Positions 1-64,000 of a DNA stretch of 64,000 bases are shown in pieces. The notes beneath the pieces are model-generated. The model was not told where the DNA came from and did no database searches. It saw nothing but the letters and a program-made list of their open reading frames with translations. Location of the stretch: contig CAMYJB010000002.1 in assembly GCA_947258565.1 (NCBI GenBank), positions 1-64,000 of the forward strand, given 5' to 3'. Source of the stretch: an uncultured Woeseiaceae bacterium (GTDB lineage Bacteria > Pseudomonadota > Gammaproteobacteria > Steroidobacterales > Woeseiaceae). Position numbers and translations under genes: made by a program. How positions within the stretch are numbered: position 1 is the first letter of the stretch; every line of letters begins with the position of its first letter.

Positions 1-1002
1 CAATCACTTAACGGTGGTTGGCTTTTTTGCTTTCAGCCCCGGTGGGTAATAATCGGTGACGTGGGTAATATTTTTGGATCTAGCTGTGACAGGCGAGATC
101 TGATCTGGCAGATAGAGAACCGGGAGCGATTCAGACCGCGCGCTGAACGGCGGTTCTCCGGGATGCCGGTAGTCTGGTGTTTCTCAACAGCTTCTGTTGG
201 CGCACCTAGAGACTTTTGGTTCTCATGATTGGTAGACACTCATATAAGTCGGACTGCATTTTTGGGTCAGAACTCGCCAATAGCGTCATCCGCTTCACCA
301 CTGTGACTTCAAGCGGTCGTTGCAATAGTTGGATGCGTAGTCGACGCTCATTTTTGCGAACTGCTTGGCCAAAATACCTAAAATCGGCGGCCAACGATTA
401 CACAATGCGACAAATCAAGACTGCAGCGCGGCTCAGCACAGACGCTGTCGTCCAATGTCTAACTGTCGATAAATCAACCTGAAGTTCGTAGCTACGAGCT
501 CGCTCATGAACACAGAATCTTGCGAAATCGTGCGCAAATTTGCGCAAATCTCCTGGCTGCATTGCGCTAATCCTGTTTTGTTTGTGCCATATATGAACTA
601 ATAATTCAGAAAATACTGTATCTGTGCTTTACAATTCACATATTTCGCTATTGCTGAACAACCCATAACCTTATCGAACAAGTGCCAGACGACCAAATTA
701 GACTTTCTCTAATCGAACATCGAGTTGGTATATCAAGGGATTACGATTAGATTCTAATTTCCAGCCGGCCCAATATGGCAATTATTGCGCTGGATCAGCC
801 TTACGCAATCTGGAACGAAAATTCCAATTCTCAAGCCCCGCCATTTGACGAAGAAATGACCTTTTGAGAGACATCGTTGTGGCCGTAAAGACCAACTCCT
901 CCCAACAATAGAGCGAGAAATGTAAGATTTGTGTCGACTCTTATTCCATAGCCTAGAATTCGATCGAGCAATACGCATGCCATCTATTTGGGGAACTACG
1001 AA
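1..1002. other. AT-richer stretch with no supported gene
   Basis: About 1 kb with lower GC than the rest of the window. Short open frames occur on both strands, but none has a recognisable domain, a ribosome site or GC-rich codon bias like the flanking genes. The only clear structure is a 16-bp palindrome at 531-546. Together with the tRNA-Arg remnant at 2308-2448, the composition suggests this is the end of an acquired island (inference). Confidence 0.5.
531..546. promoter_or_regulatory. 16-bp perfect palindrome TGCGCAAATTTGCGCA
   Basis: A perfect 16-bp palindrome in AT-rich DNA, with TTGCG half-sites repeated just upstream at about 519. It could be a dimer-binding operator for a regulator outside the window. 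No adjacent gene start is convincing, so its target is unknown. Confidence 0.3.
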
Positions 1003-1200
1003 ATGATGTCAATGACACACAGAAAGATCCTGACGCTTGGATTGATTCCTGGTTGGCTCGCCGTAGCAGCCGTTGGTTTTACAGCCTACACCGACGCAAC
1101 CAGTATGAAGTTTTTCTTAGCTATGAATTTTCTAATGCTGTTTTACACAATGATAGTGCTAGGTTCCTGGCTAAAGTGGAAACTTCAAAAAGACAACTAA
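1003..1200 (+). CDS. Small two-helix inner-membrane protein, unknown family
   Basis: Predicted 65-residue protein starting at the ATG at 1003, which has GGGGA seven bases upstream; an in-frame TTG at 988 is the alternative. The first hydrophobic segment is about residues 8-27 and the second about 34-54, followed by a short basic tail ending KDN. This pattern fits a small integral membrane protein. I do not recognise the family. It lies 44 bases upstream of the RTX-like gene in the same direction, so the two could be co-transcribed. Confidence 0.5.
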   Translation: MMSMTHRKILTLGLIPGWLAVAAVGFTAYTDATSMKFFLAMNFLMLFYTMIVLGSWLKWKLQKDN

Positions 1201-1244
1201 CTTGAAACTGACAGCGTTGCGTCTCCTAAGAAGGGAGTTGCCAT

Positions 1245-2107
1245 ATGAAAAATGCAGGACTTGTAAGTTTGTTAATTCTCAATTCCCTTTTTTCTACGCA
1301 GGACGCGCAGGCTGTTGAAAATAAGGAATTTTGGACTGCGCTGTTGCAGTTGCCGGGTTCGACTTTACTGTCATACTCGCGGAAAGTACCTGCGCTATTG
1401 CCATCTCTGCGCCTACCCTCCCCACCGTCACTGCGTGTTTCGGAGCCGTCGGTGTAAGTGCGATTGCTGCCGCACATGCATACTTGACGTGCGATGAGTT
1501 CTTGGAAAGTCAGTCTTGTGAAGAAGGACCGAGATCGGGCAACGAAAAAACTGAATGCAGTGATTCTCCCATATTACTCGATCTCGACAGGAATCAGTTT
1601 CACCTAGCAGGCGGGCCAGCATTGTTTGACATTGATTCGGACGGCAATGTCGAGGCTGTGACATGGGTGCCACCAAATAGTAGGGATGCTTTTCTCTTTC
1701 TCGATCGTAATGGCAACGGTGTCGCAGATAATGGATTAGAGCTCTTTGGCACGTCGACCTTACTAGTCAATGGTGATCGAGCCGAAAATGGCTACGAAGC
1801 TCTGGCAGAGTTCGATCTACGCGAGAACGGTGGTTTCGAAGATGGTGTCATTGATGAGTTAGACTCCGTGTTTGCGAGCCTTAGGATCTGGGTGGACAAG
1901 AACGCTGATGGAATATCAGAACAAGGAGAAACAATGAGTCTCGCAGAAGCTGGTGTGTTGGCTCTTGAGACCGATTACCGAGAGTCCCCTCGGACTGATA
2001 GTTTTGGAAATGAGTTTCGTTACGTAGGTAAAGGCTCAATTCTCAAGAATGGCAAGGCCAAAGAAATGTGGACCACTGATGTTTTCTTCAAGATTCTAGC
2101 TGATTGA
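1245..2107 (+). CDS. Secreted RTX-type Asp/Gly calcium-binding-like protein, frameshifted near 1325
   Basis: The product has two pieces. A start at 1245 with AAGGGAG upstream encodes a typical signal peptide (about 23 residues ending DAQA). Downstream, the frame from 1331 to 2107 encodes a Cys-containing linker and then the domain found at the ends of many RTX toxins: LDLDRNQFHL, FDIDSDGN, FLFLDRNGNG, LELFG, then a second Asp-rich stretch with WVDKNADG. These Asp/Asn/Gly loops resemble calcium-binding turns. A -1 shift within AATAAGG (about 1320-1326) joins the two frames, so a lost base, a sequencing error or programmed slippage separates the export signal from the domain. The 1331 frame alone begins at a TTG without a Shine-Dalgarno and would lack export. 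The domain call is good; the role (adhesin, toxin or enzyme tail) cannot be told. Confidence 0.6.
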
Positions 2108-2307
2108 TGGTCGTGGATTTCCAAGAAACGCATCTATTTTAGTCAACGTCTAGCGGCAGTTCTTTGTGAAATACAGGCGGCTTAGTTGTCCCATGGCGGC
2201 ATCGGAATGGCCCTTATTCCAATGGCTTAGATGTTGCTGAGATGTAGAACTATGGGGCACCGGACTCTGCCAATGCTTTGATCCTTAGCATTATTCACGG
2301 AGACGCG

Positions 2308-2448
2308 TACCTAGCTACGAACTAGGCGGTCGGGAGTTCGAACTGAGGCCGACGCAGTCGGCCGACAGACGCGCAGTGAACGAAGTGAGCGAGCGCCCGC
2401 TTGATGGGCGAGGACCGCAGGCCCGAGTCAATCTCTCCGGGCGCGCCA
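2308..2448 (+). pseudogene. tRNA-Arg(ACG) 3' half, split by an 87-nt insert
   Basis: 2310-2326 forms an anticodon arm (CCTAG / loop CTACGAA / CTAGG) with anticodon ACG at 2317-2319. It is followed by the variable loop CGGTC and a T-arm start GGGAG TTCGAA (2332-2342). The match to the 3' half of bacterial tRNA-Arg(ACG) is direct. The acceptor and D arm are missing. After 87 unrelated bases, which include the hairpin GGCCGAC-GCA-GTCGGCC at 2347-2363, the remaining tRNA 3' end resumes at 2430-2448 (AATCTCTCCGGGCGCGCCA). T-stem GGGAG/CTCTC and the GCGCCA end fit one tRNA. This looks like an attachment-site scar left by an element that inserts in tRNA-Arg. It should not be charged. Confidence 0.65.
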
Positions 2449-2454
2449 AAAGAT

Positions 2455-2481
2455 GAAACGGCCCCCTTGCGGGGCCGTTTC
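2455..2481. terminator. Bidirectional hairpin terminator
   Basis: GAAACGGCCCC (2455-2465) pairs with GGGGCCGTTTC (2471-2481) around a five-base loop, an 11-bp perfect stem with T-rich and A-rich edges. It sits just past the stop of the minus-strand DUF779 gene and just after the tRNA-Arg 3' end at 2448, so it can end transcripts from both sides. Confidence 0.75.
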
Positions 2482-2488
2482 TCAAAGC

Positions 2489-2863
2489 CTAGTCCGAACC
2501 TGCGCTGACCGGCGCGAGTTCCTGTTTCTCTTCCTCGGTGAACAGTCGCGATTTCGTTACGAAGCGCACCCCGAGCGGTATCTCGAGCGAGAAACTCGCA
2601 CCGCGGCCGGGTGTGACATCGATCGTCAGGTGTGTGTCCTGCCAGTGCTCGAACTGGCTCTTCGAAATATAGAAGGGACAACCATGGATCTCGCCAATCT
2701 GAATATCGCTGGCACCTACCCGGAATTCACCGTCCTGGAAGCACATGGGCGACGAACCATCGCAGCAACCGCCACTCTGATGGAACATCAATGGCCCATG
2801 CGCCTCCCGCAACTGCTCAATGACCCCGCGGGCCTCTTCCGATACGTCAACGCGTGTATACAT
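2489..2863 (-). CDS. DUF779 family protein, partner of aldehyde dehydrogenase
   Basis: Predicted 124-residue cytosolic protein of the DUF779 family, commonly encoded beside acetaldehyde-type dehydrogenases. The visible signature is HQSGGCCDGSSPMC near residues 28-42, a Cys cluster that may bind metal or be redox-active, followed by a beta-rich C-terminal half. Its biochemical role is not established. It starts eight bases after the stop of the aldehyde dehydrogenase on the same strand, so the two form one transcription unit, ended by the terminator at 2455-2481. Confidence 0.85.
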   Translation of the reverse strand: MYTRVDVSEEARGVIEQLREAHGPLMFHQSGGCCDGSSPMCFQDGEFRVGASDIQIGEIHGCPFYISKSQFEHWQDTHLTIDVTPGRGASFSLEIPLGVRFVTKSRLFTEEEKQELAPVSAGSD

Positions 2864-2871
2864 GTCGTCTC

Positions 2872-4386
2872 TCAGAAGAATCCCATCGCGTTCTTGTCAT
2901 AGGACGTCAGGATATTCTTGGTGTGGCGGTAGTGATCGAGCATCATCTTGTGAGTCTCGCGACCGATGCCGGACTGCTTGTAGCCACCGAACGACGCGTG
3001 CGCCGGATAGAGGTGATAGCAATTCACCCAGACACGTCCCGCCTGAATACCATCGGCGAACTCGTGAACCTGGTGGACGTCACGTGACCAGACGCCCGAT
3101 CCCAGGCCGTACAGCGTGTCATTAGCGATCTCCATCGCTTCGTCTTCGTCCTTGAACGTCGTGACGCTGACCACCGGACCGAAGATCTCTTCCTGGAATA
3201 TCCGCATCTTGTTGTGGCCCCGGAAGACGGTCGGCTCGATGTAATAACCGTCCGGGAATTCCTCGACGCGCGCGGGTTTGCCGCCAGCCAGAACCTCGGC
3301 ACCTTCCTCGCGGCCGATGTCCAGGTAGTTGAGGATCTTCTCGTACTGATCATTCGATGCCTGTGCGCCCATCATCGTCGAGGTTTCGAGAGGGCTGCCC
3401 ATCTTGATTGCAGCAACGCGATCAAGCGCCATGTCCATGAATTGATCGTAGATAGACTCCTGGATGAGTGCGCGTGAAGGGCACGTGCAAACCTCACCCT
3501 GGTTCAACGCGAACATCACAAATCCCTCGATGGCCTTGTTGAGGAACTCGTCGTTCTTCGCCGCGACATTCTCGAAGAAAATATTGGGTGACTTACCGCC
3601 CAGTTCCAGCGTGACTGGAATAATGTTCTCGGAGGCATACTGCATGATCAGTCGCCCCGTCGTGGTCTCACCGGTAAATGCGATCTTGCCGATCCGCGAC
3701 GAACTTGCGAGTGGTTTACCGGCTTCCGGACCGAAACCATTGACGATATTGAAGACGCCCCGCGGCAACAGGTCTTCAATGAGCTCCGCGAGCACGAGGA
3801 TTGACGCCGGGGTCTGCTCGGCCGGCTTCAGGATCACGCAGTTACCGGCGGCCAGCGCAGGCGCGAGCTTCCAGGTGGCCATCAGAATCGGGAAATTCCA
3901 CGGGATGATCTGGCCGACGACACCCAGCGGTTCGTGAACCTCCTGCGTCACCGTGTTCGCGTCGATATTGCTCACTTCACCGGCTTCGGCCCGGATAACG
4001 CCCGCGAAATAACGGAAGTGGTCGATGGCCAGCGGCAGGTCCGCTGCCAGCGTCTCCCGGATGCTCTTGCCGTTGTCCCAGGTTTCGACGGTCGCCAGCA
4101 TCTCGAGGTTTTCTTCCATTCGGTCGGCGATCTTCAGCAATATGGCACTGCGCTCGGCTACCGAGGTCTTGCCCCAGGCGGGCGCCGCCTCGTGTGCGGC
4201 GTCCAGCGCGAGTTCTATGTCCGCGGCCTGCGATCTCGGGACCATGGTCATCGGTTTGCCGGTGACCGGTGAACTATTCTCGAAATACTCGCCGTCCGTC
4301 GGCGCAACCCACTGACCTCCGATGTAGTTCTCGTATTTCTGCTTCAAACCGTAGTTAGGTTCGCTGATTGGTTGTACGGTACTCAT
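2872..4386 (-). CDS. NAD-dependent aldehyde dehydrogenase (AldB/ExaC/AcoD type)
   Basis: Full-length 504-residue aldehyde dehydrogenase of the acetaldehyde-oxidising group. It oxidises an aldehyde to the acid with NAD(P)+ in the cytosol. Visible motifs are the PWNFP cofactor-site motif near residue 164, [16 protein letters not shown] (nucleotide binding), the catalytic Glu in LELGGKSP and the catalytic Cys in GEVCTCPSR. The start ATG at 4386 is preceded by GGAGGAG. The adjoining DUF779 gene marks the ExaC/AcoD-like subgroup. A divergent AraC-family regulator at 4747 is the obvious candidate controller. The exact substrate (acetaldehyde or other short aldehyde) is inferred from family only. 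Confidence 0.93.
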
Positions 4387-4707
4387 CGTTTCGCTCCTCC
4401 ACGATTTGTCGGCGCCGAACGGCGGGGGCAGGCGGCACCGGCAAGTTCATCACAGTGCAATCGCCCTTTATGCCCTTCCCGTGCTTTGATTGCAAATCGC
4501 GTTGCGGGAGTCGGTTTGGCAGTTCAACGAGCGTCACGAAGTCGGGTAGAAGTCTCAGATATTTCATCGAAAATTGTTTGCTCTTCGAGGAGCGAAGTCG
4601 TCGTCCACGAATTCCCATGCGCATTGCGGCGCATCATCCGAGTAGTATGCTTCCGGCCCGTCAGAGGAGGGCGTAGCCCAACAACAGGCCGACCGCTGGT
4701 CGGTCCA

Positions 4708-4724
4708 TCTCTACGGGCGCGCCA
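4708..4724 (+). repeat. Second tRNA-Arg 3'-end copy, followed by a hairpin
   Basis: TCTCTACGGGCGCGCCA matches 16 of 17 bases of the tRNA 3' end at 2432-2448. It is followed within ten bases by the imperfect hairpin AAGGGTCCC / GGGCCCCTT (about 4731-4756) and a T run. Upstream lies another hairpin, CCGACC-GCT-GGTCGG (4689-4703). With the copy at 2432 it exactly brackets the aldehyde dehydrogenase/DUF779 pair. Confidence 0.55.
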
Positions 4725-4746
4725 ATGTGCTAAGGGTCCCTCCTTC

Positions 4747-5790
4747 ATGGGCCCCTTTTCCGGTTTGCATTCATGGTATACCTCTGTCGTGGGCCAGATC
4801 ACATCGCTATTCGTGCACAAGGTAATCGCCCAGGCGGATTCCAGCCTGGATAAGCGCGCCTTTCTTGAAGCTGTCGGCGTCGATCCCGATGCACCGGTCG
4901 ACCCCAAAGTCATGGTCGCGGACACGGACTATTACGAGTTCTTTGCAGACCTTGCTCGTGCAGACCCGAAAGGGTTCGAGCTGCCACTGCGGGTTGGCGC
5001 CACCATGCGTTGCGAAGACTACGGCGCTTTCGGTCTGGCATGGAAATCGGCCCCGAATCTGCGTGGATCCTGCGAACGTGCTTCGCGTTACGCTCGGGTG
5101 CTGACCAGTGTCGCTACCTACGAGGTTCGCGAGGCGAAAGAGGGTGTCTACATGCACCTGCACCGCGCTGGCGACCGGGCAACGCTCGGGCTTCGATTGT
5201 CCAACGAGGCCACGATCGCGAGTATTGCCGCGATCTGCCAGGAGGTCTCAACGTCCACGTTCCGGGCATTGGCCATCTACTTCAAGCATGGGGTGCCTGG
5301 ATCGGCGGCCGCCCATGAGCGCCATTTTGGTTGCCCCGTCCGGTTCGACACGGATATGGACGCACTGCTCGTGTCGCACGAGACGATGCAGGCGTCGAAT
5401 CAGGTGGGTGATCCGGGCATCGTGAAGTTCTTCGATACACACCTCGAGGAGGAACTCTCGAAGTTCGATGACGATGCTTCCCTCGAGCGGCGCGTGCGCA
5501 TACGGATCTCGCAATCTCTGAGCCAGGGCATACCGACCGTCACGGCCGTTGCGAGCCACTTCGGCATGAGCGGCCGCACGCTGCAGCGTCGCTTGTCCAA
5601 TCGCGGGTATTCGTTTCAGAAGCTTGTCGACGAGGCGCGCCGGGAACTCGCAGAGCGCCTCCTGAAGGAGACGTCCTACCCGCTCGCAGAAGTCGCCTAC
5701 CTGACCGGTTTCTCGGAACAAAGCGCTTTCAATCGCGCCTTCAAGCGCTGGGCCGGCCAGACGCCGCGCTCGTTTCGCATCAAGGCGTAG
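4747..5790 (+). CDS. AraC-family regulator with arabinose-binding-type (PF12625-like) N-terminal domain
   Basis: Predicted 347-residue transcription regulator. Residues about 20-220 resemble the Arabinose_bd sensor domain of OruR/VirS-like regulators. Residues about 250-345 are the AraC double helix-turn-helix: FGMSGRTLQRRL, then LTGFSEQSAFNRAFKRW and the closing PRSFR. The start is uncertain: ATG 4747 lies inside the hairpin that follows the tRNA-end repeat, and GTG 4789 (MGQITSLF) would give 333 residues without overlap. It is divergent from the aldehyde dehydrogenase and lies upstream of the NmrA operon, so either could be its target. The inducer is unknown. Confidence 0.88.
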   Translation: MGPFSGLHSWYTSVVGQITSLFVHKVIAQADSSLDKRAFLEAVGVDPDAPVDPKVMVADTDYYEFFADLARADPKGFELPLRVGATMRCEDYGAFGLAWKSAPNLRGSCERASRYARVLTSVATYEVREAKEGVYMHLHRAGDRATLGLRLSNEATIASIAAICQEVSTSTFRALAIYFKHGVPGSAAAHERHFGCPVRFDTDMDALLVSHETMQASNQVGDPGIVKFFDTHLEEELSKFDDDASLERRVRIRISQSLSQGIPTVTAVASHFGMSGRTLQRRLSNRGYSFQKLVDEARRELAERLLKETSYPLAEVAYLTGFSEQSAFNRAFKRWAGQTPRSFRIKA

Positions 5791-5914
5791 TGCTGACTGA
5801 CGGATTCCGCTTCCTGGCGTATTGCGTCAAAAAATGGGCATGCGCTGTCAAGAACAGATGGCGCCCGATCCGGATGATTTGCTTGAACCTGATTCAAACA
5901 TGAAGGAGCAAGCA

Positions 5915-6772
5915 ATGAACTCACATTCTCAAGAACACGAGCCCGGCTGCGGATTGATCCTGGTCCTGGGCGCCACGGGCAAGACCGGCCGGCGGATCGC
6001 CGCGATCCTCGAAGCAAACGGCCACGAGCTGCGTCTCGGCTCTCGCTCGGCGACGCCGTCCTTCGACTGGAACAACGAGGCTGGCTGGGACGAATGTCTT
6101 GCCGGTGTCGAAGCGGCTTACATCAACTACGCGCCGGATCTCGCAATGCCGGGTGCCACAGACTCGATCCAGGCATTTGTTGACGCGGCCAACAGGCATG
6201 GCGTCAAGCGCCTGGTCTTGCTGTCCGGTCGCGGAGAGAAGGAAGCCCAGGCCTGCGAACGAATCGTGCAGGACAGTGGCATCGACTGGACGGTCGTACG
6301 AGCCAGCTGGTTCAACCAGAACTTCTCGGAAGGCGCCTTCGTCGAGATGGTGCAGTCGGGACAGATAACCCTGCCAGACGTCGACACACCCGAGCCATTC
6401 GTCGATGTCGACGACATCGCCGAAGTCGCTGTTGCCGCGCTGACGGAGCCGGGACATGCTGGCGAGGTTTACGAAGTGACCGGACCCCGGATGCTCACGC
6501 TGGCCGACGTTGCCGCCGAGCTTTCCAACGCAACCGGCCGGAAAATCGAGTACGTCCCCGTGCCGCATGACGCGTTCGTCGCCGGCGTCGCCGAATCCGG
6601 TGCGCCAAAGGACGTGGTCTGGATGCTCGATTACCTGTTCGCGACCGTACTGGACGGCCGCAATGCCTACCTGACCGACGGCATCCAGCGTGCGCTCCGT
6701 CGTGAACCAAAGGATTTTGCCGACTATGCCAGGGAGATTGCGGCAACCGGCGTATGGAGGGCAGTCGCATGA
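5915..6772 (+). CDS. NmrA-like NAD(P)-binding protein (atypical SDR)
   Basis: Predicted 285 residues from ATG 5915, chosen for AAGGAG ten bases upstream. It begins with a Rossmann fold: LVLGATGKTGRRIA near residues 15-28 is the GxxGxxG dinucleotide motif of the NmrA/HSCARG group. Such proteins act as NAD(P)H sensors or quinone/azo-type reductases. The usual SDR Tyr-x-x-x-Lys pair is not obvious, as in other NmrA members. The stop overlaps the next start (ATGA at 6769), so translation is coupled to the DUF4345 gene. It lies 124 bases after the AraC regulator, which may control it. Confidence 0.85.
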   Translation: MNSHSQEHEPGCGLILVLGATGKTGRRIAAILEANGHELRLGSRSATPSFDWNNEAGWDECLAGVEAAYINYAPDLAMPGATDSIQAFVDAANRHGVKRLVLLSGRGEKEAQACERIVQDSGIDWTVVRASWFNQNFSEGAFVEMVQSGQITLPDVDTPEPFVDVDDIAEVAVAALTEPGHAGEVYEVTGPRMLTLADVAAELSNATGRKIEYVPVPHDAFVAGVAESGAPKDVVWMLDYLFATVLDGRNAYLTDGIQRALRREPKDFADYAREIAATGVWRAVA

Positions 6773-7209
6773 ACTCAACCAGCATATACGTGACACGCGG
6801 CTTGTTGCTGGCAAGCGGGCTGCTCGCGACAGGAATCGCGGCAACGATCCTCGCTGCGCCTGATTCTTTCTACGCGGGCTACGGGATCGACATTAGCTTT
6901 AATGTAAGCCTTGCCAATGAGCTCAAGGCACCGGCGGGCGCATTGCTCGTCGCGGGTCTGCTTATGCTAGTTGGCGTCGTGAAGCCTGAGTATGAAGTGA
7001 CGTCCCTCGCAGTTGCCTCAGTCATCTACTTGTCTTATGGGCTGTCGCGCCTGTTGAGCATTGCGGTTGACGGATTCCCGCATAGCGCATTGGTCAATGC
7101 TGCAATGCTTGAACTCGCGCTCGGTGCGGTTTGCTTATTGGGCTTTGTCCGCCTTCGAATGAACGCAAAATGCAGCCGCGATGCTCGTGGTCGGGAGGAA
7201 CCCGCATGA
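6769..7209 (+). CDS. DUF4345 family membrane protein
   Basis: Predicted 146-residue integral membrane protein with four hydrophobic segments (about residues 8-28, 45-67, 74-95 and 103-124) and a Cys/Arg-rich tail. The pattern, including the conserved ELKAPAGALLVAGLL segment, fits DUF4345. Its function is unknown; members often sit with small oxidoreductases. The start overlaps the NmrA stop by four bases (ATGA) and the stop overlaps the start of the DUF1772 remnant the same way, so these three were a coupled operon. Confidence 0.8.
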   Translation: MNSTSIYVTRGLLLASGLLATGIAATILAAPDSFYAGYGIDISFNVSLANELKAPAGALLVAGLLMLVGVVKPEYEVTSLAVASVIYLSYGLSRLLSIAVDGFPHSALVNAAMLELALGAVCLLGFVRLRMNAKCSRDARGREEPA

Positions 7210-7476
7210 ATATTGTCACCCATGCCCTTGCAGTCGCCGCAATTCTTTCTGGCAGGTGCGTTGTTGTATCTGGTCGGCACATTCCTCGTCACCGGGCTTG
7301 GAAATGTGCCGCTCAATAATCAACTGGCTGCGGTTTCTGCGGCCGACCCGGGCGCAGTTCCTGTGTAGGAACACTACCTTGACCGGTGGACGTCGTTGAA
7401 CACGATCCGGACCGGCTCCGCCGCTGCCGCCGTGCTGCTGTTTACAGTCGGGCTGTTACAGAACAGCAGCGGCTGA
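7206..7476 (+). pseudogene. Broken DUF1772 (anthrone oxygenase-like) membrane protein
   Basis: The 5' end (ATG 7206, MNIVTHALAVAAI) keeps the ATGA overlap with the upstream gene, but the frame is lost by about 7243. In the shifted frame, 7243-7476 reads FFLAGALLYLVGTFLVTGLGN and continues with the DUF1772 signature NVPLNN, then an in-frame TAG at 7366 where the family has Trp (V-stop-EHYLDRW), and ends in a last membrane segment. About 50 residues expected between the first and third helices are absent. One deletion, one frameshift and one nonsense codon make it non-functional. Confidence 0.75.
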
Positions 7477-7536
7477 TCGGAGGCTGGACTTCGCCAGAGT
7501 GCTGACGAATTCCCATTTGGGGGTGTTTCAGGGGGC

Positions 7537-7576
7537 ATTTTTGGGAACTGAACAGGGGATATTTTTGGGAACTGAA
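7537..7576. repeat. Two direct repeats ATTTTTGGGAACTGAA
   Basis: A 16-base unit occurs at 7537-7552 and 7561-7576, each preceded by a G run (GGGGGC, GGGGAT). It lies in the 258-base gap between the DUF1772 remnant and the Kbp-like gene. The G-rich start is reminiscent of the edge of the inverted-repeat element at 28329 and 36293, but it has no inverted partner here. Confidence 0.5.
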
Positions 7577-7734
7577 TTTGCAACTCTTTGAAATCATTGA
7601 TTCTTGGTAATGGCGCTCAGCCGATCACATTGTGAACTTTGGTTACAACGTGGCGAACTCGCTACCGCGGCTCTACTATAGTGATCCCTTGCGACGGCAC
7701 TCGTCGCTACAGATTGTTCCAGGAGGATGTAACT

Positions 7735-8178
7735 ATGGGTTTACTCGATTTTGCGCGTGACGTCGGTCGCCAACTCTTCGATACCGATGCCGAAGCCGCA
7801 GATAACATCAAACAACATCTCGAGGTGAAATTGTCCGGTATTCGCAATGTCGCCGTAGAGTATGACGATGGCGTTGCTACTATTTGCGGTGAGTGTGACA
7901 GTCAGGCGATCAAGAATCGCGCGATACTGATCGCTGGCGACGTTAAGGGTGTGGAGAGGGTCGTCGCCGACGACTTGATTGCGCCGGAGCCAGCGCCGGA
8001 AGAGGAACCGAAAGAGGACTACTACACGATCAAATCCGGGGACACGCTCGGTGCAATCGCGAAGCAGTTTTACGGCAAGGCATCCGCGTACACGCGAATC
8101 TTCGAGGCCAACAGGGACATCATTTCCGACCCGAACAAGATCTACCCGGGCCAGAAGATTCGTATTCCGCTGGACTAA
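7735..8178 (+). CDS. BON-LysM protein, Kbp (YgaU)-like
   Basis: Predicted 147 residues from ATG 7735 (AGGAGG nine bases upstream), nearly the length of E. coli Kbp (149). It has a BON domain (about 20-90), an acidic linker EPAPEEEPKED and a C-terminal LysM (about 97-146, YTIKSGDTLGAIAKQFYG ... IYPGQKIRIP). There is no signal peptide, as in Kbp, a cytoplasmic K+-binding protein induced by osmotic stress. It heads a co-directional run with DUF937, dodecin and DUF4332 genes. Confidence 0.88.
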   Translation: MGLLDFARDVGRQLFDTDAEAADNIKQHLEVKLSGIRNVAVEYDDGVATICGECDSQAIKNRAILIAGDVKGVERVVADDLIAPEPAPEEEPKEDYYTIKSGDTLGAIAKQFYGKASAYTRIFEANRDIISDPNKIYPGQKIRIPLD

Positions 8179-8214
8179 CAGGTCACGACCAACCTAGTTG
8201 AGGAGTCAAAAATC

Positions 8215-8751
8215 ATGGATCTAATGGACCTGTTAATGAAGAGTGGGGCCGGCAACAGCGTGGGTGAACTGGCCGGCTCGATTGGCGTCGGTGATTCCCA
8301 GGCCAAAGACCTGATCGCTGCGCTCGGACCGGCATTGACGCGCAGCCTGCAGAAGCAGTCAGAGTCGAGCGGCGGCATGGAGGCGCTGCAAAACGCCTTG
8401 TCGCGCGGAAGTCACCAGCAATACATCGATCGTCCCGAACTCATGAAGTCTGAAGCTACCCGGGAGGACGGCAACAAGATCCTTGGCCATCTCTTCGGTA
8501 GCAAGGACGTTAGCCGCAATGTCGCTGCACAGGCGGCGCAGGACACCGGAATCGATGCAGGGCTGATCAAGAAAGCATTGCCGCTCGTGGCCGGGCTCGC
8601 CATGGGCGCGCTCAGCAAGAGTTCACGCCAAGATGCCCCGGCTGACTCCGACAGCGGCCTGGGCGGCCTGCTCGGCTCAATGCTGGGCGGTGGCTCGTCA
8701 AGCGGCGGCGGTGTCGACGACCTGCTCGATTTCGCAAAGAAACTGTTTTAG
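8215..8751 (+). CDS. DUF937 family protein
   Basis: Predicted 178-residue protein of the DUF937 (YidB-like) family, starting at ATG 8215 behind GAGGAG. The N-terminal two thirds is alpha-helical with the family's small-residue and Asp/Leu pattern. The C-terminal part is low complexity, rich in Gly and Ser (GLGGLLGSMLGGGSSSGGG), ending DDLLDFAKKLF. Function is unknown. It is 36 bases after the Kbp-like gene and 23 before the dodecin gene, consistent with one operon. Confidence 0.8.
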   Translation: MDLMDLLMKSGAGNSVGELAGSIGVGDSQAKDLIAALGPALTRSLQKQSESSGGMEALQNALSRGSHQQYIDRPELMKSEATREDGNKILGHLFGSKDVSRNVAAQAAQDTGIDAGLIKKALPLVAGLAMGALSKSSRQDAPADSDSGLGGLLGSMLGGGSSSGGGVDDLLDFAKKLF

Positions 8752-8774
8752 AACACCATCGGGAGGTGATTAAG

Positions 8775-8984
8775 ATGTCAGTAGCACGTGTAACGGAGTT
8801 GACGGCCAGTTCGTCCAAGAGCTTCGAGGCCGCGATCGAAAAAGGTATCAAGCGCGCCAACGAGACACTTGAAAATGTTGAGGGCGCCTGGGTTCAGGAG
8901 ATGAAGGTCACCTGCAAGGGCGGCAAGGTCGAAGAGTATCGGGTCAACATGAAAGTAACCTTCATATTGCACGATAAAGACTGA
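8775..8984 (+). CDS. Dodecin family flavin-binding protein
   Basis: Predicted 69 residues from ATG 8775 (GGGAGGTG six bases upstream). Length and sequence match dodecins: VxxLTASSSKSFEAAIEKGI, an alpha helix, then the beta strands carrying AWVQEMKVTCKGGKVEEYRVNMKVTF. Dodecins assemble as hollow dodecamers that store or buffer flavin or CoA. The flavin-stacking Trp is present in GAWVQEM. It is the last gene before the terminator at 9004-9028. Confidence 0.92.
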   Translation: MSVARVTELTASSSKSFEAAIEKGIKRANETLENVEGAWVQEMKVTCKGGKVEEYRVNMKVTFILHDKD

Positions 8985-9003
8985 TGCTACTCTGGCGTTA
9001 CTG

Positions 9004-9033
9004 AAAACCGGGCCACGTGCCCGGTTTTTTTAT
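9004..9033 (+). terminator. Rho-independent terminator after dodecin gene
   Basis: AAAACCGGGC (9004-9013) pairs with GCCCGGTTTT (9019-9028) around CACGT, followed by a T run to about 9031. It lies 20 bases past the dodecin stop and ends the Kbp-DUF937-dodecin unit. Confidence 0.9.
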
Positions 9034-9169
9034 TTGTTAAACATTGTCAACAATCCTGAATTCCGCGTTTTCCGCTCTAGACTCGCATTTGTCCGCTGGC
9101 ATGCACTGCCCGCGGACGATCATCTGAAATGTTGGCGCTACGACCAACTGATACTACGAGGAAGGAAAC

Positions 9170-9577
9170 ATGGGAAAGCGAATTGAGAGCATTGAAGGTA
9201 TCGGCCCCTCCATGGGTGCCGCTCTGCGTGATGCTGGAATCGGTTCTGTTGAGAAAATGTTGGAGCTTTGCTGCGATAAAAAAGGTCGTGTAGCCATCGC
9301 CAACAAAACGCAGATTTCGGAAACGCGCATTTTAAAATGGGTAAACATGGCAGACCTGTTCCGCATCAATGGCATAGCCAGCCAATATGCGGAGCTGCTC
9401 GAAGGCGCCGGTGTCGACACGGTGAAAGAACTTCGCAACCGCAACGCGGAAAACCTGACCGCCAAGATGAATTCGGTCAACGCCGAGAAGAACCTCGTGC
9501 GCCGGACGCCGTCCGTCACCGTCGTTAACGCCTGGATCGAGCAAGCGAAAGAGCTGCCCCCCAAGGTTACGCACTAA
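9170..9577 (+). CDS. DUF4332 (helix-hairpin-helix-like) protein
   Basis: Predicted 135-residue soluble protein of the DUF4332 family. It holds two helix-hairpin-helix-like units: IEGIGPSMGAALRDAGIGSVEKML at 7-31 and INGIASQYAELLEGAGVDTVKELR at about 65-88, similar to the hairpins of DNA-binding and polymerase-accessory proteins. Its role is not known; non-specific nucleic-acid binding is plausible. GAGGAAGGAAAC precedes ATG 9170. The upstream gap contains ATTGT-CA-ACAAT (9045-9056), a possible operator. It leads into the membrane protein at 9652. Confidence 0.75.
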   Translation: MGKRIESIEGIGPSMGAALRDAGIGSVEKMLELCCDKKGRVAIANKTQISETRILKWVNMADLFRINGIASQYAELLEGAGVDTVKELRNRNAENLTAKMNSVNAEKNLVRRTPSVTVVNAWIEQAKELPPKVTH

Positions 9578-9651
9578 GAATGTCGATTGGATAGATGCCG
9601 GGGGCGCCCCTGAGGCGCCACCCGGCCCGCCTTCGAAAAGGGGGAGTCATT

Positions 9652-11112
9652 ATGGATTTCAGATCATTGCTAGAGTCGTTGCAGAATACGATGGGCGACA
9701 CCTTGCCAAGTCTATTGGCGGCCGTTGGTATCCTGATTGTCGGCTGGTTCGTCGCGGTGCTTTTACGCGCCGGTACCCGACGTCTCCTCGATGTCGTCAA
9801 TTTGAATGAACGCATTGCGTCGTCGACCGACGGCGAAGTCAATGCGGAAGCCTTGGCCGCGAGCGGCGTATTTTGGGTCGCGATGTTCTTTGTGTTGATC
9901 GCATTTTTTAATGTACTCGACCTCGAAATCGTATCTGAGCCATTACAGGCGCTCGTTACGCGTATCTTCGAATACGGTCCGAACCTTATCGCGGGTGCCG
10001 TTCTCGGCCTCGTCGCGTGGGTGCTTGCCAGCCTGGCGAAAAGGCTATTGACCAGTGCGCTGGCGACAACGACTTTGGACGAGAAGGTCAGCAGCGCGGC
10101 GGAAATGAAACCGGTCAGCCAGAATATCGGCGACGTCGTGTATTGGTTGATCCTGCTGATGTTCTTGCCTGCCATTCTTGGCACGCTTCAGCTCGAAGGG
10201 CTGCTCGTCCCCGTCCAGGGAATGGTCGATAAGATCCTCGGGATGGTGCCGAATATTTTTGCCGCTGCCGTCATCACCACAGTCGGTTGGTTCGTCGCCA
10301 AGATCCTGCGCGATCTCGTACAGAATTTGCTCGAGGTTGTAGGCTTCGACAAGATCGGCGAAAAGGCCGGTCTGACGGGGAACGTTGGATTGTCCAAACT
10401 GACGGGTCTGCTCGTGTTCATATTCGTGTTCGTACCGGCCCTGGTTGGCGCGCTGAACACCTTGCAGATCGAGGCGATCTCGCGGCCGGCGACGGATATG
10501 CTCGGCGCATTCATGGCGGCTATACCGGATATTTTCGCTGCGGCGATCATCCTCGGCATCGCGTTTTTCCTGGCTCGCTTTGTTTCGGGGCTGCTGACGA
10601 CACTCCTCGACGGAGTCGGCGTCGACGCCATTCCACAAAAACTGGGCCTGACCCAGATCGCCGATAATGAATTTTCCGTATCGACACTGGTCGGTCGAAT
10701 CGTCAGCCTCTTCATCATCCTGTTCGCCGGCGTCGAGGCCGCGAATCAGCTTGGCTTCGCACAGGTATCGGATCTCGTGACCATGTTGATCGCATTCGCA
10801 GGTCAGATTCTGCTCGGCTCGGTTATTCTGATCGCGGGTTTCTGGCTGGCGAATCTTGCGCACTCCGCTGTCATTCGTGTCAGCGGTGACGGGGCTGCAG
10901 CACTCGCGGGAATTCTGCGGGTCGCTATCCTCGGACTGGTATTCGCGATGGGACTGCGGGCGATGGGAATTGCTGATGACATCGTTAATCTCGCGTTTGG
11001 TCTCATTCTGGGCGCAATCGCTGTCGCCTTCGCCGTTTCGTTCGGCCTTGGTGGTCGCGAAGCGGCGGGCAGGCAGATGGAGTACTGGCTGTCTGCCTTG
11101 CGAGACAAATAA
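9652..11112 (+). CDS. Conserved membrane-helix-repeat protein annotated as mechanosensitive channel-like (PF05552)
   Basis: Predicted 486-residue inner-membrane protein from ATG 9652 (AAGGGGGAG upstream). It contains about five repeats of a module in which a hydrophobic segment rich in GWF or AFF runs into an amphipathic stretch: LIVGWFVAVLLRAGTRRLLDV, VGWFVAKILRDLVQNLLEVV, IAFFLARFVSGLLTTLLDGV. This is the conserved TM helix seen in MscS-related proteins, but the MscS beta domain is not visible, so channel activity is inferred only. The protein ends in a Gly/Arg-rich tail, FGLGGREAAGRQ. A lipoprotein follows 31 bases downstream. Confidence 0.8.
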   Translation: MDFRSLLESLQNTMGDTLPSLLAAVGILIVGWFVAVLLRAGTRRLLDVVNLNERIASSTDGEVNAEALAASGVFWVAMFFVLIAFFNVLDLEIVSEPLQALVTRIFEYGPNLIAGAVLGLVAWVLASLAKRLLTSALATTTLDEKVSSAAEMKPVSQNIGDVVYWLILLMFLPAILGTLQLEGLLVPVQGMVDKILGMVPNIFAAAVITTVGWFVAKILRDLVQNLLEVVGFDKIGEKAGLTGNVGLSKLTGLLVFIFVFVPALVGALNTLQIEAISRPATDMLGAFMAAIPDIFAAAIILGIAFFLARFVSGLLTTLLDGVGVDAIPQKLGLTQIADNEFSVSTLVGRIVSLFIILFAGVEAANQLGFAQVSDLVTMLIAFAGQILLGSVILIAGFWLANLAHSAVIRVSGDGAAALAGILRVAILGLVFAMGLRAMGIADDIVNLAFGLILGAIAVAFAVSFGLGGREAAGRQMEYWLSALRDK

Positions 11113-11143
11113 CCACAAGAGCACCAATGTAACGGAGCAAGAC

Positions 11144-11494
11144 ATGCAAAATACAACGAAACTAATCCTGGCCAGCTTGATGGCGATTGTCATTGCAGGC
11201 TGCGGACGGCAGGACGAGGGTGCCAGCGATGCCGGGCAGGCAATCGAAGAAAAGGCCCAGACGACGCTGGACACTGCTGCGGAGTCAGCGAGTGAGACCG
11301 CCGATAGCGAGATGCAGAGCGCCGAGGACATGGCGAGCGAAGCAATGGACGAGGCTGGGCAGATGGCCGAGGAGGCCGAGCAACAGGCAGGCGATCTGGT
11401 CGAGCAAGCTGAGGAAATGGTCGAGGAGGCGGGAGACTTGAGCGTCGACGAGCTCGAGCAAGAAATCAAGGAAAAGTTGGGCCCCAAAGATTAG
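11144..11494 (+). CDS. Small acidic coiled-coil lipoprotein
   Basis: Predicted 116 residues. The signal peptide ends in a lipobox (MAIVIAGC, Cys about 20), so it should be lipidated and, without Asp at +2, sorted to the outer membrane. The mature part is almost wholly charged heptad-like helix rich in Glu, Ala and Gln (SETADSEMQSAEDMASEAMDE), suggesting a long coiled coil. It has no recognised domain. It sits directly after the membrane-repeat protein and just before the signalling cluster. Confidence 0.8.
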   Translation: MQNTTKLILASLMAIVIAGCGRQDEGASDAGQAIEEKAQTTLDTAAESASETADSEMQSAEDMASEAMDEAGQMAEEAEQQAGDLVEQAEEMVEEAGDLSVDELEQEIKEKLGPKD

Positions 11495-11569
11495 CCGGGG
11501 TCGGCACGGAGCAGGGATGGGGGACCATGAGCTGTATACTCTGTCAGTAATGATTCGAGTGCAGCAAGG

Positions 11570-11875
11570 ATGACGAAGAGCAGGGAAAACACGGTCGTTG
11601 TGAACGACCCTTTTGCTCGGCGGCTCATGGTCCGCTATCTCGATCATCGGCAGGATGACGTGGAAAGTCTGCGTGCCGCACTGGCCCGGCAGGATTACGA
11701 GAGCATCCGCAAGAAAGGACATAATCTGTTCGGCTCGGGCAGCGCCTACGGCCTCGACCGAGTCAGCGAACTCGGGGCCAGTCTCGAGAAGACGGCTAAA
11801 CGTGGCAACAGCGACGCGATCGGCGACCTGATCGAGGCGCTCGACGCGTTTATTCGCAATGTTCGCGTAGTCTAA
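11570..11875 (+). CDS. Stand-alone Hpt phosphotransfer protein
   Basis: Predicted 101-residue cytosolic protein with the four-helix Hpt pattern. The phospho-accepting His is residue 51 in RKKGHNLFGSGSAYGLD, with the usual GSG/A stretch after it and LEKTAKRGN on the next helix. It should pass phosphate between the hybrid kinase at 15650 (which ends in a receiver) and the OmpR-type regulator at 12094. It opens the 11570-17194 block and is followed by a 218-base gap without a gene. Confidence 0.85.
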   Translation: MTKSRENTVVVNDPFARRLMVRYLDHRQDDVESLRAALARQDYESIRKKGHNLFGSGSAYGLDRVSELGASLEKTAKRGNSDAIGDLIEALDAFIRNVRVV

Positions 11876-12093
11876 GACCCCCACTCCCGCTGCGCGTCGG
11901 GCTGGCACGGCGAACCGCCGGTTGCCTCCAGATCCGCAGCCCATGGCCCTCTCCAGCCGTACAGTTGAAGTCAAACCTGCCCAGTCGCCATAAATCGTTG
12001 TAAACTTGCCGATTGATGGGCCGACTAGTCGAATTAGAACGAGGCCTTCTGAATGATTTCACTGGAACCACGGGCCCTTTGCGGGAGGGCTGT

Positions 12094-12807
12094 TTGCGGA
12101 TAGCGTTGCTTGAAGACGATCCCGACCAGACCGAGTTGATCCGGCTCTGGCTCGAGGATGCCGAACATACTGTCGCGGCATTCGGCCTCGGCGGCGATTT
12201 GCTGCGGGCGGCGCGCCGGGACTCCTTCGATCTGTACCTGCTCGACTGGATGTTGCCGGACGTCAGCGGCATCGACGTCCTGGAGAAGTTGCGCGGCGAG
12301 TTTCGTGAGAGCACGCCGATAATGGTTGCCACGGTCAAGCAGGAAGAACGCGACATTGTGCGCGCGCTCGAGTCCGGCGCTGATGACTTCCTCGTCAAGC
12401 CCGTTCGTCGCCGTGAGCTGATCGCCCGAGTCGAGGCGATCTCTCGCCGTTCCTCGAATGCTTACGGCCAAAGCGACTCTTACGACGCCCATCCATACAC
12501 CATGGATTTGCGTCACAAGACAGCTTCGCTGGCAGGGGAGACCATCAGGCTGACAAGCCGCGAGTTCGAGCTTGCACTGTTTTTCTTCCGTCACGCAGGG
12601 CAGGCGGTATCGCGAGCCCACATTCTCGAGGCGATATGGGACATCGACAATGAAGATGTGTCGACGCGGACAGTCGACACGCACGTCAGCAGACTGAGGA
12701 AGAAGATGCAGCTCAATGAGGAAAATGGCTGGAAGTTGTCGGCTATCTATCAGCACGGCTACCGACTGGAACAGGTCGCCGGCGAACCGCTTTACGCGAA
12801 ATCCTGA
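12094..12807 (+). CDS. OmpR/PhoB-family response regulator
   Basis: Predicted 237 residues from TTG 12094, chosen because GGGAGGG lies five bases upstream and the receiver begins there (MRIALLEDDPDQ); ATG 12013 would add 27 residues with no domain. The receiver has the acidic pair E7/D8/D9, phospho-acceptor D51 (LYLLDWMLPD), the Thr in VATVK and the Lys in VKPVRR. The C-terminal winged helix has LTSREFELALFFFRHAG and RTVDTHVSRLRKK. It lies in the Hpt/GTPase/kinase block, so phosphorelay input from that kinase is likely. Confidence 0.88.
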   Translation: MRIALLEDDPDQTELIRLWLEDAEHTVAAFGLGGDLLRAARRDSFDLYLLDWMLPDVSGIDVLEKLRGEFRESTPIMVATVKQEERDIVRALESGADDFLVKPVRRRELIARVEAISRRSSNAYGQSDSYDAHPYTMDLRHKTASLAGETIRLTSREFELALFFFRHAGQAVSRAHILEAIWDIDNEDVSTRTVDTHVSRLRKKMQLNEENGWKLSAIYQHGYRLEQVAGEPLYAKS

Positions 12808-12823
12808 CACGGAGCGCGCCGCA

Positions 12824-13390
12824 ATGACAAAAAAACAATCCCGCAAGCACACTAATAAAGCCAGTGGCGGAGAAGATGTCGAGGGCAATGTCGACAAAAT
12901 TCGTGACATCCTTTTCGGCAGCCAGATGCGTGACTACGACAGTCGCATCGACGCGATGGAAAAACGCCTGGTTCAGGCGATCGAGCGCACGGCTCGCGAC
13001 ATGGAACGGCGTATCGAACGGCTCGACAAGTTCACGCGTCGCGAACTCGACAAGCTCTCCGAGCAGGTCAAGGCGGAGCGCAAGGACCGCGTGGCCGAAG
13101 TCAAGAAAAACAGCGGCGAGCTGAGCAACCTCTCCGAACAAGTCGAAGCCTGGTTCGGCGAAGTGGATGAGCAGCTGGCGCAGGAGTCGAAGGACCTGCG
13201 CAACTCACTCCATGATCAGGCGGAGGATCTGACCGCGCAGCTTCGCGAGGCGCAGAGTCAATTGCAGGCTGCGCTCCAGAAGGAAACCGGAGAGCTGCAG
13301 GACGTAAAGGTTGCGCGCGAAGACCTGGCAGAGCTCCTGACAGAGGTAGCATTGCGCCTGAACAAGGACTTCAAGCTGCCGAAGGCTTGA
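12824..13390 (+). CDS. Coiled-coil protein of the GTPase-kinase cluster
   Basis: Predicted 188-residue soluble protein from ATG 12824 (GGAG 11 bases upstream). After a basic N-terminus, residues about 20-180 are heptad-patterned helix rich in Glu, Arg, Lys and Gln (MEKRLVQAIERTARDMERRIERLDKF), so a long coiled coil. The segment DKIRDILFGSQM resembles the start of the next protein (LEELKSLLFGAEK), hinting at a shared interaction element. No enzyme motif is seen. It is 26 bases from the OmpA-like gene. Confidence 0.75.
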   Translation: MTKKQSRKHTNKASGGEDVEGNVDKIRDILFGSQMRDYDSRIDAMEKRLVQAIERTARDMERRIERLDKFTRRELDKLSEQVKAERKDRVAEVKKNSGELSNLSEQVEAWFGEVDEQLAQESKDLRNSLHDQAEDLTAQLREAQSQLQAALQKETGELQDVKVAREDLAELLTEVALRLNKDFKLPKA

Positions 13391-13416
13391 AAACAGCCAC
13401 TAGCGGCGGATTGCCA

Positions 13417-15132
13417 ATGAACGATCTCGAGGAACTAAAGAGCCTGCTATTCGGTGCCGAAAAGCAGGCGCTCGACTCGATCACCGAACGCGTGCAGAGG
13501 CCTGAAACGCGTGCGGTAGACGTAGCTGACGTCTTGCCCGAGGCCGTACGCATCAGTCATCAGCGGGGAAGAAATCTCGTCGGGACATTGCGAGACCCCG
13601 TTGGGCAATGCATCAAGGACTCGTTCCGCAGCGAACCCAAAGAATATGCCGACGCCCTCTACCCGGTAATGGGCCCGGCCATTCGCAAATCGATAATCAG
13701 CGCGCTGCGTGCCTTCGCCCAGCAAATCAATGAAACCGTCGAACAGAGCGTATCGGCCAAAGGCGTCAAGTGGCGCTTCGACGCCTGGCGGGCCGGGATT
13801 CCATTCGGCGAGTATGTCGTGCAGCGGACATTGCAGTATCGGATCGAGCAGGCCTACCTGATCAGTCGCGATAATGGCTTGCTCATCGGACACGCTCATC
13901 ACGAGGCCTCGCGCATCAAGGACAGTGATGCCGTTTCCGCGATGTTCACGGCGATACAGGATTTCATAAAGGAGTCGTTCTCGCCGGACCGCTCGGGCCG
14001 CCTGGAGACGGCGGATATGGGCGAATTCACATTGTGGGCCGTGCACGGGCCGCATGCCTTGCTGGTTTGCGTGATACGTGGTGTCCCGCCACGCACCCTG
14101 CGAGCAGACCTGAGCGCCATCCTCGAGCGAATCCACTTTCGGTATGGCGATGCCGTGCGTGAGTACACGGGAGACACCGCGACGATGCCGGGCATTGACG
14201 AGGACCTGGCTGAATGCCTGCGCTTCGAAGCGCTGAAAGCGGGCGAGGCCGAGAAACGCTGGTCCAAATCCTTGATCGCGTTGCTCGTCCTCGTCGCAGC
14301 AGCAGCCGGCTATTTCCTGTTCCATAGTTGGCAATACGGCCAACAACAGCAGGCGCTGGCGGCTGTGCTCGACAATACGCCGGGCATCCATATCGCGGAT
14401 ATCGAGCGGCACGGGCGCGTATTTGCGGTGCGTGGACTGCGTGACCCGCTCGCCGATCCGCTCGATACAATTGCAGACCGGGCGGGCCTGAGCGCCGATA
14501 GAGTCGTAGGCGTTTTGCGCCCGTTTCAGTCACTGGAAACGGACATAGTGTTTCGACGTGCCGAAAAGAGGCTCGGTGCGCCTGACACGATCGTCGTCAA
14601 TCGCGAAGCGGGCCGAATGGTATTAAACGGTACGGCCTCCGAGTCCTGGCTCGCGACGACGCAGCAACTTGCGGTCGCGGGTAGCCTCGGCGTAGACATC
14701 GATCTCAGTGGCGTCCAGTCGTCGGACCTCCTGCAATTACAAATCGATGCGGCCAAATTAGGAGATGCGGCGTTCGTTTTCACCGCTGGGTCGACGATGC
14801 GTGACGCAGACATCGAGCGCCTGGCAGCTCACGTTGCATCGCTGGCGGCTCTGATCAAAAGGGCGGAGCGACTGGGCGTTGAATATCGCATCACGGTTGT
14901 CGGGCATACCGATGCATCCGGCTCGTTGCAGGCGAATACCTCGCTCGCGGCGCAGCGCGCGGCAGTTGCGGTCGCCGAGTTGCAGAAACAGGGCATCGGC
15001 GCAGCATTCATTGAACGGTCGAGCGACATCGATCCCGGCGAGTACCAGGCGCCCAAACCCGAACTGCGCCGCGTATCGATCGCCCTCGATTTGCTTGCGA
15101 CGGAAGCATCAGGGCGTAACGGGTCCGAATGA
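13417..15132 (+). CDS. Single-pass membrane protein with OmpA-like peptidoglycan-binding C-terminus
   Basis: Predicted 571 residues from ATG 13417 (GGCGGA upstream). Residues 1-280 are soluble and rich in charge with no named domain. One transmembrane segment (about 283-305, LIALLVLVAAAAGYFLF) follows, then a BON-like region (about 320-430) and an OmpA-like peptidoglycan-binding domain (about 450-560) with GHTDASGSLQANTSLAAQRA. The topology implies a large cytoplasmic half and a cell-wall-bound periplasmic half. Its last codon overlaps the start of the GTPase (ATGA at 15129), and proteins of this type co-occur with Ras-like GTPases in some bacteria (family knowledge). It may be the membrane anchor or effector for the GTPase. 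Confidence 0.8.
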   Translation: MNDLEELKSLLFGAEKQALDSITERVQRPETRAVDVADVLPEAVRISHQRGRNLVGTLRDPVGQCIKDSFRSEPKEYADALYPVMGPAIRKSIISALRAFAQQINETVEQSVSAKGVKWRFDAWRAGIPFGEYVVQRTLQYRIEQAYLISRDNGLLIGHAHHEASRIKDSDAVSAMFTAIQDFIKESFSPDRSGRLETADMGEFTLWAVHGPHALLVCVIRGVPPRTLRADLSAILERIHFRYGDAVREYTGDTATMPGIDEDLAECLRFEALKAGEAEKRWSKSLIALLVLVAAAAGYFLFHSWQYGQQQQALAAVLDNTPGIHIADIERHGRVFAVRGLRDPLADPLDTIADRAGLSADRVVGVLRPFQSLETDIVFRRAEKRLGAPDTIVVNREAGRMVLNGTASESWLATTQQLAVAGSLGVDIDLSGVQSSDLLQLQIDAAKLGDAAFVFTAGSTMRDADIERLAAHVASLAALIKRAERLGVEYRITVVGHTDASGSLQANTSLAAQRAAVAVAELQKQGIGAAFIERSSDIDPGEYQAPKPELRRVSIALDLLATEASGRNGSE

Positions 15133-15647
15133 CCCAGGTCAGTTCGAAGGTTTGCATACTCGGCGACTTTGCAGTCGGCAAGACCAGTACGGTCGAGCGC
15201 TTTGTCAACAATCAGTTTTCCGACAAATACCTCACGACAATCGGGGTCAAAGTCGACACCAAGGAACTGTCCCTGGCAGACGGCCTGATCCTGAAACTGG
15301 TGCTCTGGGATGTCGCCGGTGCGGATCGCTTTGGCGAGCTGGAACTCAACTACCTGCGCGGTGCGTCGGGACACTTGCTGGTCGCCGACGGGACTCGGCC
15401 AGAGACGATCGAGTCAGCGCGACGGCTGAGAGAACAGGCGGTGGACCGTTACGGCGACCTGCCGTTTGTATTCCTGGTGAACAAGGCGGATCTAAAGGAC
15501 GCCTGGGAAGCAGATGACGCGGAAATCACCGCCCTCCGGGACGAGATGGATGATGTGTTCGTTACCAGCGCCAAGACTGGTGAGAACGTTGCAGAGGCTA
15601 TAGAACGGCTGGGTGAACGTATCGCAGCGCGCGAGTTTTCTCTCTAG
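15129..15647 (+). CDS. Ras/Rab-like small GTPase
   Basis: Predicted 172-residue GTPase with the full set of G motifs: G1 GDFAVGKTS (K18), switch I TTIG (36-39), G3 WDVAG (60-64), G4 NKAD (118-121), G5 SAK (147-149). It resembles eukaryotic Rab/Ras more than translational GTPases and is of the size of MglA/Rup-type bacterial members. The residue corresponding to Ras Gln61 is Ala65 (DVAGAD), which predicts slow intrinsic hydrolysis and need of a GAP (inference). It is translationally coupled to the OmpA-like protein and two bases ahead of the hybrid kinase. Confidence 0.92.
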   Translation: MTQVSSKVCILGDFAVGKTSTVERFVNNQFSDKYLTTIGVKVDTKELSLADGLILKLVLWDVAGADRFGELELNYLRGASGHLLVADGTRPETIESARRLREQAVDRYGDLPFVFLVNKADLKDAWEADDAEITALRDEMDDVFVTSAKTGENVAEAIERLGERIAAREFSL

Positions 15648-15649
15648 CC

Positions 15650-17194
15650 ATGATCTTTCCGGACCGCGTAAACGGCTATTTGCAGGCGAGCTTCGAAACC
15701 GAGCGTCGACCGTTCTGCTTTCTCGTCGATCAGGAAAACCGCTTGCTCGATTCCTGGGGGGATGCTTCTGCGCACCACTTCGAGAATCTGGATATCGGCG
15801 ACGCGATGGATGAATTCGCGCCCTATCTGGTGGGGTTGCTCGATGGCAGCTCTGTGCGGCTGCCATTTGTTACGACGTCGTCGGGCACCGTCGAGGTGCA
15901 CATCATTCCCGATGGTGACAACTATTATGTGATCGTAATGGACGCCGGCGAAGAACACTCGTCGCATCGGGATCGGCAACAGGTTGCGAACGAAGTACGG
16001 TTGCTGCACGCGAGTCAGAAAAAGCTCATCGACAAACAGCGGAGCCTGATCAGCGAATTGGTCGAGACAAAGACGGAGCTGGATCATCAGAGACTGGAGG
16101 CGGAGCGGACTAATGCCAGCAAGAGCCAATTCATTGCAACGATGTCGCACGAGTTTCGAACGCCACTGACATCAATCATCAATTATGCGGAACTTGCCCT
16201 GGAAGATGGCACAGGCGTTGAAGTGATACGCAAGAGTGCCGAAGCCATCGCACGCGCGGGGCGGCATCTGAACCAACTTGTGGATACTGTGCTCGACGAG
16301 GCGCAATTGGAGACCGGCCAGATCAAGCTCACCGAGCGCGCTTTCGATCTACGCGAATTGTTTGACGATATCGCCGCGATCATGGCCCCGCTGGCCGCCG
16401 ACAAAGGTCTGTCCTTCGGGATTTTCGTTGCCGGTGACGTCCCCGAGACGATCTTTGCCGATGACGTCTGTCTGCGGCAAATACTGATCAATCTGTTGGG
16501 CAACGGGATCAAGTTCACGGAAACCGGCCGTGTTCGGCTCGACATAAGTTGGGAGCACGACACGTTGCAGGCAACGGTCACGGATACCGGACCCGGCATA
16601 CCGGCCGAGGACCAGGAGCGCATTTTCCATGCCTTCGAACGGGCAGGAGATCTCGATCGGCGTAGCCGGCCTGGCACGGGACTCGGACTGACAATCTCGC
16701 GTAAACTCGCGCGCCTCATGGGAGGCGATATTCAACTCAGCTCGCAGTATGGGAACGGTTGTTCGGTGACAGTCTTTGTTCGCGCCACAGTTCCCGAGAG
16801 GGATCGCGAGCCCGCCTTACCCGAACCAGCGGAGGAGTTCCGCGCACCGCGGCCAACGACGATACTCGTCTGTGATGACGACGAAGACTTGCTCGCCCTG
16901 GCCGAGTACTACCTGCAACGTGCCGGGTACGGACTGCTCATTGCCCGTGACGGCGAGGAGGCCGTGCAAAAGGCCCTGGCCTACGTTCCCGATCTCGTAT
17001 TGATGGATATCAATGTGCCGCGGCTGACCGGTTCGGAAGCGGCGGCAAAACTGCGCGCCAAAGGCTTCGAGGCGCCAATTCTCGCGCTGACAGCTTCCGA
17101 CGTGCGCAAGCTCGATAGTGACGACTTCTCCGGCAGCCTGCGCAAGCCAATCCAGATGCCGAGGCTGCTTGCCCAAATCCAGACCTATATCTAG
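15650..17194 (+). CDS. Soluble hybrid histidine kinase (PAS-like, HisKA, HATPase, receiver)
   Basis: Predicted 514 residues. Order: a PAS-like sensor (about 1-105), coiled coil (110-155), dimerisation domain with His167 in SHEFRTPL, ATPase domain with N-box NLLGNGIKF, DTGPGIP and GTGLGL, and a C-terminal receiver with D453 in LVLMDINVP. No membrane segment is seen, so it probably senses an internal signal or is recruited by partners. The receiver makes an Hpt step necessary for a multistep relay, which the protein at 11570 can supply. It is two bases after the GTPase stop and closes the block. Confidence 0.9.
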   Translation: MIFPDRVNGYLQASFETERRPFCFLVDQENRLLDSWGDASAHHFENLDIGDAMDEFAPYLVGLLDGSSVRLPFVTTSSGTVEVHIIPDGDNYYVIVMDAGEEHSSHRDRQQVANEVRLLHASQKKLIDKQRSLISELVETKTELDHQRLEAERTNASKSQFIATMSHEFRTPLTSIINYAELALEDGTGVEVIRKSAEAIARAGRHLNQLVDTVLDEAQLETGQIKLTERAFDLRELFDDIAAIMAPLAADKGLSFGIFVAGDVPETIFADDVCLRQILINLLGNGIKFTETGRVRLDISWEHDTLQATVTDTGPGIPAEDQERIFHAFERAGDLDRRSRPGTGLGLTISRKLARLMGGDIQLSSQYGNGCSVTVFVRATVPERDREPALPEPAEEFRAPRPTTILVCDDDEDLLALAEYYLQRAGYGLLIARDGEEAVQKALAYVPDLVLMDINVPRLTGSEAAAKLRAKGFEAPILALTASDVRKLDSDDFSGSLRKPIQMPRLLAQIQTYI

Positions 17195-17501
17195 GTTCGG
17201 CTGGCACCGCCCGCGAGGCGATTGTTAAAGATTGTTGCAACTCGGTTTAGCGGTCGCTGCGGCCGATATTATCTACCGCAATTGAGCCGCCCAAGCCTTT
17301 TGAGGAAGTCGTTCTGTTGACCGAGATCCGGGACGCGCTGCGGCGGTCGTGACAGCGCGGCCACAAGTCAGGACGATGGTGCACGTGCAATCCGCCGGCG
17401 ACTCATCGATACTGGCGCCCTGACCACCGGGACCCGGTGAGCCCGGTGGACGCGAGAGAAGGACGAACAACAAGAGCAAGAGCGCGAAAACGTCGAGAGA
17501 G
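17195..17501. other. Intergenic region with one inverted repeat
   Basis: About 300 bases with no credible gene. An inverted repeat CCACCGGG (17424-17431) / CCCGGTGG (17442-17449) could be a hairpin ending the kinase operon or a regulator site for the next gene; there is no T run. Nothing else is recognisable. Confidence 0.4.
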
Positions 17502-17549
17502 CTGGATCTAACGGGGTTTCTGTTCCGGCTCGTCGCGACGACATTACTT

Positions 17550-17906
17550 GTGCTGGCGACTTACAATCCCAGCGGTTTTTCCTTCGCGCACTGGGTGAAG
17601 ACGGCATTCGCCGAAAATGGGCTGGGACCTGAACATTTCGTGGTTGGCGTGGTACTCGTCATCGGCTGGATCGTTCTGCTGTCTGCCACCTACCGGTCGA
17701 TGGGTCTGCTCGGGCTGATCCTGGGCGCCGCAATGTTTGGTGGCCTGGTCTGGCTCCTGGTCGATATCGGCGTCCTGTCGATCGACTCGACGTCCGAGCT
17801 GACCTGGATCATCCTGATCGTGGCATCAATCGTGCTCGCGATCGGCCTGAGCTGGTCGCACGTCTGGCGCCGCCTAACCGGGCAATTCGAGGTCGACGGC
17901 GACTGA
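17550..17906 (+). CDS. DUF6524-like small membrane protein, N-terminus uncertain
   Basis: From GTG 17550 the product has 118 residues with membrane segments at about 30-50, 55-74 and 83-105, matching the DUF6524 pattern (ATYNPSGFSFAHW, then RSMGLLGLILGAAMFGGLVWLL). Family members normally begin about 15 residues earlier with a first helix. Here the frame continues upstream as LDLTGFLFRLVATTLLVLATYNP, but no ATG, GTG or TTG occurs back to the TGA at 17421. CTG 17502 (GAGAGA upstream) may be a rare start. Function unknown. Confidence 0.6.
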   Translation: MLATYNPSGFSFAHWVKTAFAENGLGPEHFVVGVVLVIGWIVLLSATYRSMGLLGLILGAAMFGGLVWLLVDIGVLSIDSTSELTWIILIVASIVLAIGLSWSHVWRRLTGQFEVDGD

Positions 17907-17952
17907 CGTTCGCGCTCGCCCGCGGCAACCAAGCAGCGGCGTTGCCGGCCAG

Positions 17953-17970
17953 TCTCTCCGGGCGGGGCCA
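17953..17970 (+). repeat. Third, degenerate tRNA-Arg 3'-end copy
   Basis: TCTCTCCGGGCGGGGCCA shares its first 12 bases and the CCA end with the tRNA 3' end at 2432-2448. As at the other copies, a GC hairpin terminator follows at once (17974-18001). Outer bases CGCCCG and CGGGCG flank an inner CGGCAAC/GTTGCCG hairpin upstream. Confidence 0.5.
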
Positions 17971-17973
17971 AAA

Positions 17974-18001
17974 AAAAGGGCCCCGGTTGCGGGGCCCTTT
18001 T
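17974..18001. terminator. Bidirectional terminator between DUF6524-like gene and cold-shock gene 1
   Basis: AAAAGGGCCCC (17974-17984) pairs perfectly with GGGGCCCTTTT (17991-18001) around a six-base loop, flanked by A and T runs on both sides. It serves the convergent genes ending at 17906 (+) and 18020 (-). Confidence 0.85.
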
Positions 18002-18019
18002 CTGTACAGGTCGGGTTTC

Positions 18020-18226
18020 TTAGACGAGAACGATATTCTCTGCCTGCGGGCCCTTCTGGCCCTGCGTGACGGTGAATTCGACCTTCTGGCCTTCAACGAG
18101 CGACTTGAAGCCGTCGCCCTGGATCGCGCTGAAGTGCGCGAACACGTCGGGCCCCGATTCCTGCTCGATGAATCCGAATCCCTTGGCATCGTTGAACCAT
18201 TTCACGGTTCCGGTAGTAGTAGACAT
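18020..18226 (-). CDS. Cold-shock protein 1 (CspA family)
   Basis: Predicted 68-residue single cold-shock domain with RNP1 KGFGFIE and RNP2 DVFAHFS. It binds single-stranded RNA/DNA and melts RNA structure. AGGAAAGAG precedes the ATG. It is almost identical to the paralogue at 54346-54552, and both share a long conserved leader upstream (18227-18400). It may be cold- or growth-phase-controlled through that leader. Confidence 0.95.
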
Positions 18227-18400
18227 AACTCTTTCCTATTTAAACAACGTAATGAAAGCCCTCTTCCAAGGGCCGGTGTAGCTGGAAGTGATGCGATTAC
18301 TAATGAAAAACAGGACGAGGTACTACGGAAGAAACTTCTGAAGGAACTTCGAAATGGAGTGCATAGTGAATAGCGCACTTACAAGCACGGCGAAGTATAG
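18227..18400 (-). promoter_or_regulatory. Conserved long 5' leader of cold-shock gene 1
   Basis: The roughly 170 bases upstream of the start match, over most of their length, those upstream of the second cold-shock gene (54553-54725). They include a 23-base identical stretch (18321-18343) and a hairpin near the start (18258-18273, stem GCCCT/AGGGC in both). Conservation outside coding sequence, as in the cspA mRNA thermosensor, suggests a structured regulatory leader. The transcription start was not located. Confidence 0.65.
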
Positions 18401-18593
18401 AGCAACACGTGGCGGATACAAGGAATAAATGAACGAATTCAGCATCATCTGCACAGAACCGTCACAAATAGTGGCCAAATTCGTACAAATGGACTGATAT
18501 CACGCGTATAGTGAACCGGTAGCCGCTTATCGAGCTTAAGGACCAACCGCGTCCCTATCCTCCGTATTCGGGTGCGTATTCAATCGGCCCGGC

Positions 18594-18887
18594 ATGGTGC
18601 GAGCGCCGATGCCCTCGCGGAGCATTATTCCCTTGATCGAAGAAGACTATGCGATTGTCTCGGTTGAGCCGACAGATCCGCCCGGTGACATGGCGGGTAC
18701 CGGCTGGCACTGCTACATTATCGAGCAAGGCAGTAACACGATTCGCGGCTACCAGCGGGGCGATATCAAAGCCGTAACGCGGGCCGTAGAAGAAATCGTC
18801 ATGCGTTTAAACGAGCGGCGATACGGACGAAGCGGGCGCGTTCACCTGACCATGTCGGCACAAGGAAAGAAAGCCAAGCGCCAATAG
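18594..18887 (+). CDS. Small conserved hypothetical protein
   Basis: Predicted 97 residues (MVRAPMPSRS; the inner ATG 18609 is an alternative). It has a compact beta-rich core, IIEQGSNTIRGYQRGDIKAVTRAVEEIVMRLNERR, and a basic tail KKAKRQ that may contact nucleic acid. I do not recognise a named domain. It lies upstream of rhlE in the same direction, separated by a hairpin at 18892-18914. Confidence 0.6.
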   Translation: MVRAPMPSRSIIPLIEEDYAIVSVEPTDPPGDMAGTGWHCYIIEQGSNTIRGYQRGDIKAVTRAVEEIVMRLNERRYGRSGRVHLTMSAQGKKAKRQ

Positions 18888-18891
18888 GCAC

Positions 18892-18914
18892 GCAAAAGGA
18901 TTCCTTCCTTTTGC
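18892..18914 (+). terminator. Hairpin after small hypothetical gene
   Basis: GCAAAAGGA (18892-18900) pairs with TCCTTTTGC (18906-18914) around a five-base loop, just after the stop at 18887. There is no T run, so it could also be an attenuator before rhlE. Confidence 0.5.
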
Positions 18915-19082
18915 CAGGGAGTCTGTTATAGTGCGCCGCATCCTGGCGCACATCGATCGGCGCCACTTACTACAGCTCGCAATCCTGCGAGCATCGTAGC
19001 CACTCAAGAATTCCAGCCTGGATCGAGACTTTTGCGGCATCGCGTCGTCATCGTGTCAGGCGTCTTCGGAGCAAACATTCCA

Positions 19083-20360
19083 GTGTTATTCAACCAATTT
19101 GGCCTTTCGGCCGAACTGCTGCGTGCAGTCGAACACCAGGGGTACCAGACGGCGACCCCGATTCAGCAGCAGGCAATACCTCCCATTCTCGAGGGCCGCG
19201 ACGTCCTGGCGGGCGCCCAGACCGGTACCGGCAAGACGGCGGGCTTCACCTTGCCAATGCTGCAGCGCCTCCAACAGGGCACTGCCAATCGGCGCCGTAT
19301 CCGTGCCCTGGTGCTAACCCCCACGCGCGAACTGGCAGCCCAGGTCGCAGACAGCGTACGTTGTTACGGACAGTACCTGCCGTTCCGCGCCGCCGTCATC
19401 TACGGTGGTGTCAGCATCAACACCCAGATAGCGAAGTTGCGCAAGGGCGTGGATGTGGTCGTTGCAACGCCCGGGCGGTTGCTCGACCACCTGCAGCAGG
19501 CGACCATCGACCTCAGTGCCGTCGAGTGCCTGGTCCTCGATGAGGCGGACCGGATGCTCGACATGGGCTTCATTCGTGACATCCGCAAGATCATGAGAAC
19601 GTTGCCGCAGGAGCGCCAGAACCTGCTGTTTTCGGCCACGTTCTCGAAAGACATTCGCCGCCTGGCGGCGGACCTCCTGGATTCGCCGACGGAGATCAGC
19701 GTCGCCACGAACGGCAAACCGGCGGAGGGCATTGACCAGGTGGTGTTCCAGGTCGACCGGCAACGCAAGCGGGAGCTTCTCTCGCATACGATTGGCGCGC
19801 GCGATTGGCGCCAGGTCCTGGTATTCACGAGGACCAAGCATGGGGCCAACAGGCTGGCAGCCCAGCTTGAAGCTGACGGCCTCAAGTCTGCTGCAATTCA
19901 CGGCAACAAATCACAGGCCGCTCGTGTGCGGGCATTGCAGGAGTTCAAGACCGGCAAGGTCAGGGTCCTCGTGGCAACCGACGTCGCCGCCCGGGGCCTC
20001 GACATCGAGCGCTTGCCGCACGTGGTTAATTACGAACTGCCGCATGTGCCGGAAGACTATGTGCATCGCATCGGGCGCACGGCGCGTGCCGGGCGTGAGG
20101 GTAATGCGCTCTCACTCGTCTGTGTCGATGAGCACAAGCTGCTGGCCGACATCGAAAAATTGCTGCAGATGAACATCAGCAAGAAGACGGTTCCAGGCTA
20201 TGAGCCGGATCCACGAATCAAGGCAGAGCCCATTACGATGGGGCGTGTGCAGCGCTCGTCCGGCCCGAAGAAGAGGCGACGGAACGCAGGCCGCCCGGCC
20301 ACAGCGAAGGGCAGCGGCTCGCGCAAAAGCCGGCCTTCCAAACGCCAGTCACAGAGATAA
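19083..20360 (+). CDS. DEAD-box RNA helicase, RhlE type
   Basis: Predicted 425 residues from GTG 19083 ([13 protein letters not shown], as RhlE proteins begin; GGAGC upstream). Visible motifs: Q motif with TPIQQQAIP, motif I AQTGTGKT, Ia [53 protein letters not shown] basic C-terminal tail ([11 protein letters not shown]) fits RNA binding. It unwinds RNA duplexes in ribosome assembly and mRNA decay, often together with cold adaptation; cold-shock gene 1 is near. Confidence 0.94.
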
Positions 20361-20412
20361 CGCGGGGACGACCAGGTTTCTCGTAACAGTGGGCGTACTG
20401 AAGGTTTGCATG

Positions 20413-20435
20413 GACAGCCGCGATCCGCGGCTGTC
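20413..20435. terminator. Hairpin between rhlE and fccB
   Basis: GACAGCCGCG (20413-20422) pairs with CGCGGCTGTC (20426-20435) around ATC. It lies between convergent genes (20360 + and 20532 -) and probably ends one or both, though no T run is evident. Confidence 0.5.
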
Positions 20436-20531
20436 ACACAGCGACATGAGACTCGCCATTTCGCGCGGGTGCGCCGGTACCTGAGAGGAAACCCGGGCGA
20501 CTGACAGCATCGAGGCAGCGGGACCCGGGAA

Positions 20532-21818
20532 CTAGCCCCAGATGTCCGACGTGATGCTCTGGTACCAGCCTACCGCATAGCGCGATTCCGCCACCCGGAA
20601 TTCCGCGTCCGCATCCTTCGGGCTCACACCGCCGGCGCCCGGGACCGCCGCGATACCCTGATCGCCCAGGCGGTACACGGCGGCGACAGAGATACCGTAC
20701 TCGGGCCCGACGAGGCTGTAGCACGTGTTTACGTAGGAGGGGTCAGGCATCTCCTGGCCGCTGAGGCTCGCCATGATAGCTGTGGCGCAGACCTTGCCCT
20801 GGCTGCTTGCCGCGAAGCCGGATTTCGGCATCGGCGTCGCGATGGACGCGTCGCCGATCACGTGGATATCTTTTTGCATCTTCGATTCGAAGGTGCGCTG
20901 GTCGACCGGGCACCAGCCATTGTCGTCCGTCAGCCCCGCAACTTCGGCAATCGTTCCCGCCTTCTGTGGAGGAATCACGTTGATGACGTCGCCCTTGTGC
21001 GGGTCGCCAAAGGTCGGGTTCACGGTCATCGCCCCGACGTCCACCGCATCGATCGCGCCGCCCTCGGACTCGCTGATCCATTCGATCATGCCGGGGTACA
21101 GTGCCGCCCACCCCTGCTCGAACAGCGGCTGTTTCGAGAACTTCGGTTTCGCGTCGTAAATCAGGATCTTCGAACGCGGTTTATGCTTCTTCAGGTAATG
21201 TGCGATGAGGCTGGCACGCTCGTAAGGACCGGGCGGGCAGCGGAAGGGATTGGGCGGCGCGGCAATGATCACCACGCCACCGTCGGGCATTGCTTCGAGC
21301 TGTCTGCGCAGGAGGGTTGTCTGTTCGCCCGCTTTCCAGGCGTGCGGCATCGTGGCGCTCGCCGCTTCGTCGTAGCCCTCGATTGCGCCCCAGCGCAGGT
21401 CGATGCCGGGCGATACCACGAGGCGGTCGTAGTCGAGCGATGGTCCACCGGCGAGCCGGACCTTCTTCGCATCGGCATCGACGTCCACCGCGCTGTCGTG
21501 CACGACCTTTACACCATGAGCATCGCGCAGGGAGTCATACCCGTGCGTAATGAAGTCCATGTCGTACAAGCCGCCCAGAACCGCGTTGCTGAACGGGCAG
21601 GTCATGAACGTTGAATCCCGTTCTACCAGCGTCACGTCGATGTCGCTCGACAACCTGCGGAGATACCCGGCACAGGTCGCGCCGCCGAATCCACCGCCGA
21701 TTACGACGACCCGCCCACCGGCCTTTGCATGTCCGATTCCAGGCCAACCCAGCACCGACGTCGCCGTGCCCAGCGCGCCGAGCGAAAGTACGAAACTTCT
21801 GCGCGTAGTCTTACTCAT
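20532..21818 (-). CDS. Sulfide dehydrogenase (flavocytochrome c) flavoprotein subunit
   Basis: Predicted 428-residue periplasmic flavoprotein. A Tat signal ([10 protein letters not shown]) is followed by the FAD fold [17 protein letters not shown], then the redox Cys in [14 protein letters not shown] and a second Cys in [13 protein letters not shown], the disulfide pair of the FccB/FCSD group. It oxidises sulfide to sulfur/polysulfide and passes electrons to cytochrome c. The next gene (21838, same strand) encodes a small cytochrome c that would be the partner. Confidence 0.92.
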
Positions 21819-21837
21819 GACCGCTGCTTCCTGTTAA

Positions 21838-22152
21838 TCACTTCTGTTTGGAAAAATATTCGGCGATCTGGCGAATCTCGTCTTCGCTGTAGCCTGTAAC
21901 GTGTCGCCCCATGACCGTTGAAGGTCTCTCGCCAGAGCGGAAACTCTCCAGTGTCTCTTGCAGATACTCCGCGGACTTGCCGGCGATTGCCGGTATCGCG
22001 CCCGGACTGCGGCCGCCGGTCCCGTGGCAACCTTCACAGGATGCGGCCAGTATTGCGCCGCGGCTGAGTTCTCCGGCCTGGCCGGCAGCTGCGAGCATCA
22101 GGCTCGCCGCAAACAAAGCAATGAGCTTCAATAGCCTTGTCGAATTTCGCAT
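21838..22152 (-). CDS. Class I cytochrome c, likely FccA-like partner of fccB
   Basis: Predicted 104 residues from ATG 22152 (GGGGGA upstream; longer starts exist at 22173 and 22215). A signal peptide ([18 protein letters not shown]) precedes a single heme site CEGCH and a distal Met near GRHVTGYS. The ORF ends 19 bases before fccB, so they are one unit. It would take electrons from the flavoprotein. Confidence 0.88.
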
Positions 22153-22302
22153 CGCTCTGGTTCCCCCGTTCATGAGATTTTCTTGCCGGTGCGCCCCCGC
22201 GAACACCTTCCCCAAAGACTAGCAGACGCGAACTGATCCGTGAGCCCTCGCAAAGCCGGAATAGACTAAGGTCGAAAGGCGCTTAGCCACGGGCTTTCTG
22301 GC

Positions 22303-23565
22303 TCAGCCCGGCGGGCCCATCGGCGCCCGATCCGCGGTCGCATACAGACGTCGCAACGGCCGTTCGTTGATCGGCACGTGGATCAATGCCGCGGCAACCG
22401 ACAGCGCTACGCCGGTCCACCACACGACGTCGTAGGTACCGGTACGGTCATAGAGGTAGCCGCCGAGCCAAACCCCCAGGAAGCTGCCCAACTGGTGGCT
22501 GAGGAAGACGATGCCGAACAGCGTCGCCATGAACCGCAGGCCGAAAACCTGCGCGACGATGCCCGATGTCAGAGGCACGGTGGACAGCCACAGGATACCC
22601 ATGGTGGCGGCAAACAGGTAGATCGTCGATGGCGTCTTGTCCGCGATCAGCAAGCCGGCAATCGCGAGCGCACGCAGCGAGTAGATGACGACCAGGCCGT
22701 TCTTCTTCGGCCAGCGCTGCCCCGCAACGCCCGAGAGGAAAGAACCCACGATGTTGAACAGGCCGATGATCGCAATCGCGTAGGCGCCGACTTCCGCCGC
22801 GAGACCGAGGTCTTTGACGTAGGCGGGGAAGTGCACCGTGATGAACGCGACGTGGAAACCGCACACAAAGAAGCCGAGGGTCAGGAGCACATAGCCGCGA
22901 TGCCGGACGGCTTCGATGATTGCCTCGCCGAGACCTTGCTCAATCGCCGTGTGACTCTCTGTGTCGGCATTGCCCGGCAGCACGAACGCCAGCGGCACGA
23001 TAAAGAGTACCGATGCGGCAAGGAAGAAAAGCGCGGAATCCCAGCCGTACTCGGCGATGACCAGTTGGCTGAGCGGCGAGAAGATCACCTGTCCGAGAGA
23101 CCCGGCCGACGTACCGATACCGAGCACGAGGGACTGGCGCCCGGGTTCCACGACCTTTGCCATCGCGGCGAGCGCGATCGAGAAGGAGGTCAGTGCGATT
23201 CCGAGGCCGGTCAGGATGCCGCCGAACAATGTCAGGCCGACGCCGGTCGTGGTCGTCGCCATGCCCGCCGTACCGATGCCGTACACGATAGCGCCGGCTG
23301 CGAGCACGCGGGACGGGCCGTAGCGGTCCGCCAGCATGCTCGCGAACGGCACACCGAAGCCCCACACCAGGTTCTGGATCGCAAGCGCAAACGCAAAGGT
23401 CTCGCGCCCCCAGCCGCGCGCGCTGGTCATCGGCTCGAGCAGCAATCCGTAGGCCGAGCGCGCCCCGAAGCCGACCAGCGCGATCAGGCAGCCCGCCGCG
23501 ATCACGATCAGCGGCGTTCTCCAGTTCGGCGGACGGACGCCCGACCGGGTGCCGGGATTGTTCAT
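22303..23565 (-). CDS. Major facilitator superfamily transporter
   Basis: Predicted 420 residues from ATG 23565 with twelve hydrophobic segments. The loop after helix 2 carries ADRYGPSRV, the MFS motif-A position, and the sequence resembles monocarboxylate/oxalate-formate-type permeases (GxxxG in helix 1, GLLLEPM). The substrate cannot be told. It is divergent from the VWA gene at 23785 and 150 bases from the cytochrome gene on the same strand. Confidence 0.85.
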   Translation of the reverse strand: MNNPGTRSGVRPPNWRTPLIVIAAGCLIALVGFGARSAYGLLLEPMTSARGWGRETFAFALAIQNLVWGFGVPFASMLADRYGPSRVLAAGAIVYGIGTAGMATTTTGVGLTLFGGILTGLGIALTSFSIALAAMAKVVEPGRQSLVLGIGTSAGSLGQVIFSPLSQLVIAEYGWDSALFFLAASVLFIVPLAFVLPGNADTESHTAIEQGLGEAIIEAVRHRGYVLLTLGFFVCGFHVAFITVHFPAYVKDLGLAAEVGAYAIAIIGLFNIVGSFLSGVAGQRWPKKNGLVVIYSLRALAIAGLLIADKTPSTIYLFAATMGILWLSTVPLTSGIVAQVFGLRFMATLFGIVFLSHQLGSFLGVWLGGYLYDRTGTYDVVWWTGVALSVAAALIHVPINERPLRRLYATADRAPMGPPG

Positions 23566-23784
23566 GGCGGCTTGCCTTGCCCGGCGCGCCTGAGCGCTGT
23601 ATCGAGTAACGAACTCATGACCCAAAGTGTGTCACAGGTCCCAGATTATGTCCTTTGCCGTGATCTATGCTGTCAAGTCGAACGGCATTGGCACGCGACC
23701 CGGTTCGGCGCCGGGGGATCGCTTGCCGTTCAGCTTGGGCAAATCTCAGCGGTCAGGCGCGTGCGTTCCGGAGCAGGTGCCGAC

Positions 23785-25624
23785 ATGCGAAACAAATCAG
23801 CCATACTCGCCGCGTTCCTCGCGTGCTTCGCCGCGTCAAACGCAATGGGCCAACAGACCGGTAGCGGGGCGACGACCCCGAACGGGCTGCAAATCGAGAT
23901 CCAGTCTCCATCGCCGGATTTCGTCGCGAATTCAGGCGAGAAAGCCATCGAGGTCGAAGGCGTCGCGTCGACGATCGGCGGCGTCAAGTACCTCGACATG
24001 ATATTCGTCATGGATACGTCGACGAGCCTGCGCGGCACGGACCCTAAGGATTTTCGTTCAGCCGGCGCTATTGGCCTGGTCGAGAAACTCTCGCCGAGAA
24101 GCGATATCAAGATCGGCGTCGTCAGCTTCGACAGCCGGGGTGAGCTCGTGCAGCCGATGACGTCGGACCGCAAGCTGGTAGCCCAGGCACTGCGCGACAT
24201 GCCGCGCTCCGGCAGCACCAACCTTGCGGCCGGCATCAATACCGCATTGAAAGAACTCCGGGCGCACGGGCGCCCCGACTCATCGCGGGTGATCATGCTA
24301 TTTACGGACGGCCAGTCGAACAGAAAGCGGGCACATGCCGCGGCCGTCAAGGCACACGGGGAGGGCGCTACCATCCAGACGCTGCTGCTCGGGTCGAGCA
24401 GGACCGGCACGGAAATTCTCGACGAGATTTCCTGGGCCACGGGCGGCAGCCTGGTCCGGGTTTCGGATCCGTCGAAGCTGCCGCAGGCTTTCCTCGATCT
24501 GCGTACGACCGGCGTGGATGAGGTCACTCTCAGCGTCAATGGTTCGGCACCCGTGCCTGCGAAACTTGCGGGCGGCACGTTCATCGGCAGCCTGCCCGTC
24601 GAGACAGGCGAGAATCACATCGTCGCGCTTGCGACGAGCATCGACGGCCGGACACAGGAGTCGGCGATAACCGTGATGGTGCAGGACGCGAGCTGCGCGG
24701 CGCTCGAAGTGGCTGCCGTGAAGTCGGGCCGCGAGGTCGTATCGCTGGAGGACAAGTCGGTCGAAATCGTGGTCGATGCTTCCAGAAGCATGTGGGGCCG
24801 CATGCACGGCGAACCCAAGATGTCCGTTGCCAAGGAGATCCTGTGGGACGTCTCCCACTGGTTCCCGGAGGATCTCGATCTCGCGCTTCGTGCTTACGGC
24901 AGCACCAGCCCGAGCGAAAGCGCGAACTGTGCCGATTCCGCCTTACTGGTTCCATTTGCCAACGAAAACCGCGGACCCATCCGTGCTGCCATTGAAAGCC
25001 TGCGGCCGCTGGGGCAAACGCCCCCTCAATCAGGCGAGCAGGGATTTCGGCGCGCGTACGGACGATCGGGCGGTCGTGCTGGTTACCGACGGCATCGAGA
25101 GCTGTGGCGGGGATCCAGTGCAGGCCGCGCGCGAGCTTCGCGACCAGGGCATCATCGTCCACGTAATCGGTTTCGGCCTCGGCAGCGCCGCCGATGAGGA
25201 TACGGCGAGCCTGCAATCCATCGCCTATGCGTCGGGTGGACGGTACGTCACGGCCGGCAGTGCGGAGGAACTCAAGGCAGCACTCGCGCAGACCGTCGCA
25301 ACGTCCTACAGCGTGTACAAAGGCAGCACGCAGGTCGCCAGCGGGTCGCTGGGCTCGGACGCGCCCATTTACCTGCCCGAAGGCGACTATCGTGTCGAGC
25401 TGCACAGCTCGCCGCCGCAGAGCATGCCGGTCAGCCTGGCACCCAGGGACCGCGTGACCCTGACGCTGGAGAAGGCGGGCGGTTCCGTCTCTCATTACGA
25501 ACGCCGGGACAACATCGGCTACCGCTCCTGCGAGGACGTGGTTGCGTCGATCGAACGCCTGGAGGCGGGGCAGGGGTCGCTGCACACGGCGACCGACGAA
25601 GCGCTATATAACGATACCGACTGA
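23785..25624 (+). pseudogene. Secreted double-VWA protein, split by a +1 frameshift
   Basis: ATG 23785 starts a signal peptide (ILAAFLACFAASNAMGQ), then a first VWA domain with the metal-site motif VMDTSTS (about residue 75) and DGQSN, a beta-rich linker and a second VWA (VDASRSMWG at about 332). The frame breaks in a run of five C at 25021-25025. Removing one base restores RPLGQTPLNQAS, leading to VTDGIESCGGD and a C-terminal beta region ending at 25624. Two VWA domains suggest metal-dependent protein binding at the envelope. A homopolymer indel may be real or a sequencing error. Confidence 0.7.
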
Positions 25625-28263
<2,639 letters not shown>

Positions 28264-28294
28264 AAGCCGGCGCACTGAGTACACAATGAAGACG

Positions 28295-28321
28295 AACGGC
28301 GGCGCACCCTGCGCCGCCGTT
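28295..28321 (+). terminator. katG terminator
   Basis: AACGGCGGCGC (28295-28305) pairs perfectly with GCGCCGCCGTT (28311-28321) around five bases. It lies 31 bases past the katG stop. Confidence 0.8.
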
Positions 28322-28328
28322 CCCTCAT

Positions 28329-28411
28329 AATTAGGGGACAGTGACTTTAAGTGCCAGGCGAAATGGCTTACTTCCATTTCGCCTGGCACTTAAAGTCACT
28401 GTCCCCTAATT
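28329..28411. repeat. 38-bp perfect inverted repeat, element copy A
   Basis: Arms 28329-28366 and 28374-28411 are exact reverse complements around a seven-base loop CTTACTT. Each arm reads from its outer end AGGGGACAGTGACTTTAAG and on to GCCAGGCGAAATGG. The same element occurs at 36293-36365. The form is that of a non-autonomous hairpin mobile element (REP/MITE type). The right arm reaches into the CDF gene and supplies its last five codons and stop. Confidence 0.8.
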
Positions 28412-29325
28412 CGTTGGACCTCGATGGTCGCGTGCACGATGCCGAGTTCGGGCGGTATCCGCGACCGGTACGCGTCCGGCGATTTCGGATTGCTACTCAC
28501 GATCGCCAGGTCCGCCGCATAGATCCCCGGGCCGATGCTCCAACAGTGCAGGTCGATCACTCGGTCGCCGGATTGGCTCTCGAGCGATTTCTTTATTGCC
28601 GCGACCGTCTTCTCGTCGGTCTGGCGATCGAGCAACACTCTCGCGGATTGCTTGATGAGCCCATACGACCATCGCGAAACCAGTGCTGCGCCCACAAATC
28701 CCATGAGCGGGTCCAGCCAGTTGGCACCGTAGAACTTGGCCGCGAGGAGAGCGACGATCGCGAGGAGTGAGGTAAGAGCGTCGGCAAGCACGTGCAGATA
28801 CGCGGCACGAAGGTTGTGGTCGTGATGATGCGCGTGGCTGTGCCCGTGATGATCGTGATGATGGTGCGGCGTGGCCGCGAAGATCCAGGCGCTGAGGCCG
28901 TTTACGATAAGACCGACGACGGCAACGACGAGTGCCTGGTTGTACGAGATCTCCACCGGGGAAAAAAAGCGCGACGTACTCTCCGTCACCATGATCAGCG
29001 CGAACCCAAGCAGCAAAACCGCGCTGGCGAACCCGGCCAGACTGTTGAGCTTCCCGGTGCCGAAGGAAAACCGCTGGTCGGTCGCCAGCCTGCGGGCGAT
29101 GACGTACGCGAGGAAAGCGATGCCCAGCGCGGCGGCGTGCGAGGCCATGTGCAGGCCGTCCGCGAGCAGCGCCATCGAGCCGTACGCCAGCCCGGCGGCA
29201 ATTTCCACGACCATCATTACAGCCGTGATCAGCACGACGATCAGTGTGCGCTTTTCGCCGGGCTGTTCCCGGTCCTGCGCGAACACGTGATCGTGCTGCC
29301 AGTGTCCTGTGTCTCGTGTGTGCAT
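28396..29325 (-). CDS. CDF cation efflux transporter, DmeF-like
   Basis: Predicted 309 residues from ATG 29325, 16 bases after the czcA stop. Six hydrophobic segments carry the CDF metal sites: ADGLHMASHAAAL in helix 2 (HxxxH rather than the HxxxD of zinc CDFs, as in cobalt/nickel DmeF) and HVLADALTSL in helix 5. A His-rich loop HHHHDHHGHSHAHHH lies between helices 4 and 5. It exports Co, Ni or Zn from the cytoplasm in exchange for protons. Its last codons, RIRGQ-stop, lie in the inverted repeat at 28329-28411, so the native C-terminus has been replaced or trimmed. Confidence 0.88.
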   Translation of the reverse strand: MHTRDTGHWQHDHVFAQDREQPGEKRTLIVVLITAVMMVVEIAAGLAYGSMALLADGLHMASHAAALGIAFLAYVIARRLATDQRFSFGTGKLNSLAGFASAVLLLGFALIMVTESTSRFFSPVEISYNQALVVAVVGLIVNGLSAWIFAATPHHHHDHHGHSHAHHHDHNLRAAYLHVLADALTSLLAIVALLAAKFYGANWLDPLMGFVGAALVSRWSYGLIKQSARVLLDRQTDEKTVAAIKKSLESQSGDRVIDLHCWSIGPGIYAADLAIVSSNPKSPDAYRSRIPPELGIVHATIEVQRIRGQ

Positions 29326-29341
29326 GAGCGTAGCGCCTGTG

Positions 29342-32473
<3,132 letters not shown>

Positions 32474-33733
32474 CTAGTGGTCGTGACTTGCGCCGGACTT
32501 CTCTATGTCCGCCTTGATGAGGTAGCTGTTGTCGGTCACGTACTCGGTTCCCGGCTCAAGGCCGCCGAGGACTTCGACGTGCTCGCCGTCGCGCCGCCCG
32601 AGGTCGAGCATTCTTACCTCGTAGGTGTCGCCGACGCGCGCGTAGACGACAGTGAAATCACGAAATGCCTGCAGACCGCTTTGCCTGACCGCGAGCGGCA
32701 CCTCTGCAGTCGCCACCGTGATGACACCGCGGACGAACTCGCCAGGCCGCCATCGCGCCTCTGAATTGTCGATAGTCGCGCGGGCCGTGGCGGCGCGGCT
32801 GCCTCGGTCCACGGTCGGCAGGATCTGATCGACTGTTGTCTCGACCCCAGTATCGCCGTCGAGGTTGCTCACAGTGACCGCCTGGCCCGCGTCCACCCGG
32901 CCGAGATCGCGGGAAAAAACACTGAAGTCGGCCACCAGCCGTGTGGTATCGGCGATGACATAGATCGGATCGTCCGTAGCCGTGCTGCCCACGCTCGCGC
33001 GACGTTCGATCACGGTGCCGGACACCGGTGCGGTAATCGTGTAGCTCTGCAGACTCTCGTTCGACTGGATGCGGGCCATTTCATCGCCTTTGCGGACGTT
33101 GTCCCCGACGGACTTCGAGAGCGATAGGACCTGGCCGGAAAAGCGACCGCGCACTTCCGATACGGCGTCGGGATCGACGCTGGTCGTTCCCTGCACGACG
33201 ATCGTCTCGCGAATGCTCGCGGGTCCGGCCGTAGAGACCCCGATGCTCATGGCATCCGCCACCTGGGCATCGATCTGTGTGCGGCCTTCGTAGGATTCGT
33301 ACGTCCATTCATGGTTGCGGCCACCGGAAATCGCTTTTACGGTCACATCGAAGGAATGCGGCTCCAGTACGAAGCCGTCACCGCGCAGCAGCTCGTCCTG
33401 CGGGGAGAATTCGAAACGATCTACGCGGCCCCCAAGGCGGCCGAGTTCGATGGTCAGGTCTACCTCGCCCGGCTCGATCGGCGTGCCGCCGCGATACGGA
33501 TACACCCGGAACTCGGGCGGAACGCCCGTTTCGAATATCGTTATTTCGAGCGCGAAATCACCGTTGCGCAGCATCCTGCCCTGATGCGGGCCGCGCTCAT
33601 AGTCTTCCTCGGCGGCCGGCCCATGACCGTGATCGCCGTTTGAGGATTGCTGTGTATCACAGCCGGCGATGAAAAGCGGTACAGAAAGCAGCGCGATCAG
33701 CCAGTGGGAATGTGGGATGGATTCGACTCTCAT
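32474..33733 (-). CDS. Metal efflux membrane fusion protein (periplasmic adaptor)
   Basis: Predicted 419 residues. A lipobox (SVPLFIAGC, about Cys 25) anchors it in the membrane. An N-terminal HGHG/His-containing region, a lipoyl-like segment (VSEVRGRFSGQVLSLSKSVGDNVRKGDE), a beta barrel and the C-terminus SGASHDH follow the CzcB pattern. It links CzcA to the outer-membrane channel CzcC. The start overlaps czcC by four bases (ATGA). Confidence 0.9.
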   Translation of the reverse strand: MRVESIPHSHWLIALLSVPLFIAGCDTQQSSNGDHGHGPAAEEDYERGPHQGRMLRNGDFALEITIFETGVPPEFRVYPYRGGTPIEPGEVDLTIELGRLGGRVDRFEFSPQDELLRGDGFVLEPHSFDVTVKAISGGRNHEWTYESYEGRTQIDAQVADAMSIGVSTAGPASIRETIVVQGTTSVDPDAVSEVRGRFSGQVLSLSKSVGDNVRKGDEMARIQSNESLQSYTITAPVSGTVIERRASVGSTATDDPIYVIADTTRLVADFSVFSRDLGRVDAGQAVTVSNLDGDTGVETTVDQILPTVDRGSRAATARATIDNSEARWRPGEFVRGVITVATAEVPLAVRQSGLQAFRDFTVVYARVGDTYEVRMLDLGRRDGEHVEVLGGLEPGTEYVTDNSYLIKADIEKSGASHDH

Positions 33734-35037
33734 GGCGAGACCTCAGCGCTTGATGACAGCGATACCGGTTCGCCGCCGGTAAGCCGCTCGATCGAGACGA
33801 GCAGGCGATGATGGGCGGCGCAGGCGTCGAGGCGTGCCGAAGCGGCCGCGAGCAGTTCGGCCTGTGCATTGATCAGCGCAGTATGCGAAAAGCGGCCGAC
33901 GCTGTAGCCGCGCTCGATTTCGCTTCGGATCTCGCGCGCCCTGGGCAGTATCTGGGTATCGAAAACTTCGACCGTTCTCACGGTGTGCCCGACTTCCTCG
34001 TAGAGGTCGAAGACGACGGCCCGGGCTTCCAATTCCTCGGCTTCGCGCCGTAATAAGGATTCGCGACCCAGCGCCTCCGCCCGCTGCTTCGCCGGTGCTG
34101 CCCTCGACGTGGCCCCCAGCGGTACGGAAACACCGAGTACGAGAGCCTGTTCGCCGATGTCCTCGAGGTGGCGTATACCGGCTGACAGCTGCCAGTCCGG
34201 CCGTTGGCGGGCTACTGCGAGGCGGGCCTCGGCCTCCCTGAGGCGTTGCTCGGTCGCAAATTGCAGCAAGTCCGGATTTTCAGAAACCCTCGCGGCCAGC
34301 TCCTCATAGGCCGGTAAATCCTGCAGGCGGCAGAGTGAGGCTGCTGCGCGTCCAAAGTCCTTGCGGCCACCTCCCCACGTCGATGCCAGCAGCATGCGTG
34401 CGGCGTGAAGTTCGTGTTCCGCGCCTGCTTCGGCCAACTTCGCATCAGCCACCCGGATTTCTGTTCGCAGACGGTCGACGGCGGGCGCAGCTCCGGCGCG
34501 TTCACGTGCCGTTGCGAGTTCGTTCGCGGCTTCCCAGACGCCGACGGACTCGGTCGCAAGGCGCAGCCGCTCCTGCCGGTGGACGACGTCAATGAATCGG
34601 TCCGCCAGGAGGGCGAGCAGGTCCAGTCGCTCCGACTCGAGTTGGTTGTCGATGGTTTCGCCGTACGCGGATGCCGCCGCAACGCGCGCATTTCGCGTGT
34701 CGCGCACCTGGAAGATCCGCGACAGGCTGAGCGTGGTCTCGCTGCCGTCGAATCCGGACAAAGGTCCCGTTCCAAGGACGTTCTCCACGTCGAGGGCAAC
34801 CGACCACTGCGGTCTCAGCGCGGCGTCTTCCGACCGGGTGGCAGCGGCGTCCCTGGCGAATTGCGCCGACGCCAGGCGAGGGTTTTGCCGCAGTACCCGT
34901 TCTGCCGCCTGCGGCAGTGTCAGCGCAGGCGCATCGGGCAGGGCGCCCTGTGCGTATGTCTGCGACGTGGCCAACAGTGGCCACAAAATCAATAAACGAA
35001 ACAACGTACTCTCCAGATCGGTGAACTGATGCGGCAC
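33730..35037 (-). CDS. Metal efflux outer-membrane channel (TolC/CzcC family)
   Basis: Predicted 435 residues with a signal peptide (LLILWPLLATSQTYAQ) and a typical OEP alpha-hairpin repeat: LTLPQAAERVLRQNPRLASAQ, and in the second half IERGYSVGRFSHTALINAQAEL. It forms the trimeric outer-membrane duct of the CzcCBA pump. The gene precedes czcB and follows the His-rich gene by 36 bases. Confidence 0.9.
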   Translation of the reverse strand: MPHQFTDLESTLFRLLILWPLLATSQTYAQGALPDAPALTLPQAAERVLRQNPRLASAQFARDAAATRSEDAALRPQWSVALDVENVLGTGPLSGFDGSETTLSLSRIFQVRDTRNARVAAASAYGETIDNQLESERLDLLALLADRFIDVVHRQERLRLATESVGVWEAANELATARERAGAAPAVDRLRTEIRVADAKLAEAGAEHELHAARMLLASTWGGGRKDFGRAAASLCRLQDLPAYEELAARVSENPDLLQFATEQRLREAEARLAVARQRPDWQLSAGIRHLEDIGEQALVLGVSVPLGATSRAAPAKQRAEALGRESLLRREAEELEARAVVFDLYEEVGHTVRTVEVFDTQILPRAREIRSEIERGYSVGRFSHTALINAQAELLAAASARLDACAAHHRLLVSIERLTGGEPVSLSSSAEVSP

Positions 35038-35073
35038 AGCCGCAAGCTCGCCGCGCGACGGCGGCGCACAGTT

Positions 35074-35451
35074 CTAGGCGATCGGAGGTCGGTATAGCGG
35101 AGGAGCGGGCTTGTCCGGCGGTTGACTCACCGGTGGCGGAATCCGGTTTCGGCCGTAGGCAGGAATCTGGATATCGATGTCCATCGCCATCGTCAGCGCA
35201 AGTGCGACGCTGCCCACAATGTGAGCGTGCAAGTCGTCAGCCTCTGCAGTATCCGAATCATCGCCGTCGACAGTTCCAGGCATCCCGGGTACATCGTGTG
35301 AATGAACGTGCGCATCGTGGCCGTGCCCGAAGGTCGACTCGTGGTGTGTATGGACCTCGATGAGCGGTATGCCGGTGCTGACCACGGCGACGATTGCCAG
35401 CGCCAGTATTACGTCGCGGGCGCGCTCGTGGATTGTCGGCAGGCGGGTCAT
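35074..35451 (-). CDS. His-rich membrane-anchored protein, first gene of the czc operon
   Basis: Predicted 125 residues from ATG 35451 (GTG 35484 adds 11). A hydrophobic N-terminal segment (VILALAIVAVVSTGIPLIEV) is followed by a metal-binding region HTHHESTFGHGHDAHVHSHD and, near the C-terminus, PPPVSQPPDKPAPP. Proteins of this kind in czc/cnr operons act as periplasmic metal sponges or regulators; that role here is inference. The operon promoter should lie upstream of 35484. Confidence 0.75.
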   Translation of the reverse strand: MTRLPTIHERARDVILALAIVAVVSTGIPLIEVHTHHESTFGHGHDAHVHSHDVPGMPGTVDGDDSDTAEADDLHAHIVGSVALALTMAMDIDIQIPAYGRNRIPPPVSQPPDKPAPPLYRPPIA

Positions 35452-35671
35452 AGCGTGAGGACATTGCCAGATATAAGCCACCAATTCAAACGCTTAGGTC
35501 CCATTTTCCAGGTTTTCTATCAACCACCCTGGCCCTCTTAAATGTCCTCGATCGACAGGCCGAAGGGCCGTGCCGCCCTGAACGCGAGCGGTAGGTTCGG
35601 CCTCGCCGTGCATTTCGGGCATGATTGCGCTTTTTGCAAAGCGGCCCGCGGGCCGGCAACCGGGATGGATA

Positions 35672-36289
35672 ATGGCACGATCGGCAAAATTCTGGGACCG
35701 TATCGCGAAGCGATACGAAAAAAAGCCGGTCGGCGATGAAGCTGCTTATCAACGCAAGCTCGCCAAGACCCGAGAGTATTTTCGTCCCGACATGGAGGTG
35801 CTGGAGATCGGCTGTGGTACAGGGTCGACGGCGATCGCCCATGCGCCGTACGTTCGTCACATTCGTGCGACGGACATCTCGGAAAAGATGATCGAGATCG
35901 CCAAAGGTAAGGCGGCCGCGGCCGGCGTGCAAAACGTTAGCTTCGAATGCAGCGCCGTCGAGGATCTCGACGTGGCGAGCGAATCGATCGACGCCGTGCT
36001 GGCGCATAGCCTCTTGCACCTGCTCGAAGACAAGGAAGCGGTTATCGAGAGGATCCACGACATGCTCAGGCCCGGCGGCATCTTCGTGAGCAACACGGTG
36101 TGCCTCGGCGACAACATGCAATGGTTCCGGTATGTCGGACCGATCGGCTGGTGGCTGGGCATATTTCCAATGGTGCGGATTTTTACGAGCAATGAACTGG
36201 AGGAGAGCCTTGCCAGCGCGAGATTCGAGATCGTGCATGCGTGGCAGCCCGACAAGCGGGTAGTCTTTATTGTTGCCCGGAAAGTGTGA
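35672..36289 (+). CDS. SAM-dependent class I methyltransferase
   Basis: Predicted 205 residues from ATG 35672 (GGGATGGA upstream). The SAM-binding motif is VLEIGCGTGSTA, then DISEKMIEIAKGKA (motif II) and SIDAVLAHSLLHLLED. No substrate domain is evident; the general type 11 fold is found in ubiquinone and other biosyntheses. It stops just before the second copy of the inverted-repeat element. Confidence 0.88.
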   Translation: MARSAKFWDRIAKRYEKKPVGDEAAYQRKLAKTREYFRPDMEVLEIGCGTGSTAIAHAPYVRHIRATDISEKMIEIAKGKAAAAGVQNVSFECSAVEDLDVASESIDAVLAHSLLHLLEDKEAVIERIHDMLRPGGIFVSNTVCLGDNMQWFRYVGPIGWWLGIFPMVRIFTSNELEESLASARFEIVHAWQPDKRVVFIVARKV

Positions 36290-36292
36290 TCG

Positions 36293-36365
36293 GGGGACAG
36301 TGACTTTAAGTGCCAGGTGAAATGGCTTATTTCCATTTCGCCTGGCACTTAAAGTCACTGTCCCC
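36293..36365. repeat. 33-bp inverted repeat, element copy B
   Basis: Arms 36293-36325 and 36333-36365 pair with one G-T mismatch around the loop CTTATTT. Sequence matches copy A at 28329-28411 almost throughout, but it lacks copy A's outer ATTA bases. It lies four bases past the methyltransferase stop and 15 bases ahead of rraA. Confidence 0.8.
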
Positions 36366-36379
36366 AGAGGAGAGGAGTG

Positions 36380-36856
36380 ATGCGAGCGACGACGGATCTT
36401 TATGACGATTTCGAGGATACCTGCGAGACCTGCTCGATCCAGTTCCGGGATTTCGGCGGGCGCGTTCGTTTCTGCGGCACGATACGAACCGTCCGGTGCT
36501 TCCACGACAATGTCCTATTTCGACAGTTGCTGAACGAGCCCGGCGACGGCGGCGTCATCGTGGTCGATGGCGGTGGCTCCACAGCCGTGGCCCTTATGGG
36601 CGACATGCTTGCGGCGAGAGCGCGCGACAACGGCTGGGCGGGCGTCATTATTAACGGTGCTATCCGAGACTCGGCCGAAATCGCCGGCATCGACGTCGGT
36701 GTCAAGGCACTCGGCGTCAATCCTGCGAAAAGCGAGAAAAAAGGCGACGGCGAAACGGACATTGAACTGGAGTTTGGTGGCGTCTGTTTCAGGCCCGGCG
36801 AGTGGGTCTATTGCGACGAAGACGGAGTTCTGGTCTCTCCTTCAAGAATCGAGTGA
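36380..36856 (+). CDS. RraA-family protein (regulator of RNase activity / demethylmenaquinone-type fold)
   Basis: Predicted 158 residues from ATG 36380 (AGAGGAG repeats upstream; GTG 36377 is in frame). Conserved RraA pattern: GDMLAARARDNGWAG, INGAIRD, GVKALGVNPAKSEKKG and CVY-like CDEDGVLVS. In E. coli it binds RNase E and restrains its action; the family also includes HMG/CHA aldolases, but the metal and substrate residues favour RraA. It is just downstream of the hairpin element, possibly reducing read-through from the methyltransferase. Confidence 0.85.
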   Translation: MRATTDLYDDFEDTCETCSIQFRDFGGRVRFCGTIRTVRCFHDNVLFRQLLNEPGDGGVIVVDGGGSTAVALMGDMLAARARDNGWAGVIINGAIRDSAEIAGIDVGVKALGVNPAKSEKKGDGETDIELEFGGVCFRPGEWVYCDEDGVLVSPSRIE

Positions 36857-37110
36857 AAGTGACCTTTTTGCCAACGCGATGGTAGCTGCGTCGTTATTCA
36901 AGCCGGAGCAACGCAAGTAGCGACCCGATGAAGGGATCAAGTTCCTGTCTGGCGCTGCGACTGCGGGTGTCGCCAGCGCTCCCGCGGCAGGCGCGGCGGC
37001 AACTGACCGAATGCGCGGCGTGGCCCAGGTAGGGACCGCGCCGCAGGTACGTGTCAGCACCTAGCCCCCTGTGGCTTACCGAAATTGGGCTGCGGAGCCG
37101 CTCCAGCTAG
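36857..37110. other. Intergenic region upstream of fixL-like gene
   Basis: No gene, hairpin or clear promoter could be supported. The last in-frame stop before the kinase frame is TAG 37108-37110; 37111-37284 reads through as protein resembling the start of the kinase and is described there. Confidence 0.5.
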
Positions 37111-37284
37111 TATCTTGGCGACAGCTGTCGAATTGCAGGGTTCAACGAAATCACCAGCTATATCGCACCACGGCATACAACAGACTCGCAACCGAGTGCC
37201 GGCGCCAGGAGTCCGTCGGAGCAGGTTCGTGAGCTTGCGGCTATTGCGCCCGGCGCAACCACGGACGAGCTGCTGCTCAAGCTG

Positions 37285-39195
37285 TTGTCGGCACTGACCG
37301 CAATCCTGGGCGCAAAACGCGCTTACGTCACCGAGAATTTCGATCCGGGCATGTCTCGCACGATCGCGTCGTGGGAGGATGGCAAGCCCGGTCCGGTCCG
37401 TGAATACGCCCTGAGCGGCACACCCTGTGCGGCGGTCATGAGCCACGGCGTGCAGATTGTCGATTGCGAGCTGGGAAGGCGGTACAGCCTGGAACGGTCG
37501 AGCATCGGTTTCGGCTGCGAGAGCTTCGTCGGCAGCCCGATCGTCAATCGTGAAGGCGAAAAGGTCGGCCAGGTCTGCGTCTTCGGTGCCAAGCCCCTAC
37601 GCGACCCGGAAATGGCCAGCGCGCTGGTGTCGCTGGCGGCGGTCAGGGTTTCCGCCGAGCTGGAACACCGTCAGCAGCAGGCGGCACTGGCTCGATCCGA
37701 GGCATACTCGAAGGCCATCGTTGCGACAGCCGCTGAGGGCATCATTACCCTAGATGCCGGTGGGCGGATCGAATCGGTCAATCGCGCGGCCGAGAAAATG
37801 TTCGGCTACGAGGCCCGGGAGTTGATCGGCAGGGATATCAATGTGCTGATGCCCGAGCCTTATCGTGGCAAGCATACCGGCTACATCAAGCGCTACGTTG
37901 ATACCGGGGAGGGCACGATTTGCGGTGCGGGCCGCGAGGTACCGGCACAGAGGAAAGACGGCACCCAGTTCCCTATCTACCTTGCCGCCAGCGAAGTTGT
38001 CGTTGACGGCGAGCGGTGCTTTGCCGGAATCATGCGGGACATCTCTGAGCAGAAAATGGCGGAAGAATCACGCGAAGCGGTCGAGCGCCGATTTCGCGCG
38101 GTATTCGAGCAAAGACATCAGCTTTCGGGAATACTGAGTGTTGAAGGCGAGGTGCTCGAGGCCAACCGGAAGTCGCGCGAATTCGGTGGGGTGGAAGGAG
38201 AATCCGTTACCGGCCGTCGTTACTGGGAGCTCCCGTGGTGGAGCCATTCTTTCGAGATGCAGCGGCGCGTGCGCGAGGCAATTCAGTCCGCGGCGGAGGG
38301 CGAGACCGTCAGGTTCGAGGCGACGCGCCCGCGTGCCGATGGCCAAATGGCCACCCTCGACTTTTCAGTTCGTCCGATCATGGACAGTGACGGCAAGCCC
38401 GTTTTCCTTGTCACCGAGAGTCACGACATAACTGAACACAGGCTCGCCGAGGAAGAAGCGAGACAACACCGTGCGCGCGTTGCGCACGTTTCACGGCTGA
38501 GCACGCTCGGCGAGATGGCGGCCGGTATTGCGCACGAGATCAACCAGCCACTGACGGCGATATCGCTGTTCGCCCAGGCGGGACGGCGCCTCGTCGAGGC
38601 CGGACGTTTCGAACGTATGGATGAGGTGTGCCACAAGCTGAATGAGCACGCGTTGCGCGCGAGCGAGGTCGTCGAGCGTATGCAGAAAATGGCGCGACAG
38701 GGCGAGAACATCAAGGAGATCGTTGACTGCAACGAGCTGATGGAAAGTACCGTGAAGCTGGCCGAGTCCGAGGCACGGATTTACGACATTCAGATCGAGT
38801 TTGACAGGGGCAGGGGGCTTCCACCCGTGTCGGTCGATGGCGTGCAGATCCAACAGGTGGCTCTGAATCTCTTGCGCAACGGCATGGAGGCCATGATGGA
38901 AGAGGACAGTCGTAACGGACGATCGATTCTGATTCGAACCCGGTTGCGCCCGGGGAACGAGATCGAGGTCTCCGTGACCGATAATGGGTGCGGCGTATCG
39001 CAAGAGTGTGCTGACAAGCTTTTCACGCCATTTTCGACCACCAAGACATCCGGTATGGGCATGGGACTGTCAATCAGCCAGGCTATCGTTCGCGCGCATG
39101 GCGGAAGTATCGACTTCCGTAACAATGATGGCGGCGGAACGACGTTCTGGTTCACCCTGCCCATCGTCGAAGGAGAGGCCCTGTATGAACGATAG
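37285..39195 (+). CDS. FixL-type oxygen-sensing histidine kinase (GAF, heme PAS, PAS, HisKA, ATPase)
   Basis: From TTG 37285 the product has 636 residues. A GAF domain (about 1-130) precedes a PAS with MPEPYRGKHTGYIKRY (His197) and GREV (Arg217). In rhizobial FixL the heme His200 and oxygen-sensing Arg220 have the same spacing of 20, so heme binding is predicted. A second PAS (about 270-390), His417 in AGIAHEINQPLT, and ATPase boxes NLLRNGMEAM, DNGCG and GMGMGLS follow. The real start is probably earlier: the frame is open from 37111 and encodes SEQVRELAAIAPGATTDELL, part of the GAF, but has no ATG/GTG/TTG. It overlaps fixJ by 11 bases. Confidence 0.9.
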   Translation: MSALTAILGAKRAYVTENFDPGMSRTIASWEDGKPGPVREYALSGTPCAAVMSHGVQIVDCELGRRYSLERSSIGFGCESFVGSPIVNREGEKVGQVCVFGAKPLRDPEMASALVSLAAVRVSAELEHRQQQAALARSEAYSKAIVATAAEGIITLDAGGRIESVNRAAEKMFGYEARELIGRDINVLMPEPYRGKHTGYIKRYVDTGEGTICGAGREVPAQRKDGTQFPIYLAASEVVVDGERCFAGIMRDISEQKMAEESREAVERRFRAVFEQRHQLSGILSVEGEVLEANRKSREFGGVEGESVTGRRYWELPWWSHSFEMQRRVREAIQSAAEGETVRFEATRPRADGQMATLDFSVRPIMDSDGKPVFLVTESHDITEHRLAEEEARQHRARVAHVSRLSTLGEMAAGIAHEINQPLTAISLFAQAGRRLVEAGRFERMDEVCHKLNEHALRASEVVERMQKMARQGENIKEIVDCNELMESTVKLAESEARIYDIQIEFDRGRGLPPVSVDGVQIQQVALNLLRNGMEAMMEEDSRNGRSILIRTRLRPGNEIEVSVTDNGCGVSQECADKLFTPFSTTKTSGMGMGLSISQAIVRAHGGSIDFRNNDGGGTTFWFTLPIVEGEALYER

Positions 39196-39808
39196 TCAGA
39201 CTGTATATATCGTCGATGATGATGAAGGTGTTCGCGACGGACTGAGTCTGCTCCTCTCGACGGTCGGCCAGTCATGCGAGCTATACGAGTGCGCACATGA
39301 CTTTCTCGATTCCTACGAGAATGACAAGCGTGGTTGTATCGTACTGGACATCCGCATGCCGAAAATGACCGGACTGGATCTGCAGGCGAGGCTCATCGAA
39401 ATGGGGTCGAGTTTGCCGATTATCTTCATAACGGGCCACGGCGATATTCCGATGGCGGTCGAGGCGATGCGACGTGGGGCGCTGGACTTCATTCGCAAGC
39501 CATTCCGGGAACATGACCTGCTGGAGCGAATTAACGAGGCGTTGAATCTCGATGAAGACGCTCACAGAAAGGCTCTCAAACGCCAGGAACTCGCCGACAA
39601 AGTGTCGTCGCTGTCGGAACGGGAAAGGGAAGTATTCGACAAGGTCGCGGACGGTCAGATGAACAAGGTAATCGCTGCGGATCTCGGTATCAGCGAACGA
39701 ACCGTCGAAGTTCATCGTGGACAGGTGATGAAGAAGCTCGGCGCCCGGACCCTGGCTCAACTCGTTCGTACGAAGATCGAGACGCAACTCATCGAGGAAG
39801 CTGTCTGA
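39185..39808 (+). CDS. FixJ-type response regulator
   Basis: Predicted 207 residues. The receiver has acidic cluster VDDDE, phospho-acceptor Asp in CIVLDIRMPKMTG, Thr in FITGHGD and Lys in RKPF. The C-terminal LuxR-type HTH has LSEREREVFDKVADGQMNKVIAADLG and ERTVEVHRGQVMKKL. It is the cognate partner of the overlapping FixL-type kinase and probably regulates genes according to oxygen. Confidence 0.92.
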   Translation: MNDSQTVYIVDDDEGVRDGLSLLLSTVGQSCELYECAHDFLDSYENDKRGCIVLDIRMPKMTGLDLQARLIEMGSSLPIIFITGHGDIPMAVEAMRRGALDFIRKPFREHDLLERINEALNLDEDAHRKALKRQELADKVSSLSEREREVFDKVADGQMNKVIAADLGISERTVEVHRGQVMKKLGARTLAQLVRTKIETQLIEEAV

Positions 39809-39927
39809 TCTGACCCTCACCGGACGCGGGGCATCCGCAGAAGGCTACGCGGTAGCCCCAATATCGCGATGCTGTGCGCCAGGAGCATACTCTGCTCTCA
39901 GGTTTTATTGGCGTCGAGTGACAGCTC

Positions 39928-40335
39928 GTGAAGCGCGAGAACTTTGTCGTCCATATCGTGGATCCCGACCAGGCGATCGCTGACGGACTGGCGACGCTAT
40001 TGGGTACCTACGGCATCGATGTCCTTTCGTATCCGGACGCCGAGTCATTTCTCGAGTTCTGGCTGCCGCAGCGCACCTGCAACTGCTGCCTGATTGCCGA
40101 GGCAGAACTGCCGGGCCTGAGTGGTCCGGCGCTGCTGCGGGAACTTCGCGAGCTGCACGTCGAAATCCCTGTCCTGCTGCTGGTCAGTACGTCCACTCCC
40201 GAACTGATCGAGGTCGCACGCAGGTCAAGTCATATCGGCGTTGTCGAGAAGCCTTGCCTCGACGAATCGCTGATCAGCCGCGTTAAGAGGCTCAGGGCGG
40301 GAAGTTTGACCAGCCAGCGCAATGCCTCATCGTGA
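39928..40335 (+). CDS. Degenerate receiver-domain protein (Asp replaced by Glu)
   Basis: Predicted 135 residues from GTG 39928, a stand-alone receiver fold without an output domain. Aligned with the FixJ receiver, the acid pocket is VDPDQ, but the phospho-acceptor position is Glu58 (LIAEAELPGLSG) and the Lys is kept (VVEKPC). Glu can mimic a phosphorylated state, so it may be constitutively active or a non-phosphorylated binding partner of the FixL/FixJ pair (inference). It follows fixJ by 119 bases. Confidence 0.7.
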   Translation: MKRENFVVHIVDPDQAIADGLATLLGTYGIDVLSYPDAESFLEFWLPQRTCNCCLIAEAELPGLSGPALLRELRELHVEIPVLLLVSTSTPELIEVARRSSHIGVVEKPCLDESLISRVKRLRAGSLTSQRNASS

Positions 40336-40398
40336 GGAAATAGCTGCGCACGGCATGCGGAAAACTTTCGTGCTGTCTATACTTCTGCCACGGACCTA

Positions 40399-41043
40399 AT
40401 GCCGTGCCCGCATCACATGGCCAATCACTCCCGACAAGAAAGCGCGACCATTCGCGTCGGCATCGCCGACAAGAGCCCGCTCGTCCGGGCGGGCCTGCGG
40501 CACCTGTTCCAGAACGACGATCGATTCGAACTGGTGACGGTCTGCAACGATGGCAAATCGTTCCTGGCTTCGCTCGACAAGCAGCCGCTCGATGTGGCGA
40601 TATCCGGCTGGGTGATCGAGCCGGGCAGGGGCAAGTACATACTCGACCAGCTGCGCGGCAGGACCGAAGCGCCCCGCATCATCATCTATACCGGGGCGGA
40701 CGACGAAAACATTCCCGTTCTCGCGATGGCCCACGGGGCGGCAGCATTCGTGTCCAAACGGGAAGAGACGGACTACCTGCTCGACACTGTCGCCTCCGTG
40801 GCGGCCGGCCACATGGTCTTCCCATTCGTGGACGTACGGCGCATTCACCTGAACCCGCTGACGACGCTTACGCATCGCGAAATGGAAGTGCTAGCGGCGG
40901 CGGCTACGGGCCAGACCACCAAGGAAATCGCTACCGCCCAGGGTGTCACGCCCAACACGGTGAAGTTCCACCTGCGCAACATTTACGAGAAGCTCGGCGT
41001 CAGCAACCGCAGCCAGGCGATCGCCATTTACCTGAAGTCCTGA
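40399..41043 (+). CDS. LuxR/NarL-type regulator with degenerate receiver
   Basis: Predicted 214 residues (ATG 40417 would give 208). The receiver lacks the Asp: the site reads DVAISGWVIEPGRG, with Gly in place of Asp, while the Lys (FVSKREE) remains. The C-terminal HTH (LTHREMEVLAAAATGQTTKEIATAQGVTPNTVKFHLRN split in two helices) is intact. It is probably controlled by a ligand or partner rather than phosphorylation. It lies directly upstream of the Calvin operon and may be its regulator. ATG 40399 begins one arm of a 9-bp inverted repeat (40348-40356 / 40399-40407). Confidence 0.82.
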   Translation: MPCPHHMANHSRQESATIRVGIADKSPLVRAGLRHLFQNDDRFELVTVCNDGKSFLASLDKQPLDVAISGWVIEPGRGKYILDQLRGRTEAPRIIIYTGADDENIPVLAMAHGAAAFVSKREETDYLLDTVASVAAGHMVFPFVDVRRIHLNPLTTLTHREMEVLAAAATGQTTKEIATAQGVTPNTVKFHLRNIYEKLGVSNRSQAIAIYLKS

Positions 41044-41055
41044 CGGGCGCCAGAC

Positions 41056-41104
41056 CTACCCGAAAGGGTAGTTTATGTACCACCCGTATTTCAGACTACT
41101 ACCC
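41056..41104 (+). promoter_or_regulatory. CTACCC repeats between LuxR-type gene and cbb operon
   Basis: CTACCC-GAAA-GGGTAG (41056-41071) is a 6-bp inverted repeat, and a second CTACCC lies at 41099-41104, exactly 43 bases downstream, about four helix turns. ACCACCC falls between. The pattern suggests paired operator sites for the neighbouring LuxR-type protein controlling the cbb operon; the first could alternatively be a terminator hairpin. Confidence 0.45.
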
Positions 41105-41206
41105 ATTCGTATGCATATGCCGCCGCGTCACTGGGCTGGCTAGCATCATCAGACACAGCACTCCGATCCGACATTGGACGTTGGAGTGAAGCTGGGGGAT
41201 ACCAAC

Positions 41207-42250
41207 ATGCCAAAATTCCAGACTCTTGAGGATTTCCTTGAAAAGGAACAACGCGAAGACGAAACCGGACGCGCGGTGCTGCAGCTCTGCCGGCAGTTGA
41301 GGACCGCCCTCAACAAGATCTCGACGATCGTCGCGTGTGGCCCGCTGGCCGGCGACCTGGCGGCCGCGCAGGGCAGTAATCCCGACGGCGACGTGCAGAA
41401 GAAACTCGATATCGTCGCCCATGACTACATTATCGAAACCCTCAAGGAGTCCCCGGCGGCCTGGGTGCTCTCGGAGGAGCAGGATGCGCCGATCGAACTC
41501 GACCGTACCCGGCCACTCGCCCTGGCGATAGACCCTCTCGACGGCTCATCGAACATCGAAACCAACGCCCCGATAGGCACAATCTTCAGCATCCTGCCCA
41601 ACCCCGGACCCGACGCGACGCCGGAAGAGGTCTTCCTGCAGCCGGGCAGCGCCCAGCTCGCCGCGGGCTACTGCATCTACGGGCCGCATACCAAGCTGGT
41701 GCTGACGATCGGCAACGGGACGGAGATGTTCACGCTGGACCCGATGACCAAGGAGTTCCGCCATACCCGGACCGAGACCGCAATACCGGCAACGACCACG
41801 GAGTTCGCGGTGAATGCCTCGAATGCACGTCACTGGGAACGCGCCGTGCGGGCCTACTTCGACGACTGTATCGCCGGCGATCCGGGAATCCCGCGCGGCA
41901 ACTACAACATGCGCTGGATCGCGTCGCTGGTGGCCGAGTGCCACCGCATCCTGGTCCGCGGCGGCGTGTTCCTGTACCCGCGGGACAAGCGTGAGGGCTA
42001 CGAGCACGGGCGCCTGAGGCTCCTGTACGAGGCCAATCCCATCGCCATGCTGGTCGAGCAGGCCGACGGCTATGCCACCACAGGGGAGCAGCGCATGCTC
42101 GACGTCCAGCCGCGCGAGTTCCATCAGCGCATCCCTCTGATCTTCGGTTCCCGCAAGGAGATCCGGCGCATCGAGGACTACCACGCGGGCAGGAACATGA
42201 CGGCGGCCAGGTCAGAACTCTTCCGCGAACACGGCCTGTTCAATACCTGA
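41207..42250 (+). CDS. Fructose-1,6-bisphosphatase class I
   Basis: Predicted 347 residues from ATG 41207 (GGGGGA nine bases upstream). Metal and substrate motifs: VLSEEQDAPIEL and DPLDGSSNIETN, plus the C-terminal active-site EQADGYATTG. It hydrolyses fructose-1,6-bisphosphate to fructose-6-phosphate in the Calvin cycle or gluconeogenesis. It is the first gene of a five-gene operon with cbbP, cbbT, cbbA and cbbZ, so a Calvin role is expected. Confidence 0.95.
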   Translation: MPKFQTLEDFLEKEQREDETGRAVLQLCRQLRTALNKISTIVACGPLAGDLAAAQGSNPDGDVQKKLDIVAHDYIIETLKESPAAWVLSEEQDAPIELDRTRPLALAIDPLDGSSNIETNAPIGTIFSILPNPGPDATPEEVFLQPGSAQLAAGYCIYGPHTKLVLTIGNGTEMFTLDPMTKEFRHTRTETAIPATTTEFAVNASNARHWERAVRAYFDDCIAGDPGIPRGNYNMRWIASLVAECHRILVRGGVFLYPRDKREGYEHGRLRLLYEANPIAMLVEQADGYATTGEQRMLDVQPREFHQRIPLIFGSRKEIRRIEDYHAGRNMTAARSELFREHGLFNT

Positions 42251-42273
42251 TTTCGGGGCTTGCGGAGAACACA

Positions 42274-43149
42274 ATGTCGATAGCACATCCCATTATTTCC
42301 GTTACCGGCTCGTCCGGGGCGGGCACCACATCGGTCAGACATACATTCGAGCAGATCTTCCGGCGCGAAGGAATCAACGCGGCCTACATCGAAGGCGACG
42401 CCTTCCACGCCTATGACCGCGCCGGTATGAAGCGCGTCATGCAGGAAGAGAGCGACAAGGGCAACAATCACTTCAGCCATTTCGGGCCCACGGCCAACCT
42501 GCTGGAGCGCCTGGAGGCGACCTTTCACGAGTTCGGCGAGACCGGCCGGACGACGACGAGGCACTACATCCATGACGCCAGCGAGGCAGAGTGCTACGGC
42601 TCGGAGCCGGGCACGTTCACCGACTGGGAAGAGACGCCGGCCGGCGTCGACCTGCTGTTCTACGAAGGCCTCCACGGGGCGGTGGTAACCGACGACGTCA
42701 ACATTGCGCAGTACGCCGATCTCACGATCGGCGTTACGCCTGTCATCAACCTCGAGTGGATACAGAAGCTGCACCGCGACCGCTTCCAGCGCGGCTATAC
42801 GCAGGATACGATCATGAACACGATCCTGCGGCGTATGCCGGACTACATCAACTACATCTGCCCGCAGTTCAGTGAGACGAGCGTCAACTTCCAGCGGATA
42901 CCGACAGTCGATACCTCGAACCCGGCGATCGCGGAATGGATACCGACAGCCGACGAGTCGATGGTCGTCATACGGTTCGCGAATCCGCACGGCATCAATT
43001 TTTCCTACCTCCTGACGATGATCCCGGACAGCTTCATGTCGCGGGCGAACTCCATCGTTATCCCGGGCGGGAAGCAGGACCTGGCCATGCAGCTCGTGCT
43101 GACGCCGTTGATCATGAAGCTGGTCGAACGTAAGCGGCGGGTGGCCTGA
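42274..43149 (+). CDS. Phosphoribulokinase
   Basis: Predicted 291 residues, the usual size of bacterial PRK. P-loop [10 protein letters not shown] is at about residue 10. The enzyme phosphorylates ribulose-5-phosphate to the RuBisCO substrate, the hallmark of the Calvin cycle. It follows FBPase by 23 bases and precedes transketolase by 16. RuBisCO itself is not in the window. Confidence 0.96.
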
Positions 43150-43165
43150 GAAGAGAGGAAATGAC

Positions 43166-45184
43166 ATGAACGCAATAGCAGAACAACAGAGTCCCGTTGC
43201 CAGCGCCGCCAGCAGCGATATGGCCAACGCGCTGCGCATGCTGGCCGCGGACGCGGTGCAGCGCGCGAATTCCGGGCACCCCGGCATGCCAATGGGCATG
43301 GCGGACGTTGCTACCGTGCTGTTCACGCGGTTTTTGAAATTCAACCCGCAGGACCCCGACTGGCAGGACCGCGACCGCTTCGTGCTGTCGGCAGGACACG
43401 GCTCGATGCTGATCTACTCGCTGCTGCACCTGACGGGCTACGACGCCATGAGCCTCGACGAGCTGAAAAACTTTCGCCAGCTCGGCAGCAGGACGGCCGG
43501 CCACCCGGAGTATGGGCACGCACCCGGCGTGGAAATGACGACCGGCCCGCTGGGCCAGGGCATAACGACGGCGGTCGGGATGGCCCTCGCGGAGCGCATG
43601 CTGCATGCGCGCTTCGGCGATGACCTCGTCGATCACTACACCTATGTCCTGGCGGGCGACGGCTGCCTGATGGAGGGCATCAGCCAGGAGGCCATTTCAC
43701 TGGCGGGGCACCTGCGGTTATCGAAGCTCGTCGTCCTGTGGGACGACAACTCGATCAGCATCGACGGCCCGACCGGCCTGAGCACGTCCGACGATCAGCT
43801 GTTGCGCTTCACGGCATCGAACTGGGACGTGCAGAGCGTGGACGGCCACGACCAGGAAGCGATCGCCGACGCGATCGAGAAGGCCCGCAAGGCGGATCGA
43901 CCGTCACTGATTGCCTGCAGGACCGTCATCGGCTTCGGTGCGCCGAACAAGGCAGGCACGGCGGACACACACGGAGCACCATTGGGAGAAGACGAGGTTG
44001 CGGCGAGCCGCGAGCGTCTCGACTGGCCGCACGCACCCTTCGACATTCCAGACCCGGTCCGTGCGCAGTGGGCGACGGCCGGAGAGCGCAGCCTCTCGGA
44101 CTACACGGCCTGGCAGGAGCGCCTCGCGCAATCCGGCGATCGCAACGAGTTCCTGCGCGTGACGGCAGGCGACCTGCCGGAGGGGTGGCAGGAGCAGCTG
44201 GCATCGCTCAAGCAGACGTTCTCGGAAGAGGCCCCGACATTGGCGACGCGCAAGGCATCGGGCCAGGTGCTGTCGGTACTGACCGCGGCCGTCCCTGAGA
44301 TGATCGGCGGTTCTGCCGACCTGACGGGCTCGGTGAATACGAAAACCGAGCAGACCACGCCGGTCAGTGCTGATGATTTCAACGGGCGCTACGTGTATTA
44401 CGGCGTGCGCGAGCACGCGATGGCGGCCGTGATGAACGGCATGGCCCTGCACGGTGGTTTCGTTCCCTACGGGGGCACGTTCCTGGTATTCGCCGATTAC
44501 ATGCGCGCCGCGATGCGCCTTTCTTCGCTGATGGGTCAGCGCGTGGTCTACGTGCTCACCCACGATTCGATCGGCCTGGGCGAGGACGGCCCGACGCACC
44601 AGCCGGTGGAGACGCTGGCAACGTTGCGGGCACTGCCTAACTTCAAGGTCTATCGCCCCGCGGACGCCGTGGAGACGGCCGAATGCTGGGCGCTGGCTCT
44701 TCAGGACGACGCAGGACCGTCGGGCATCGTCCTGAGCCGGCAGGGACTGCCGGCTCAGCGGCGTGAGCACACGGCCGATAATGTCTGCGCGCGGGGCGCC
44801 TACGTGCTCGCCGAAGCGGAAGGTGGCCGCCAGGTTACGCTGCTTGCTACCGGCTCGGAAGTTGCGGTGGCGATGGCCGCGCGCGACAAGCTGCAGGAGG
44901 AAGGCATCGGCGCGGCGGTGGTGTCGATGCCCTGCTGGGAGCTGTTCGATCAACAGGAGAGCGACTACCAGGCATCGGTACTCGGCCCCGGGACCGTGCG
45001 GGTCGCGGTCGAGGCGGCGGTCCGCCTCGGCTGGGATCGCTATCTCGGAGAACACGGCCGTTTCGTCGGCATGAGCAGCTTCGGCGCCTCGGCACCGGCT
45101 GCGGATCTGTACGAGCATTTCGGCATCACCGCGGCGGCCGTCGCCGACGCGGCCAGGGCCGGTCTGCATGAGAAAAATTCCTGA
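43166..45184 (+). CDS. Transketolase
   Basis: Predicted 672 residues. ThDP-binding motif [13 protein letters not shown] is near residue 161; SGHPGMPMG near the N-terminus, [15 protein letters not shown] in the middle domain. It moves two-carbon units between sugar phosphates, serving carbon fixation here. It is 16 bases after cbbP and 14 before cbbA. Confidence 0.96.
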
Positions 45185-45198
45185 ACAGGTGAAATAGC

Positions 45199-46284
45199 AT
45201 GGCATTGATATCCCTACGACAACTGCTGGACCACGCCGCCGAACACGGCTACGGCGTGCCCGCATTCAACATCAACAACATGGAACAGGTGCTGGCCATC
45301 ATGGAGGCGGCCGACGCGGTTGACTCGCCGGTCATCCTGCAGGCGAGCCGCGGCGCGCGGTCGTACGCCGGCGACATCATGATTCGTCACATGGTCGCTG
45401 CCGCCATGGAGATGTTTCCGAAGATCCCCGTGGTCCTGCACCAGGACCATGGCAACAACTCGGCGACCTGCGTGTCGGCGATGCAGCAGGGCTTTTCCAG
45501 CGTGATGATGGACGGCTCGCTGGAGGCCGATGCGAAAACGCCGGCGAGCTACGACTACAACGTCGAGATTACGTCGCGCGTGACGGACGTCGCTCACGAG
45601 ATCGGCGTGTCCGTGGAGGGCGAACTCGGTTGCCTCGGTTCGCTCGAGACCGGCACCGGCGACAAGGAAGACGGCCACGGCTTCGAGGGCAAGCTGGAAA
45701 AGGACAAGCTGTTAACCGACCCCGAGCAGGCGGTCGACTTCGTCACCCGTACGAAAGTCGACGCACTGGCCGTCGCGATCGGCACGTCGCACGGCGCCTA
45801 CAAGTTCACCAGGAAACCGACCGGCGACATCCTCGCCATGGACGTCGTCAAGGCGATCAACGAGCGCCTGCCCGAGACGCATCTCGTCATGCACGGTTCC
45901 TCGTCCGTGCCGCAGGAACTGCAGGACATCATCAACGCGTACGGCGGGGAGATGCCGCAGACCTATGGCGTGCCCGTTGACGAGATTGTCGAAGGCATCC
46001 GTCACGGCGTTCGCAAGGTGAACATCGATACCGACTGCCGCATGGCAATCACGGGGCAGATGCGCAAGGTCGCCGTCGAGAAGCCTGAGGAGTTCGATCC
46101 CCGCAAGTTCCAGCTGCCGGGGTGGGCTGCAATGCGCGAGCTGTGCCGCGACCGTTTCGAGCGATTCGGCACGGCCGGCAATGCCTCGAAGATCGATATC
46201 ATCCCGCTGGCCGACATGGCCGAGCGGTACCGGCGGGGAGACCTCGATCCGAAATCGACCGGCCGCCGTGACGCCGCGGCGTAA
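45199..46284 (+). CDS. Class II fructose-bisphosphate aldolase
   Basis: Predicted 361 residues. Zinc-binding [10 protein letters not shown] is at about residue 76, with [10 protein letters not shown] and the GSSSVP phosphate loop. It joins DHAP with glyceraldehyde-3-phosphate or erythrose-4-phosphate in the Calvin cycle. Fourth gene of the operon. Confidence 0.95.
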
Positions 46285-46308
46285 ATCGGCAGCTGTGGAG
46301 GTTAACTG

Positions 46309-47007
46309 GTGAAGGACATTCATTCGGGTGCTGCAGCCGTGGTCTGGGACCTCGACGGCACCCTGGTCGATTCGGCGATGGACATTGCGACGTCGCTGAA
46401 TCGCCTCCTCGGGGAGAACGAGCTGGCGGCGCTCGACGACGCCCTCATCAAGAACATGATCGGTGAGGGTGTCGCAGTGCTGATCCGGCGCGGGTTCGAG
46501 GCGCACGGCATCACGCCCGACGGCGAGCGGCTCGAACAACTGGTCGAGCGCTTCCTCGTCATCTATTCGGAGGTTGCGACGGCCTCGACGCGCCTGTTTC
46601 CCGGCGCGCGGGAAGCGCTGCAGACCCTCAGCGATGCCGGGCTACGGCAGGCGATCTGCACGAACAAACCCGAGGCGATCACCCGTCAGGTGCTCGCCGG
46701 TCTCGGAATCTCAGAGTGTTTCGACGTCGTCATTGGCGGCGACACATTGCCGCGAAACAAGCCGGACCCGCTTCCATTGCGCACGGCGCTCGAGGGCCTC
46801 GACGTTACACCCGAGCGTTCGCTGATGGTCGGCGACTCGGCGATCGACGTCCAGACCGCGCATGCGGCCGGTGTCTGCGTCGCCTTCGTGACCTTCGGTT
46901 ACGGCCCGGGGCCGAGCCACCCTCACAAAGCCGATTACCTGATCGATGATTTCGCGGACCTGCCGGCAGTGGTTGCCGGGCATTCGGCGGGGCAGGCCGT
47001 TACCTGA
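46309..47007 (+). CDS. Phosphoglycolate phosphatase (HAD)
   Basis: Predicted 232 residues from GTG 46309 (GGAGG ten bases upstream). HAD motifs: VWDLDGTLVDS, TNKP and GDSAIDVQTA. It removes phosphate from 2-phosphoglycolate, the product of RuBisCO oxygenation, and closes the cbb operon. It converges on a second HAD gene on the other strand. Confidence 0.92.
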   Translation: MKDIHSGAAAVVWDLDGTLVDSAMDIATSLNRLLGENELAALDDALIKNMIGEGVAVLIRRGFEAHGITPDGERLEQLVERFLVIYSEVATASTRLFPGAREALQTLSDAGLRQAICTNKPEAITRQVLAGLGISECFDVVIGGDTLPRNKPDPLPLRTALEGLDVTPERSLMVGDSAIDVQTAHAAGVCVAFVTFGYGPGPSHPHKADYLIDDFADLPAVVAGHSAGQAVT

Positions 47008-47035
47008 GCAGTCTTCCGGGCCGCTCGAACCGTCC

Positions 47036-47878
47036 TCACTGCGTGGGCAACGGCCAGTCGTGCCCCACCTCCAGGCACTCCTCGACGAGCCACTTGAATT
47101 CCGTGAAATCATCGACGATTGCGTCAGGTTGGTAGGGGTGCGCGGCCGTGCCCGGAAAAATCTTGTTGATCCAGGCGTGATCCCAGCCGGTGCCGTTGAA
47201 GAACACTGATGTAATGCCGGCGCGCTTGGCAGCGATCACGTCGGTGGTGCTGTCGCCGACGTACCAGCAATTCGGGGCGGGTTTCTCGCCGAGGTTCGCA
47301 AGCGCTTTCAGGATCGGGTCGGGATTCGGTTTGCGCCGGCCGCTGTCGTCACCGCATACCGTCGTTTCGAAAAGGTCCAGCCACGCGCCATCGTCGACGA
47401 GTGCGAACTCGCGCTCGAAAAATTCCCGGTCCCGGTTCGTCAGGATGCCGAGCCTGACCTCGAACGCGTGCATCTCGATCAGCAGGTCGAGCTCACCGCC
47501 TTCCAGCGGTTGAACCTCGCCGTAGTGGTTGCGGTAGGCTGCGTTGAAAGCATCGTGCGCGGCGTGCTTGGCGTCTTCGTCGTCGCCGAAAAGGACCTCG
47601 AATATGTCGGTGCGCGAAATCCGTCGCTCCGCCTTGATCTTCGGATGCAGTTGCTGGTATTCACGCACGTAGGCGACGAGGCGCGCATCTTCCGGCGTCT
47701 TGGCTGCCTCGTGCGATATCAGGGCATCCATGAGGCCGAGTTCAGGCAGCTGCGGCAGCACGTCGTCGACGGCGTGATACATCGCATCGAGCGTATCGAC
47801 GAGCGTCGCATGCCAGTCGAACAGCACTACGCGTGGTGCAACCAGCGCCCTCGCGGCCTCATCAAGCTCACGTAACAC
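47036..47878 (-). CDS. HAD-superfamily hydrolase
   Basis: Predicted 280 residues from GTG 47878. Catalytic motif FDWHATLVDT (Asp nucleophile and acid spaced as DxxxT), motif II LTNRD, Lys in RRKPNPD and GDSTTDV. Longer than common phosphoglycolate phosphatases with a cap rich in charge. Substrate unknown. It is the last gene after the trehalose operon, 16 bases beyond otsA, and could act on a sugar phosphate. Confidence 0.85.
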   Translation of the reverse strand: MLRELDEAARALVAPRVVLFDWHATLVDTLDAMYHAVDDVLPQLPELGLMDALISHEAAKTPEDARLVAYVREYQQLHPKIKAERRISRTDIFEVLFGDDEDAKHAAHDAFNAAYRNHYGEVQPLEGGELDLLIEMHAFEVRLGILTNRDREFFEREFALVDDGAWLDLFETTVCGDDSGRRKPNPDPILKALANLGEKPAPNCWYVGDSTTDVIAAKRAGITSVFFNGTGWDHAWINKIFPGTAAHPYQPDAIVDDFTEFKWLVEECLEVGHDWPLPTQ

Positions 47879-47894
47879 GTCTCGCTTGCTCCGG

Positions 47895-49295
47895 TCAGCC
47901 CGCCTCGCGGTGACTGAGCAGCGCGTCCACGAACCGCGTACGCCATGCGGTTATGTCATTCATTTTCAACACTTTCAGCATGGCCGCGTGCCTTTCCCGT
48001 CGTTCGTCCAGCGGCATAGTGATCGCCATGGCGATGCCGTCGGCGACGCTGTCCCGGTCGTGGGGGTTGACGATGACGGCATCGGTTAGTTCGCAGGCCG
48101 CACCGGCAAGGCTCGATAACACGAGCATCCCAGGGTTTTCAGGATCCTGTGCCACGATGTATTCCTTGGCGACGAGATTCATGCCGTCTCTCACCGGCGT
48201 AACGAGCCCCACGTCCGCGTTGCGAAAGAAGCCCATGAGTGGCTTGCGGCTGATGCCCTTGTTGAGATAGCGGATCGGCACCCAGTCGGAGGAGGCGAAA
48301 CGGCCGTTGATGCGACCGGAGTCCTGCTCCAGTTCCGAGCGAATTTCGTCGTAGGCACGTACCCCGACGCGTGTCGGCGGAGCGATCTGCATCAGCGTGA
48401 CGTTATTTTGTGTATTCGGGTATTTCTCGAGGAGACGCTCGTACGAAAGGAATCGCTGGTGCAGGCCCTTGCTGTAGTCGAGCCGGTCGACGCCGATGAT
48501 CAGCTGCCGGCCGTCGAGGCTATCGACCATGCGGCGCACCGATTTCGACCTGTTCGCCTCGACGGACAATGCCTGGATTTCCTCGACGTCGACGCCAATG
48601 GGAAACACGTCCGCGACCAGGGTACCGCCGGATACCCTGATCGTGTTGTCGCCATTGATTTGCGCGGGCACGATCGGTTCCTGCAGGCAGGTCCTGAAGG
48701 CGGTTAGGTCGCGATGCGTGTGAAAGCCCAGCACATCATAGGCACACAGGGATCGCAGCAGGTACTCGTAACCGGGGACGGCGCGCAGCGCCTCGAAAGT
48801 CGGAAACGGCACGTGCAGGAAGAAGCCGATCGGGTTGTCGATGCCCGCATTGCGCAGCTCCGCGGCGAGCGGGATCAGGTGGTAATCGTGTACCCAGATA
48901 ATGTCGTCAGGCTGCAGCAGCGAGGCGAGTTTGCGGGCAAATAATGAATTGACCCGAAGATACGCGTCGAAATCCTCGGTTTCAAAGTGCAGGAAATCGA
49001 GAAGATAGTGACAGACCGGCCAGAGGACCCTGTTGCTGTAGCCGTTGTAGTAGTGTTCGAAATCGGACTCGTTCAGCGCGATCGTCGCGAACTCGATATT
49101 GTCTCTGCGAACGACTTCTACATCGGAATCCGATTTCTCGGTCAGCTTGCCGCTCCAGCCGAACCAAAGACCGCCCTGGTCCTTGAGGGCCGCGAGGATA
49201 CCGACAGCAAGTCCGCCCGCCGATGCACCATTCTTCCTGGGCATCGCGACGCGATTAGAAACGATGATCAGACGCCTGTCCGCGGGTTCAGTCAT
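47895..49295 (-). CDS. Trehalose-6-phosphate synthase OtsA (GT20)
   Basis: Predicted 466 residues from ATG 49295 (GGCAAG upstream). Family motifs: [24 protein letters not shown], the acceptor site VDRLDYSKG and GMNLVAKEY. It joins UDP-glucose with glucose-6-phosphate. The otsA start follows the GH15 stop by 14 bases. Confidence 0.95.
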
Positions 49296-49309
49296 GGTGC
49301 TTGCCCATA

Positions 49310-51097
49310 TTACAGTGATTCTGACCAGGAGCGGCTCAGCCGGACCGCCGCATTGATGATGCCCGCCATGCTGTAGGTTTGTGGGAGGTTGCCCCACAGC
49401 GCGCCAGTGTCAGGATCGATGTCCTCGGACAGGAGCCCGAGCGGATTTCGGAGTTCGAGCATGTTCTCGAAGAGTTCCCTGGCTTCGTCTTTGCGCCCGA
49501 TGCTGGCCAGGGCATCGATGTACCAGAAGGTGCAGATATTGAAGGCATTTTCCGGCTCGCCGAAGTCGTCGGCCGCGATATACCGGAACATGTACTTGCC
49601 CCTCAGCAGGTGCCGTCCGATGCACTCGATCGTCGAGACAAAGCGCGGGTCGTCTGCCTCGATGAATCCCAGGTCGTGCATGGTGAGGAGGCTGGCGTCC
49701 ATCTCGGGACGGCCGAAACTCTCGGTAAACGACTTCTGATCCGCGTCCCAGGCGCGCTCCAGGATGTCGGCCCGGATCTCATCGGCTGCCGTGCGCCAAT
49801 AGTCGGCGCGTTCGTCTTCGCCAAGCTTGTAGGCGATCTTCGACAGGCGATCGCAGGCAGCCCAGCACATGATGCTGGAGAACGTGTGCACCCGCTGCCG
49901 TCCGCGGTATTCCCAAAGACCGGCGTCCGGCTTGTCGTACTTCTCGCGCGCCCAGTTCCCCAGCGCCTCCAGCCGTTTGAACTCGGCCAGCGTGCCGGAC
50001 TTGATCAGGCGGCTGTCGAAGAAGAACTGTGTCACTGCCAGCACGACCGCGCCATACACGTCGTGCTGCACCTGTTCGTACGCCTGGTTGCCCCGGCGCA
50101 CCGGCGGCATGCCCTGGTAGCCGGACAGGGTATCCACGATCTGCTCGTCGGTAATCGATCGGCCACTGATGCCGTACAATGGCTTGAGCTGCTCGTCTCC
50201 CGCCTCCGCGGCGATATTCATGATGTAGCCGAGGTAGCGTTCCATCGTTACGGTGGTGCCGAGACGATTCAGCGCCTGCACGACGAAATAGCTGTCCCGC
50301 AACCAGCAGAATCGATAGTCCCAGTTGCGACCGCTGTCCGCCGCTTCCGGTATCGAGGTCGTGAGCGCGGCCACGACTGCGCCTGTGTCTTCGAATGTGC
50401 AGAGTTTCAACGTGATTGCCGCGCGAATGACGGCCTCCTGCCATTCGAATGGAATCGACAGGCCGCGCGACCATGCCTGCCAGTAATCGCGCGTCGCGCG
50501 AAAATGGGTGTGGTAGGCGTCTGCGCACGACTCGGGGATGGTCTCGTTGGGACCGAGAATGAGATGCAGGGGGCGGTCCAGTACGAATGCGTTTTCCTCG
50601 ATGACGTGCGTGAGTGCGGCATCGGTCGTCAGCCGCAGCGTCGTGTCCGAGCACGTGTAGCTGATATGGTTGCTGCCGTGCATCGCCCCGCATGATCTTG
50701 CGCCATAATCACGCGCCGGGCGCAGTCGAATGCGAATTCTCGGCGCACCGGATTCCGGCCCGATGCGCCTGAGCAGCATCATCGGTGTAAACATGCGGCC
50801 GACGTATTCATAGCGGGGTGCGACGTCGGTGATACGCACGGAACCGCCGTTCGTATCGTAAAGCGTCGTGTCGAGGATGGCGGTATTTGTCTGGTAAGCC
50901 TGTTCGCTGTGCGAAAAGTCCACGAGCTCGACTTCGAAGAAGCCCGGTAAATCGGTCTCGCTATCGTCTCGCAGCAGGCGGCAAAAGACCGGGTCGGAGT
51001 CGAATTGCGGCATGCACGCCCAAACCATCGTGGCCCGTTCATCGATGAACGAAGCCACCTGGCAGTTGCCGATCAAACCGATGTTTAGACTGGACAA
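49310..51097 (-). CDS. GH15-family glycoside hydrolase (glucoamylase/trehalase-like)
   Basis: Predicted 595 residues from TTG 51097, chosen because AGGGAGAG lies seven bases upstream and the family begins at this point (MSSLNIGLIGNC). Motifs include the catalytic-domain entry NWDYRFCWLRDS and the acid region AGLWEYRGR. GH15 proteins hydrolyse alpha-glucosides; some act on trehalose. Placed between otsB and otsA, it may turn over trehalose or alpha-glucans. Confidence 0.9.
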   Translation of the reverse strand: MSSLNIGLIGNCQVASFIDERATMVWACMPQFDSDPVFCRLLRDDSETDLPGFFEVELVDFSHSEQAYQTNTAILDTTLYDTNGGSVRITDVAPRYEYVGRMFTPMMLLRRIGPESGAPRIRIRLRPARDYGARSCGAMHGSNHISYTCSDTTLRLTTDAALTHVIEENAFVLDRPLHLILGPNETIPESCADAYHTHFRATRDYWQAWSRGLSIPFEWQEAVIRAAITLKLCTFEDTGAVVAALTTSIPEAADSGRNWDYRFCWLRDSYFVVQALNRLGTTVTMERYLGYIMNIAAEAGDEQLKPLYGISGRSITDEQIVDTLSGYQGMPPVRRGNQAYEQVQHDVYGAVVLAVTQFFFDSRLIKSGTLAEFKRLEALGNWAREKYDKPDAGLWEYRGRQRVHTFSSIMCWAACDRLSKIAYKLGEDERADYWRTAADEIRADILERAWDADQKSFTESFGRPEMDASLLTMHDLGFIEADDPRFVSTIECIGRHLLRGKYMFRYIAADDFGEPENAFNICTFWYIDALASIGRKDEARELFENMLELRNPLGLLSEDIDPDTGALWGNLPQTYSMAGIINAAVRLSRSWSESL

Positions 51098-51119
51098 GTA
51101 AATCTCTCCCTGGTGTCCG

Positions 51120-51866
51120 CTAACGTGAAATGCGGCTCTCGACAGACTCGAGCCAGTCACGCACAGCTGCGACATCCGGCAATGCGTATTCGGCCAGGCT
51201 GCCACGGTTGCCACCGACGCGAATCGTGATTCCGTTCATGGCGTTCACCACGCGAAAGCCGTCTTCGTCCGTGACGTCGTCTCCGACGAATACGGCGCGG
51301 CGGCCCGAAAACGGCTCACGCCGCATCATTTCGGTGATTGCGGCGCCTTTGTTATGGTCTATCGGCGCCAGTTCCAGCACCATTTTACCGGCAATCAGGC
51401 GAAAGTCTTTGTCGATTTGTGGCAGCAGTTCCTGCACATAGGCTTTGCACTGCGCCTCGAATTCTGGTGCACGCCGATAATGCAACGACACGCCACCGCG
51501 TTTCTCCTCGAGCAACAGGCCCGGATTTTGTTCCACGAAGGCGCGAAGGCCGTCGAGAACGGATGCGGGCAACGCCGATTCCGCTGCAGCGACGGGATCA
51601 TGCGGGTGTTGCCGCAGTTCCGATCCGTGCGCGCCTGCTGCGGCGAACCGGACGGGCGCGAAAATGCGGTCGATATCCGCGATCGGGCGACCGCTGATCA
51701 GCGACAGTGCACCGCCCAAGCCGGTGGATATACTTGACAGCATCGCGACCAGGGACGGGTCTGCGCGTACGTCCGCCGGGTGGTCCTCGATATCGAGCAG
51801 CGTGCCATCAACGTCCAGGAATAACGCGTGCTTCGACGGGTGGAGTTTGTCGGGCGGTGCCGGCAT
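51120..51866 (-). CDS. Trehalose-6-phosphate phosphatase OtsB (HAD)
   Basis: Predicted 248 residues. HAD motifs LFLDVDGTLLDI, SGRP and VGDDVTDEDGF are as in OtsB. It releases trehalose from trehalose-6-phosphate. First gene of the otsB-GH15-otsA unit; 22 bases before the GH15 start. Confidence 0.93.
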   Translation of the reverse strand: MPAPPDKLHPSKHALFLDVDGTLLDIEDHPADVRADPSLVAMLSSISTGLGGALSLISGRPIADIDRIFAPVRFAAAGAHGSELRQHPHDPVAAAESALPASVLDGLRAFVEQNPGLLLEEKRGGVSLHYRRAPEFEAQCKAYVQELLPQIDKDFRLIAGKMVLELAPIDHNKGAAITEMMRREPFSGRRAVFVGDDVTDEDGFRVVNAMNGITIRVGGNRGSLAEYALPDVAAVRDWLESVESRISR

Positions 51867-51991
51867 GGCGCTACTTTACCGTGCAGGTACCCGCCTGTCG
51901 CACATTGCGTGGCGCTGATGTCGAAATGGCATTGCCAATAATGAGAGTATTGGCATCGAACCGAATGCCGACCTCGACGGTCCAAGCGCCT

Positions 51992-52678
51992 ATGCTGCGA
52001 ACCAGAACCATCATTTTGTTGAACCTGCTGATTGTGGCCTGCACACCCGCCCGGCCCGTCATCGACGAGCAGATGATGCGTATCGACGGCGAGATGCCGG
52101 CTGATTTCAGCGGCTCCTGGGAGCGGGACTATTCGCGCGGAGACGACGTCAACCAGGTGTTGCGCGATATCTACTATTACCTGAGCCGTACGGCTGCAGA
52201 CAGGGCTTACACGACACGCCCGGGGCCCGTGCAGCCATCGTCCAGGGACATGCAGTCGATTACGGCGCTCGCGCGCCTCGCAGAACTCATCACGCGGCCG
52301 CAGGTACTGACGATTTCGCAGAACGACCAGGAGATCACGGTCGATCGCAAGGACGACTTTTCCTTGCTCTGCGCATTCTACGACGGCGTCGCCAAGGGCA
52401 CGGAAAGCGGCTATGGCACCGAGATCTGTGGCTGGGACGGCGACCAGCTGGTGTCTCACCTGATACTGCCGGATGGTTTGCAGGTGACGCACCGATTCAC
52501 CGTTTCCCGGGATCGGCAGCAGCTGCGCGTGGTTACTACGGTCTCGTCGAGTAGCGCGCGTGTGCCGTTTACCTTGCGGCGCTTCTACAAGAAATTCGAA
52601 CGGTTGCCGCCGGATTTCAACTGTATCGAGACGCTCAGCATGAAGCGCGTCTGCAGCACCGGCGAAATCGAATTGTGA
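51992..52678 (+). CDS. Lipoprotein of unknown function
   Basis: Predicted 228 residues from ATG 51992 (ATGs at 51965 and 51941 are alternatives). The signal ends in lipobox IVAC (about Cys 17). The mature part begins TPARPVIDEQ, has an acidic region with FSGSWERDYSRGDDVNQVL and a C-terminal Cys pair (NCIETLS, RVCSTGEIEL). No known domain. Its stop overlaps the next start (GTGA at 52675), so the two are coupled. Confidence 0.7.
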   Translation: MLRTRTIILLNLLIVACTPARPVIDEQMMRIDGEMPADFSGSWERDYSRGDDVNQVLRDIYYYLSRTAADRAYTTRPGPVQPSSRDMQSITALARLAELITRPQVLTISQNDQEITVDRKDDFSLLCAFYDGVAKGTESGYGTEICGWDGDQLVSHLILPDGLQVTHRFTVSRDRQQLRVVTTVSSSSARVPFTLRRFYKKFERLPPDFNCIETLSMKRVCSTGEIEL

Positions 52679-53751
52679 CGGGCAAAATCGGGCTTTTTCC
52701 CGTTTTCGTCATGTGCTGTTTGCTGCAGCAGCAGGTGCTCGGCGAGGTGCGCGACGTTGCAGCGCTGAACGTCTCCCTAACTGAATTCGATCCCGGGGTC
52801 CCTGACGATCGGTCGCTCCATCGCGACCTGCAGATCTTTCCGCGAATCCGCGAGGTCGAGGCAAAGTTTCTGCCGTTCGTGCTTAGAGAGACGCTGGCCA
52901 GGAGCGGCGAATGGGGCGCCGTGAGAGTTGTGACAGAACCGGATCCTGCCGCCGAAGTCGAGATCAGCGGATCGATCATCCGCTCCGACGGGGAGCACCT
53001 CGAAATCCGCATTCGTGCGGTTGACGCGACCGGGCGCGAATGGGTCGATCGTACTTTCTCGAGCCGCCTTGCACTCGCCGGGGAAGAGCGCGCAGCAGAT
53101 ACCGGGTCCGGGCAGGCCGGGCTTTACGAAGAGATCGCGCACAGCCTGCGCGAGGCTCGGGGGCGGCTCGACGATCGCGCACTCCGCCGGATCATCGAGA
53201 CCTCGTTGTTACGCTACGCTTTCGAGCTGGCGCCATCTGCCTTCGGGGAATACCTCAGCGACGACGGCAACGGGTTGTTCTCGATTGAACGACTGCCGGC
53301 GCGGAACGACCCCATGCTCGACCGGATCGAGCGTATTCGCCTGACCGAATACGTGATCACCGATAACGTCGATGCGAAATTCCGCGAACTGCACGAAGAG
53401 ATTGCGTCCACTTATGCGCTTTGGCGCGAGTACCGGCGCAAGTCGATCGAATACGACCGGCAGAACGCCAGGCGCGCGGAGGACACCCGGTCAGACGCGG
53501 CCCGCGGCAGCTACGAGGCCGTCAAGAACCTGTATGACAACTACAAGTGGGACAGGGTGACGGCCCAGGAGCAGGATCGGCTGGCAATCGCGTTCAACAA
53601 TGAAGTAGGGCCTGTCGTCGACGAGATGGAGGCACGCATCGCCGAGCTCGAAGGCTGGGTGGATGACAAATACGCCGAATGGCACAGGCTCCTGGAAGAG
53701 CTGTTCGACATCGAGACCGAGCTTAACCGCGGCACCGCTACGGCTCCGTAG
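52675..53751 (+). CDS. Secreted protein of unknown function, coupled to the lipoprotein
   Basis: Predicted 358 residues from GTG 52675. A short signal peptide (FPVFVMCCLLQQQVLG) is followed by a beta-rich region resembling curlin/OMP-assembly type lipoprotein cores (LRETLARSGEWGAVRVV, EVEISGSIIRSDGEHLEIRIRAVDATG) and an alpha-helical, charged C-terminal third with coiled-coil character. Family not recognised. The two-gene unit is likely envelope-located. Confidence 0.65.
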   Translation: MTGKIGLFPVFVMCCLLQQQVLGEVRDVAALNVSLTEFDPGVPDDRSLHRDLQIFPRIREVEAKFLPFVLRETLARSGEWGAVRVVTEPDPAAEVEISGSIIRSDGEHLEIRIRAVDATGREWVDRTFSSRLALAGEERAADTGSGQAGLYEEIAHSLREARGRLDDRALRRIIETSLLRYAFELAPSAFGEYLSDDGNGLFSIERLPARNDPMLDRIERIRLTEYVITDNVDAKFRELHEEIASTYALWREYRRKSIEYDRQNARRAEDTRSDAARGSYEAVKNLYDNYKWDRVTAQEQDRLAIAFNNEVGPVVDEMEARIAELEGWVDDKYAEWHRLLEELFDIETELNRGTATAP

Positions 53752-53804
53752 GAGCGCGCCCGCACGCGCGTCGGGTTCGGGTCGCGGAACGGCAACCGCT
53801 GCTG

Positions 53805-54233
53805 TCAGCCGATTTCGACGAGTTCGATATCGAAACTGAGCGCCTCGCCCGCGAGCGGGTGGTTGGCGTCGACGGTGATGGTGTCTGCAGATACGGCAGT
53901 TACCATGAACTGCGTAACCTGGCCATCTGGGCTGCTGCTCTGCAGCGCCATGCCTTCCTTGGGATCCAGTTCGTCCGGCAATACGCTGCGCTCGACTTCC
54001 TGCACCAGCTGGTCATGGCGCCGGCCATACGCGTCGTCGGCTTCTATACGTACGCTCTTGCTGTCGCCGACCGACATGCCCTCGACGGCCTTGTCGAAGC
54101 CGGGAATGACCTGGCCACTGCCGACTTCAAATTCGAGTGGATCCCGGCCTGCTGACGAATCGAACTCGGTGCCGTCGTCGAGGGTGCCCGTGTAGTGGAT
54201 CTTTACAGTGTCTCCGGATTTTGCGTGACTCAT
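53805..54233 (-). CDS. FKBP-type peptidyl-prolyl isomerase (SlyD/FKBP-like)
   Basis: Predicted 142 residues from ATG 54233 (GGAGC upstream). FKBP core GDTVKIHYTGTLDDGTEFDSS and an IF-domain region HDQLVQEVERSVLP. Speeds proline isomerisation during folding. No His-rich tail typical of E. coli SlyD. The two terminal residues EIG finish the barrel. Confidence 0.92.
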   Translation of the reverse strand: MSHAKSGDTVKIHYTGTLDDGTEFDSSAGRDPLEFEVGSGQVIPGFDKAVEGMSVGDSKSVRIEADDAYGRRHDQLVQEVERSVLPDELDPKEGMALQSSSPDGQVTQFMVTAVSADTITVDANHPLAGEALSFDIELVEIG

Positions 54234-54298
54234 CGGGGTGCTCCAATGTTTCGGGAATAGGGTGCTGCGGTCAGGGGCAGCGGTGCATGGCACCAATA

Positions 54299-54324
54299 GA
54301 AAGGGCCCCGTCGGGGGCCCTTTC
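54299..54324. terminator. Terminator of cold-shock gene 2
   Basis: GAAAGGGCCCC (54299-54309) pairs with GGGGCCCTTTC (54314-54324) around four bases; on the minus strand it follows the cold-shock gene that ends at 54346. Confidence 0.8.
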
Positions 54325-54345
54325 AGGTTCATTCGGACCTAAGGA

Positions 54346-54552
54346 TCACAGCGCGACGATATTCGCTGCCTGCGGCCCTTTCTGGCCCTGCGTGATCTCG
54401 AATTCGACTTTCTGCCCTTCGACGAGCGTCTTGAAGCCGTCGCCCTGGATCGCGCTGAAATGCGCAAATACGTCGGGGCCGTTCTCCTGCTCGATGAAGC
54501 CGAAGCCCTTGGCTTCGTTGAACCATTTCACTGTTCCGGTTGTGGTAGCCAT
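54346..54552 (-). CDS. Cold-shock protein 2 (CspA family)
   Basis: Predicted 68 residues, near-identical to the protein at 18020-18226, differing mainly at positions 2-3, 13 and the C-terminus (NIVAL for NIVLV). RNP motifs KGFGFIE and DVFAHFS are intact. The shared long leader 54553-54725 makes the pair unusual: duplicated gene and regulatory leader together. Confidence 0.95.
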
Positions 54553-54725
54553 AGTTTTTTCCTGATCAATCGATAAATAACAGCCCTGTCCAAGGGCCGG
54601 TGAAGCTGGAAGTGGTGCTAGTACTTATGAAAAACCGGACGAGATACTACGGAAGAAACTTCTGAAGGGACGTCGAAATGGTGTGCATAGTAAAAAGCGC
54701 ACTTACAGGCTTGATGAAGTATAGG
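54553..54725 (-). promoter_or_regulatory. Conserved long 5' leader of cold-shock gene 2
   Basis: Counterpart of 18227-18400. The 23-base stretch identical to the first copy is at 54645-54667. The start-proximal hairpin GCCCT (54583-54587) / AGGGC (54593-54597) is kept with a different loop base. Coordinates of the transcription start are not known. Confidence 0.65.
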
Positions 54726-54814
54726 CGGTTCAAACCCTGAGTCAAGGGCATCGACCCTGTCGCCGGATGCTTCCGCACAGCGAAAATGTCCTTGTTTTCA
54801 GCGGATCACGCGCG

Positions 54815-55762
54815 CTACGGACCCCAGTCGAGCGCATCCTCTTCGACTTCGAGGCGGACCCGGCTCCAGGCGAGGCTGATGTCATCCGGCTCGCCGCTGA
54901 CCCCGAGCTTGAAGTTGCCGAGATTGAGCTCATCGGCCGGGCGCATCAGCAGCTGCGCCATGCTCTGTGCCGCCTCGTGGGTTTCCAGCATGCGCGACTG
55001 CCAGCGGCCGAATACCTTGGGATTGTCTGCGTAAGCTTCAGTCATGCCGGTGCGGATGAACGGGAACATGATGCAGCAGGCGCTCACCATCTCCGATGCG
55101 CCGCCGAGGTTGACGCGGAGAATCTCGGGCAAACGCAGCACCGCCCAGTTGGCGACGACGTACCCGGGTACGGCGATGCCGGGTTCGATCGCCTGCATCG
55201 ACGACACGTAAACGAACTGCAAGGGCGTCTTGTGGTAGACAGCTTCGCCTGCCCACAGGTGCGTCCACGATACGAAGCCCTGGATCTTCGTATCCATGAC
55301 CAGACGTGATTCCCGCAGGTTGTCCATGAAGGACTGCCGCACCCGAACGCGGCGTTCTGCGCGGCTCTCGCCCTCTTTCTCGGGCAACGCGCGGCCGAAT
55401 CGATACCCCTTTTCGGAGAGCCCGGAATTGCAGACGATGATGTCGGGGCACTTGCCACCCATGTGCTCGATAATGTAGCTGCGCGAGGCCCACAGATCGG
55501 AGAGGCTGGTTACGTCGGCCTGCAGCGCAAATGCATCGACGCCGCGCTCGCGTATGGCGTCGACGAGGTCGAAGCCGTCCCTGTAGCTGCTGTGGAAGTG
55601 GACACCGACTGCGGCGGCGCCATTTTCTGCTGCGGCAAGAGCCAGCGCCTGGCCGATGCCCCCGTCCTTCCCGGAACCCGTAATGAGCACTCGCTTGCCG
55701 GCAAAGGCGGGGTGATATGCTTCACCAAATTCGAATTTCTTGATATCCGCCGTGAACGCCAT
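54815..55762 (-). CDS. SDR-family protein lacking the catalytic Lys
   Basis: Predicted 315 residues from ATG 55762 (GGAGG upstream). Rossmann motif LITGSGKDGGIGQAL is at about residues 26-40. The active-site region reads SSMQAIEPGIAVPGYVVANW: Ser and Tyr are found but the Tyr-x-x-x-Lys has Asn (YVVAN). The motif CNSGLSEKG replaces the usual NNAG. So NAD(P) binding is likely but dehydrogenase chemistry is doubtful. Function not known. Confidence 0.75.
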   Translation of the reverse strand: MAFTADIKKFEFGEAYHPAFAGKRVLITGSGKDGGIGQALALAAAENGAAAVGVHFHSSYRDGFDLVDAIRERGVDAFALQADVTSLSDLWASRSYIIEHMGGKCPDIIVCNSGLSEKGYRFGRALPEKEGESRAERRVRVRQSFMDNLRESRLVMDTKIQGFVSWTHLWAGEAVYHKTPLQFVYVSSMQAIEPGIAVPGYVVANWAVLRLPEILRVNLGGASEMVSACCIMFPFIRTGMTEAYADNPKVFGRWQSRMLETHEAAQSMAQLLMRPADELNLGNFKLGVSGEPDDISLAWSRVRLEVEEDALDWGP

Positions 55763-56046
55763 GGTGTCTGCCTCCGTCAACGTCTCCGAGGCACAAGGGT
55801 ACCTCAGATTACGCGGCCCTTGGGGCGGTCTTAGCCAATGGTCTAAAGCAGATTGCTCATTCGCCTGCAAAAGCTTTTGTCGAAGAACCCGGTGATGACG
55901 GGAAGCGAAATCTGCGGTTCCACTCGAATCGGCGTGCGTTGATTTGGCGCAGCGGTAGCGAGCCTGTACGCGATTCTACGTAGCGCGACGACGCCGCGTA
56001 GATGACATCATGTTCCTCAGGCCTTTTCCCTGTGAGGAGGGACGGC

Positions 56047-57363
56047 ATGAGCAACGCCGTGGACGCCGACAATGGCCTCGATCTCTATGTCATTGCGCAG
56101 CACCAGTTCGACCGGGCCTTGTCCTGGATCGACGACCTGAAATCCGGGCTCATCGACTACCTCGTAACACCCAAGCGCACCGTGCACGTGCGGTTCCCAA
56201 TCCATATGGACGACGATTCGGTCCAGACCTTTCACGGTTTCCGGGTTCTGCATAACACCGCGCGTGGACCCGGGAAAGGTGGCATTCGTTATCACCCCGA
56301 CGTGACCGAGCACGAGGTCGCGGCGCTCGCGGCGCTGATGACCTGGAAGACGGCCCTGGTCGATGTACCGTTCGGTGGAGCGAAAGGTGGTGTCGTCTGC
56401 AATCCCAAGGAACTCAGCCGGGCGGAGCTGCGGCGTATCACGCGGCGATTCGTGATCGAGCTCGGCGACGCCATCGGGCCGTATACGGACATTCCGGCTC
56501 CGGACGTCTACACCAACGAGCAGACAATGGCCTGGGTCTTCGACACCTTCGACGCGTTTCACAGGGGGCAGAACAATCGCGCCGTTGTCACGGGCAAACC
56601 ATTGCGCCTGGGCGGGTCTTTGGGCCGCGATGCGGCGACGGGGCGCGGTTGCCTGAATGCAACCGAGCGTTTCCTCGAAAAGGGCATATGCGAAGGACTC
56701 GAGAGTCTCGCCGGGCTCAGCGTTGCGATCCAGGGACTCGGCAATGTCGGCTCGAACGCCATGCGGCTGTTCCACGAGAAAGGAGCAAGAATCGTCTGCG
56801 TATCCGATTCGCAGGGCGGCGTCGCCGATGACGCGGGCCTGGATCCCGACGAGGTGATGGCGCACAAGGCCGAAAACGGGACGGTCGTCGGATTACCGGA
56901 GACGAAAACGATTACCAACGAGGACCTGCTCACATGGGACTGCGACATCCTGATACCGGCCGCGCTCGAGTGCCAGGTCCTGGAGGACAACGCCGACAGG
57001 GTCCAGGCCAAGCTCATCGTTGAGGCGGCGAACGCGCCGGTTAGCCCCGAGGCTGACGAGATACTGCAGGATCGAGGTGTCGTCGTGCTCCCGGACATCG
57101 TTGCAAACGGGGGCGGAGTCATCGTCAGTTACTTCGAATGGGTGCAGAACCTCGAGAACCAGCAGTGGCCGCTCGACGAGGTCGAAACAAAACTCAAGCA
57201 CAAGATTGAGGTGGCGGTCGACGCGATCGTTGCCCGGTGGCGGCACATACAGGACAACAACAGTCGCGCTGACGACGCGGTGCCGACGCTCCGGGACGCT
57301 GCGCTCGTCGAGGCAATCCGGCGATTATCCGAGGTGATCCTGCAGCGCGATATCTGGATGTAG
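56047..57363 (+). CDS. Glu/Leu/Phe/Val dehydrogenase (glutamate dehydrogenase family)
   Basis: Predicted 438 residues from ATG 56047 (GAGGAGGG seven bases upstream). Active-site region GPGKGGIRYHPDV, catalytic Lys in MTWKTALVDVPFGGAKGGV, and nucleotide fold VAIQGLGNVGSNA. Oxidatively deaminates glutamate (or another amino acid), linking carbon and nitrogen metabolism. Specificity for cofactor not decided. Confidence 0.9.
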   Translation: MSNAVDADNGLDLYVIAQHQFDRALSWIDDLKSGLIDYLVTPKRTVHVRFPIHMDDDSVQTFHGFRVLHNTARGPGKGGIRYHPDVTEHEVAALAALMTWKTALVDVPFGGAKGGVVCNPKELSRAELRRITRRFVIELGDAIGPYTDIPAPDVYTNEQTMAWVFDTFDAFHRGQNNRAVVTGKPLRLGGSLGRDAATGRGCLNATERFLEKGICEGLESLAGLSVAIQGLGNVGSNAMRLFHEKGARIVCVSDSQGGVADDAGLDPDEVMAHKAENGTVVGLPETKTITNEDLLTWDCDILIPAALECQVLEDNADRVQAKLIVEAANAPVSPEADEILQDRGVVVLPDIVANGGGVIVSYFEWVQNLENQQWPLDEVETKLKHKIEVAVDAIVARWRHIQDNNSRADDAVPTLRDAALVEAIRRLSEVILQRDIWM

Positions 57364-57478
57364 CCGTCGGGCAGCCGACTGCGCCTGGCGCGCGCCAGTT
57401 TGGTGCACAGCTTCTCGTATTCCGTCACCGGACTCGACAATCCCGGGTCTGGCGGACAATGGGCGCACCCGGCATGCC

Positions 57479-58354
57479 TCACACTGCCCCGAGCTTGCGG
57501 AGCGCCACGAACATCATCGCCACTGCCAGGAGAACAAACAGTATGCTGATTGCCCTGCGCATCGTGTGGGGTGATATGCGGCCCTGGAGCCGCGGTCCGA
57601 TCTGCCCGCCGATCAGGACGCCGGGGATGTCATATGCGAGGAGGTTCCAGGGCACCGCTGTCCAGCCGCCGTTCTTGATCAATTGAACAACGAGCGTCGA
57701 TGACGCGAAAATGACCGTCGTAATGACGACCAGGACGGACGTTGCCGCGGCGACGGCGATCGGCAGACCCTTGCGTGTCAGCTGCGAAATCGTGACTTCG
57801 CCGATGCCTACCGACACCATCCCGGTCAGGAAGGCGCCCGCGCCGGTCAGCGCGGCACCACCCGGACCGAACCTGGGGACGTCATAGCTGTATTGCTGGC
57901 CGCGCGAGTCGGTTATCGTGCGCCACCCGGCGTCCTTCATCGCGACCGCGGCAGCGGATGCGGGTGGCCGGTTGCGCCACAGGACGACCGACAGGACGGC
58001 GACCAGTAACGCGTAGCTGCCCAGAAGGACGCTGTCGTGTACGACACCCGCAGTGAGGGCGCCCGCCACCGCGACCGGCACCGACACCAGGATGATCCGC
58101 CAGGCCAGGCGATAGTCGATCAGCTTGCGCCGGTAGTAGCCGACAAAACCGGACAGGAAACCGAAAGTCTGCGTGATCAGTGCGGTTCCGATCGCCGCAA
58201 TCGTCGACCCCAGCACGTACTCGGGTCCGAGCAACGGAAAGACAAGGATGAAAATAGGCGTAAACAGGGCAGCGCCACCGATGCCGCTCAGCATCGCGCA
58301 GGTCGCGACCAGGATCGAGACCGGAAACATGAACCAGTAAAGCGTGAAATCCAT
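57479..58354 (-). CDS. TauE/SafE-family membrane permease (sulfite/organosulfonate exporter-like)
   Basis: Predicted 291 residues with about eight hydrophobic segments and the TauE signature GIGGAALFTPIF in helix 1 and GVGE-like SVGIGEVTISQL in the second half. It may export sulfite or a sulfonate, reasonable next to sulfide oxidation genes in the genome, but the substrate is inferred. Convergent with gdh; divergent from ppdK. Confidence 0.82.
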   Translation of the reverse strand: MDFTLYWFMFPVSILVATCAMLSGIGGAALFTPIFILVFPLLGPEYVLGSTIAAIGTALITQTFGFLSGFVGYYRRKLIDYRLAWRIILVSVPVAVAGALTAGVVHDSVLLGSYALLVAVLSVVLWRNRPPASAAAVAMKDAGWRTITDSRGQQYSYDVPRFGPGGAALTGAGAFLTGMVSVGIGEVTISQLTRKGLPIAVAAATSVLVVITTVIFASSTLVVQLIKNGGWTAVPWNLLAYDIPGVLIGGQIGPRLQGRISPHTMRRAISILFVLLAVAMMFVALRKLGAV

Positions 58355-58545
58355 TCCGATATACCGGAGACTCTGTCTGAGGTCCTCCCAGAATCGCAGC
58401 GGGAGAGTATTGTTTAAGTGCGGCCGAACGGCAATGTTTCGGGCCCGTCAGGGCCACGTTACGGGTTTGTCCCGATGCTTCGGCTGGCAACATGCGCGCA
58501 GCATTCGACTAGAATTGTCTACTACCACGGGAATACTGGAATTAC

Positions 58546-61299
58546 ATGAACAAGAAACTGGTCTACGCATTCGAGGAAGGTGACGGTAAGAACAAGAAAC
58601 TGTTGGGCGGCAAAGGGGCGAATCTGTGCGAGATGACGCAGATCGGCATCAACGTGCCGCCGGGCTTCGTGATCACGACGGAAGCCTGTCTCGACTATCT
58701 CGAGGCGAACGAGTTTCCGGCTGGCCTGCCGGACGCTATCAGCGACGCGATTGCCGGCCTGGAGGCGGCGACGGGAAGGAAATTCGGCGCCGCCGATAAT
58801 CCGCTGCTGGTCTCGGTCAGGTCGGGATCTGCGTTGTCGATGCCGGGCATGATGGACACGATACTGAATCTCGGGCTCAACGACGAAACGCTCGCGGGCC
58901 TGATCGAGCAGACCGGTGACGAACGATTTGCCTACGATGCTTACCGCCGCTTTATCCAGCTGTTCGGCAAGGTTGCGTTCGGTATCGACGACGAAAAATT
59001 CGACGAGCATTTCAACGACGTCAAGGAACGCGCAGGCGTAAAAGCGGATGTCGGCCTGGAGGCCGGGCATCTCAGGGAAATCAGCGAGAAGTTTCTGCTC
59101 GTGATCCGGCAGGAAACGGGCGAAGAATTTCCGCAGGATGTCATGCGCCAGCTGCAGCTTGCCGTCGAAGCGGTATTCCGTTCGTGGATGGGCAAGCGCG
59201 CCGTCGACTATCGGCGCGAGTTCAATATCACGCCCGACATGGCCAACGGTACCGCCGTCAACGTCTGCACAATGGTGTTCGGTAACATGGGCAACGACTG
59301 TGCGACGGGCGTCGGGTTCACGCGAAATCCCGGCACGGGCGACAACGAAATGTTCGGCGAATACCTGACCAATGCACAGGGCGAGGACGTCGTCGCCGGT
59401 ATCCGGACGCCGAAAGCGCTCACGGACATGGAACAGGAGATGCCGGAGCAATTTGCGCAGCTCGTCGAACTTCGCAACAAGCTCGAGACGCACTACGAAG
59501 AAGTTCAGGACTACGAGTTCACGATAGAGAAGGCCACGCTCTACTGTCTGCAGACGCGCAACGGCAAGATGAACGCGGCGGCCCAGGTCAAGACCTCAGT
59601 CGACATGTTCCGGGAGGGACTGATCAGCAAAGACCAGGCGCTCCTCCGTATCGAACCCGAGATCCTCGAGCAACTGCTGCACCCGACGCTTGATCCGGAC
59701 AGCCGTGATGAGCCCGTTGCGTACGGTTTGCCCGCATCCCCTGGCGCGGCGTCCGGCAAGTGCGTGTTCGATGCGGATCTCGCCGAAAAGCTCGGCAATA
59801 CCGGCGAGCAGGTGATACTGGTGCGGGAAGAGACGCGGCCCGAGGATATTCACGGTTTTTTCGCCGCCGAGGGAATCCTGACCAGCCGAGGCGGCAAAAC
59901 CTCGCATGCGGCCGTCGTCGCACGCGGCATGGGCAAGCCCTGCGTGGCCGGGGCGGAGGGTATCGACGTGGATGTCGCGTTGAGAATGGCTCACGTCGGC
60001 GGCCATGTCATCCACGAAGGCGACATCATTACCCTGGATGGCGGCACCGGCGAGGTTTATCTGGGCGCAATCCCGACGCTGGAGGCGGATTTCTCGGACG
60101 ACCTGCGCACCCTGCTGGAGTGGGCGGACGAGACCGCCGATCTGAAGGTCATGGCCAATGCGGATACCCCGGATGCCGCCCGGAGGGCGCGCGAGTACGG
60201 CGCGATGGGCATCGGGCTCTGTCGCACCGAACGCATGTTCAATGCAAGCGATCGATTGCCCATCGTCATCGATATGATTCTTGCAAATACTACCGAGGAC
60301 CGCGAAGCGGCGTTGCAGCGGTTACTGCCCATTCAGCGCGCCGATTTCATCGACCTGTTTACCGTCATGTCGCCCGACCCGGTGACCGTGCGCCTGCTCG
60401 ATCCCCCGATGCATGAATTCCTGCCGACCGAGCAACAGCTGCTGGAACAGATCCGAACGCTCAGTCTTTATCGCGACGTCGTACGCGGCCGCGCAACCGC
60501 ATTGGCGACGATGGTCCATCCGTCGCCGCTGCCGCAGCCGTTCAGCGAACTCAATGAAGAGATCGTCATCGACGCGATAAGCACCAAGGAGCGCATGCTG
60601 AAGAAGGTGCGGGAACTGCAGGAGACCAACCCGATGCTCGGTCATCGCGGCGTGCGCCTGGGCATAACGTATCCCGAGATCTACGAGATGCAGATCGAGG
60701 CGATCCTCGAAGCGGCGGCCGAATGCGCGAGGAAGGGCATCAAGGTGCAGCCGGAGATCATGGTGCCGCAGGTCATAACGTCCGAGGAACTGCTGCACGT
60801 GAGGGAAACCGTGGACCGCAGGACAGCGGAGCTCAAGCGGGAATTCGGCGAAGGCGTCGACTTCAAGTTCGGTACGATGATTGAAACCGTGCGCGCCTGT
60901 ACTCGCGCAAGAAAACTTGCGGCGAGCGCCGAGTTCTTCTCCTTCGGAACCAACGACCTCACCCAGGCAACCTTCTCTTTTTCGCGCGAGGATGCCGAAA
61001 ACAAGTTCCTGCCAATGTACAACGATTCCGGCATCCTGCAGGACAACCCGTTCGAGGTACTCGACGTGCACGGTGTCGGGCAGCTGATCAACATGGCCGT
61101 CTTCAATGGCCGCCAGGTCCGCAGCGACCTCAAGATCGGAATCTGCGGAGAGCAGGGCGGGCACCCCGAATCGATCCGGTTCTGCCACCACGTCGGGCTG
61201 AATTACGTTTCCTGCTCCGGACCCCGGGTTCCAGTGGCGAGGCTCGCGGCGGCAAATGCCAAACTGCGGCAAGAGGAGTACGTCGCGTTCCAGCGCTGA
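58546..61299 (+). CDS. Pyruvate, phosphate dikinase
   Basis: Full-length 917 residues. ATP-grasp N-terminus GGKGANLCEMT, the phosphohistidine in GGKTSHAAVVARGMGKPC (about 460) and the PEP-binding barrel with TEMF-like CRTERMF and FGTNDLTQ. Interconverts pyruvate + ATP + Pi and PEP + AMP + PPi. In an autotroph it supplies PEP for gluconeogenesis. Confidence 0.96.
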   Translation: MNKKLVYAFEEGDGKNKKLLGGKGANLCEMTQIGINVPPGFVITTEACLDYLEANEFPAGLPDAISDAIAGLEAATGRKFGAADNPLLVSVRSGSALSMPGMMDTILNLGLNDETLAGLIEQTGDERFAYDAYRRFIQLFGKVAFGIDDEKFDEHFNDVKERAGVKADVGLEAGHLREISEKFLLVIRQETGEEFPQDVMRQLQLAVEAVFRSWMGKRAVDYRREFNITPDMANGTAVNVCTMVFGNMGNDCATGVGFTRNPGTGDNEMFGEYLTNAQGEDVVAGIRTPKALTDMEQEMPEQFAQLVELRNKLETHYEEVQDYEFTIEKATLYCLQTRNGKMNAAAQVKTSVDMFREGLISKDQALLRIEPEILEQLLHPTLDPDSRDEPVAYGLPASPGAASGKCVFDADLAEKLGNTGEQVILVREETRPEDIHGFFAAEGILTSRGGKTSHAAVVARGMGKPCVAGAEGIDVDVALRMAHVGGHVIHEGDIITLDGGTGEVYLGAIPTLEADFSDDLRTLLEWADETADLKVMANADTPDAARRAREYGAMGIGLCRTERMFNASDRLPIVIDMILANTTEDREAALQRLLPIQRADFIDLFTVMSPDPVTVRLLDPPMHEFLPTEQQLLEQIRTLSLYRDVVRGRATALATMVHPSPLPQPFSELNEEIVIDAISTKERMLKKVRELQETNPMLGHRGVRLGITYPEIYEMQIEAILEAAAECARKGIKVQPEIMVPQVITSEELLHVRETVDRRTAELKREFGEGVDFKFGTMIETVRACTRARKLAASAEFFSFGTNDLTQATFSFSREDAENKFLPMYNDSGILQDNPFEVLDVHGVGQLINMAVFNGRQVRSDLKIGICGEQGGHPESIRFCHHVGLNYVSCSGPRVPVARLAAANAKLRQEEYVAFQR

Positions 61300-61366
61300 A
61301 CAACGAGCCATGCACACCACGGCGAACCATGGCATCGCCACGATACGGCCGCGATCCTGAGTTTGC

Positions 61367-61765
61367 TCAGTTGTTTTTCGCGCCCTGGTCTATCCAGGTG
61401 CCGATGGTCTCGATGTTCGTCCTGGACAGCGCGAATCCCCTGCCTTCGGCCAGCGACTCGTCGTGATGTGGCGGCATATGGATCTTCGGGTCGACCCGCT
61501 CGGTAACGACCAGGTACAGCGAACTGGACATGCTGCTGCCGGGCACGACCACCTGTCCGAATTTTGTGCCCTGCATCACGGAATCGTAATCGTCCACGGC
61601 AAATCCGCTCGCCGCTTCGCCTTCGCCGGAACCGGAATGACAGCTGATGCAATAATTGTCGAGGATAGGCCTCACGTCGGCACTGAAGCTGACCTGACGT
61701 TCGCAGCCGGCAAGCACGATGCAGAACAGAGCAATACCCAAGCGTATGAAGGATTTCGAGGTCAT
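61367..61765 (-). CDS. Cytochrome c lipoprotein (planctomycete-type c domain)
   Basis: Predicted 132 residues from ATG 61765 (GAGGATC upstream). Lipobox IVLAGC, then SADVRPILDNYCISCHSGSG, a single heme site CISCH, and a C-terminal IHMPPHHDES that can provide the Met ligand. The pattern PILxxYCxxCH is that of PF07635-like c domains. Probably a membrane-anchored electron carrier. Confidence 0.82.
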   Translation of the reverse strand: MTSKSFIRLGIALFCIVLAGCERQVSFSADVRPILDNYCISCHSGSGEGEAASGFAVDDYDSVMQGTKFGQVVVPGSSMSSSLYLVVTERVDPKIHMPPHHDESLAEGRGFALSRTNIETIGTWIDQGAKNN

Positions 61766-61989
61766 GGCACGATCCTCATTGAGTCCTCCTTTAAAGCTAG
61801 GGCAACGCACCGGTCCCTGCTATCGTGGCTTTCCACATGCAGCGGGCACGCGACTCAGCCGCGCCAGACGGTCAGCGCTCGCCCGGACAGTGCGGGAATG
61901 GTGATCGCCGGCAGATGTGCTCGGTTTGCGGACTTGCGGCGGCGACGGACCCGGCCGACAATTCCCATTCTGCAGGACGGAGAGCCGAT

Positions 61990-63447
61990 GTGACGGCAAG
62001 GACCAGGGCGCTGGTTTTCGGCGCCAGCGGCTATATCGGGACGAACCTGGTGCCGCGGCTCGTAGAGGGCGGCTGGCAGGTGAGGGCGGCCGCACGGCAC
62101 CGGGCAGTGCTGGAGGCTCGCGACTGGCAGGACGTGGAACTGATCGCGGCCGATGCGCTGGATCCCGCGTCGTTGCCGGCGGCGGTGGAGGAAATCGACA
62201 TCGCCTTCTATCTCGTGCACTCGATGGCGGCTGGCAAGAATTTCGCGGAGCTGGATATCGAGGCGGCGAAGAATTTCGCCGTTGCCGCTGCCGAAGCGGG
62301 CATCAAGCGCATCGTGTACCTGGGCGGACTGATCCCGGCGGATCCGCGCTCACTGCATCTCAAGTCGAGAGAGGAGACCGGTGACGTACTGCGACACGGT
62401 TCGGTACCCGTAACTGAGATTCGCGCGGGCATGATCGTCGGGCCCGGGTCCGCCGCTTACGAGGTGATTCGCGATCTCGTCAACTACCTGCCGGTGATGG
62501 TCACGCCGCGCTGGGTGCAGTCGCGCTCGACACCCATCGCGCTCGACAATCTGCTGGACTACCTGGTCGGCGTCGCGCGCCTGCCGGAGGCGCTGGGCAA
62601 GATCTATGACGTTGGTGGTCCGGAGGTGCTCACCTACGAGCAATTGATGCGGCAGTACGGCGAGATCGCAGGAAAACGCTTCTGGCTCCTGAGTCTGCCA
62701 GTGCTAACGCCACGTCTGTCATCGTACTGGCTGAAACTCGTTACGGCGGTGCCGACGAACATTGCCCGCGCGCTGATTGACGGACTCGAGCACGATGTCA
62801 TCGCCGACAGTCACGCGATCCAGGAGCTGATCCCGCTCAAGCTGAAGACCTTCAGGGAATCCGTCGCCGCAGCACTGGAGGCAGAGCAGAACAACACACT
62901 GTGCGCGCACTGGGCAGAAGGCTCGATCGTGTGCCGTAATTTTCACCCGGAATACGCGTACTATGCGAAGCGAGCGGGTGGCACGGCGTCGACCTGGGCG
63001 AGCAGGGCAGCGCTCTGGCGCCAGGTCATGGCATTCGGTGGCGACGAAGGCTACTACTACGCGGAATCGCTGTGGTTCCTTCGCAGGTTGATCAACTGGT
63101 TTGCCGGTGGTCCGAGTTTCTATCGCCGCCGCCGCCATCCGACGGAGCTGCGCGTCGGCGACGCTATCGACGCATGGCGCGTCATTGCGCTGGAACCCGG
63201 GCGACGCCTGACATTGCTCATGGAAATGCGCGGACCGGGTTCCGGCGTTCTCGAGTTCGAAATCGACGACGAGGGAGACCATCGCAATCTGCGGGCGACA
63301 GCTTACTGGCACCCGGCCGGGCCGGCGGGACTCATTTACTGGTATGCACTGCTTCCGGTTCATGCATTCCTGTTTCGCGGCATGACTGCGGCAGTCGCGA
63401 AGCGCGCAGAGAAAAAGGAAGGTGAGCCGGTGGATGTGTCCACCTGA
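61990..63447 (+). CDS. NAD(P)-binding protein with DUF2867 C-terminal domain
   Basis: Predicted 485 residues from GTG 61990 (GGAGAG upstream). Residues 1-300 are an extended SDR/NmrA-type fold with FGASGYIGTNLV. Residues about 335-480 match DUF2867 (FYRRRRHPTELRVGDAIDAW, LIYWYALLPVHAFLF) which is tied to the membrane. Widespread; the reaction is not established. It precedes the cyclase gene by 40 bases. Confidence 0.88.
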   Translation: MTARTRALVFGASGYIGTNLVPRLVEGGWQVRAAARHRAVLEARDWQDVELIAADALDPASLPAAVEEIDIAFYLVHSMAAGKNFAELDIEAAKNFAVAAAEAGIKRIVYLGGLIPADPRSLHLKSREETGDVLRHGSVPVTEIRAGMIVGPGSAAYEVIRDLVNYLPVMVTPRWVQSRSTPIALDNLLDYLVGVARLPEALGKIYDVGGPEVLTYEQLMRQYGEIAGKRFWLLSLPVLTPRLSSYWLKLVTAVPTNIARALIDGLEHDVIADSHAIQELIPLKLKTFRESVAAALEAEQNNTLCAHWAEGSIVCRNFHPEYAYYAKRAGGTASTWASRAALWRQVMAFGGDEGYYYAESLWFLRRLINWFAGGPSFYRRRRHPTELRVGDAIDAWRVIALEPGRRLTLLMEMRGPGSGVLEFEIDDEGDHRNLRATAYWHPAGPAGLIYWYALLPVHAFLFRGMTAAVAKRAEKKEGEPVDVST

Positions 63448-63487
63448 TATTGCCGGAAACACCAGGTATTGCAGCAAGGTAACTCAT

Positions 63488-64000
63488 GTGAAATATCCCC
63501 ACAGGCTCCTCGAAGACGTCGATACGCTTGCCAGCTTCAAAGGCTGGAGCAAAGCGGTTTACGAGGATTTTTTCAGGCTTCAACGCGGCGAGATCGAAGA
63601 ATCAGAATTTCGGGAGAAGTACTCACGAGAACGCGCCATCCTGTCGATCGACATGACGGGGTTTACGATTTCCACGGTAAAACTCGGAGAAATGCAGAGC
63701 CTGACACGGATCCTGGACGCGCAACGCGTGGCGATTCCGGTGATGCAGGATTATGGTGCGGAGCTCGTGCGCTGCTTCGCCGACGATATCGTCGCCCTGT
63801 TCCTGGAACCGGACAGTGCGGTCGATGCGGCGCTCGAAATACATCGACGCGTGCAGCTGTTCAACGCTTCCTCGCTGGCATCCGAGCACCCGACCTTGTG
63901 CTGTGCCGGCGTCGGCTATGGCCGTGTTCTCGCCATAGGCCCGAACCTGGCGCAAGGGGACGAAATGAACCGCGCCTCGAAGCTCGGCGAGGACGTTGCG
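63488..64000 (+). CDS. Class III adenylate/guanylate cyclase-type protein, 3' end beyond window
   Basis: Open frame from GTG 63488 (AAGGT upstream) to the end, 171 codons without stop. The translated part has ILSIDMTGFT (first metal Asp), FADDIVALF (second metal Asp) and NRASKLGED, the class III nucleotide cyclase core. No membrane segment lies upstream, so it would be a soluble enzyme making cAMP or cGMP or a cyclase-like domain. The neighbouring NAD(P)-binding gene ends 40 bases before it, hinting at co-transcription. Confidence 0.75.
   Translation, partial: MKYPHRLLEDVDTLASFKGWSKAVYEDFFRLQRGEIEESEFREKYSRERAILSIDMTGFTISTVKLGEMQSLTRILDAQRVAIPVMQDYGAELVRCFADDIVALFLEPDSAVDAALEIHRRVQLFNASSLASEHPTLCCAGVGYGRVLAIGPNLAQGDEMNRASKLGEDVA

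Follow-up and report, generated by a model that had tools for sequence, protein, structure and literature searches.

Six genes at the locus

Six genes lie on the forward strand at 11570-17194 of the window, the whole 64,000-nucleotide stretch of DNA that was analysed, and a check of the open reading frames showed that all six are free of internal stops (Table 1). The genes for the membrane protein and the GTPase are joined by an ATGA overlap at 15129, and two bases separate the GTPase stop from the kinase ATG. For the regulator, TTG 12094, preceded by GGGAGGG, was the best choice of start. With this start the gap between the Hpt and regulator genes is 218 bases, and the following gaps are 16, 26, -4 and 2 bases. 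At that distance upstream, the Hpt gene may be under its own promoter. A single sigma-70-like site was found within 11400-17600, at 17538 and outside the module, where 1.9 are expected by chance.

Table 1. Genes of the locus, with positions in the window
Product	Position	Strand	Evidence and features
Hpt protein, 101 aa	11570..11875	+	Pfam Hpt 39.9 bits; phospho-acceptor His51
OmpR/PhoB-type response regulator, 237 aa	12094..12807	+	Response_reg 88.2, Trans_reg_C 75.4 bits; likely TTG start; acceptor Asp51
Coiled-coil protein, 188 aa	12824..13390	+	N-terminal DKIR-ILFG motif; alignment A3; no Pfam family above cut-off
Membrane protein with OmpA end, 571 aa	13417..15132	+	OmpA domain 29.4 bits (cut-off 27.2); hydropathy peak; alignments A1, A4, A5
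Ras/Rab-like small GTPase, 172 aa, Group 1 Rup type	15129..15647	+	Ras 101.9 bits; G3 WDVAGAD
Soluble hybrid histidine kinase, 514 aa	15650..17194	+	Pfam HisKA, HATPase_c, Response_reg

The first-pass annotation had described six co-directional genes with two tight junctions. The frames, the overlap and the two-base gap were all verified, and the gene identities that it had named were supported. Each in addition to the window, A4 holds 13 of 17 sequences, A5 47 of 54, A6 57 of 60 and A7 48 of 63, while the rows of A8 (39) and A11 (18) were hand-picked for spread.

The GTPase and its partners match a published module

In Pfam the window GTPase scores far higher as Ras than as Arf (42 bits), and of its 639 PDB profile matches the top 60 are Rab-type proteins. 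It is a single-domain protein with Ras-like G motifs, below the 240-aa limit of Group 1 Rup. Patterns of our own for G1, G4 and G5 were matched in 41, 47 and 46 of 49 GTPases, respectively. The glutamine of G3, looked for in the residue that follows the G3 glycine, is missing in all 49 (41 by pattern and 8 read from the exceptions).

Hydropathy analysis of the membrane protein revealed one strong hydrophobic helix, near residues 284-304, between a conserved N-half of unknown family (about 1-280) and the C-terminal OmpA domain, in agreement with the earlier description of an OmpA end and a separate other half. The OmpA match in the window protein is just 2.2 bits above the cut-off; Pfam found OmpA in 47 of 48 members and, between the helix and the OmpA domain, BON in 2. 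In one locus labelled Dehalococcoidia (L096) the protein ends just past the transmembrane helix, which is consistent with the N-half being inside and OmpA outside. Profile searches of the PDB with the N-half returned nothing credible. The DKIR-ILFG N terminus of the coiled-coil protein resembles that of the membrane protein (a 19-column profile match).

Wuichet and Sogaard-Andersen (2014) described the Group 1 Rup core as a coiled coil, an unknown domain-TM-OmpA protein, a GTPase and an output protein, and proposed a membrane-signalling complex for this neighbourhood (PMC4316618). In their account, Group 1 Rup GTPases are very similar to Rab/Ran/Ras/Rho, a glutamine could be supplied in trans, and no Rup protein had been characterised by experiment as of 2014 (PMC4316618). 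Among the papers listed in our searches of open-licence literature, none was a later functional study of a Rup protein. The present locus matches in GTPase size and motifs, a G3 without glutamine, a neighbouring coiled coil, a TM-OmpA partner and an output with an invariant glutamine in its N-terminal region; the Rup assignment was made by these features and by neighbourhood, the GTPase tree comprising the module GTPases of this analysis. The earlier statement that no described system has this set is not supported: of the six gene types, four make up the Group 1 Rup neighbourhood already in print, and histidine kinase outputs are on the published list (PMC4316618). Unlike the published module, the present locus links a hybrid kinase to Hpt and an OmpR-type regulator; as whole words, Hpt and phosphotransfer are absent from the main text of that paper (PMC4316618). 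The four-gene core is already published, while the wiring to a full phosphorelay, seen mainly in a gammaproteobacterial branch, looks new against that text.

Actinobacterial conservons (AGPS, CvnA-D) are likewise operons of a kinase-like protein, a Ras-like GTPase and accessory proteins (PMC13343842). Their GTPase is of the MglA family and is accompanied by an MglB-type roadblock protein, and according to the 2014 paper they have no response regulator (PMC4316618), whereas the present locus has a Rup/Rab-like GTPase, a partner ending in OmpA and a full relay. In the MglA-MglB-RomR polarity module of Myxococcus, too, a small GTPase works alongside a regulator and a protein with a receiver domain (PMC4316618), but GTPase family, partner families and gene linkage are different. 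Membership in either the MglA/MglB or the conservon group was rejected on the Ras score of the GTPase (101.9 bits) and on a search of the whole genome that contains the window, in which Robl_LC7 had no match at E 0.001.

The kinase N-domain and the predicted phosphorelay

The kinase carries, in order, an N-domain (about 1-105) with Gln110 just behind it, a linker helix, HisKA (His167), HATPase and a receiver (Asp453). It has no transmembrane helix peak by hydropathy and no Pfam-recognised sensor domain, only the Rup-associated N-domain. Gln110 is invariant in the 58 N-domain rows of A6, and it may be the glutamine in the logo of the 2014 paper. His167 is kept in 46 of 46 kinases and Asp453 in 91% of the 46. 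His51 is present in all 32 aligned Hpt proteins, window included, and the acceptor aspartate of the regulator in 38 of 38 (Asp51 in the 237-aa numbering is Asp52 in the numbering used for these counts). Judged by these conserved phospho-residues, kinase, receiver, Hpt and regulator make up the complete set of phosphorelay parts that had been annotated.

In other branches the N-domain also stands N-terminal to other outputs, namely a class III cyclase, an HD-domain protein and a plain kinase; the cyclase and HD-domain outputs seem to go beyond those described for Group 1 Rup in the 2014 account (PMC4316618). In five loci (L091, L104, L122, L127 and L128) it is a free protein of 133-136 aa, as expected for a separable regulator of the GTPase. 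Such a regulator would suit a reverse flow, in which the phosphorelay controls the GTPase. The N-domain would then be a GAP regulated by kinase phosphorylation, the GTPase, coiled coil and wall anchor would be an effector positioning envelope machinery as MglA does, and the OmpR regulator would be a side or feedback branch. There are parallels for this arrangement: the conservon GTPase has been proposed as an output, and motility and polarity are under the control of MglA (PMC4316618). However, an N-domain that heads such diverse catalytic outputs fits an input module better, and the kinase has no other Pfam-recognised sensor. We consider the reverse flow rather unlikely, with signalling from GTPase to kinase the more probable direction.

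Conservation of the six genes among relatives

The membrane protein was found in 19 of 60 related genomes, and the GTPase in the identical 19. All six genes are kept in the same order and on the same strand in 16 of 18 related neighbourhoods, and the remaining two miss only the kinase, at a contig end. This six-gene arrangement exceeds chance, and these counts rule out a strain-specific chance cluster. The first-pass annotation had asked for a search of the gene order across many genomes, and had regarded a set confined to one strain, or GTPase and kinase genes lying apart in relatives, as fatal to its reading. The data show neither, although some distant loci have no GTPase.

Across 369 genomes of the class, the membrane protein was found in 30, the GTPase in 33, both in 29, and the two adjacent on one contig in 27; in two genomes (G341 and G326) their genes are on separate contigs. 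In these whole-genome searches, which score only candidates from a loose first look so that misses are possible, the GTPase was not found in G235 and the membrane protein was not found in four of the 33 GTPase genomes (G063, G123, G172 and G423).

The loci read were the best 79 of 208 relatives in a contig scan, ranked by likeness to the query, a sample biased to close kin. Neighbour genes were called with our own profiles from L033-L050, which may miss distant homologues. By these calls the coiled coil is present in 69 loci, absent from 5 and untestable in 5 (contig ends), the GTPase is present in 64, absent from 10 and untestable in 5, and the kinase N-domain is present in 58, absent from 13 and untestable in 8. 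The ten loci with no GTPase beside the membrane protein, despite room on the contig, are all labelled Thiotrichales-type sulphur bacteria, and their membrane proteins are 849-1471 aa long. Some relatives also have a receiver-Ser/Thr kinase.

Among the 47 less similar loci (L084-L130, divided from L052-L083 after the table was seen), the upstream Hpt is present in 3, absent from 33 and untestable in 11, and the upstream OmpR-type regulator is present in 1, absent from 40 and untestable in 6. Because they are absent from most of these less similar Rup loci, Hpt and regulator look like an add-on. The locus could accordingly combine two separate systems, a standard hybrid kinase-Hpt-OmpR pathway and a Rup module, which are placed in one operon simply to be co-regulated and are not directly coupled. 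We regard this as improbable, as the kinase itself bears the Rup-associated N-domain, the kinase gene comes almost immediately after that of the GTPase in six-gene loci, and Hpt also travels with the module in L084, L113 and L119, there beside an NtrC-like regulator.

A possible roadblock/longin platform

The kinase N-domain and the N-half of the membrane protein might both be divergent roadblock/longin-type domains that sit on the GTPase as the two parts of one regulatory platform, comparable to MglB or to the longin pairs of eukaryotes. We compared both with 35 roadblock sequences, obtained from 38 matches after one was skipped for in-frame stops and two were dropped as wrong frame, and split into subsets of 22 and 13 by a self-chosen motif. 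With hhalign, the kinase N-domain scored 25.6 over 69 columns against the 35 sequences, the best of eleven profiles, while 200 column shuffles reached at most 15.5. In ranking, it gave an AUC of 0.86 with one subset (maximum of 60 shuffles 0.67), and the N-half gave 0.97 with the other (shuffled maximum 0.90). Three MglB proteins were among nine PDB matches of the N-domain profile, at E 0.98-1.4.

However, no roadblock signal reaches significance as a database match. The AUC of the kinase N-domain falls to 0.42 with the other subset and 0.64 with all 35 sequences, that of the N-half drops to 0.81 with the first subset, below its shuffled maximum of 0.90, and unrelated pairs also score high (GTPase-roadblock 0.88, coiled coil-PAS 0.94). 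When 3106 ORFs were ranked, the lowest E was no better than 2.6 for the N-domain and 3.2 for the N-half. Against roadblock the N-half scored 19.7 with hhalign, which is not significant, since an Hpt decoy reached 24.0 and the highest shuffle 23.6. N-domain and N-half also fail to match one another (12.1). An earlier set of nine roadblock rows gave hhalign probabilities of 3% and 13%. Two Pfam scans had no roadblock match above cut-off among the 25 commonest of 52 and of 43 families listed, and further Pfam scans, one of them of ten N-halves taken singly, had none either. Robl_LC7 scored 13.7 bits on the window membrane protein, within the OmpA region (cut-off 23). We regard these signals as weak and mixed, and a roadblock/longin-type nature of the two domains as a tentative and somewhat unlikely reading.

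Two other assignments were rejected. A PAS fold for the kinase N-domain scored 15.7 with hhalign, equalled in 1 of 40 shuffles, with an AUC of 0.57. A Fuz/MON1 longin match in 1 of 48 members (E 0.0034) was absent from ten N-halves scanned singly, and 48 scans allow a chance match.

The fuller proposal is that roadblock/longin-type domains, one in the wall-anchored protein and one fused to the kinase, control a bacterial Rab-like GTPase, the kinase-borne domain supplying the missing glutamine, and that GTP hydrolysis on this envelope-bound platform gates the phosphorelay. We consider it decidedly unlikely. If true, the split domains would be the missing GAP of Group 1 Rup GTPases and would bring the Rab-longin type of pairing to bacteria.

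Proposed mechanism and significance

Our preferred reading, to which we give about even chances, is that the locus, probably from a Woeseiaceae bacterium, encodes a Group 1 Rup GTPase system with a complete phosphorelay as output, in which docking of the GTPase on the kinase N-domain gates the kinase. From the sequence we infer a wall-anchored GTPase switch. The membrane protein, anchored in the inner membrane and with its OmpA end attached to peptidoglycan, would report the state of the envelope to its own cytoplasmic half, which together with the coiled-coil protein would recruit the GTPase or set its nucleotide state. The GTPase, without a catalytic glutamine of its own, would dock on the kinase N-domain and thereby switch the kinase. 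Invariant Gln110 may complete GTP hydrolysis, in which case the N-domain would be effector and GAP at once. Phosphate would then pass from His167 to Asp453, to His51 of Hpt and to the OmpR-type regulator, altering transcription.

In this branch of the family the output is a phosphorelay that leads to a DNA-binding regulator, so that the activity of the GTPase could be read as transcription. Such a readout opens both the proposed glutamine in trans and the input from the envelope to direct tests.

The module and its relation to Group 1 Rup

The module comprises six intact genes (Table), and the ATGA overlap and two-base gap claimed in the first-pass annotation were both confirmed in the window sequence. 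A D-K-I/L-K/R..LLFG-like motif opens both the coiled coil (12824–13000) and the OmpA-like membrane protein (13417–13500), and may perhaps represent a shared docking helix.

Table. Module genes and two upstream neighbours in the window
Feature	Position	Strand	Remarks
DUF4332 protein	9170–9577		
Mechanosensitive-channel-like TM-repeat protein	9595–11112		adjoins DUF4332 protein
Hpt	11570–11875	+	intact gene
OmpR/PhoB-type regulator	12094–12807	+	TTG start at 12094 likely, behind GGGAGGG
Coiled-coil protein	12824–13390	+	intact gene
Membrane protein, 571 residues	13417–15132	+	C-terminal OmpA domain; one strong hydrophobic helix ~284–304
Ras-like GTPase	15129–15647	+	intact gene
Hybrid histidine kinase	15650–17194	+	intact gene

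According to the Rup passages of Wuichet and Sogaard-Andersen (2014; PMC4316618), Group 1 Rup GTPases lack the G3 glutamine. Their neighbors are a coiled-coil protein, an output protein, and a protein that combines an unknown domain with an inner-membrane helix and an OmpA domain. The output protein is a histidine kinase or a c-di-GMP enzyme whose N-terminal part carries an invariant glutamine, a residue that in the authors' view may matter as the GTPase has none of its own. All Group 1 features that we tested were found in the window module. The core is thus the neighborhood described in that paper, and the earlier statement that no such system had been described was wrong in this respect. 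The Hpt sets the window module apart, “Hpt” and “phosphotransfer” being absent as whole words from the main text of PMC4316618. The OmpR/NtrC regulator and the receiver-Ser/Thr kinase are likewise absent from its Rup passages.

Conservation of the module

Of 60 related genomes (the window's own counted), 19 gave a strong match to the membrane protein, and exactly these 19 have the GTPase. G031 and G050 gave only a weak match confined to the OmpA end. As no GTPase was found at E 1e-20 in the remaining 41 genomes, including these two, the module is patchy even inside the genus-level group. Neighborhoods were fetched for 19 of the 21 places, excluding the window itself and G031; none of the module genes was present at the G050 place. 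The proposed six-gene order held in relatives, all six genes having the same order and strand in 16 of the 18 module neighborhoods. The other two (L043 and L048) lack the kinase alone, because the contig ends there. At least four (L044, L045, L046, and L049) carry a receiver-Ser/Thr kinase gene between Hpt and regulator, an identity confirmed by Pfam in L073, a locus from a named genome.

For the class, we considered 369 genomes, of which 30 have the N-half of the membrane protein (residues ~1–280), 33 the GTPase and 29 both (hypergeometric P ~1e-37, ignoring kinship among the 369). The two genes adjoin on one contig in 27 of the 30 genomes with the N-half. Some genomes speak against strict linkage: G235 has the N-half but yielded no GTPase in this search, the two proteins lie on different contigs in G341 and G326, and the GTPase is matched without the membrane protein in G063, G123, G172, and G423. 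One in-frame stop codon was seen inside GTPase homologue matches in G215, G326 (three hits, family f172), G423 (f25), and G287 (f127); it is TAG in G287 and otherwise TGA, including all three f172 hits.

From 208 relatives in named genomes, we read the 79 loci most similar to the query, labelled Pseudomonadota, Cyanobacteriota, Acidobacteriota, Chloroflexota, and Myxococcota. The closest named relative among the matches listed is a record labelled uncultured Woeseiaceae bacterium (L052, 83% in the N-half of the membrane protein), suggesting that family as the probable source of the window. The coiled coil is present in 69 loci, absent from 5 and untestable at contig ends in 5; the corresponding numbers are 64, 10, and 5 for the GTPase and 58, 13, and 8 for the kinase N-domain. 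All 10 GTPase-less loci bear labels of Thiotrichales-type sulphur bacteria, and their membrane proteins are 849–1471 aa long. Enlarged OmpA-like proteins (~790–1470 aa) with repeated N-half matches, often without an adjoining GTPase gene, were seen in this type of bacteria (L085, L088, L089, L090, L094, L095, L099, L101, L106, L110, L115, L123, L124, and L126). The gammaproteobacterial six-gene type was also met in L057, whose record label, Rhodospirillales, looks wrong; L076 is a record labelled Rhodospirillaceae.

The phosphorelay version

When the 79 loci were split after inspection of their gene contents, an OmpR-type regulator was found upstream in 32/32 loci of L052–L083, an Hpt in 28 (the other 4 being untestable) and a receiver-Ser/Thr kinase in 8. 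Among the 47 loci of L084–L130, an upstream Hpt is present in 3 (L084, L113, and L119, whose regulator is NtrC-type), absent from 33 and untestable in 11. The OmpR-type regulator lies upstream in one of the 47 (L111), is absent from 40 and is untestable in 6. The Hpt of L111 lies downstream of the module. An Hpt-receiver-GGDEF protein is encoded downstream in L082. In L100 and L102, a convergent Hpt-receiver gene includes a GGDEF motif. In L112, a Myxococcota-labelled Rup locus, a receiver-histidine kinase gene (5996–7393) directly precedes the coiled-coil gene, so that the cluster encodes two kinases.

A tree of 64 module GTPases places the window and the 30 usable rows of L052–L083 on the same side of a single branch (support 82/80, not starred). 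Next come L084, L111, L113, and L119 on weak forks (94/55 and 80/50), joined by two loci without an Hpt, L086 and L087. From this placement and the distribution of the loci, the relay looks like an elaboration within one part of the Rup family, with the regulator exchanged. The phospho-acceptor His51 of Hpt is kept in 32/32, kinase His167 in 46/46 and the regulator acceptor Asp in 38/38; the kinase receiver Asp453 is kept in 91% of 46 proteins, some of which have no receiver.

The kinase N-domain and a proposed mechanism

The first N-domain gene encodes a kinase in 43 of the 58 loci and another protein in 15; in two of the latter (L085 and L089), a second copy lies on a kinase. Pfam analysis of three of the 15 revealed a class III cyclase domain in L098, an HD domain in L130 and no match in L109, and five of the 15 are near-bare domains of 133–136 aa. 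Judged by these architectures, the N-domain is a portable module. Since no membrane helix is predicted in the kinase and, among the matches listed, Pfam recognises no domain ahead of the linker, the N-domain is probably where the kinase receives its input.

The sole predicted membrane helix among the six proteins is that of the membrane protein. In L096 (6274–7284, labelled Dehalococcoidia), this protein stops right after the helix and consists of N-half and anchor, with no OmpA domain. The data establish the parts, their linkage and the conserved residues, whereas each step of the following path is our inference. The envelope state would act on the N-half, which would set the GTPase state; the GTPase would then dock on the kinase N-domain, with the glutamine supplied in trans, and docking would gate the kinase and hence a His-Asp-His-Asp relay to transcription. 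Flow in the reverse direction is, in our opinion, less likely. A DUF4332 homologue lies upstream of the module in 11/11 loci L033–L043, with the TM-repeat protein beside it in L035, L036, L039, L042, and the window; the fetched stretches L044–L050, some of which end close by, yielded neither of the two. A functional link of these neighbors to envelope tension is possible.

Possible roadblock-type partners

In profile comparison, the kinase N-domain scored highest with roadblock/LC7 (25.6; maximum of 200 column shuffles, 15.5), followed by Hpt (17.8) and PAS (15.7), and three of its nine PDB hits were MglB sequences, at E about 1. By ranking of 140-residue segments, it reached an AUC of 0.86 with a first roadblock subset (60 shuffles ≤0.67), 0.42 with a second and 0.64 with all. 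The N-half prefers the opposite subset (0.97 with the second and 0.81 with the first; shuffled maxima 0.90 and 0.90), and this measure is also high for unrelated pairs (GTPase/roadblock 0.88, coiled coil/PAS 0.94). The N-half failed its hhalign control, scoring 19.7 with roadblock, under the decoy (24.0) and the shuffled maximum (23.6). Against 3106 ORFs, neither family gave an E-value below 2, and no roadblock domain passed the Pfam cut-off, two of the scans covering the 25 commonest families.

We hypothesize that Rup GTPases may work with roadblock-type partners. A study of longin domains by Zhang, Iyer and Aravind makes this reading matter. In that study, longins are argued to derive from MglB-like roadblock domains (PMC3521125), so that, if Rup GTPases have such partners after all, this would bear on the origin of Rab regulation.

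Overall, the system is real, conserved and mostly of a known type, and its phosphorelay wiring looks new relative to the experimentally uncharacterised Group 1 Rup. The phosphorelay-wired Rup module offers a mechanism open to testing.
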